From assembly GCA_903828635.1 (NCBI GenBank), contig CAIKMY010000257.1, forward strand, positions 1 to 33,057: DNA of 33,057 bases, written 5' to 3'. Positions 1-33,057 of this stretch are shown here, piece after piece. Each line of letters opens with the position of its first letter. Within the stretch, counting starts at the first letter, position 1. The position numbers and the translations under genes are program-made. The notes beneath the pieces were generated by a model that was not told where the DNA came from, made no database searches, and saw only the letters and a list, made by a program, of their open reading frames with translations. Source of the DNA: an uncultured Acidobacteriota bacterium. GTDB taxonomy: Bacteria > Acidobacteriota > Blastocatellia > RBC074.

Positions 1-1
1 G

Positions 2-679
2 GGCGAGTCGATCGTCGCGCAGAGGCTCTTCCTCTTTGGCCCACCAGCCCGGACGATCCTTGATCTTTCAACGGGTTACGATCTGACAGTGGTTGGTGCG
101 CATGATCGTTATGAATCAACCCTGCCGGGGCTTGGCCACATCGCGACGTGCATCGTCGAGCAATCGACCAATGCCACGCTGGTCGGCCGCGAGATCCCTC
201 CCGGTCGCGGTTTGCGCGTGCTGGCCTGCATTGACGGGTCGCTTGCCTCGCAGAACGCGCTTCGCTTCATGGCCAGCTCGCTGCAACTCGACTCCTCGGA
301 GGTGACGCTGCTCCATATCGCCGAGACTCCGTGGATCCATCCCGGTCCCGTTCCTGAGTGGACGGAATATCCCAGCCGCGAGTTTGAGGCCGCTGATCCC
401 GAGGGCCAGATCGACCGTGAGCTTCGACGTGAATCGTCCCACATCCTTGAAGTGGCGCGCCTCATGCTCGAATCATACGGGATTGCGGCTCAGGTGCTGG
501 CGAGCGAGGGTGACGCCGTCCTCGAAATCGTCTCCGAGTCTGAGTCGGGGGAGTACGATCTGATCGTTATCGGGGCCACCGGCGAAGAGGGATTGAGGGA
601 GGCGCTGACCGGTCACGCCTCGTCGCGCATTGCGGCTGTCGCTCCATGCTCGGTGCTCATTCCACGGTATGTCGCGTAA
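2..679 (+). CDS. Tandem-domain universal stress protein (5' end outside window)
   Basis: The reading frame is open from base 2, so the true start lies upstream of the window; the GTG at 89 is internal. Two universal stress protein (UspA-fold) domains are visible. The first is represented only by its last part, with the typical strand DLTVVGAHDR and the closing segment NATLVGRE. The second is complete, from about GLRVLACIDGS to the C-terminus, ending in the helix and strand VAPCSVLIPR. The second domain carries a nucleotide-binding-like loop GATGEEG with a later GHASS. It only approximates the G-x2-G-x9-G(S/T) motif, and the first domain lacks the loop, so ATP binding is uncertain. USPs are cytoplasmic proteins linked to stress survival; the partner or signal cannot be told here. 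The gene converges on the penicillin-binding protein gene, with a hairpin repeat between the two. Confidence 0.88.
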   Translation, partial: GESIVAQRLFLFGPPARTILDLSTGYDLTVVGAHDRYESTLPGLGHIATCIVEQSTNATLVGREIPPGRGLRVLACIDGSLASQNALRFMASSLQLDSSEVTLLHIAETPWIHPGPVPEWTEYPSREFEAADPEGQIDRELRRESSHILEVARLMLESYGIAAQVLASEGDAVLEIVSESESGEYDLIVIGATGEEGLREALTGHASSRIAAVAPCSVLIPRYVA

Positions 680-685
680 ATCGGG

Positions 686-756
686 GCACGCAACATCGGA
701 ACATTGCCCGCTGGAAGCATCACGAATCAGGGGGCATGTTCCGATGTCGGCTGTTT
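686..756 (+). repeat. Dispersed hairpin element, copy A
   Basis: The left arm (about 693-709) and right arm (about 732-747) are complementary over roughly 16 bases with one bulge (ACATCGGAACAT pairs with ATGTTCCGATGT), around a 22-base loop. The element lies between the convergent stress-protein and penicillin-binding protein genes and reaches to just short of the latter's stop. A second copy in inverted orientation lies at 13277-13347. The two share the loop segment CACGAATCAGG exactly and match at most arm positions. In this place it could act as a bidirectional transcript end, but there is no U-run, so that is inference. Confidence 0.7.
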
Positions 757-765
757 CTATTCATG

Positions 766-3699
<2,934 letters not shown>

Positions 3700-3713
3700 T
3701 AGTGTGCCGCCAT

Positions 3714-3735
3714 TTGGCCGTCAGTTGGCCATTAG
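3714..3735. repeat. 11-bp tandem duplication before the PBP start
   Basis: Two units of the pattern TTGGCCRTYAG lie head to tail, with a third, degenerate relative at about 3693-3703 that includes the start codon of the penicillin-binding protein gene. On the minus strand this repeats the string AATGGC around the translation start. Confidence 0.6.
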
Positions 3736-3950
3736 TTAAGTTCGGGTCAGCCAGGGCCGCCACAATGGTCACCTGGCCGCTGATAGTGTACTACCAGAAC
3801 CTGCACAAAAACAGTCTTAAAACTTTCCATTGTCAGTACAAAATAGAAATGTCCCCTGCCGGGCAGTTGCCATCCACAAGGGGGAATTCATCGCCGGCGG
3901 CAGGTATTGATGCCTTGTGTTGACTAAACACGAAGCCGGGAGGTGTTCCA

Positions 3951-3978
3951 TTGAACAAAATGCCGCCGATCGTATACT
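3951..3978 (+). promoter_or_regulatory. Sigma70-type promoter for the AAA ATPase gene
   Basis: TTGAAC (3951-3956) and TATACT (3973-3978) are separated by 16 bases, with the ATPase start codon 65 bases further on, after the Shine-Dalgarno AGGAG at 4031. This is the best promoter in the 343-base stretch 3700-4042 between the divergent genes. The rest of that stretch is relatively AT-rich and holds no other gene. No convincing promoter for the penicillin-binding protein gene was found in it. Confidence 0.5.
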
Positions 3979-4042
3979 CTGCCTGCCTGGATAGTGATTT
4001 TGGCGAACGCGCCGTGATGGCGGTAACAAAAGGAGAGACCTC

Positions 4043-5296
4043 ATGTTGAAAGAACTCCATCTCCACCAATGGAAGAGCTTCGAGACGGCGACTCTCCATA
4101 TCGATCCGCTGACGATCCTCATTGGAACCAACGCCAGCGGCAAGTCGAACACCCTCGATGCGCTGTTGTTTCTGCAACGGGTCGCGTCTGGAGTTGGCAT
4201 CTTTCAGGCCATCAACGGCGATGTCAACCTGCCGCCTATCCGTGGAGGCATGGAGTGGGTGTGCCGCAAGCCAGCGAGGGAGTTTACCCTGAAGATGATT
4301 CTGGGGACAGAATCGGATAACTATGATTATCGCTACGAAGTGAGCGTACAGGTCAATGGCGTCAGGGCGGAGGTTGTCCGCGAAGAGTTGATCCTGCTGA
4401 CATACGGCCCGCGCCGCCAGATCCCGAAAGAGAACCGCCTCTTTTACACCCAGCCACCGGAGGCGAACACACCGGGAATTTCCTGTTATTTTTCCACCGG
4501 CACCAAAGGCCCGGGCAGGAGAATCGATGTCAATCGCTCGCACATCGTGCTGGTGCAAGCGGACGCCCTGAACCTGCGCCGGGAGGTGCAAGAGGGGGTC
4601 AAACAGGTGCTTGGTCAGTTGCAGCAGATTTTTGTGTTTGATCCCATACCGAGCCATATGCGTGATTACTCACCCTTCTCTGAAAGGCTCCAAACGGATG
4701 GCTCCAATATTGCGGGGGTGCTTGCCGCCCTCGATCCTTCACAGAAAGCGGAGGTCGAAAAGACCCTGACCGAATATCTCAAAGCCCTGCCGGAGCGTGA
4801 CATTCAGCGAATCTGGACCGAACCGGTCGGCAAGTTTCAGACCGATGCCATGCTCTATTGTGAAGAGGGATGGTTGGGCACAGTTTCGCATACGGTGGAT
4901 GCCCGCGGCATGTCGGACGGGACGCTGCGCTATCTGGCGATCGTCACCGCCATGTTAACCCGTCAACCTGGCAGCCTGCTGGTCATTGAAGAGGTTGATA
5001 ATGGCCTGCATCCTTCCCGAGCCCATGTGTTGGTGGAGATGTTGCGTACTCTGGGCAGGCAACGAAGTATCGATGTCATCGTCACGACCCACAATCCCGC
5101 ACTGCTCGATGCCGCCGGAGTCCAAATGGTACCCTTCATCACGGTTGCCCACCGGGATGCTGTCACTGGTGCCAGTCTGCTTACCCAGTTGGAAGATGTC
5201 CAGCAGCTTCCCAAATTGATGGCCTCCGGATCACTGGGACGCCTGACGTCGGAGGGACGCATCGAGGCGGCTCTCAAACAGGAGGTGGCCAAATGA
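4043..5296 (+). CDS. AAA ATPase of the RecF/OLD-like (AAA_21/AAA_15) type, probable defence-type ATPase
   Basis: ABC/SMC-like ATPase of 417 residues. It shows a Walker A motif GTNASGKSN (28-36, Lys34), an ABC-signature-like segment MSDGTLRY (290-297), a Walker B motif LLVIEEVDNGLHP (312-324, Glu316/Glu317) and an H-loop TTHNPALL (348-355). The central region (about 90-270) is variable and may carry substrate specificity. No nuclease domain of its own is seen. The start is supported by the Shine-Dalgarno AGGAG 8 bases upstream. The stop overlaps an ATG as ATGA. The product of that second frame begins like a PIN-like nuclease but stops after 12 residues. ATPases of this build paired with a nuclease are common in phage-defence and toxin loci; without the partner its role is unknown. 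The neighbourhood is less GC-rich than its surroundings, consistent with transfer. Confidence 0.85.
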   Translation: MLKELHLHQWKSFETATLHIDPLTILIGTNASGKSNTLDALLFLQRVASGVGIFQAINGDVNLPPIRGGMEWVCRKPAREFTLKMILGTESDNYDYRYEVSVQVNGVRAEVVREELILLTYGPRRQIPKENRLFYTQPPEANTPGISCYFSTGTKGPGRRIDVNRSHIVLVQADALNLRREVQEGVKQVLGQLQQIFVFDPIPSHMRDYSPFSERLQTDGSNIAGVLAALDPSQKAEVEKTLTEYLKALPERDIQRIWTEPVGKFQTDAMLYCEEGWLGTVSHTVDARGMSDGTLRYLAIVTAMLTRQPGSLLVIEEVDNGLHPSRAHVLVEMLRTLGRQRSIDVIVTTHNPALLDAAGVQMVPFITVAHRDAVTGASLLTQLEDVQQLPKLMASGSLGRLTSEGRIEAALKQEVAK

Positions 5297-5331
5297 AGAA
5301 GGTGCTGATTCTTGATACGAGCATCCTCTGA
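5293..5331 (+). pseudogene. Truncated PIN-like partner of the AAA ATPase (12 codons left)
   Basis: An ATG overlapping the ATPase stop codon (ATGA) opens a frame that reads MKKVLILDTSIL and then TGA. A hydrophobic strand followed by LDTS and a leucine is the usual start of PIN-like nucleases, where the aspartate is the first metal-binding acidic residue. Nothing in the following 127 bases, in any plus-strand frame, resembles the rest of such a protein. The loss is therefore a deletion or replacement, not just a stop mutation. The identification rests on 12 residues plus the coupled position, so it stays tentative. Confidence 0.45.
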
Positions 5332-5458
5332 ATGGATTGTTCCAAGGATAACCCTCCAGCGGGAGAAAGTCTCAGCCTGACACCCATAAAACTATCCCTT
5401 CTTATGGCAAAGCAGCAGTGTCCGGCCGGCTCCTCGCCTGAGCGCACGTTCCTGACTA

Positions 5459-8251
5459 TCATTCCGCCCTTCCGAGGAGAATGCTGTTAAAAAGCAGCTT
5501 GAAGGTGCCGTGAGGCTGGGCGCGGAAAGTGATCTCCGGTCCGAAGAGGCAGAGCCTGCCTGCTCCGACGCGCGCCTCGGCGGCAGCAACTGCATCTTCG
5601 AGGTGGTGTTCTCCCCAGGCCCAGCCGCTGAGCAGCGGAGCCTTGCCGGCAAACCATGCGACCGGCTTGATGCCACTCAGCGCCGCCTCGGGCCGCAACC
5701 GAAAGGCAGGGCTGTTGTCGAAGAGGAAGTTGACCTTCGTCGCCAGACCATAGGCGATCGGGTGAGTGTTATCGACGCTGGCTTCGAGGATCGATCCGGG
5801 GACATAGAATTTGTCACGCGGCAGGGGACGCTCGCCGCCACTGGCGAGTTTCTCGACGAGGGCATTGCCCATTGGCAGGCCGAGATGATACCCAAGGGCA
5901 GTCGAGCTGCCGATGGTGATGACAGAGCCGCCGGCTTCAAGGAAGGCTTTGAGCTGCGGGACGGTGGTGCTGATGGTAACATTGCCGAGTCGATCGCGGA
6001 ATTCGGCCGGTATCGAGTCATCGCGCTCTCCGGCACGCCCATCGCGTGCGGGGATTGCGCCGCCGACGAAGATCAGCACGTCGAATTGCGAGGCAAGATC
6101 GCCGGCATCGAGCCTCTGCGGATAGACTACGGTGAAGGGAAATTCGAACTGTTCCAGCAGCCAGCGCGTCCAGCCCGAGGGCATCGACCCGCCATAACGA
6201 TCCCAGAGGCCAACGCGCACCGGCCTGATGCGCAGTGTCGCGACACCGGGCGGTGTCGCGATCGGATCAAATTTGAGCCCGAGCTCACCGGCGATCTTTT
6301 CGACGCGCTCAACTGTTCCGGTGCCATTGGCCACCCAGATCGTTCCTGCCGGATAGTGCCGCTCACCAATGGTCAGCGGACTCTTCAGCCAGCGAACCTC
6401 ATCGCCTGCCCGGAGCAGCCGGTTGGTGGCGATGAAGGAGTCATTGACCTCATGGCTCAGCAGGAATCCGGCCGTGCCGGCTGGTGCCGTCACCCTGGCA
6501 GCATCGAGTCGCGCCATCCCGGTGATCTTTTCAAAGGGTCCGTCGAAACCATCGAGCACCCGGTCAAAACTGACTCCCATCTGCAGCGCCAGCGTCCAGC
6601 CGGCATTGTCGTATGGCGGAATCGGCGGTCCTCCGGGATACTGCAGGTCATTGGGATGATCCTGTGGTTCGAACATGTCAAGAATGTGCGCACGAAAGGC
6701 CTGCGCTGTCTTCACCACATAGGATCCGGCCGGATAGCTTCGCCCGGCGACGGTGAAATCGGCTGTGGCGCGGTGAACGGCAATGCCGTTTTTGATCAGC
6801 GCGTTGACGAATTTCGTCACGGTCGAAAAATCGGGCTGATTCGCCGGCAGGATATAGCCGCGCGCATCGCGCCACTCCGGTCGGCGCAGCATCTCGTAAT
6901 ATTTCAGTGGTACGCTCTGGCCGCCTCCGGCGAGGGCAGGGATGTCGATCTCACCGGGCTCTGATCGATCACCATTACCGCGCCGCTCCTTCTGGTAGGT
7001 GGCCTGCACCTCGGCGAGCCGGCGTGGATAGGGCGTCCAGTTATCACGACTGCCGCGCTCGATCGCATTGCGACCCATCCTGAAAATATTCATCAGGAAA
7101 TCTTCGCGATTCTTTGTCGCGACATCGAACACCGCGCGGTTTGCCGTCAGCGAGTACTCGATCGATTGCCGGAAATGCCATTTCTGTGGAGCAATCGGTG
7201 CTGGCAGATTCCCCTGAGGCAGATAACGATTGAAGAGAAACGGGATCTCCATCGGTGTCGGATGGCCAATCGTCTCCGTCAGCAGCCCGATCATGTTGTG
7301 GAAATAGACCGTTGTGCGCAGCCCGCCGTTCCACCATGTCGAGTAGCCGGCTCCGGTGCGCGTCGTCGCTCCCGGCTTGTTCTCGGCAACAAAGCGGTGA
7401 TGCATTGCCGCTCCGACCACATCCAGCCCGGTGACCACCAGCGGGTCATAGAGATAGTTGAATGGATCACGGAATGGCGGTGCAAAGAGCACTGTCCCCG
7501 CCGGCCCCGTCTGGTGATGATTGTAGACAATCTGCGGAAACCATTCGTGATAGAAGACCCGGTTGATTGCCTCCGATTCCGGCTGTGATGAAAGGTAAAA
7601 GTCACGGTTATTGTCGTGACCGATATACTTCTGATAAAGGCGCGGGATGTTCGAATAGCTGCGCTTCGTCTTTTCAGGCTCGCGCATATACCAGTTCGAG
7701 ACCAGCTCCATGCCATCCGGGTTGACGAGGCACCCGAGGATAATCGTCTCGTCAAGGAAGCGGCGCGTCTCCTCATCGTTGAGGCTGACCATCTGCCAGA
7801 TCGTCTCGATCAGTTGCTGCGCACCGAGCGTCTCGGTCGCATGCAGCCCGCCATCGATCCAGACCACCGCCTTGCCCTCGCGAGCCAGCGCGCGCGCCTG
7901 CTCCTCATTCAGACCTTCCGCCAGCGCCAGCCGCCGCGAAATCTCACGGTAGCGATCCAGCTTCCGGTGATTTGCCGCCGAGGTGATGATCGCCAGATAC
8001 ATCGTTCGCCCCTCGGCTGATCGCCCCATCTCAACCACCTTCAGTCGATCTGATTCGCGGTCGAGGACCTTGAGATAGGCCTCGTACTGCGTGTAATTGA
8101 CCAACTGGTAGTCGTCGCCAATCGCGAAGCCGAACTGCTCGCGCGGGCTCGTCAGCTTGGTCTGAGCCGAGGCGATCGACAGTGTGCTGACCAGACAAAG
8201 ACCAATCAGCAGGGAGCGGAAGAGTTGCGGGAGACTGGAAATATGGGACAT
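5459..8251 (-). CDS. Secreted M14-family zinc carboxypeptidase with C-terminal glutamine amidotransferase-like domain
   Basis: 930 residues. A signal peptide (about 1-29, cut after ASA) directs export. The M14 domain (about 45-400) shows the zinc ligands His137 and Glu140 in GGLHATE, the segment NPDG (177-180), NNRDFY (214-219), a histidine of HHQTGP (245-250) as third ligand, and the catalytic glutamate Glu326 in LLTETIG. About residues 690-928 form an alpha/beta domain with FVGGAIP and AGGSVITIG, resembling the class I glutamine amidotransferase/BPL_N-like fold often found at the C-terminus of these large M14 proteins. It probably trims peptides outside the inner membrane; the substrate is unknown. 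A degenerate 9-base repeat lies across its start (about 8228-8260). The upstream gene ends in a terminator, so it is likely transcribed separately. Confidence 0.93.
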   Translation of the reverse strand: MSHISSLPQLFRSLLIGLCLVSTLSIASAQTKLTSPREQFGFAIGDDYQLVNYTQYEAYLKVLDRESDRLKVVEMGRSAEGRTMYLAIITSAANHRKLDRYREISRRLALAEGLNEEQARALAREGKAVVWIDGGLHATETLGAQQLIETIWQMVSLNDEETRRFLDETIILGCLVNPDGMELVSNWYMREPEKTKRSYSNIPRLYQKYIGHDNNRDFYLSSQPESEAINRVFYHEWFPQIVYNHHQTGPAGTVLFAPPFRDPFNYLYDPLVVTGLDVVGAAMHHRFVAENKPGATTRTGAGYSTWWNGGLRTTVYFHNMIGLLTETIGHPTPMEIPFLFNRYLPQGNLPAPIAPQKWHFRQSIEYSLTANRAVFDVATKNREDFLMNIFRMGRNAIERGSRDNWTPYPRRLAEVQATYQKERRGNGDRSEPGEIDIPALAGGGQSVPLKYYEMLRRPEWRDARGYILPANQPDFSTVTKFVNALIKNGIAVHRATADFTVAGRSYPAGSYVVKTAQAFRAHILDMFEPQDHPNDLQYPGGPPIPPYDNAGWTLALQMGVSFDRVLDGFDGPFEKITGMARLDAARVTAPAGTAGFLLSHEVNDSFIATNRLLRAGDEVRWLKSPLTIGERHYPAGTIWVANGTGTVERVEKIAGELGLKFDPIATPPGVATLRIRPVRVGLWDRYGGSMPSGWTRWLLEQFEFPFTVVYPQRLDAGDLASQFDVLIFVGGAIPARDGRAGERDDSIPAEFRDRLGNVTISTTVPQLKAFLEAGGSVITIGSSTALGYHLGLPMGNALVEKLASGGERPLPRDKFYVPGSILEASVDNTHPIAYGLATKVNFLFDNSPAFRLRPEAALSGIKPVAWFAGKAPLLSGWAWGEHHLEDAVAAAEARVGAGRLCLFGPEITFRAQPHGTFKLLFNSILLGRAE

Positions 8252-8341
8252 ATGGGGTGTATGGAATAAATTGGACAGAGTTTGCAGTCAGTGACGCGTG
8301 GGCATCCGGACTGCCGGCATCAAGTCTCGACGTTACGCAGG

Positions 8342-8386
8342 AGACTATAAAACAAAATCGGGCGGTCGACAAAGCGACCGCCCGAT
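8342..8386 (-). terminator. Rho-independent terminator of the DUF5666-repeat gene
   Basis: A perfect 12-bp stem (8357-8368 with 8375-8386, GC-rich core CGGGCGGTCG) closes a 6-base loop. On the minus strand it is followed by the T-rich run TTTTGTTTTATAG. It starts 25 bases after the stop of the DUF5666-repeat gene and separates it from the M14 peptidase gene. This is the clearest terminator in the window. Confidence 0.9.
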
Positions 8387-8410
8387 ATTTGATGAGTGCT
8401 TTTCAGGCGA

Positions 8411-11176
8411 CTACCTGACGCTGATGGTTACCTCGTTGGAGCGGGTGACGCTGCCCTCACCATTGCGAACCTTGATGGTGATGGTCAGGGTACCGGAGGA
8501 GATGTTCGCCGGAAGCTCAACGTTGAACTGGTCAAGTCCGGAGAAACCAGGTGCCGGACCGGCATAGCCCACATTGAGCGTGGTGGTGCCGATGCTGGCG
8601 TCAACCAGTTCGGCGACTCCATTGGCCGGATTGCCATCGAGATCCTCGAGTCCGCGGAGACCGGTGCCGTAAAGCACAAGGAAGAGCCGGTCACCGCTCT
8701 GCCGGGTGATCGTTACCGGCAGGATCCTGCTGGTGGCGCTGTCGTAGCGGGCGAGCGGCTCGTAGCTGGTCTGGCCGCTGGCTTTGACACGCAGCAGCTG
8801 ACCGGCCGGGTTGCCCTTGCCGGAGCCATCAGCGGTGAAGAGGCTCGGCGCGGCGGCCGAGATCTCGATCGTCCCCTGGGCCACAGCCTGACCGTCACGC
8901 ATGACCGTGACCATTGCCGTTCCCGGCAGTACTTCATCCGGGACAAGGTAGTTGATCTGCGTCGGCGAGGCGAAGAAGAGTCCTGCCGCACGCCCGTCGA
9001 CCATCACTGAGACTCCGCCAAGAGTGGTTGGCAGCGGCTGGATATTGGCCGATGCCGTCGTCGTCGTCAGGTTGGAGCCAAAGGCGGCAATGATCGAGGA
9101 GGATGAATTTGATGTCAGGTAGCTGCCGGCATTGACCGAGGCCAGCGGCTGGAACTGCATGAATGTCGCACCGGTCGATCCGGCTTCAACCTCGATGAAC
9201 TTCGCGTCAACCTCACCACCGGGTAATTCGGCACCGACCACCTCGGCGAGTGCTCCAACCTCGATCCGGCTCCGCTGGCGATCGATCAGCGTCGAGCGGC
9301 TGACATTGACCTTGCGGCCATTGTCGAAGACCCACTGGCCGATGAAATTGGCCGTCTCCGGCAGATCGCTCACCCTGGCGATGAACTCGATGATGCTCAG
9401 ATCGTTGATGGGTGCTGTCACGGGTGGAGTCGGTCGTACTGAGATTGAGAGTGCCGTCACCACACCGTCGGCAAAGAGATATCCCTTGACCTCGACGAAG
9501 GCTCCAACCTTGATCTCGCCGCGCTGTGTCTCGGTCTTCGTCGCCTCATTGACGTTGACCTTGCGACTGTTTTTGCCGATCGTCCACTCACCCGGATACT
9601 TCCCGGCGACGGCGGCTGGCAGAGTTTTGATGTCACCATAAAAATTGATGAAGCCGATGGCTCCAGCCGGTGCGTCCTTATCGCGCTCGACCTGAATGGC
9701 GAAGGCGTCAACACCGCCATCGGTCCGCTGGTTACCCTCGACCTGAACATAGGCGCCAACCTGCGGAGTGCCGTGCTCACGGACGATGCGCGTCCGTGAA
9801 CTGACCGTCACCGGCCGTCCGCTGACGACCCACGTGCCAACGAGGGTGCTGCCGTTCGGCAGGGTCTCGATCGTGCCATAGAACCTGGTATAGCTGATTG
9901 ATCCACCGGTGCCGGCTCTGATTTCGATCTCCTTTGCGAGGATCGACCCGTCAGCCTGGATGATTCCCTCAACCTCGGCGATTGCACCAACTTTGGCACT
10001 GGCATTGCCCTGGTCAATCTTCGTCTCGGCAACGACCCTGACGGTGCGCTCGCCAACTTTCCAGGTGCCGATCAGGCTCGGAGTGCTTCCGCTGGTTGAC
10101 GTTGGTTCGATGCTCCTGATCTCACCAGCGAAACGCACGTACCCTGGTGTCGGCTCGGCGCCAATGACCGCGATCGAGGTCGCGATGACCGCACCCGTCT
10201 GGTCGGTTGTTCCCCGAACTTCGACCTGAGCACCAACCACCAGCTTGCTCTTGTCGCCATCGATCTTCGTCTCTGCCGAGACCTTGATCGTTCGGCCACT
10301 CACCTTCCAGTCACCAATGAAATTGCTGGTCGAGGGCAGCGTCTCGATCGTGCCGCGCAGCATTACCGGCAGTGTCGGAACCTGAATCTCGGCCTTGACC
10401 TCGATCCTTGTCGCGGCAAACTTGCCACCGGAGGTCAGGCTGCCGGTCACCTCAACCAGTGATCCGATCATGGCCTTCGCCCTCTGCTCATCAATCACCG
10501 TCTCGTTGGCAACCAGCACCGTGCGGCCGCTGATGACCCACTCTCCCGGCTTGATCGGGTTGGGCAGCTTTTCGACCTTGCCCACAATCCTGATCGTTGT
10601 CGGCGGCCCGAACTCCGGCAGGATGCCGACACTCAGCGCGGTGAGCGAATTGTCCTGCTCGATTCGCGCGATCACTGCGGCATTGGCACCGACTGCCGGG
10701 GCGCCAAGTTTCTGGTCGATCTTTGTCATGTCGTTGACATTGACGGTCCGGGTGCCGATCTTCCACGGGCCGATCCGGCCCGGTGTGCTCGGCAACTCCT
10801 CGATCCGTCCGACAAAGTTGAGCTGCGCGGCACTGACCGGCGCATACTTGATCTCAATTTTAGTGGCGTTGAAGACTCCACTTGACTGCCTTGTCCCACT
10901 GGCCTCGACCCAGGCCCCAACCTGGGGTTTGCCCTCGATCTTCGTCGAAGCGGTAACGCTGACCTTGACCTGTGCAATTGTCCACTCGCCGATCCATCCC
11001 TGGGTTGATGGCAGGCTGACGATCCCGCCGGCAATCTTTGACTCGGGGGCGCTGCCACTCTGAGCTGCGGCCCTCTCGCCCGGAGGGAATGTGGCCAGCG
11101 AGAGAATCATCACCACCACTGCCATCACGAGCGATCTCCGTCGTGCCGGAACCGATGCTGAAAGACTGTTATTCAT
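8411..11176 (-). CDS. Secreted protein with eight DUF5666-like repeats and a TIGR03437-type C-terminal domain
   Basis: 921 residues. A signal peptide (about 1-38, ending GERAAAQ) is followed by eight tandem repeats of about 75 residues. Each runs from a strand such as FVGRIEELP through GxWxI, a V-x-V-x-x-x-T-K-I-D core and VGAxVEVxG to a closing A-x-x-I-x-V strand. This is the DUF5666 pattern, probably a small beta-barrel (OB-like). The last 210 or so residues match the Solibacter-type C-terminal domain (TIGR03437-like): ...NAGSYL, IIAAFGSNL, FASPTQINYLVP, LVLYGTGLRG, GLDQFNVELP. The same kind of domain ends the metalloprotease at 22165-25380. The role is unknown; surface or secreted binding is a guess. 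AGAGG precedes the ATG closely. The 15-bp repeat array upstream may hold its promoters. Confidence 0.88.
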   Translation of the reverse strand: MNNSLSASVPARRRSLVMAVVVMILSLATFPPGERAAAQSGSAPESKIAGGIVSLPSTQGWIGEWTIAQVKVSVTASTKIEGKPQVGAWVEASGTRQSSGVFNATKIEIKYAPVSAAQLNFVGRIEELPSTPGRIGPWKIGTRTVNVNDMTKIDQKLGAPAVGANAAVIARIEQDNSLTALSVGILPEFGPPTTIRIVGKVEKLPNPIKPGEWVISGRTVLVANETVIDEQRAKAMIGSLVEVTGSLTSGGKFAATRIEVKAEIQVPTLPVMLRGTIETLPSTSNFIGDWKVSGRTIKVSAETKIDGDKSKLVVGAQVEVRGTTDQTGAVIATSIAVIGAEPTPGYVRFAGEIRSIEPTSTSGSTPSLIGTWKVGERTVRVVAETKIDQGNASAKVGAIAEVEGIIQADGSILAKEIEIRAGTGGSISYTRFYGTIETLPNGSTLVGTWVVSGRPVTVSSRTRIVREHGTPQVGAYVQVEGNQRTDGGVDAFAIQVERDKDAPAGAIGFINFYGDIKTLPAAVAGKYPGEWTIGKNSRKVNVNEATKTETQRGEIKVGAFVEVKGYLFADGVVTALSISVRPTPPVTAPINDLSIIEFIARVSDLPETANFIGQWVFDNGRKVNVSRSTLIDRQRSRIEVGALAEVVGAELPGGEVDAKFIEVEAGSTGATFMQFQPLASVNAGSYLTSNSSSSIIAAFGSNLTTTTASANIQPLPTTLGGVSVMVDGRAAGLFFASPTQINYLVPDEVLPGTAMVTVMRDGQAVAQGTIEISAAAPSLFTADGSGKGNPAGQLLRVKASGQTSYEPLARYDSATSRILPVTITRQSGDRLFLVLYGTGLRGLEDLDGNPANGVAELVDASIGTTTLNVGYAGPAPGFSGLDQFNVELPANISSGTLTITIKVRNGEGSVTRSNEVTISVR

Positions 11177-11212
11177 ATCGTGTGACCTCTAATGTGGTTG
11201 AGGGCGGGCTCG

Positions 11213-11287
11213 GCTGTCATTATTAAAGCTGTCATTATTAAAGCTGTCAGGATTAAAGCTGTCAGGATTAAAGCTGTCAGGATTCAA
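11213..11287 (-). repeat. 15-bp x5 tandem repeat with built-in promoter hexamers
   Basis: Five contiguous 15-base units. On the minus strand the consensus unit is TTTAATCCTGACAGC; the two units nearest the gene read AA instead of CC, and the first unit differs at its third base. CTGACA of units 1, 2 and 3 lies exactly 17 bases before TTTAAT of units 3, 4 and 5, giving three overlapping -35/-10-like pairs that point at the DUF5666-repeat gene, whose start is 37 bases past the array. TTTAAT lacks the conserved second A of a -10 box, so strength is uncertain. On the plus strand the array could be translated, but nothing supports coding there. Confidence 0.75.
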
Positions 11288-11550
11288 ATGACAGATACGG
11301 GGACAGACGAACCCAATATTGGTAAAGAACTACGGGGCGTGAGTGTTATGACTGTTCAGAACTCTGCAAAGCGGCAGACTAATGCCGATCTGAGGCCTGT
11401 GCAAAGCGAACAGATCAGAACGAAGCCGATGCATCCGGGGGGACGGACCTGAAATTATTGTGAACCCTGCTTCAGGGGTTTGTCGACAGGGAGTTTTGTA
11501 AAGCGAAAGAATTTACATTTCAATTACAAATGACTGATCGATTTTGTCGA
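11288..11550. other. Non-coding stretch between the amidohydrolase and DUF5666-repeat genes
   Basis: Together with 11177-11287 this is a 374-base gap between two minus-strand genes. Apart from the 15-bp array I see only one weak stem-loop: AACCCTG (11463-11469) pairing with CAGGGGTT (11473-11480) with one bulged base. On the minus strand it is followed by CACAATAATTT and could be a poor terminator for the amidohydrolase transcript. No gene or RNA was recognised. Confidence 0.4.
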
Positions 11551-13377
11551 TCATCCGCTCTTCAGGACCATGCCATTCACCGTCTCATTCGGGCCATGGC
11601 CTGTCAGGGGATCGCCGTGGCAAACAACAGAACCATTGATGATCACAGTGATGATTCCGGTTGCCTCGCGGCGGGGATGGCGGAAAGATGCCCGGTCGCG
11701 GAGTTTGTCGGGATTGCAGAGAACGAGATCGGCAAAGGCACCCGGACGGATGACACCGCGGTCGGCGATGCCGAAGAGTGTTGCCGGGTAGAGGGTCATG
11801 CGATGAACCGCGGTCTCGAGTGAGAGACGGGGCGGGGAACCAGTGAATTTCGAGAGGATACGTGGGAAGGCGCCATAAGCAGCGGGGTGAGGCAGTCCGC
11901 GGCCGTAGTCCTCGGCATCGGTGCAAAAAGCGCAAAATGGATGGCGGGCGAGGCGATCAAGCCAACGTCGCTGGCGACGTCCGCCGGAGATCTCAAAGAT
12001 GATCATCGAGACCTCGCCCTTCTCCTCGATCAGAAGATCAGAGATGGCGTCAAACGGGCTTTTGCCAATGAGCGCACCTAGTCGGGCGAGGCTCAGACCC
12101 TCATACTGACGATGGCGGCGACTGCCAACCCGCCCGATGGTGATCGCCTCCCAGCCGGTGGCAGCAACCAGATTGTGAGGCCAGCCGCCATCGAGCCACG
12201 GGGGCCAGCCCAACTCGTCGGGGCGCGGAAGCTCGATCTCCCGCTCGATACGGCGGCGCAGATCGGGATCACGCAGCCTCTCCAGCAGTGAGGTAACTCC
12301 TCCCTCGAGCGCCCATGGCGGGTAGATGGCAATCATCATGGTTGCCGCGCCGGTGTACGGGAAGATGTCGAAGCTGAGGCGGATCCCCTCGCCGCGTGCC
12401 TCGTCCTCGAGGGCGAGAACCTCGTCGATCTTCGGCCAGTGTGCGCGGCCAACCGCCTCGCTGTGGGAATGGTGCAGCCTGACACCGGTGGCACGGCCGA
12501 TCTCGATCAGCTCTTTGACGGCCGGCAGCAGCAGCTCGCTCGAACCGCGGATATGGCTGGTGCAGATCCCGTCGTGCGCCGCAACCACCCGGGCGAGTTC
12601 GATCAGCTCGTCGGTTGCCGAGTAGATCCCCGGTGGATAGATCAGCCCGGTTGAGAGGCCAAAGGCACCATCGTCGAGTCCTCGCTCGACGGCCGCGCGC
12701 ATCTGTCGCAACTCTCCCGCATTCGGGATTCCTCTCGCCAACCCCATCGCCCCGATTCTGATGGCTCCTTGCGGGATCAATGTCCCGACATTGAGCAGCA
12801 CACCATTGTCACGCAGACGTGCAAGGTAGTCGCCGATACTGCGCCACCTCCACTCAATCGACTCGGGGGTCATCCAGCCGGCAATCCCACGCATCTGTGC
12901 CTCGGCCTCGATGCTGGCCACTGGCGCACAGCCAAGCCCGCAGTTGCCGATGATCGTCGTCGTGATCCCCTGAGTCAGCTTGCCGCGCAGCAATTTCGCC
13001 TGCCGTGCCGGAGGGAGTGGAAAGATGAGATCCGCGTGTGAATGGGGATCGATCAGCCCCGGCAGCAGCGTCAGCCCGCGCCCGTCAATTTCACCTCCGG
13101 CCTCTCCAGCCATTTTACCAGCAGCCTCAGTAACCTCAGCAGCCTCAGTAACCGAAGAGACCCAGGCAATCCGATCGCCGCTGATGCCGACGTCGGCGAT
13201 CCGCGCCGGTGCTCCCGTGCCGTCAATCAGCCGTGCGCCGCGAATGACCAGATCCAAACGGACAGAGCCAACATCAGAACAGACAACATTGGAAATCGTT
13301 CCTGATTCGTGGCGATTCCGGCGGGTCGTGTCCCGATGTTGTGTGTTTCGATGGCGGCTCTGTCTGTTCAGCCTCAT
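11551..13377 (-). CDS. Amidohydrolase of the N-acyl-D-amino-acid deacylase (D-aminoacylase) family
   Basis: Metal-dependent TIM-barrel hydrolase (amidohydrolase_3). Counting from the ATG at 13377 (608 residues): the N-terminal beta-sandwich starts at about 41 (LDLVIRGARLIDG), the metal motif HSHAD is at 112-116, a likely metal-bridging Cys is in GNCGLG (146), SHIRG holds His275, HHSH is at 302-305, and CTDAEDYG later supplies the catalytic aspartate. It closes with the sandwich FADLVLCNPDKL. These enzymes release D-amino acids from N-acyl forms; the substrate here is unproven. The ATG overlaps the stop of the CRTAC1 gene (ATGA), which suggests coupling. However, the first 40 residues are translated from a hairpin repeat and look unlike the family. 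A TTG at 13257 would give a 568-residue protein of normal family length. An in-frame 18-bp duplication gives VTEAAEVTEAA. Confidence 0.82.
   Translation of the reverse strand: MRLNRQSRHRNTQHRDTTRRNRHESGTISNVVCSDVGSVRLDLVIRGARLIDGTGAPARIADVGISGDRIAWVSSVTEAAEVTEAAGKMAGEAGGEIDGRGLTLLPGLIDPHSHADLIFPLPPARQAKLLRGKLTQGITTTIIGNCGLGCAPVASIEAEAQMRGIAGWMTPESIEWRWRSIGDYLARLRDNGVLLNVGTLIPQGAIRIGAMGLARGIPNAGELRQMRAAVERGLDDGAFGLSTGLIYPPGIYSATDELIELARVVAAHDGICTSHIRGSSELLLPAVKELIEIGRATGVRLHHSHSEAVGRAHWPKIDEVLALEDEARGEGIRLSFDIFPYTGAATMMIAIYPPWALEGGVTSLLERLRDPDLRRRIEREIELPRPDELGWPPWLDGGWPHNLVAATGWEAITIGRVGSRRHRQYEGLSLARLGALIGKSPFDAISDLLIEEKGEVSMIIFEISGGRRQRRWLDRLARHPFCAFCTDAEDYGRGLPHPAAYGAFPRILSKFTGSPPRLSLETAVHRMTLYPATLFGIADRGVIRPGAFADLVLCNPDKLRDRASFRHPRREATGIITVIINGSVVCHGDPLTGHGPNETVNGMVLKSG
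13119..13154. repeat. 18-bp in-frame tandem duplication inside the amidohydrolase gene
   Basis: Two adjacent 18-base units (13119-13136 and 13137-13154) differ at one base. They keep the reading frame and double a short Val-Thr-Glu-Ala-Ala segment in a surface loop of the N-terminal beta-sandwich. Confidence 0.8.
13261..13364 (-). repeat. Dispersed hairpin element, copy B
   Basis: The outer arms GACAGAGCC (13261-13269) and GGCTCTGTC (13356-13364) are perfectly complementary. Pairing continues inward with about 30 matches in 38 positions, around a loop of about 28 bases. The inner part (13277-13347), read on the minus strand, aligns with copy A at 686-756, including ACAACATCGG-like arms, CCCGCYGGAA and CACGAATCAGG in the loop. 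It lies right behind the stop of the CRTAC1 gene and is read through in frame by the amidohydrolase gene if that starts at 13377. Confidence 0.75.
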
Positions 13378-15236
13378 TTGCCGGAGGGTGTCGCCGGGGC
13401 AGGGGAGGGAGAAACCATCGGGTAGAGGCGCGTCTCGGCGACACCGCTGCCCTCCTTCAGGACATAATGGCGATTGGCGACGAGGCTGCCCAGCTTCTCG
13501 ACCTTGCCGTTTGGCCATTCGACCTCGACACGTTCGGCACGGTCGTTCCGTCCCAATCCGAAGGTCAGCGGCAGCTCGCTCTGCGAGCAATAGCTCGATC
13601 CGCTGTGCACTTGCTGCCAGAGGCGGCTTCCATCAGGCAACACCATCGTTACTCGCGCCCCGATCCCGCTCGTGTTGGAGACGACCCCGGTCGCCTCGAT
13701 CCGCAGAAAGCGGTTCTGGTTGCCGCCATCGTTGCGCAGCAGCGACGCCGGCCCGCCATTGGTCGTCACGAGGATGTCGAGGTCTCCGTCGTTGTCATAA
13801 TCACCGTAGGCGGCACCGCGGCCGACGATCGCTCGCTGAAAAGGCCTGCCGGAACGCTTCGTTACTTCGGCAAAACGCTTGCGGCCTTCGTTGCGGAAGA
13901 GCTTCGGTGCCATTGCATAAGTGATCTTCGGTTGTACTTTGTTGATATCGTCGGCGACGTGGCCGTTGGCGAGGAAGATATCCGATCGTCCGTCGAGGTC
14001 GTAATCAAAGAAGAACAGACCGAAGGTCAGCGTCAGCAGCGTTGCCTGGCCAAGCGTCGAGGCGGGTGCCTCGTCGATGAAGAGGCCCGATTTACCCTCA
14101 TTGTGGTAAAAACCAAGCATCTCGTTTGAGAAATTGCCGATGATCAGGCTCGGATAACCGGAGCCATCGTAGTCGGAGAAATCGACTCCCATCCCGGCGC
14201 GTGCCTTGCCTTCCTCGCTGAAGGCGACACCGGCGGTGGTGGCCACCTCGGTGAAGCCACCCTTGCCATTGTTCTGGTAGAGCTTGTTCGGCTGGGTATC
14301 ATTGGCGACGAAGATGTCGATCAACCCGTCGCGGTTGTAATCGAAGGTTGCCACGCCGAGTGACTTGCTGGTCGGATCGGCAATGCCCGCGGCCACGCTG
14401 ACATCTTCAAATCGCCCACCGAGGTTGTGCCAGAGGCGTGCGCTCTGCCCCTTGTAACTCTCCGGTGTGCAGTAGCTTTTGCCGGTCCCGTCGAGTGAGC
14501 AGAAGAGATCGCCGGCAATCGTCCAGTCGACGTAGTTGCCGACAAAGAGGTCAAGCCGGCCGTCACGGTCGTAATCGAGCCACGCAGCACTGGTCGAGAA
14601 GGCGGGTGGCCCCGTCAGGCCGGCTTTCGCCGTGACATCAGCGAAACGCCCGTCACCGCCATTCCGGAAGAGCCGACTCTGGCCGAGCGCACTGACGAAG
14701 ATGTCGTCCCATCCGTCATTGTCGTAGTCACCGACGGCGACCCCCATCCCATACATCGGCTTCGCCAGCCCGGCAGCAACCGTCACATCACTGAATGATC
14801 CATTGCGATTGTTGCGGTAAAGAGCCATTACCGACCGCCGCTTCCGTGGCGCATCCTCGAAGTCCATCGCGTTGATCAGCAGCAGATCCTGCCAGCCGTC
14901 ATTGTCGAAATCGAGGAAGGCACAGCCGGAGCCGGTCGTCTCCGGGAGGTACTTTTTCCCATAGGCGCCATTGTTGTGGCGAAACCTGATGCCGGCACTT
15001 GCGGTGGCATCACTGTATTCGACCGGCACGATCTGCTCGGGGTAGGGGGGCAGCTTGTCACTCGGAACCCCGGCTGACTCGCCTGGCCCGGTTGCCCCGG
15101 CCTCAGTCGTCTCAGGTGTTGGCGTTGGTGACGATGTCACCTGCGGCCCCTCCGAGCGGCGACAGGCGGTCGAGAGCAGCACGGCGAGGAGAAATGTCAG
15201 AAGATATCTGGATCTCATAGGTGATCTCATTGTCAC
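13374..15236 (-). CDS. CRTAC1-family lipoprotein with FG-GAP/VCBS repeats and ASPIC/UnbV domain
   Basis: 620 residues. The signal peptide ends in a lipobox (LLSTAC, Cys25), so the protein is probably lipid-anchored and exported. The body (about 75-510) holds seven FG-GAP/VCBS-type repeats with calcium-binding-like loops: DFDNDGWQD, DYDNDGWDD, DYDRDGRLD, DYNRDGLID, DYDGSGYPS, DYDLDGRSD and DYDNDGDLD. This predicts a beta-propeller. The C-terminal part (about 515-605) is an ASPIC/UnbV domain (SGIGARVTMVLPDG, SGSSYCSQSELPLTFGLG, VEVEWPNGK). The function of such proteins is unsettled; binding of polysaccharide or protein partners outside the cell is likely. It starts 22 bases after the cytochrome/TPR gene and overlaps the amidohydrolase start, so all three look co-transcribed. 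A near 12-bp duplication at 15211-15234 repeats the start codon region, so three ATGs (15236, 15230, 15218) compete. Confidence 0.9.
   Translation of the reverse strand: MTMRSPMRSRYLLTFLLAVLLSTACRRSEGPQVTSSPTPTPETTEAGATGPGESAGVPSDKLPPYPEQIVPVEYSDATASAGIRFRHNNGAYGKKYLPETTGSGCAFLDFDNDGWQDLLLINAMDFEDAPRKRRSVMALYRNNRNGSFSDVTVAAGLAKPMYGMGVAVGDYDNDGWDDIFVSALGQSRLFRNGGDGRFADVTAKAGLTGPPAFSTSAAWLDYDRDGRLDLFVGNYVDWTIAGDLFCSLDGTGKSYCTPESYKGQSARLWHNLGGRFEDVSVAAGIADPTSKSLGVATFDYNRDGLIDIFVANDTQPNKLYQNNGKGGFTEVATTAGVAFSEEGKARAGMGVDFSDYDGSGYPSLIIGNFSNEMLGFYHNEGKSGLFIDEAPASTLGQATLLTLTFGLFFFDYDLDGRSDIFLANGHVADDINKVQPKITYAMAPKLFRNEGRKRFAEVTKRSGRPFQRAIVGRGAAYGDYDNDGDLDILVTTNGGPASLLRNDGGNQNRFLRIEATGVVSNTSGIGARVTMVLPDGSRLWQQVHSGSSYCSQSELPLTFGLGRNDRAERVEVEWPNGKVEKLGSLVANRHYVLKEGSGVAETRLYPMVSPSPAPATPSGK
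15211..15234. repeat. 12-bp tandem duplication over the CRTAC1 gene start
   Basis: Two adjacent units beginning GATCTCAT (plus strand) cover the first codons of the lipoprotein gene. On the coding strand they repeat ATGAGATC, creating alternative start codons in the same frame. Confidence 0.55.
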
Positions 15237-15258
15237 AGCACGGAAAGCCCCGGATGCT

Positions 15259-18198
15259 TCACCGCCCGGCGGCGATCATCTTCCCGCCGCGCCGACGCGA
15301 GGCCACACGCGAACCTGCCGGCGTGCTCACCCCCCTGCCGGCATACTTGCCGGCATATATCCGGGATGGCGGAACCGAAACGTGTTCGTGAATCTGCTGC
15401 CGCTCATTGTTGTCTTCCGGATGGAGCTGCCGATAAGGCCCGGTGATCGCCTGCGCCGACTCGTCCGCCTTGAAGCGCAAATAGAGCTTTCGCTCACGCT
15501 CGGCCGAGATGGCATCGCCCAGCCCCTGATAGGCGAGCATCAGATTGTAATGGGCCTGCAGATCCTCGGGATCGACGGCCAGTACGCGCTGCAGAGCCGT
15601 GACTGCCTCGCGGTAGCGGCGCTGCAAAAAGAGAACCCGACCGATTGTGTTGAGCACGACACGATCGCGCGGATACTGGCTGGCAGCCGTCTGCAGATGA
15701 GAATAGGCCTCGTCATAACGCCCCTCGGCCTTGAGTGTCAGCGCGAGGAAGAAATGTGTCTTGGCCAGTGTCGGATTGATCCCGAGCGCCTGGCGCAACA
15801 TCTCCGCCGCCCCGGCCATGTTGCCTTCCTGAATCCGGGCGCGCGCAACATTGACCCAGCCGTCAGCATAGCCCGGCTCCATCTGCGTCACCTTGAGGAA
15901 GGTTGCCTCCGCCGCCTTGATGTCACCCTGCAGCAGCAGCCCGATGCCGTAATCGTTCCATCGCTCGCGCACCGATTGATCGAGTACCGGCTTCATCTCC
16001 GGCAGCTTCTCTCCACGTCCGACGACCCGCAGCGTGACCGTGTCCTCGGCCATAGTGACGATCGGCAGGTCGGGGATCTCCTTCAATTTGCCCGAGACTC
16101 CCGAGGTGTCGCCAGTGAAGACCCACCTTCCGTCATCATGCCCCGGCGCGATCGAGTATTCACCCTGCGCCGGATCACGCACCCCGGCGTATGACCACTG
16201 CGTGTTCCACCACGCGAATTTGCGGTAGTTGACCTTTGCCTTAATCGTCAGCCGGTTTCCGCAATCCGGCGGAATGATTAACCGGTAATGGACGGTGTCG
16301 GCGGCACCGGGAGGCACCAGCCGCACATAGGCGACCGAGCGCGCCGCCCAGGCATTACGTTTGTTGATCGGGTTGCCCCTCTCGTCGAGCATCAGTGAGC
16401 GGTAGAAATGGGCCCCCTTCTCGACTGGTCCGCGGCGGCCGGATTCATCATCCTCGGTCATCCCGCTCCAGAAAACGATCTTACCGTTCTCGTCAACGGC
16501 CTGCAGTTCAACCCAGACGTCGAAGCCATCGACCGTCCCGCCCGGGAAGAAATGACCGACCTTTCGCGTCCGCACAACGACGTCGAGCCTCATCTCCTCG
16601 CCGCGACGTACTGCCGCATCCGGAATCCGGTTGAGCGGTCCGATCGTCTCGGTCGGCTCGCTGATGTATATCTGCGAGGCACCAAACTGCATAGACTCCT
16701 CGCCGATGGCAAAGGTCGATGCGAGCCGCGGCGTGTCGTCGCCGGCTCGCGTCCGTGCCTCAGTTACCTTGCGCGCCTTGCCCGGTGTCATCCCGAAGAT
16801 GTCGACCGTCACCTGCTTGTCCTTGAGGAACTCCGTGATCACTCGCAACTGCTCGGCATCCTGGTTGACAAACGGCAGCGCCGTATTGGCCCCCGGGAAG
16901 CGATGCGACCTCACCTTGCCGTTCTTCGCCGCCGGATCATTCGAATTGACGAGTGGCATGTGGCACTCCGCACACTTCTTCGGCTTGTCGGGATAGTAAA
17001 AGGCACGCGCCCCCTGTCCCGACACCCCTGAGGCCTGCCAGTTGTCATAATCGTTGAAGCCGCGGAACCATCGGTAATTGTTGACCGGTTTGTCAAGGTG
17101 AACCTTGTGGCACGAAGCACAGTATTCCGGTGTGTTCTCGCGCATGAAGGGCTTGACGAAGGTCCTGGTGTGCAACTCGGGTTTGGCATAGGTCAGCAGG
17201 TCATGGCCCCACTGCAGGAAACGGTTGTCGCTGACTGCAAGATCGTGCAGCGGCGGGTATTTGATCTCAAAATCGGCCTGCCCCATGCTGCTGCGGACGT
17301 GGACGATCGAGTGGCAGGAGTTGCATCCCAGCCCGTTCTGCGCCTCCGGCGTGTTGATCTGCTGCTTGATCGGGGTGTCGAATCGCCCGTTGAAGAGGAC
17401 TGCGTGATCATGGCAACCGGCGCACCATTTTGATGGCTGCGTGCCGACCGTGTCCTGCATGTACTCGATCGATTTGCGATACCACTGGTTGTTAAACGAA
17501 GCGAAGTGGTGCGCGGATGAATTCCACTGGTCGTAGATCTCCTTGTGGCAGCGGGCGCAGGATTCAGAAGTCATAAAGAAATTGGACGGGATCGTCCCGC
17601 CCGTGTTGGTCGTTGCCGATGAGGGGTAAAACGGCCCGGTCGGTCCCTGCCCCTCACCCTCCATCGAGACCGGCGGAGACTGAGGGTTGACGATGTTGTC
17701 CTTTGCCGCCGTCGTCTGACGGCGGTACTGCCACGCCACCAGCGGCAGGATCAGCGCGATCGCCAGCGCCACACCGAAGGCCCGCGCGAAAAGGGAATGC
17801 TCGGCGCGACGTCGTGCAACCTGAATCGCCAGCAGTGCCAGTCCAAAGACTCCGATGATGACGTGCAACGGCCCGGCCCACTTCAGCGGCCGGCCAAATC
17901 CCATCCACGGTCGCGTCGCTCCAAAGAGCAGAATGAAACACCCAATCCCGGCACTCACCAGCATCAGGATCGCTCCAAGCCTCATTCCCCCTGACAATCC
18001 TGCCCAGCGCCTCCAGAGCTCTCTCAGCCCCAGCACCGTCAGCACCAGCCCAAGCCCGAAATGGAGCCCCAGCCCGGCGATGTATGAAACCGATGGCTCG
18101 TCAAAGGCTGCAAGGTACGAACTGTTGAGCAACAGCACCAGCAGACCAATCGCAAGAACCAATCCGGCTGCCGACCTCGATCTGGCAAGGTTGAACAT
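15259..18198 (-). CDS. Membrane-anchored pentahaem cytochrome c (c554-like) with C-terminal TPR domain
   Basis: 979 residues from the ATG at 18198, chosen because a full Shine-Dalgarno GGAGGT lies 9 bases before it. About five membrane helices (roughly 11-31, 37-57, 73-95, 107-127, 137-157) lead into a periplasmic cytochrome c554/c-prime-like domain. Its five CxxCH haem motifs are at 214-218 (CARCH), 259-263 (CAGCH), 292-296 (CNSCH), 360-364 (CASCH) and 409-413 (CAECH). The first is followed by the family pattern IYDQWNSSAHH. A beta-rich region (about 460-750) follows, then about four TPRs (roughly 765-900). It probably moves electrons in the periplasm and binds a partner through its TPRs. 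The next genes encode a CRTAC1 lipoprotein and an amidohydrolase, in what looks like one operon. The electron donor and acceptor are not evident. Confidence 0.9.
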   Translation of the reverse strand: MFNLARSRSAAGLVLAIGLLVLLLNSSYLAAFDEPSVSYIAGLGLHFGLGLVLTVLGLRELWRRWAGLSGGMRLGAILMLVSAGIGCFILLFGATRPWMGFGRPLKWAGPLHVIIGVFGLALLAIQVARRRAEHSLFARAFGVALAIALILPLVAWQYRRQTTAAKDNIVNPQSPPVSMEGEGQGPTGPFYPSSATTNTGGTIPSNFFMTSESCARCHKEIYDQWNSSAHHFASFNNQWYRKSIEYMQDTVGTQPSKWCAGCHDHAVLFNGRFDTPIKQQINTPEAQNGLGCNSCHSIVHVRSSMGQADFEIKYPPLHDLAVSDNRFLQWGHDLLTYAKPELHTRTFVKPFMRENTPEYCASCHKVHLDKPVNNYRWFRGFNDYDNWQASGVSGQGARAFYYPDKPKKCAECHMPLVNSNDPAAKNGKVRSHRFPGANTALPFVNQDAEQLRVITEFLKDKQVTVDIFGMTPGKARKVTEARTRAGDDTPRLASTFAIGEESMQFGASQIYISEPTETIGPLNRIPDAAVRRGEEMRLDVVVRTRKVGHFFPGGTVDGFDVWVELQAVDENGKIVFWSGMTEDDESGRRGPVEKGAHFYRSLMLDERGNPINKRNAWAARSVAYVRLVPPGAADTVHYRLIIPPDCGNRLTIKAKVNYRKFAWWNTQWSYAGVRDPAQGEYSIAPGHDDGRWVFTGDTSGVSGKLKEIPDLPIVTMAEDTVTLRVVGRGEKLPEMKPVLDQSVRERWNDYGIGLLLQGDIKAAEATFLKVTQMEPGYADGWVNVARARIQEGNMAGAAEMLRQALGINPTLAKTHFFLALTLKAEGRYDEAYSHLQTAASQYPRDRVVLNTIGRVLFLQRRYREAVTALQRVLAVDPEDLQAHYNLMLAYQGLGDAISAERERKLYLRFKADESAQAITGPYRQLHPEDNNERQQIHEHVSVPPSRIYAGKYAGRGVSTPAGSRVASRRRGGKMIAAGR

Positions 18199-18392
18199 CT
18201 TATCCTGACCTCCGTATTTAACCCGGCGCTTAACCCGGCACATTGAAGCCGGTCAGCTATGCTTCGCACCCCGATTATCACGGGAAATTGATGAACGATC
18301 AGGGTAAACGATGCCCGCCGCCATCGCAAGTCAGAGCCTGTGGCGCCGATCGCGAAATGGCTGACTGTACAATCCTCACTGCGGAGTGTACT

Positions 18393-18421
18393 TTTATACC
18401 CATCCTGCGTTACCGGGTCGA
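18393..18421 (-). promoter_or_regulatory. Possible promoter of the cytochrome/CRTAC1/amidohydrolase operon
   Basis: On the minus strand, TCGACC and TATAAA are 17 bases apart. The start codon is about 195 bases downstream, which implies a long leader. No better pair was found in the divergent 401-base gap 18199-18599. Confidence 0.3.
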
Positions 18422-18465
18422 AAGGGTAGTTCCAGAGCGGGATGCTCGGGCAGACAAGCTGAAGC

Positions 18466-18580
18466 GTCAAAGATCCTGGCTGGATTGTCAAAGATGTTAA
18501 AAGGGTCTGAGAGGATCTGATGTAAGAGGATCCAGGAGGATCCAAGAGTATTTAAGAGTATTTAACACTACTTAATAATA
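18466..18580. repeat. Repeat-rich AT-rich stretch upstream of rfbB
   Basis: A perfect 10-bp duplication AAGAGTATTT lies at 18544-18563, preceded by near-copies of AGGAGGATCC (about 18524-18543) and two copies of GTCAAAGAT (about 18466 and 18487). It covers most of the leader of the rhamnose operon. I could not pick a convincing promoter in it. The remainder of the gap (18244-18465) contains no recognised gene. Confidence 0.55.
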
Positions 18581-18599
18581 ATAGGATGCAGTTGGCGAT

Positions 18600-19685
18600 A
18601 TGGAGAGACTGATAGTCACCGGCGGGGCCGGATTCATCGGGGTCAATTTTATCAACTACCTGTTGGCAAAGACCGATGCAGTGGTGGTCGTCATCGATAA
18701 ACTGACCTATGCCGGGAACATTGCCAGCCTTGAAGCGGCACTGAAGAGCGACCGGGTGGAGTTTATCAGGGCGGACATCAGTGACCGCGGGGTGACAGGT
18801 GAGATTTTCGGCCGCTTTTCGCCAACCGGTGTTGTCAATTTCGCCGCCGAGTCGCATGTTGATCGCTCGATTGACGATCCGACCCCGTTCATTGAGACCA
18901 ATATCAGCGGCACCTTCGTACTGCTCGAAGCCGCGCGCCGCCACTTTGCGACACTTTCCGGGGGGCCTCGCCGTGATTTCCGCTTTCTGCACGTGTCGAC
19001 CGACGAGGTCTACGGGACACTCGGCCCTGAGGGCCTCTTCTCGGAGGAGACGCCCTATGCACCAAACTCTCCCTATGCCGCCTCGAAGGCGGCGGCCGAC
19101 CACCTTGTCCGGGCCTGGCACGAGACCTATGGTTTGCCGACGCTGATCACTAATTGCTCAAATAATTATGGCCCGTTCCAGTTTCCCGAGAAGCTGATCC
19201 CGCTGATGATTCTCAATGCCGTCGAGGGGCGTGCGCTGACGATCTATGGTGATGGCGCCAACATCCGTGACTGGCTCTATGTCGAGGATCATTGCGCCGG
19301 AATCCTGCAGGTGTTGCGTCATGGCAGGGCTGGCAGCAAGTACAACATCGGGGGAGGGAATGAGCGCACCAACCTCCAGATTGTCGACCGGCTCTGTGCC
19401 GAGGTCGAGTCGATCCTGCCGGCAGGGGGCAATCCGGCGCTGATTGCCCGCGGCCTGAGTAGTTATCTCGAACTGAAGACTTTCGTTGCCGATCGCCCCG
19501 GCCATGACCGGCGCTATGCCATTGATGCCTCCAGAATACGTGCTGAACTTGGCTGGAGCCCGGCGCACGATTTTGAGTCAGGGATTGCCGACACTGTTCG
19601 CTGGTATCTCGCCAACCGTCCCTGGTGTGAGGCCGTTCTTGCCGGTAAATACCAGCGTCAGCGCATCGGCATCATTAACTCGTAA
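18600..19685 (+). CDS. rfbB: dTDP-glucose 4,6-dehydratase
   Basis: Second step of dTDP-L-rhamnose synthesis: dTDP-glucose to dTDP-4-keto-6-deoxyglucose, NAD-dependent and cytoplasmic. At 361 residues it has the usual family length. It has the Rossmann motif TGGAGFIG (7-14), the catalytic triad segment STDEVYG (Thr134, Asp135, Glu136) and YxxxK (Tyr159-Lys163) of the extended SDR family, plus NNYGPFQFPEKLIP. The ATG at 18600 gives the canonical N-terminus. A 9-codon out-of-frame mini-frame (18586-18612) overlaps the start and is probably chance. It is the first gene of a complete rfbBACD cluster, which supplies rhamnose for surface polysaccharide. Confidence 0.97.
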   Translation: MERLIVTGGAGFIGVNFINYLLAKTDAVVVVIDKLTYAGNIASLEAALKSDRVEFIRADISDRGVTGEIFGRFSPTGVVNFAAESHVDRSIDDPTPFIETNISGTFVLLEAARRHFATLSGGPRRDFRFLHVSTDEVYGTLGPEGLFSEETPYAPNSPYAASKAAADHLVRAWHETYGLPTLITNCSNNYGPFQFPEKLIPLMILNAVEGRALTIYGDGANIRDWLYVEDHCAGILQVLRHGRAGSKYNIGGGNERTNLQIVDRLCAEVESILPAGGNPALIARGLSSYLELKTFVADRPGHDRRYAIDASRIRAELGWSPAHDFESGIADTVRWYLANRPWCEAVLAGKYQRQRIGIINS

Positions 19686-19696
19686 GCCGGCAGGGG

Positions 19697-19736
19697 CTGA
19701 CCAGTGCCTGTCAGTGCATCTGCATTCGCTGGTCAG
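19697..19736. other. Stem-loop between rfbB and rfbA
   Basis: CTGACCAGTG (19697-19706) and CGCTGGTCAG (19727-19736) pair at nine of ten positions around a 20-base loop, in the 93-base gap between two co-directional genes. It has no T-run, so it is more likely an mRNA processing or stability element than a terminator. Confidence 0.45.
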
Positions 19737-19755
19737 ACATCCGGTGACCGACACC

Positions 19756-19781
19756 AAAGAGACTCACGAAAGAGACTTATG
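19756..19781 (+). repeat. 13-bp tandem duplication ending in the rfbA start codon
   Basis: Units AAAGAGACTCACG (19756-19768) and AAAGAGACTTATG (19769-19781) match at 11 of 13 bases. The second unit supplies both the purine-rich ribosome-binding stretch and, as its last three bases, the ATG of rfbA; the first has ACG at that place. The ribosome-binding region has thus been doubled. Confidence 0.75.
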
Positions 19782-20660
19782 AAGGGAATCATTCTTGCTG
19801 GTGGCTCCGGCACCCGACTCTATCCAATCACCATGGCAGTCAGCAAGCAGCTCCTGCCAATCTATGACAAGCCGATGATCTACTATCCGCTCTCGACCAT
19901 CATGCTGGCGGGTATTCGCGATATTCTGATCATCACGACCCCCGAGGATCAATGGCAGTTCCAGCGATTGCTCGGGGATGGCAGCCGTTTCGGCCTTAAT
20001 CTCTCCTTTGAGATACAGCCGAGTCCGGACGGACTGGCCCAGGCCTTCATCATCGGTGACCGCTTCGTTGGCGACGATTGTGTCGCGCTGATTCTCGGTG
20101 ACAATATCTATTATGGGCACGGAATGATGGAAGATCTGCGCCGTGCGGCTCAGCTTCGCGAGGGGGCGACGGTCTTTGCTTACCAGGTGCGTGATCCGGA
20201 GCGCTACGGTGTCGTTGAGTTCGACGAGTCAGGTCAGGCCCTGAGCATTGAGGAGAAGCCGGCTCATCCGCGATCGACCTGGGCGGTGACGGGATTATAT
20301 TTCTATGACAATCGCGTCCTCGATATTGCACGGGGACTTAAGCCATCACCCCGCGGTGAGTTGGAGATCACGGATGTCAATCGGGCCTATCTCGAACTTG
20401 GGGATCTGCGGGTCGAGCGTCTGGGGCGGGGCATCGCCTGGCTTGATACCGGAACCCACGAATCATTGCAGCAGGCGTCGAGCTTCATTCAGACGCTACA
20501 GGAGCGGCAGGGGCTGATGGTGGCCTGCCTTGAAGAGATAGCCTATCGACAGGGGTGGATCTCCGCTGATGATGTGATGCGGGTTGCTGAGCAGCTGAGG
20601 AAGAACGAGTACGGAAAGTACCTGCTGCGCATGCTCGAATTCAGTGATCAGGAGCAGTGA
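19779..20660 (+). CDS. rfbA: Glucose-1-phosphate thymidylyltransferase
   Basis: First step of dTDP-L-rhamnose synthesis: glucose-1-phosphate plus dTTP gives dTDP-glucose and pyrophosphate. 293 residues, the normal length. The nucleotidyltransferase signature [11 protein letters not shown] is at 8-18, followed by [17 protein letters not shown], the metal-site segment [10 protein letters not shown], and [16 protein letters not shown]. The ATG at 19779 gives the canonical start MKGIILAGG; an open frame upstream (from 19704) is not part of the protein. RfbA is usually feedback-inhibited by dTDP-rhamnose, so flux control probably sits here. Confidence 0.97.
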
Positions 20661-20664
20661 TCCC

Positions 20665-20673
20665 GGGGGGGGG
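20665..20673 (+). repeat. G9 homopolymer between rfbA and rfbC
   Basis: Nine consecutive G lie 5 bases after the rfbA stop and 23 bases before the chosen rfbC start. If translation began at the GTG at 20657, which overlaps the rfbA stop, the run would be inside the coding region. Slippage would then shift the frame. Confidence 0.8.
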
Positions 20674-20695
20674 AGTACGAGGGGGCAGAGCAGAG

Positions 20696-21294
<599 letters not shown>

Positions 21295-21298
<4 letters not shown>

Positions 21299-22143
21299 AG
21301 ATTCTGATTGTCGGGGCGGGGGGGCAGTTGGGGCGGGCATTGATCGATGCCGGGGCAGGGCATGATCTGCTCCCACTGACCTCGTCAGAGCTCGATATCA
21401 CGGAACTCGGTCAGGTTCGGAAGGTGACCGCCGCCCATTGCCCGGAGGCGATCATCAACTGCGCCGCGTGGACCGATGTTGACCGTGCCGAGGCGGAGCC
21501 ACTCGCCGCCTTCAGGGTCAATTCGCTCGGACCGCGCAACCTCGCACTTGCCGCGGCAGGTCTCGGGATCCCGCTTCTCCACGTTTCAAGCGATTATGTC
21601 TTTGACGGCAGCGGCGAGCGACCGCTTCACGAGTACGACACTCCCAACCCGCTCTCCGCTTATGGTCACAGCAAGCTGGCCGGAGAACTGGCCATTGCCG
21701 GGATCCACCCTCTTCACTACATTGTCCGCACCTCGTGGCTTTACCATGTTGATCCGCCAACCCGGCGGAACTTTCCACGCGTGATGATCAGCCTCGCCGA
21801 CAGGGAGATGGTGCACGTCGTCAGCGATCAATTCGGCTCGCCAACCTATGCGCCACACCTCGCCGATGCCATTCTCGGGCTCCTGGCAACAGAAGCCTAC
21901 GGTGTCTGGCACCTTGCCGGCCGCGGGCTGACCAGCTGGCACGGTCTGACTACGAGGCTCTACCAGAATTTGGGCATCACCACGCCGGTCATTGCCGTCC
22001 CCTCTTCGCGGTTTCCACGCCCGGCACCAAGGCCCCGCTTCTCCCCGCTGACCACCATCCAGTCGCCGCAAATAATACTGCCTTCATGGGAGGATGGAAT
22101 TGACCAGTTTTGTCGTGATATAGTGCATTCTCCAAACAACTAA
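21295..22143 (+). CDS. rfbD: dTDP-4-dehydrorhamnose reductase
   Basis: Last step of dTDP-L-rhamnose synthesis, reducing the 4-keto group with NAD(P)H. 282 residues starting with TTG, which overlaps the rfbC stop and places the Rossmann motif GAGGQLG at 7-13 as expected. Also seen are [21 protein letters not shown] and the catalytic YGHSKLAGE (YxxxK). The gene completes the pathway, so the window encodes all four steps from glucose-1-phosphate to dTDP-rhamnose. No glycosyltransferase or O-antigen export gene follows. Confidence 0.96.
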
Positions 22144-22164
22144 TAACCGATAAGAGGGTCCGCC

Positions 22165-25100
22165 ATGCGCTATCGACATATCACCGCCCTGCTGGTAATG
22201 CTCCTGTTCTGTTGTCTGGTGCCTCTGCGAAACGAGCATGCGCAGGAGGGCGGCGGTGAGCGCTGGCAGCCTGCCGGAGAGCTTGAGAGCAATCTGATTA
22301 TCGTACGCAGCGGCGATGGCATCTCCTGTCGGTCCATGACGCGCCAGGAGGCAGAGGATCTGCGGATCGCTCGGGGGCGTGGCGAGTTGCGCGAGCTGAC
22401 TGCTGACGAGCCAATGCGGCTTGAGGCCCAGCAGACGGGCATGAAGATTATCCTGCGAGCAACCTCGCAGCTCGATGCCAACCCAACTGCCAGGCAGGCA
22501 TTTCTGCGGGCGGCGGCCTACTGGGAGTCGATCATCAAATCACCAATCACCGTGGTGATCGACGTCGATTTCGGGCCGACGCGCTTCGGTATTCAATATC
22601 CCTCCCCGAATATCATCGGGGCGACTTCGAATCAGGCGCTGACGGCATTGGGCATCTTTGAAGAGCTGCGAAACAAGCTGATAGCCGGGGCCCCCGGCGC
22701 TCAGGAGAGGGCTGTCTTCACGGCACTGCCGAACAGTTCGCTGGTGACCGATATCGGGACGACGGGCACCATCTTTATTGCGACTCCGGTATTGCGGGCA
22801 CTCGGCTTTATTAGTGCTGCTGCCGATCCGGCCAGTGAGTTGGGGTTCGGCCTTCCGCCATCGATCGGTTTCAACTCGGCATTCGGCTTCGATTTCGAGC
22901 CGGCGGATGGCATCGATATTGACAAGGTCGATTTCAATGCGACGGCGATTCACGAAATCGGCCATGCGCTTGGTTTCAGTTCGAGCGTTGGCAATGCGGA
23001 GCGGTCTCCGTTAGCACCGCTGTCAGTCAATTTCTGGGACTGCTATCGTTTTCGTCCCGGAGTAACGATTGACAATTTCGGTACGGCTTCGCGAGTTCTG
23101 CTGTCCGGAGGCGAACATATTTACTTTGCCGGGTTTAATGATGTGTCGCTCTCGACTGCCAGAAACGACGGGCTGGAGGGCGATGGACGCCAGGCTTCCC
23201 ACTGGAAGGACGATACATTGACAGGGCAGTTGCTTGGCATCATGGATCCGACATTATCGAGCGGGTTGCGTGACGAGGGGACGGCCGAGGATGTGCAGGC
23301 GCTCGTTAGTTTTGGTTACCAGGTCAGCGGAGCCGTGGCTGTGGCCGAGCGTCTTTCGGTTGACGACAATCGCCGCGATGCCCAGCCGGTAGCCAACAAT
23401 GCGATGGTGGTCAATCGTTTCACTCCGTCACGATATCCGGCGACGCTGAGGAGCGCGATCATTCAGATTCCGATCACCGGAGATCAGCCTTCTCCGGTCG
23501 GCAGCCAGTTGCGAATCGTTGTTCTCGCCGATCCCAACCGGACAGGCCAGCCTCCGGCCGGTGCGACGCCAATCTTCAATCAGGTCTTTACCATTCCGAA
23601 CATCACATCGAGCCGCTTCGTTGAGTTCACCTTCAGCGGGCCGGTGATTGGTTCGGGAGACTTCTATCTCGGGATTCAGACGACAGCTCAGCAACTGGGG
23701 ATCCCGATCGATACCACCGGGGCACCAAAGCCCGGGTCGTTCATCTCACTCAATAATGGCGTCAGCTTCCAGCCGCTCAACACGCTGACCGGTGGCAGTG
23801 GAGCTGCCAATTTCATGGCGCGGGCAGTAGTCACCTCACAGTTTGATGTAGTTCCGACGCCGGCACTGACCACTGTCAGTCCGGCGATTCTGCCGCCGGG
23901 AGGGGCCGGGGCCACGATTCTGCTGCGGGGAACCAATTTTCGACCTGACTCGATAGTCCGCTGGAACGGGGCCGATCGTCCGACGACATTTATTACCGGC
24001 TCGCAGCTGCAGGCCTCACTGAGCGGTGCCGACCTTGCCAGTGCGGGAACGGCCAATGTCACCGTCTTTACACCGGCCTCCGGTAGTGGCGGCGGAGGCT
24101 CCTCGACGGCGTTTGCCGTCTCCATTGGAAGCTCCAATCCGGTTCCGTCGATTACACGGCTCGATCCGCCATCGGCGGCGCGATCGACCGAACCGTTTGT
24201 CGTCAATGTTCTCGGGCTCAATTTCAGTCCGGCCTCAAAGGTGCGGGTCGGCGGCAGCGAGCGTGATACCGTCTTTGTCAGCAGCCAGCAATTGAGGGTA
24301 ACGCTGACGGCCGCCGACATGGCGACGCCTGGCGCTCTCGGGCTGACCGTCTTCAGTCCTGCTCCGGGGGGCGGGACTTCCGGCGAGCAATCCTTCGGGG
24401 TCATTCTCTGCACCTACCAGCTCTCGACGCTGAGCCAGTCCGTCGCCTCGGTTGGCGGTGACAGGGGAGTGATGCTGACCGTCGGTGAGCCCTGCCGGTG
24501 GACGGTGACTTCTGACTCCTCGTGGGTCAGCGTCCTCAATCCGACTCCCGCTGCCGGGACTGGCAAGCATCCAATTCGCCTCTCCGTCCAAGCCAACAGC
24601 ACGCCGTCGTCGCGCCAGGCGCGGCTGACGATCGGTGGCCAGATAATGGTTCTCGATCAGTATGGTCTCCTGAGCAACGTCTCGGCTGCGAGCTATTCTG
24701 CCGCAGTTACCCCTGAGTCGATCGTTGCCGGTTTTGGTCTTGGTCTGGCGCGGACGACCACATCCGCCAGCGCTCTCCCGCTGCCGACCAATCTCTCCGG
24801 CACGGCGGTCAGTGTCCAGGATATGCGTGGTGTCATTCGGCCTGCTCCGCTCTTCTTCGTCTCGCCACAGCAGGTCAACTATCTGATGCCCGCCGACACC
24901 GCCGCCGGTATTGTCGGCGTGACCCTCTCGATCGACTCGGTGGTTGTCTCAACCGGCGTGCTTACCGTCTCAACTGTTGCCCCCGCCCTCTTTGCCGCCA
25001 ACTCTTCCGGCAGGGATGTCGCCGCCGCCAGCATCGTTCGCCTCCGTAATGGGGCCGTCACCTTTGAACAGGTCGCCAGTTTCAGTCAAACCGACCAGAA

Positions 25101-25380
25101 GTTCCAGCCGCTCGCCATCGACTTTGGCCCGGAGTCTGATCAGCTCTTCCTCGCTCTCTTTGGCACCGGAATCCGTGGGCGTACCTCGCTTGCCAATGTC
25201 GTCGTCAGGATCGCCGATCTTACCCTCGCCCCCAGCTTTGCCGGAGCCCAACCGGAGTTTGTCGGACTCGACCAGGTCAATGTCGAGCTGCCCCGCAGCC
25301 TCAGGGGCAGGGGGGGCGTCAATGTCTCGATTACTGTCGATGGAAAGCTCTCCAACCAGGTGACGCTCAATTTCCGGTAG
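22165..25380 (+). CDS. Secreted HExxH metalloprotease with IPT/TIG, BACON and TIGR03437-type C-terminal domains
   Basis: 1071 residues. A signal peptide (about 1-26) is followed by a zinc metalloprotease domain (about 90-390) with HEIGHALGF (263-271), the extended HExxHxxGF zinc motif; it resembles the NF038122 family. Beyond a beta-rich region come two IPT/TIG-like immunoglobulin domains (roughly 570-750: ILPPGGAGATILLRGTNF and VLGLNFSPASKVRVGG), a BACON-like domain (roughly 755-835: CRWTVTSDSSWVSV) and a TIGR03437-type C-terminal domain (FVSPQQVNYLMP, LALFGTGIRG, GLDQVNVELP). The same terminal domain ends the DUF5666-repeat protein, suggesting a shared fate on the surface or in export. It starts only 21 bases after rfbD with the purine-rich stretch AAGAGGG ahead of the ATG, so it is probably co-transcribed with the rhamnose genes. 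The substrate is unknown. Confidence 0.9.
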   Translation: MRYRHITALLVMLLFCCLVPLRNEHAQEGGGERWQPAGELESNLIIVRSGDGISCRSMTRQEAEDLRIARGRGELRELTADEPMRLEAQQTGMKIILRATSQLDANPTARQAFLRAAAYWESIIKSPITVVIDVDFGPTRFGIQYPSPNIIGATSNQALTALGIFEELRNKLIAGAPGAQERAVFTALPNSSLVTDIGTTGTIFIATPVLRALGFISAAADPASELGFGLPPSIGFNSAFGFDFEPADGIDIDKVDFNATAIHEIGHALGFSSSVGNAERSPLAPLSVNFWDCYRFRPGVTIDNFGTASRVLLSGGEHIYFAGFNDVSLSTARNDGLEGDGRQASHWKDDTLTGQLLGIMDPTLSSGLRDEGTAEDVQALVSFGYQVSGAVAVAERLSVDDNRRDAQPVANNAMVVNRFTPSRYPATLRSAIIQIPITGDQPSPVGSQLRIVVLADPNRTGQPPAGATPIFNQVFTIPNITSSRFVEFTFSGPVIGSGDFYLGIQTTAQQLGIPIDTTGAPKPGSFISLNNGVSFQPLNTLTGGSGAANFMARAVVTSQFDVVPTPALTTVSPAILPPGGAGATILLRGTNFRPDSIVRWNGADRPTTFITGSQLQASLSGADLASAGTANVTVFTPASGSGGGGSSTAFAVSIGSSNPVPSITRLDPPSAARSTEPFVVNVLGLNFSPASKVRVGGSERDTVFVSSQQLRVTLTAADMATPGALGLTVFSPAPGGGTSGEQSFGVILCTYQLSTLSQSVASVGGDRGVMLTVGEPCRWTVTSDSSWVSVLNPTPAAGTGKHPIRLSVQANSTPSSRQARLTIGGQIMVLDQYGLLSNVSAASYSAAVTPESIVAGFGLGLARTTTSASALPLPTNLSGTAVSVQDMRGVIRPAPLFFVSPQQVNYLMPADTAAGIVGVTLSIDSVVVSTGVLTVSTVAPALFAANSSGRDVAAASIVRLRNGAVTFEQVASFSQTDQKFQPLAIDFGPESDQLFLALFGTGIRGRTSLANVVVRIADLTLAPSFAGAQPEFVGLDQVNVELPRSLRGRGGVNVSITVDGKLSNQVTLNFR

Positions 25381-25390
25381 AGGTGTCAAC

Positions 25391-25429
25391 TGGATACTCG
25401 GTCTGGATACCCGGTCTTGATACCCGGCG
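25391..25429. repeat. 13-bp x3 tandem repeat after the metalloprotease gene
   Basis: Units TGGATACTCGGTC, TGGATACCCGGTC and TTGATACCCGGCG are adjacent, starting 11 bases after the stop codon. No terminator hairpin accompanies them. Confidence 0.75.
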
Positions 25430-25463
25430 ATGCTGGCAGGTGGAGTGGCAGGGAAAAGAATTT

Positions 25464-25537
25464 GGCGTCCCGTACGGGAATCGAACCCGTGTTACCGCCG
25501 TGAAAGGGCGATGTCCTGACCTCTAGACGAACGGGAC
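25464..25537 (-). tRNA. tRNA-Glu (anticodon TTC)
   Basis: The minus strand folds into a full cloverleaf. The acceptor stem pairs GTCCCGT with ACGGGAC. The D-arm includes AGAGGTCAGGA. The anticodon loop CTTTCAC, with anticodon TTC, sits in the stem TCGCC/GGCGG. The T-arm reads ACGGG-TTCGATT-CCCGT. Discriminator G and the terminal CCA are encoded. It lies alone between the metalloprotease and the TPR gene. Confidence 0.97.
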
Positions 25538-25614
25538 GCAAGACCGGAACTGAAATCGAAACCGGGGCCGGTTGAGCCTCGGACCAGGGCATGGCAAATT
25601 CCGGACAAGAATTC

Positions 25615-25644
25615 ATCATAACCCCGGCAAGCCGCGTGCGTCAA
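25615..25644 (-). promoter_or_regulatory. Promoter of tRNA-Glu
   Basis: On the minus strand, TTGACG and TATGAT are 18 bases apart, about 78 bases before the mature 5' end of the tRNA. Both boxes match the sigma70 consensus at five of six positions. Confidence 0.55.
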
Positions 25645-25735
25645 CAGGGCTGTCAAGGATTTTCATCAGGCAGAAGCCATCGATCGTGTGTTACTCTTTC
25701 ATTCGGCGTGACGGCGGTGATCCGGAGGTGACGAC

Positions 25736-25759
25736 AGGCTTTTGAAAAGGCTTTTGACG
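25736..25759. repeat. 12-bp tandem duplication upstream of the TPR gene
   Basis: AGGCTTTTGAAA and AGGCTTTTGACG are adjacent and match at 10 of 12 bases. They lie 41 bases before the start codon of the TPR gene. The rest of the gap 25645-25799 holds nothing I recognise. Confidence 0.65.
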
Positions 25760-25799
25760 TCGATCACCACCCGGTGACTGCGCGACGGGAGGCGCACCG

Positions 25800-27569
25800 A
25801 TGAGGTATTCAAAATTATTGAGGGGCTGCTTAAAGATGGGATTGTCGGAAGCAGGATTTAACAGAAGATTTAACAGGAAATTTAACAGAAGATTGGGCAG
25901 GGGACTCGCGGTGGTGCTGGTGGCTCTGGGGTTACTGACGGGGCAGCCGGAGAGTTTGCCTGGGGCGTTATCAGGGAGGGCGGGGGCGGTCGCTGGTGAC
26001 CGGATCATGGTTCTGCCCTTCGAGAATCGTTCGCAGCGGGGTGATTACAACTGGATACGCGAGAGTTTCCCGATACAGATGGCAGAGGCGCTTGAAGTGC
26101 CGGGGATCGAGGTGCTGAGTAGTGGTGAGCGGAATCAGGCCTTTGAGCGAATGCGGCTCAACCCGGAGGATCTGCTGACGCGGGCGGCGATGATCAGACT
26201 GGCGGAGGCGGCGAGGGCCAACCTTGCTTTGATTGGCGAGTTTGATATTGGCGGGGAGAAGGATGCGGTGACGATTGCGGTCACGGCGCGGCTGGTTGAA
26301 ACGACAGAGGGGCGGCTGGTGGCCAATCGGGTCTTCAATTTCAGCGGACCGTTGAGCGAGCTGCAGCAGATGCAGGGGCAGCTTGCCTGGAATCTGCTTT
26401 ACCTGCGGAATCCGTCGCTGCCATACACGAAGGAGCAGCTGGTGGCAAGGGCGACGGTGGCGCCGCCACTTGCTTACCAGAGTTACGTCAAGGCGGTGCT
26501 GACAGCGGATCGGAAGCTGCGAGAGTCATTTCTGCGGCGGGCAATTCAGGAGTTTGACGCCTCAGGTGCACCGGGCCATTTTGGCGCAGCGATCTTCGAG
26601 CTTGGGCTGCTCAATTATCGACAGGGGAGCGACAGCGACGCGCTGGCGCAACTGGCGCAGCTCAACCCCTCAGACCGCCACTTTGATGAGGGGCTCTTCA
26701 TTGCCGGGTTGTCGGCCTGGCGCAGCAGCAACTACGAGTTGATGGCGGAGCGGCTCAACGCGCTGGCTGCAGCCCGGCCGCATCCGGCAGTTTTTAACAA
26801 TCTTGGACTTGCCGAACTGATGCGAGGTAACCTGCAGGCGGGGCTCTCATCATTGCTCAAGGCGGCGGCCAATGCCCCGGCGGATGCCATCCTCCAATTC
26901 AATTATGGCTATGCGTTATGGCGCAACGGGCAGGCGGAGGAGGCGATCATCCGCCTGCGTCAGGCGGTCCAGGCCAACCCGCGCGATGGTGAGGCGCTTT
27001 ACCTGCTGGCAAAATGTCTGGCGGCGACCGGGCGTGAGGCAGAGGCGGCAAAGGCTGATAACGAGGCGCGTCATCATCTGCAAAGCTACGCGAAATGGGA
27101 GGTCGATCCACAGAGTATTCCACCACTGGGCCGGCTGAAGCAGGATTTTGACGTGGTTCGGTCTGCGGGGGCCGGTCGCGTGGCGGAGTCAGGCGGGCCA
27201 TTGCTGCCACAGATGCTCCTGCGGCAGCGGCTCGATCGCGCGAGGGGGCTGCTCGACCGCCAGGAGGATGGGGCGGCACTCACCGAGGTCGAGGCGGTGA
27301 TTGCCGCCGAGGGGAATAATGCCGAAGCCCATTACCTGCGCGGGCTGATTCATCTGCGACGCGGGGAGGGAGAGGCCGCGCTCAGTGCGCTGCAGTCAGC
27401 GGTTACGTGGGATCCGCGCCGCCTCGATGCTCACCTTGAACTGGGGCGGCTTTATCTGGCGCGCAATGATCAGGCAAGAGCGCTCTCGCACATCAATCAG
27501 GTGCTGGCGATCGATGCGCGCAACCGGGTCGCGCTCACCCTCCGACGACAGATCGAGACCAGTCGCTGA
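25800..27569 (+). CDS. TPR protein with N-terminal membrane anchor or signal peptide
   Basis: 589 residues. GGGAGG lies 7 bases before the ATG. A basic N-terminus with a tripled FNRR/FNRK motif (20-31) precedes a hydrophobic segment (about 35-48). After it, a domain beginning RIMVLPFENRSQRGDYNWIRESF (about 69-200) resembles the FlgO/TolB-N-like or curli-assembly-like fold that often precedes TPRs. The C-terminal two-thirds consist of TPR-like helical pairs, clearest around HPAVFNNLGLAELMRGN, ILQFNYGYALWRNGQ, GEALYLLAKCLAATG, AEAHYLRGLIHLRRGE and LDAHLELGRLYLARND. It is probably a periplasmic or membrane-bound scaffold; the partner is unknown. A TonB-like gene follows after 64 bases, probably in the same transcript. 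Confidence 0.85.
   Translation: MRYSKLLRGCLKMGLSEAGFNRRFNRKFNRRLGRGLAVVLVALGLLTGQPESLPGALSGRAGAVAGDRIMVLPFENRSQRGDYNWIRESFPIQMAEALEVPGIEVLSSGERNQAFERMRLNPEDLLTRAAMIRLAEAARANLALIGEFDIGGEKDAVTIAVTARLVETTEGRLVANRVFNFSGPLSELQQMQGQLAWNLLYLRNPSLPYTKEQLVARATVAPPLAYQSYVKAVLTADRKLRESFLRRAIQEFDASGAPGHFGAAIFELGLLNYRQGSDSDALAQLAQLNPSDRHFDEGLFIAGLSAWRSSNYELMAERLNALAAARPHPAVFNNLGLAELMRGNLQAGLSSLLKAAANAPADAILQFNYGYALWRNGQAEEAIIRLRQAVQANPRDGEALYLLAKCLAATGREAEAAKADNEARHHLQSYAKWEVDPQSIPPLGRLKQDFDVVRSAGAGRVAESGGPLLPQMLLRQRLDRARGLLDRQEDGAALTEVEAVIAAEGNNAEAHYLRGLIHLRRGEGEAALSALQSAVTWDPRRLDAHLELGRLYLARNDQARALSHINQVLAIDARNRVALTLRRQIETSR
25857..25892. repeat. 12-bp x3 in-frame repeat at the 5' end of the TPR gene
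   Basis: TTTAACAGAAGA, TTTAACAGGAAA and TTTAACAGAAGA are adjacent. As multiples of three they stay in frame and encode FNRR-FNRK-FNRR, adding positive charge before the hydrophobic segment of the signal or anchor. Confidence 0.85.
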
Positions 27570-27633
27570 TCGTCTGCAGGGAATTGCTGCTGCGGCGTTC
27601 AGTGGCTGAAGGGAGGGGCCGAACGAGGCAGAG

Positions 27634-28590
27634 ATGCTGACGCTGATCAGATACCCAAAGCGGACAAGAGGGCTGGTGATCGCTATCATGCTCTCACTGT
27701 CGCTTCATCTCTCCGTCTTCATCGCCTGGTATTACTCTCCGGCGGTCAGGCTCGCCCTTGGTTATCGCGGGATCGAGTATGTCGATGAGGAATACAATCG
27801 CGCGATCCTCATCGATTTCTCGAAGCAACTGCGTTATCCGCCGGGCTTTCTCGGTTTCGTCGCTCCGACAAAGGTCAGATCACTGGAGGAGATCCGCCGC
27901 GAAGAGGAGCGGCTTGCTCGCGAGCGTCGTCGGCGAGAGGAACGTCTGGCGGCGGCGAGGAAGAAGGTTGCTGGTGTTGAGGCTGACGGCAGGGAGCCCG
28001 GGGAGCCTCTCCCCTCCGCTGAGAAGAGTCCCGCGCCGCCGCCGGATTCGCCTCCCGGCGAAACCTACCCCGGTGGCTTCGGCAAGATCAATACCGCGCC
28101 AATTCGTGACCAGGTGAAGCGGCTTTATGATGCCAATCGTGACGGTCTGCTGGTGATCCCCGAGGGACGGCTGAAGGTCGGGGTCTCGGGAAGTATTCGT
28201 TCCGATGGGACGCTGAAGAACTACCGGCTGATCTTTCCTTCCGGCATTCCCGAGATCGATGCCTCGGCGCTGGCCATTCTCGAAGCGGTGAGTGAGAGCC
28301 GCGCTCTCGGTCCACTCCACAAAATGAGTTCGATCAGCATGGTCCTTGACATCGACCAGGCCGCACAGCTCAATGTCGTCGGCTTCACCGAAAATGAGCA
28401 GGAAGCACGAGCCATCGTCGATCTCGCCAACGCAGTTCTGCTCTTTGCGAAGATCAAAAAGAGTCAGGATCCTGCCGTCATGACAATGCTCAACAACCTG
28501 AAGATCTCACGCACCGGCCAGCGTGTTCAGGCTATCATCAGCATGCCGCGGCTGACGGCGACCAGTGCGCTCCACCAGACGATGAAGTAG
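27634..28590 (+). CDS. TonB-like energy-transducer-type protein
   Basis: 318 residues. One N-terminal membrane helix (about 14-34, LVIAIMLSLSLHLSVFIAWYY) anchors it, with the rest in the periplasm. A charged Glu/Arg-rich coiled coil (about 85-113) and a Pro-rich linker (about 125-145) follow, then a TonB-C-like domain (about 170-250) with VGVSGSIRSDGTLKNYRLIFPSGIPEIDASALAILEA. The layout helix-linker-C-domain is that of TonB. However, the C-domain continues with about 70 further residues and no ExbB/ExbD genes are near, so classical TonB function is unproven. It lies 64 bases behind the TPR gene and is convergent with glpF. Confidence 0.75.
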   Translation: MLTLIRYPKRTRGLVIAIMLSLSLHLSVFIAWYYSPAVRLALGYRGIEYVDEEYNRAILIDFSKQLRYPPGFLGFVAPTKVRSLEEIRREEERLARERRRREERLAAARKKVAGVEADGREPGEPLPSAEKSPAPPPDSPPGETYPGGFGKINTAPIRDQVKRLYDANRDGLLVIPEGRLKVGVSGSIRSDGTLKNYRLIFPSGIPEIDASALAILEAVSESRALGPLHKMSSISMVLDIDQAAQLNVVGFTENEQEARAIVDLANAVLLFAKIKKSQDPAVMTMLNNLKISRTGQRVQAIISMPRLTATSALHQTMK

Positions 28591-28603
28591 CTTTCAGGCC
28601 TGC

Positions 28604-28631
28604 CTTACTCGTCGAAACTTACTCGTCGAAA
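28604..28631. repeat. Perfect 14-bp tandem duplication across the glpF stop codon
   Basis: Two identical units CTTACTCGTCGAAA (28604-28617 and 28618-28631). On the minus strand each contains the last codons and stop of glpF (Phe-Asp-Glu-stop), so the gene's end has been copied once behind itself. Confidence 0.9.
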
Positions 28632-29374
28632 TGCTTCCCGACCAGCCAGTCATAGATCGTGACGCCGAGAGGCCCGCCGATCAGCGGTCCGACGATCGGC
28701 ACCCAGAAATAGTAATTATTTGCCTGGAAGACCTGGACGCCCCAGCCGGCAACCGCAGTCAGCAGCCGCGGGCCGAAGTCGCGGGCGGGATTGATCGCAT
28801 AGCCGGCATTTAAACCAAAGCACATCCCGATGACCATCACCAGTGCGCCAACCATCAGCGGGCCGAGGCTGCCGATGTTGTTGTTGCGTGCATCACCGAT
28901 CGCCGAGATGACCATCAGCAGCATTGCCGTTCCGAAGATCTGATCGATCAGCCCGCCGAGATGGCTCAGGAATGGCTGGGGCGCGGTCGAAAAGATGCCT
29001 GCCGTATCAAGGCCACGCCCCCCGCCATCGAAGGCGCCTAATGCTTCACGATAGACCAGCAGCACGGCAGCAGCAGCGACGAAAGCGCCCGCCGTTTGTG
29101 CCAGCGCATAGGGGGCAAGTTTGTTCCACGGGAACTTGCGCCGCACTGCCAGCGCAAGGGTCACTGCCGGGTTAAGATGCGCCCCCGTCACCCCGTTGGC
29201 AATGTAGATCCCCATCGTCACGGCCAGCCCCCACGCCAGATTGATCGCAAGGTAGGATCCGTTGCTGCCACGGCTGAGCACATTCTGGGCGACCACTCCG
29301 GCGCCAAAAGCATACATGACGAATGTGCCAAGAAACTCTGCAAACATCTCCCGTCGAATAGTCGATTCCTTCAT
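28619..29374 (-). CDS. glpF: Aquaglyceroporin / glycerol uptake facilitator (MIP family)
   Basis: 251 residues from the ATG at 29374, preferred because AGGGGTGAG lies directly before it; an in-frame ATG at 29407 lacks such a site. Six membrane helices and two half-helices are expected. The two pore motifs are HLNPAVT and INPARDFGPR. The Asp after the second NPAR is typical of glycerol-conducting (GlpF) rather than water-only channels. It passes glycerol and similar small neutral solutes across the inner membrane. No glycerol kinase or glycerol-3-phosphate dehydrogenase gene lies nearby. It is transcribed alone against the TonB-like gene. Confidence 0.92.
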   Translation of the reverse strand: MKESTIRREMFAEFLGTFVMYAFGAGVVAQNVLSRGSNGSYLAINLAWGLAVTMGIYIANGVTGAHLNPAVTLALAVRRKFPWNKLAPYALAQTAGAFVAAAAVLLVYREALGAFDGGGRGLDTAGIFSTAPQPFLSHLGGLIDQIFGTAMLLMVISAIGDARNNNIGSLGPLMVGALVMVIGMCFGLNAGYAINPARDFGPRLLTAVAGWGVQVFQANNYYFWVPIVGPLIGGPLGVTIYDWLVGKHFDE

Positions 29375-29438
29375 ACTCACCCCTGATGGTTTCGATAGGT
29401 CAGACAATGCTCAAGCGATGCTGTTGAAAACGGGTCGA

Positions 29439-29467
29439 ATCATAGCCCCACTCGCCCCGATGATCAA
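29439..29467 (-). promoter_or_regulatory. glpF: Promoter of glpF
   Basis: On the minus strand, TTGATC and TATGAT are separated by exactly 17 bases, about 65 bases before the chosen glpF start. Confidence 0.5.
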
Positions 29468-29551
29468 GCTTGATGGCGGTGGTCGGCGTGATGGTCGGGG
29501 CGCTCGGCGTGGTGGTCAGCAAAAGCCGGCGTTATTTCCGTCGTCACCGCT

Positions 29552-29579
29552 TTGTTCATGCTCAATGCTCCGTTATCAT
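29552..29579 (+). promoter_or_regulatory. Possible promoter of the S9 peptidase gene
   Basis: TTGTTC and TATCAT are 16 bases apart. Transcription would start just before the 13-bp repeat array, which would then make up most of the leader. The -35 box is poor, so this is a weak call. Confidence 0.3.
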
Positions 29580-29597
29580 TATTGATCTTTCGATGAC

Positions 29598-29660
29598 ATT
29601 GATAACAAACATTGATAACAAACATTGATAACAAACATTGATAACAAACATTGGTAACAA
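29598..29660 (+). repeat. 13-bp x5 tandem repeat upstream of the S9 peptidase gene
   Basis: Four perfect units ATTGATAACAAAC (29598-29649) are followed by a partial fifth with one change (ATTGGTAACAA). The array ends 13 bases before the start codon and 3 bases before the Shine-Dalgarno GAGGGG. It is very AT-rich in an otherwise GC-rich genome, so it would keep the ribosome-binding region unstructured. It is not iteron DNA: no replication gene is near. Confidence 0.92.
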
Positions 29661-29673
29661 GTCGAGGGGCACG

Positions 29674-31746
29674 ATGGTGACAAAGAGGCCAACCGTGGGG
29701 CAAAGCCTGGTCGGGCAAAGTCTGGTTGTGATGATTCTGGCGATGGTGGTTCTGGTGTCGGCGGGGATGGCTCAGGGGCGGCGGCCATTGACGGCGGACG
29801 AGATTGTCGGGCTCAACCGGGCGAGTGAGACGCAGATCGCGATCGATGGTCGGCGGATAACCTTTGTGCTGACGACGTGGGATCGCGAGCGAGATCGCTT
29901 CAACACTGATATCTGGCTGACGACCGATGCCCGTGAAACGACGAGGCTGACGACCCACACCGGGCGGGACGAGCATCCGCGCTGGCAGACAGGCAGTGAG
30001 GGGCTCGCTTTTCTCTCCGACCGGGGCAGTGAGCCGGGCAGCACCGGCATGCAGATCTATCTGATGAACACCCGGTATGGCGGTGATGCGGTGCGTCTGA
30101 CCAGTCACGGCGCTCCGGTGCAACGTTTTGAGTGGTCGCCGAACGGAGCGAGGATTGCGTTTCTGGCGGCGGTGGGACCGGGTGAGAAGTCCGGTGGGCA
30201 GCGAGTCGGAACAAAGCCCCCGGTAGTTGTTGACGAGGATGATCGGCCGCATCAGCTCTGGCTGCTCGATGTCGCCAGTCGGCAGGTGACGCAACTGACG
30301 ACGGGGCAACATCACCTGACCGCCTTCAGCTGGTCGCCCGATTCAACGTCGATCGTTTGCGCCGCTCGCCCGAGTTCGCGGCAGATCGATTCGCCGGCGA
30401 GTGAAATCTTTGTTGTTGCGGCGGTCGCTGAAGGCGCACCCCGCGACATCGGCAGAGCCCTCCAGGTGACGAGCGGCAATGGCACCGAAGGCGAGCCTCG
30501 CTTTTCGCCGGATGGCCGCTGGCTGAGTTACCTTGCCAAAGCCGATGGTGATCCGCTGACCGGGCCCGACCGGCTTCACCTCGTGCCGTGGAACGCCGCG
30601 TCAAACCAGCGTGGTACGGGCGAAACCGTTATTCTGCCGGCGGCTGCCGGTGCCGGCTTCGATGGCTACATTCGCACTTACAAGTGGCTCCTCGACAGCC
30701 AGAGAATCATCTTCAATGCGGGCCTCGGGGTCAATGAGCAGATCTTCAGCATCAATCTGGTTGACCGCAAGCCGCTGGCACTGACTCGTAGCGAGGGGGT
30801 CAACTCCGGTTTCTCGGTCACCCCCGATGGCATGACCATTGCCTTTGTCCACGAAAGTCCGCGAATTCCGTCGGAAGTAGCCTTCCTCACCGCACGCATC
30901 ATGATTCCAATCTTCCTGACGGAACTCAACCCGCAGAGCAGCAGCCTGTTGCTCGGCCAGGTCGAGACTATTCGCTGGCGGGCAAAGGATGGCGCCGAGG
31001 TCGAAGGGCTGCTCGTCTATCCCTCAGGCTATGAGACAGGAAAGCGCTACCCGCTGGTTGTCTACCTTCACGGCGGGCCGGAGGGCGCCTACACACGAGG
31101 CTTTAATGCCAGCTGGAGTGCCTTTCCCCAGGTCTATGCCGCACGGGGGTATGCGGTCTTCATGCCCAATTTTCGCGGATCTTCCAATTACGGGGCAAAG
31201 TTTGCACAGGCGAATGCCGGGCGGGCCGGCAGTGTCGATGTCGATGACATTCTGGCGGGAATTGACCGGCTGGTTGCTGACGGGATTGCTGACGAGGGGA
31301 GAATGGCGCTTGCCGGCTGGAGCTATGGCGGATATCTGAGCGCGATGCTCATAGGAAAGACCAATCGTTTTCGCTGTGCGGCATACGGCGCGGGACTCTC
31401 CAATGCCGTCTCCTACTGGGGGACGGCCGATATCATTGCGCAGCGCGAGCGGCTGCATGGCGGGACGCCGTGGCAGGCGGCAAAGATCTACGAGGAGTCA
31501 TCACCACTGGCCCGCCTCGCCAATGTTCGCACTCCGACGCTGATCTTTCACGGTGAAAAGGATGAGCGCGTTCCGCTTTCGCAGTCACAGGAGAGTTACC
31601 GCCGCTTGCGTCGGCTCGGAGTCAATGTTCAAATGGTAGTTTACCCGGAGCAGGGACACGCGCTGGAGACGCCGAGTTACCAGGCAGACAAGATCAATCG
31701 CGAGCTTGCCTGGATCGAGAAGCATCTGCAGCCGGCCGGTCGCTGA
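29674..31746 (+). CDS. S9-family (prolyl oligopeptidase-like, S9C type) serine peptidase
   Basis: 690 residues from the ATG at 29674, which follows the Shine-Dalgarno GAGGGG; an in-frame upstream start at 29638 lies inside the repeat. A signal peptide (about 1-34, ending GMAQ) directs export. A seven-bladed beta-propeller-like region (about 60-400) with WD40/TolB-type strands (DEHPRWQ, QRFEWSPNGARIAFL, AFSWSPDSTSIV, EPRFSPDGRWLSYL) caps the alpha/beta-hydrolase domain. Its triad is Ser550 in GWSYGG, Asp630 in GEKDERVP and His662 in EQGHAL. It probably removes acyl- or dipeptides from oligopeptides in the periplasm. An in-frame 15-bp duplication in the signal peptide gives VGQSL twice. Confidence 0.94.
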   Translation: MVTKRPTVGQSLVGQSLVVMILAMVVLVSAGMAQGRRPLTADEIVGLNRASETQIAIDGRRITFVLTTWDRERDRFNTDIWLTTDARETTRLTTHTGRDEHPRWQTGSEGLAFLSDRGSEPGSTGMQIYLMNTRYGGDAVRLTSHGAPVQRFEWSPNGARIAFLAAVGPGEKSGGQRVGTKPPVVVDEDDRPHQLWLLDVASRQVTQLTTGQHHLTAFSWSPDSTSIVCAARPSSRQIDSPASEIFVVAAVAEGAPRDIGRALQVTSGNGTEGEPRFSPDGRWLSYLAKADGDPLTGPDRLHLVPWNAASNQRGTGETVILPAAAGAGFDGYIRTYKWLLDSQRIIFNAGLGVNEQIFSINLVDRKPLALTRSEGVNSGFSVTPDGMTIAFVHESPRIPSEVAFLTARIMIPIFLTELNPQSSSLLLGQVETIRWRAKDGAEVEGLLVYPSGYETGKRYPLVVYLHGGPEGAYTRGFNASWSAFPQVYAARGYAVFMPNFRGSSNYGAKFAQANAGRAGSVDVDDILAGIDRLVADGIADEGRMALAGWSYGGYLSAMLIGKTNRFRCAAYGAGLSNAVSYWGTADIIAQRERLHGGTPWQAAKIYEESSPLARLANVRTPTLIFHGEKDERVPLSQSQESYRRLRRLGVNVQMVVYPEQGHALETPSYQADKINRELAWIEKHLQPAGR
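29695..29724. repeat. 15-bp in-frame duplication in the S9 signal peptide
   Basis: GTGGGGCAAAGCCTG and GTCGGGCAAAGTCTG are adjacent and differ at two third-codon positions, giving Val-Gly-Gln-Ser-Leu twice. The silent differences suggest that the duplication is not recent. Confidence 0.8.
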
Positions 31747-31788
31747 GTTCGACCTTGTCTGTTGCGCTCACCAGAGTTTGACTTGGGC

Positions 31789-31826
31789 ATCGCCCGGAAA
31801 TCGCCCGGAAATCGCCCGGAAATCGC
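31789..31826. repeat. 11-bp tandem repeat (3.5 copies) upstream of the FeoB-like gene
   Basis: Three perfect units ATCGCCCGGAA followed by ATCGC, ending 24 bases before the start codon of the FeoB-like gene. It fills the middle of the 104-base gap behind the S9 peptidase gene. Confidence 0.9.
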
Positions 31827-31850
31827 TAAGAGCGCGCTTCATAAATCGAT

Positions 31851-33057
31851 ATGGCAAACTTTCAAACATCTTCCGATCCCGCCGCTACCGATTCGCCACG
31901 GATCATGCTGGTCGGGAATCCTAATGTTGGCAAATCGGTAATCTTCGGCTACCTCACGGGAAAGTATGTGGCGGTCTCGAATTACCCCGGGACGACCGTC
32001 GAGGTTTCGCGGGGCAGCATGCGGTATGGTGGGCGAACGATCGAGGTGATCGATACCCCGGGGGTCAACTCGCTGGTGCCGCAGTCGGACGACGAGCGGG
32101 TAACACGCGACATGCTCCTGCGGGACAGGCCCGACGTTTTGATCCAGGTGGCCGATGCCAAGAACCTGCGGCGGACGTTGCTGCTGACCTCGCAACTGGT
32201 TGAGTTCGGGCTGCCGATGGTGCTGGTGCTCAACCTGATGGACGAGGCGCGTGACCGCAACATTGAGATCGATATTGTCGGGCTGCGTGACCTCCTTGGC
32301 ATACCGGTGATTCCGACGGTGGCGACGGATGGTGAGGGGCTCAACCAATTGCACCGGGCGATTGCGAAGGCAGCCGTGCCACACGACCCGCTGGCGGAGA
32401 GCCGGGCACGCCTGCTGGCGCAGGATGTGCTGATTGGCGATCTGATGCCGGCGGATTCGCGGCTGCCGCGGCAATTGGTACTCGAATGGTTGCAGACGCG
32501 CGATCCGGACATGCGCAAGGCGGTGATCGAGTCGCTGGCTCCGGCGCCGGAGGCCCTTGCTGAACTCGACGGCGACGGACGCCGAAGATTGCGGACAATC
32601 GTTGGCAAACTGGAGCAGTTGCGGAATGGCTTTCTTGACGAGACGGCCGCAACCCTCAAGAAGGTGCTGCCAACGCTGACCGCTGAGGCCGGTGAGAGCC
32701 GCATCCTCGGTATTGCCTATCTCTTTCTCGGGATCGGGCTGGTGACATTTCTTTACACCGAAGCGGCGCGCCTCGCCAATCAGTTTATCGGCCCGGCGTG
32801 GGGAGTGACGCTCCCGACGCCCTATGGCGCACTTGCCGGATGGTGTGATGCCTCGGTGATACCGCGGCTCGACGGCTGGCTCGAAGGCCACAGCCTTGGT
32901 GCGCTGAGTGCCATCCTGTTTGGAGAGCTCAATCCGGAGAGTGGTGCCTGGGAGAGTGGTTTCTTTTACCCGACGATCATCCAGTTGCTGGTGCTGATTG
33001 CACCAGTGGTCGTACCGCTGGCGATTGTTCTTTACCGCTCGCGTCGCTTCGCCGAGA
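31851..33057 (+). CDS. FeoB-like ferrous iron transporter, N-terminal part (runs off the window)
   Basis: The frame is open from the ATG at 31851 to the end of the window (402 codons). The N-terminal GTPase domain has all motifs: G1 GNPNVGKS, G2 threonine in NYPGTTVE, G3 DTPG, G4 NLMD and a G5-like VATDGEG. NYPGTTVE, DTPGVNSL and NLMDEARDRN are typical of FeoB rather than other TRAFAC GTPases. A helical spacer (about 180-285) follows, then the first membrane segments (ILGIAYLFLGIGLVTFLY; FYPTIIQLLVLIAPVVVPLAIVLY). The region after the first helix differs from common FeoB, with none of the usual pore-gate sequence recognisable before the edge, so it may be a divergent subgroup. FeoB imports Fe(II) across the inner membrane. 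No feoA is found upstream. No clear Shine-Dalgarno sequence is visible. Confidence 0.78.
   Translation, partial: MANFQTSSDPAATDSPRIMLVGNPNVGKSVIFGYLTGKYVAVSNYPGTTVEVSRGSMRYGGRTIEVIDTPGVNSLVPQSDDERVTRDMLLRDRPDVLIQVADAKNLRRTLLLTSQLVEFGLPMVLVLNLMDEARDRNIEIDIVGLRDLLGIPVIPTVATDGEGLNQLHRAIAKAAVPHDPLAESRARLLAQDVLIGDLMPADSRLPRQLVLEWLQTRDPDMRKAVIESLAPAPEALAELDGDGRRRLRTIVGKLEQLRNGFLDETAATLKKVLPTLTAEAGESRILGIAYLFLGIGLVTFLYTEAARLANQFIGPAWGVTLPTPYGALAGWCDASVIPRLDGWLEGHSLGALSAILFGELNPESGAWESGFFYPTIIQLLVLIAPVVVPLAIVLYRSRRFAE

Follow-up and report, generated by a model that had tools for sequence, protein, structure and literature searches.

The analyzed window, a stretch of 33,057 nucleotides, carries two related palindromic elements. 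The first, copy A (676–764, plus strand), is situated between two convergent genes, namely a universal stress protein (Usp) gene (89–679, plus strand; Pfam PF00582) and a penicillin-binding protein gene (766–3699, minus strand; PF00912 and PF00905) whose end lies 1 nt past the element's right tip. With 89 bp, copy A has lost one right-arm 15-nt unit; the match to the covariance model described below spans model positions 1–103 (55.8 bits). Its fold places the stem arms at approximately 692–708 and 733–748, enclosing the conserved loop motif CACGAATCAGG at 721–731, and its right outer 15-nt unit, GTCGGCTGTTTCTAT, is found as an exact match at 746–760 (all plus strand). As judged from the sequence and the gene context, the TAA in the left tip (677–679, plus strand) is where translation of the Usp gene stops.

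The second element, copy B (13254–13371, minus strand), gives one model match per strand (92.3 and 51.1 bits) and comprises a 103-nt core (13254–13356) and an extra left outer unit that extends it to 13371, with the loop motif CACGAATCAGG conserved at 13301–13311 (minus strand). An FG-GAP/UnbV (ASPIC) protein gene (13374–15236, minus strand; Pfam) ends just before copy B, and the reading frame of an amidohydrolase gene (11551–13257, minus strand; PF07969) resumes at its right tip, where a TTG is the likely start codon. The amidohydrolase of the genus-mate starts with ATG and has no element there; in our genome, the ATG has been displaced by copy B and the frame now seems to begin at the TTG of the tip. 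The original prediction had described two alike hairpins that fold back on themselves and share a loop motif, and this is confirmed by an alignment over about 70 bases and by the presence of CACGAATCAGG in both copies and at no third place in the window. The hairpins thus stood, while the boundaries assigned to them (686–756 and 13277–13347) proved too narrow. Both copies are diverged, in line with the claim that they are old and differ by compensating and noncompensating changes.

A typical copy is 103 bp long (family consensus, CTAAATCGGAACAGGCAACATTGGGACACTGCMCGCTGGAATCGYCRCGAATCAGGGACGTGTTCCAATGTTGCCTGTTCCGATGTCGGCTGTTTCTATTTAG) and has ends of the form CTAAATMGRAACAG...CTGTTYCKATTTAG. Its terminal inverted repeats consist of the tips, CTRA...TYAG or, with the adjoining bases, (C)TRAAT...ATTYA(G), and a 25-bp stem, which together enclose a loop of about 30 nt containing CGAATCAGG. 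The arms are built as a series of 15-nt units akin to GTYGSCTGTTYCKAT, the right outer unit of the consensus also being 15 nt long, and whole units have been gained and lost between copies, so that unit number varies; copy L143 on contig C392, for instance, carries several units on one side and is counted among the tandem-array sites. At C249 (831–980), C185 (27357–27500), C126 (L148), and the ends of C56 (L147) and C250 (L304), the outer unit has grown into tandem arrays of 14–18-nt repeats. Several contigs break at such arrays. At the short end of the range stands a remnant of 23 bp (CTGAATCGGCTGTTTCTATTCAG; L114). The element is short, dispersed, and devoid of coding capacity; of the three reading frames, one meets a TAA or TGA in the tips, and the consensus is open throughout in the other two. 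The true ends and the 15-nt units, as well as the two subfamilies and the probable stop-codon insertion discussed below, were absent from the original account.

The element is a mobile palindromic DNA repeat of roughly 100 bases from an uncultured acidobacterial genus, and it has so far been neither described nor catalogued. In the genome to which the window belongs (G000, a 92% complete draft of 4.3 Mb in 482 contigs), a covariance model based on an alignment of 21 copies yielded 144 matches on both strands, merging to about 95 distinct places, and a BLAST search with copy A as the query returned 46 matches. The notion of a family with many genomic copies is thereby borne out, and that of no further copies clearly fails. 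G000 contains 23 instances of the loop motif CACGAATCAGG and none of its reversed control, about eight of the 23 being chance matches that lack the remainder of the element. Because at least five contigs (C243, C324, C54, C250, and C56) terminate within the element or an array of it, these figures probably underestimate the number of copies. The genus-mate (G001; LaPlata_bin-2064, Acidobacteriota) contains the element at about 20 distinct places, and no convincing copies were found beyond these two genomes in the 36 other relatives searched or the 85,000 species genomes scanned. Among the 36 relatives, 33 gave no match to the model, and the weak matches in three genomes from other genera of the same family (G002, G005, and G006; E values of 1e-3 to 6e-5) were taken as chance hairpins. 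The scan of the 85,000 species genomes, which used an exact 21-base pattern fitting young copies only, on a set from which our genome is possibly absent, retrieved G001, one chance match, and nothing else. The Pseudomonas match and matches of the loop motif in viral contigs were discarded as chance, the remainder of the element being missing in both cases. No Rfam model matched the element at the gathering score, the sole Rfam match of the window being a tRNA, consistent with the initial failure to recognize a known family.

A comparison with the genus-mate revealed that none of 19 tested orthologous sites is common to both genomes. This only close genome is about 70% identical, too distant for the junctions of empty sites to be resolved at single-base level. 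The orthologs of 14 genes whose ends coincide exactly with an element tip were located in G001, on contigs with no element match, and G001 is also empty at five more pairs of neighboring genes, the one flanking copy B among them. Such insertion polymorphism indicates that the element is mobile. The empty sites expected in relatives were therefore found and, together with the dispersed short copies and the inverted ends, they substantiate the MITE-like form that had been proposed.

Among 56 ungapped copies, two subfamilies with intermediates were distinguished. The 19 copies of the young subfamily (S1) have a median identity of 95% to their own consensus, and the 20 copies of the older subfamily (S2) one of about 85%. 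S2 is marked by a double change from G14–C75 to C14–G75, which keeps the pairing. All 12 ungapped G001 copies carry G14–C75, and the G001 consensus is exactly that of S1. Because these consensus sequences are identical, while genes of the two genomes share only about 70% DNA identity, separate amplification in the two lineages is the most likely history. Across the stems, 84.0% of the cells are paired vs. 82.2% in shuffles, so that the anticipated excess of paired substitutions is present weakly and includes a single clear double change, the one marking S2, whereas most arm differences are one-sided. This slight excess and the one-sided changes are more readily accounted for by DNA copies in decay than by an RNA structure that is being maintained.

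The tips of the 17 youngest copies provide hints toward the target sequence. Their outermost C and G are invariant, and the inner dinucleotides deviate from the consensus in 7 and 8 of the copies, as compared with 5.6% per site in the interior. Because the tip dinucleotides vary far above the interior, the outer three bases on each side appear to be derived from the target, and the pattern suggests a target of the general form C-YR-G with CTAG as the commonest version. The arrangement C-TA...TA-G is found in 8 of these 17 copies, and most commonly both junctions carry TA. As TA is palindromic, a 2-bp direct duplication is indistinguishable from an inverted tip in TA/TA copies; tips of the CTG...CAG type are at odds with a simple direct duplication, and at the copies no direct duplication of more than 2 bp exceeded expectation. 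A strong depletion of the tetranucleotide CTAG was seen in the G000 stretches (17 observed vs. 228 expected in 391 kb) and less so in those of G001 (113 observed vs. 525 expected in 736 kb). Consumption by the element cannot explain all of this depletion. Among the 113 CTAG sites of G001, 12 coincide with the stop of a long frame and 47 are located outside long coding frames; on these two counts, about 20% of copies would be expected at stop codons if CTAG is the target and coding hits are selected against.

In G000, a called gene ends exactly in the tip for 21 of 80 copies examined (26%), with genes called by a simple codon-usage ORF caller. A plain stop count per offset is inflated by the stop that every tip provides, and the three reading frames were compared instead. 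In G000, 22 frames of at least 200 codons reach the TRA tip in the stopping frame vs. 1 and 3 in the other two, and at a threshold of at least 100 codons the counts are 31, 4, and 5. G001 displayed the same bias (5, 0, and 0 for at least 200 codons; 9, 1, and 0 for at least 100 codons). Where the G000 tip reads TAA, the G001 ortholog stops with TAG in seven of nine cases, a pattern that is only suggestive, given the small numbers and the fast turnover of stop codons at such a distance; where the tip reads TGA, the G001 stop is TGA (three cases) or TAA (two). These few correspondences suit an insertion between bases two and three of the stop codon, in which the element's own A would complete the new stop. 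Copy A, whose TAA at 677–679 ends the Usp gene, looks like a case of insertion at the native stop codon. At two further sites, L168 (C125:388–490) and L177 (C71:5119–5222), the element exactly fills the gap between convergent genes, each tip holding the stop of one gene.

Frames that end in the tip could also arise with no stop targeting, if the element inserted anywhere near gene ends and the survivors were those copies whose tip closes the frame immediately. An insertion in either of the remaining frames, which are open across the consensus, would add about 34 residues, and the scarcity of such cases is what selective survival would produce. However, it also predicts shorter or longer proteins, whereas the protein end coincides with that of the element-free ortholog at the same residue in 10 of the 14 genes and within about 3 residues in the other four, as compared with an exact match in 12 of 32 ordinary gene pairs. 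In two TonB/Oar-type receptors, moreover, the C-terminal phenylalanine is kept directly before the tip. We therefore regard survival without targeting as quite improbable. Because protein lengths match the ortholog instead of varying, insertion at the native stop codon is most likely, and the element would most likely supply a replacement stop from its tip, often at the stop codon of the host gene, and leave the protein unchanged. The strong stem and the frequent position directly 3′ of a stop codon might alternatively point to a functional RNA hairpin, either a transcription terminator or an mRNA-stabilizing element kept by selection at gene ends, and the genus-mate gap orthologous to L177 indeed holds a terminator-like hairpin, unrelated to the element. 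Against this, gene orientation around the copies looks random and convergent pairs are not enriched (47 same-strand, 10 convergent, and 15 divergent), making a general terminator role unlikely; no T-run terminator was called at copy A, the pairing in the stems barely exceeds that of shuffles with most arm changes one-sided, and no site is common to both genomes. The chance that the family is a selected RNA hairpin thus appears very slim.

The identity of the mover was addressed by searching three transposase families in the 92% complete draft, where neither an autonomous relative nor a transposase with matching ends was found. The IS630-type DDE_3 transposase (PF13358) had no match in G000, and the Y1 (RAYT) transposase (PF01797) had none in G000 and one partial match in G001. 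Matches to DDE_Tnp_1 occurred on only two contigs of G000, neither of which showed a matching pair of ends; on one of them, C192, a single half-end lies about 1 kb downstream of the transposase gene and the contig is truncated on the opposite side, so that no such pair could be demonstrated. Since insertion sequences are often lost from draft assemblies, the absence of a transposase is weak evidence. Transfer of a REP- or TIR-type element via single-stranded DNA, the route proposed for RAYTs and the acidobacterial TIRYTs, in which a Y1 (HUH) tyrosine transposase would recognize the hairpin and the foot tetranucleotide would act as the cleavage or target site, could draw on the strong hairpin with its conserved loop and on the Y1 transposases present in most related genomes, including the partial match in the genus-mate. 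Nevertheless, the family is largest in a genome whose draft yielded no Y1 transposase, and both ends of the element behave alike, in contrast to the asymmetric ends of IS200/IS605-type elements. REP sequences are palindromes of 20–40 bp with a GTAG or CGTC tag, and TIR repeats associated with tyrosine transposases (TIRYTs) have been described in Acidobacteria, with TIR families in Koribacter (PMC3733652). The element resembles both as a high-copy intergenic palindrome; by analogy, a Y1 route through TIRYT-like repeats is possible. At 103 bp, however, it is about three times as long as a REP, has CTRA...TYAG tips with no GTAG-type tag, and resides in a genome in which no Y1 transposase was found, so that the supposed kinship with REP sequences was not sustained and Y1-driven spread is, in our estimation, unlikely.

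Taken together, the mobile palindrome is probably a nonautonomous, MITE-like element of a single acidobacterial genus. It would be moved in trans into a short CTAG/CYRG-like target, and such targets frequently overlap with stop codons. The target, most often CTAG and more generally C-YR-G, would be opened around the dinucleotide at its center, with C-TA|AAT...ATT|TA-G as the result. As CTAG is rare in coding sequence yet present where a TAG stop follows a C, the element would frequently land in a stop codon, where the A at its own end would complete a new stop, turning TAG into TAA and leaving TGA as TGA; host protein length would be kept and the insertion thus tolerated. The best fit to a CTAG target would be a cut-and-paste DDE transposase of the IS630/Tc1-mariner type, which we propose tentatively, by analogy, as the mover. 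IS630 is listed as preferring TA within CTAG (Tenzen and Ohtsubo 1991, as listed in PMC2170065). IS630/Tc1-mariner elements and their MITEs share with the acidobacterial element the terminal inverted repeats, the TA that its commonest form has at each junction, the CTAG context, and intergenic copies; the differences are that the genome has no IS630-type transposase, that other tip dinucleotides are frequent, and that the element is almost fully palindromic and built of 15-nt units. A more far-reaching version, somewhat doubtful in our view, holds that the palindrome is adapted to stop codons, inserting between the second and third bases of TAG or TGA with both ends able to rebuild a stop, so that gene ends could be colonized from either strand without a change in protein. 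A short target that overlaps stop codons, combined with stop-restoring ends, would allow a mobile element to settle harmlessly at the ends of genes.

Other repeats bear partial resemblance to the element. MITEPsy1 of Pseudomonas syringae, an IS5-like element of 100 nt that targets CTAG or YTAA (PMC3189936), is of the same length class, has a similar CTAG-like target, and likewise lacks coding capacity, but it has IS5-like ends and duplicates 4 nt directly, whereas the four outer bases of the acidobacterial element are inverted (CTAA...TTAG). A 4-bp duplication of the IS5 type was rejected on these grounds, the left CTAA and right TTAG being inverted rather than direct. The ERIC/RU-type repeats of enterobacteria (RU-1, 127 bp; RU-3, 103 bp; PMC2759123) are similar in size and palindromic form and have also been proposed to be MITEs with no known mover; they occur in other hosts and are likened here by description. 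Integron attC sites, whose cores read RYYYAAC/GTTRRRY, were dismissed, as the tips of the acidobacterial element lack such cores and its copies are scattered on both strands. The window further contains unrelated short tandem repeats at 11213–11284, 29596–29660, 31789–31826, and 25390–25427, with units of 15, 13, 11, and 13 nt, respectively (for example, GCTGTCAGGATTAAA repeated 4.8 times and ACATTGATAACAA repeated five times), and a gene at 8411–11176 (minus strand) encoding a 921-aa protein with six stretches that match DUF5666.
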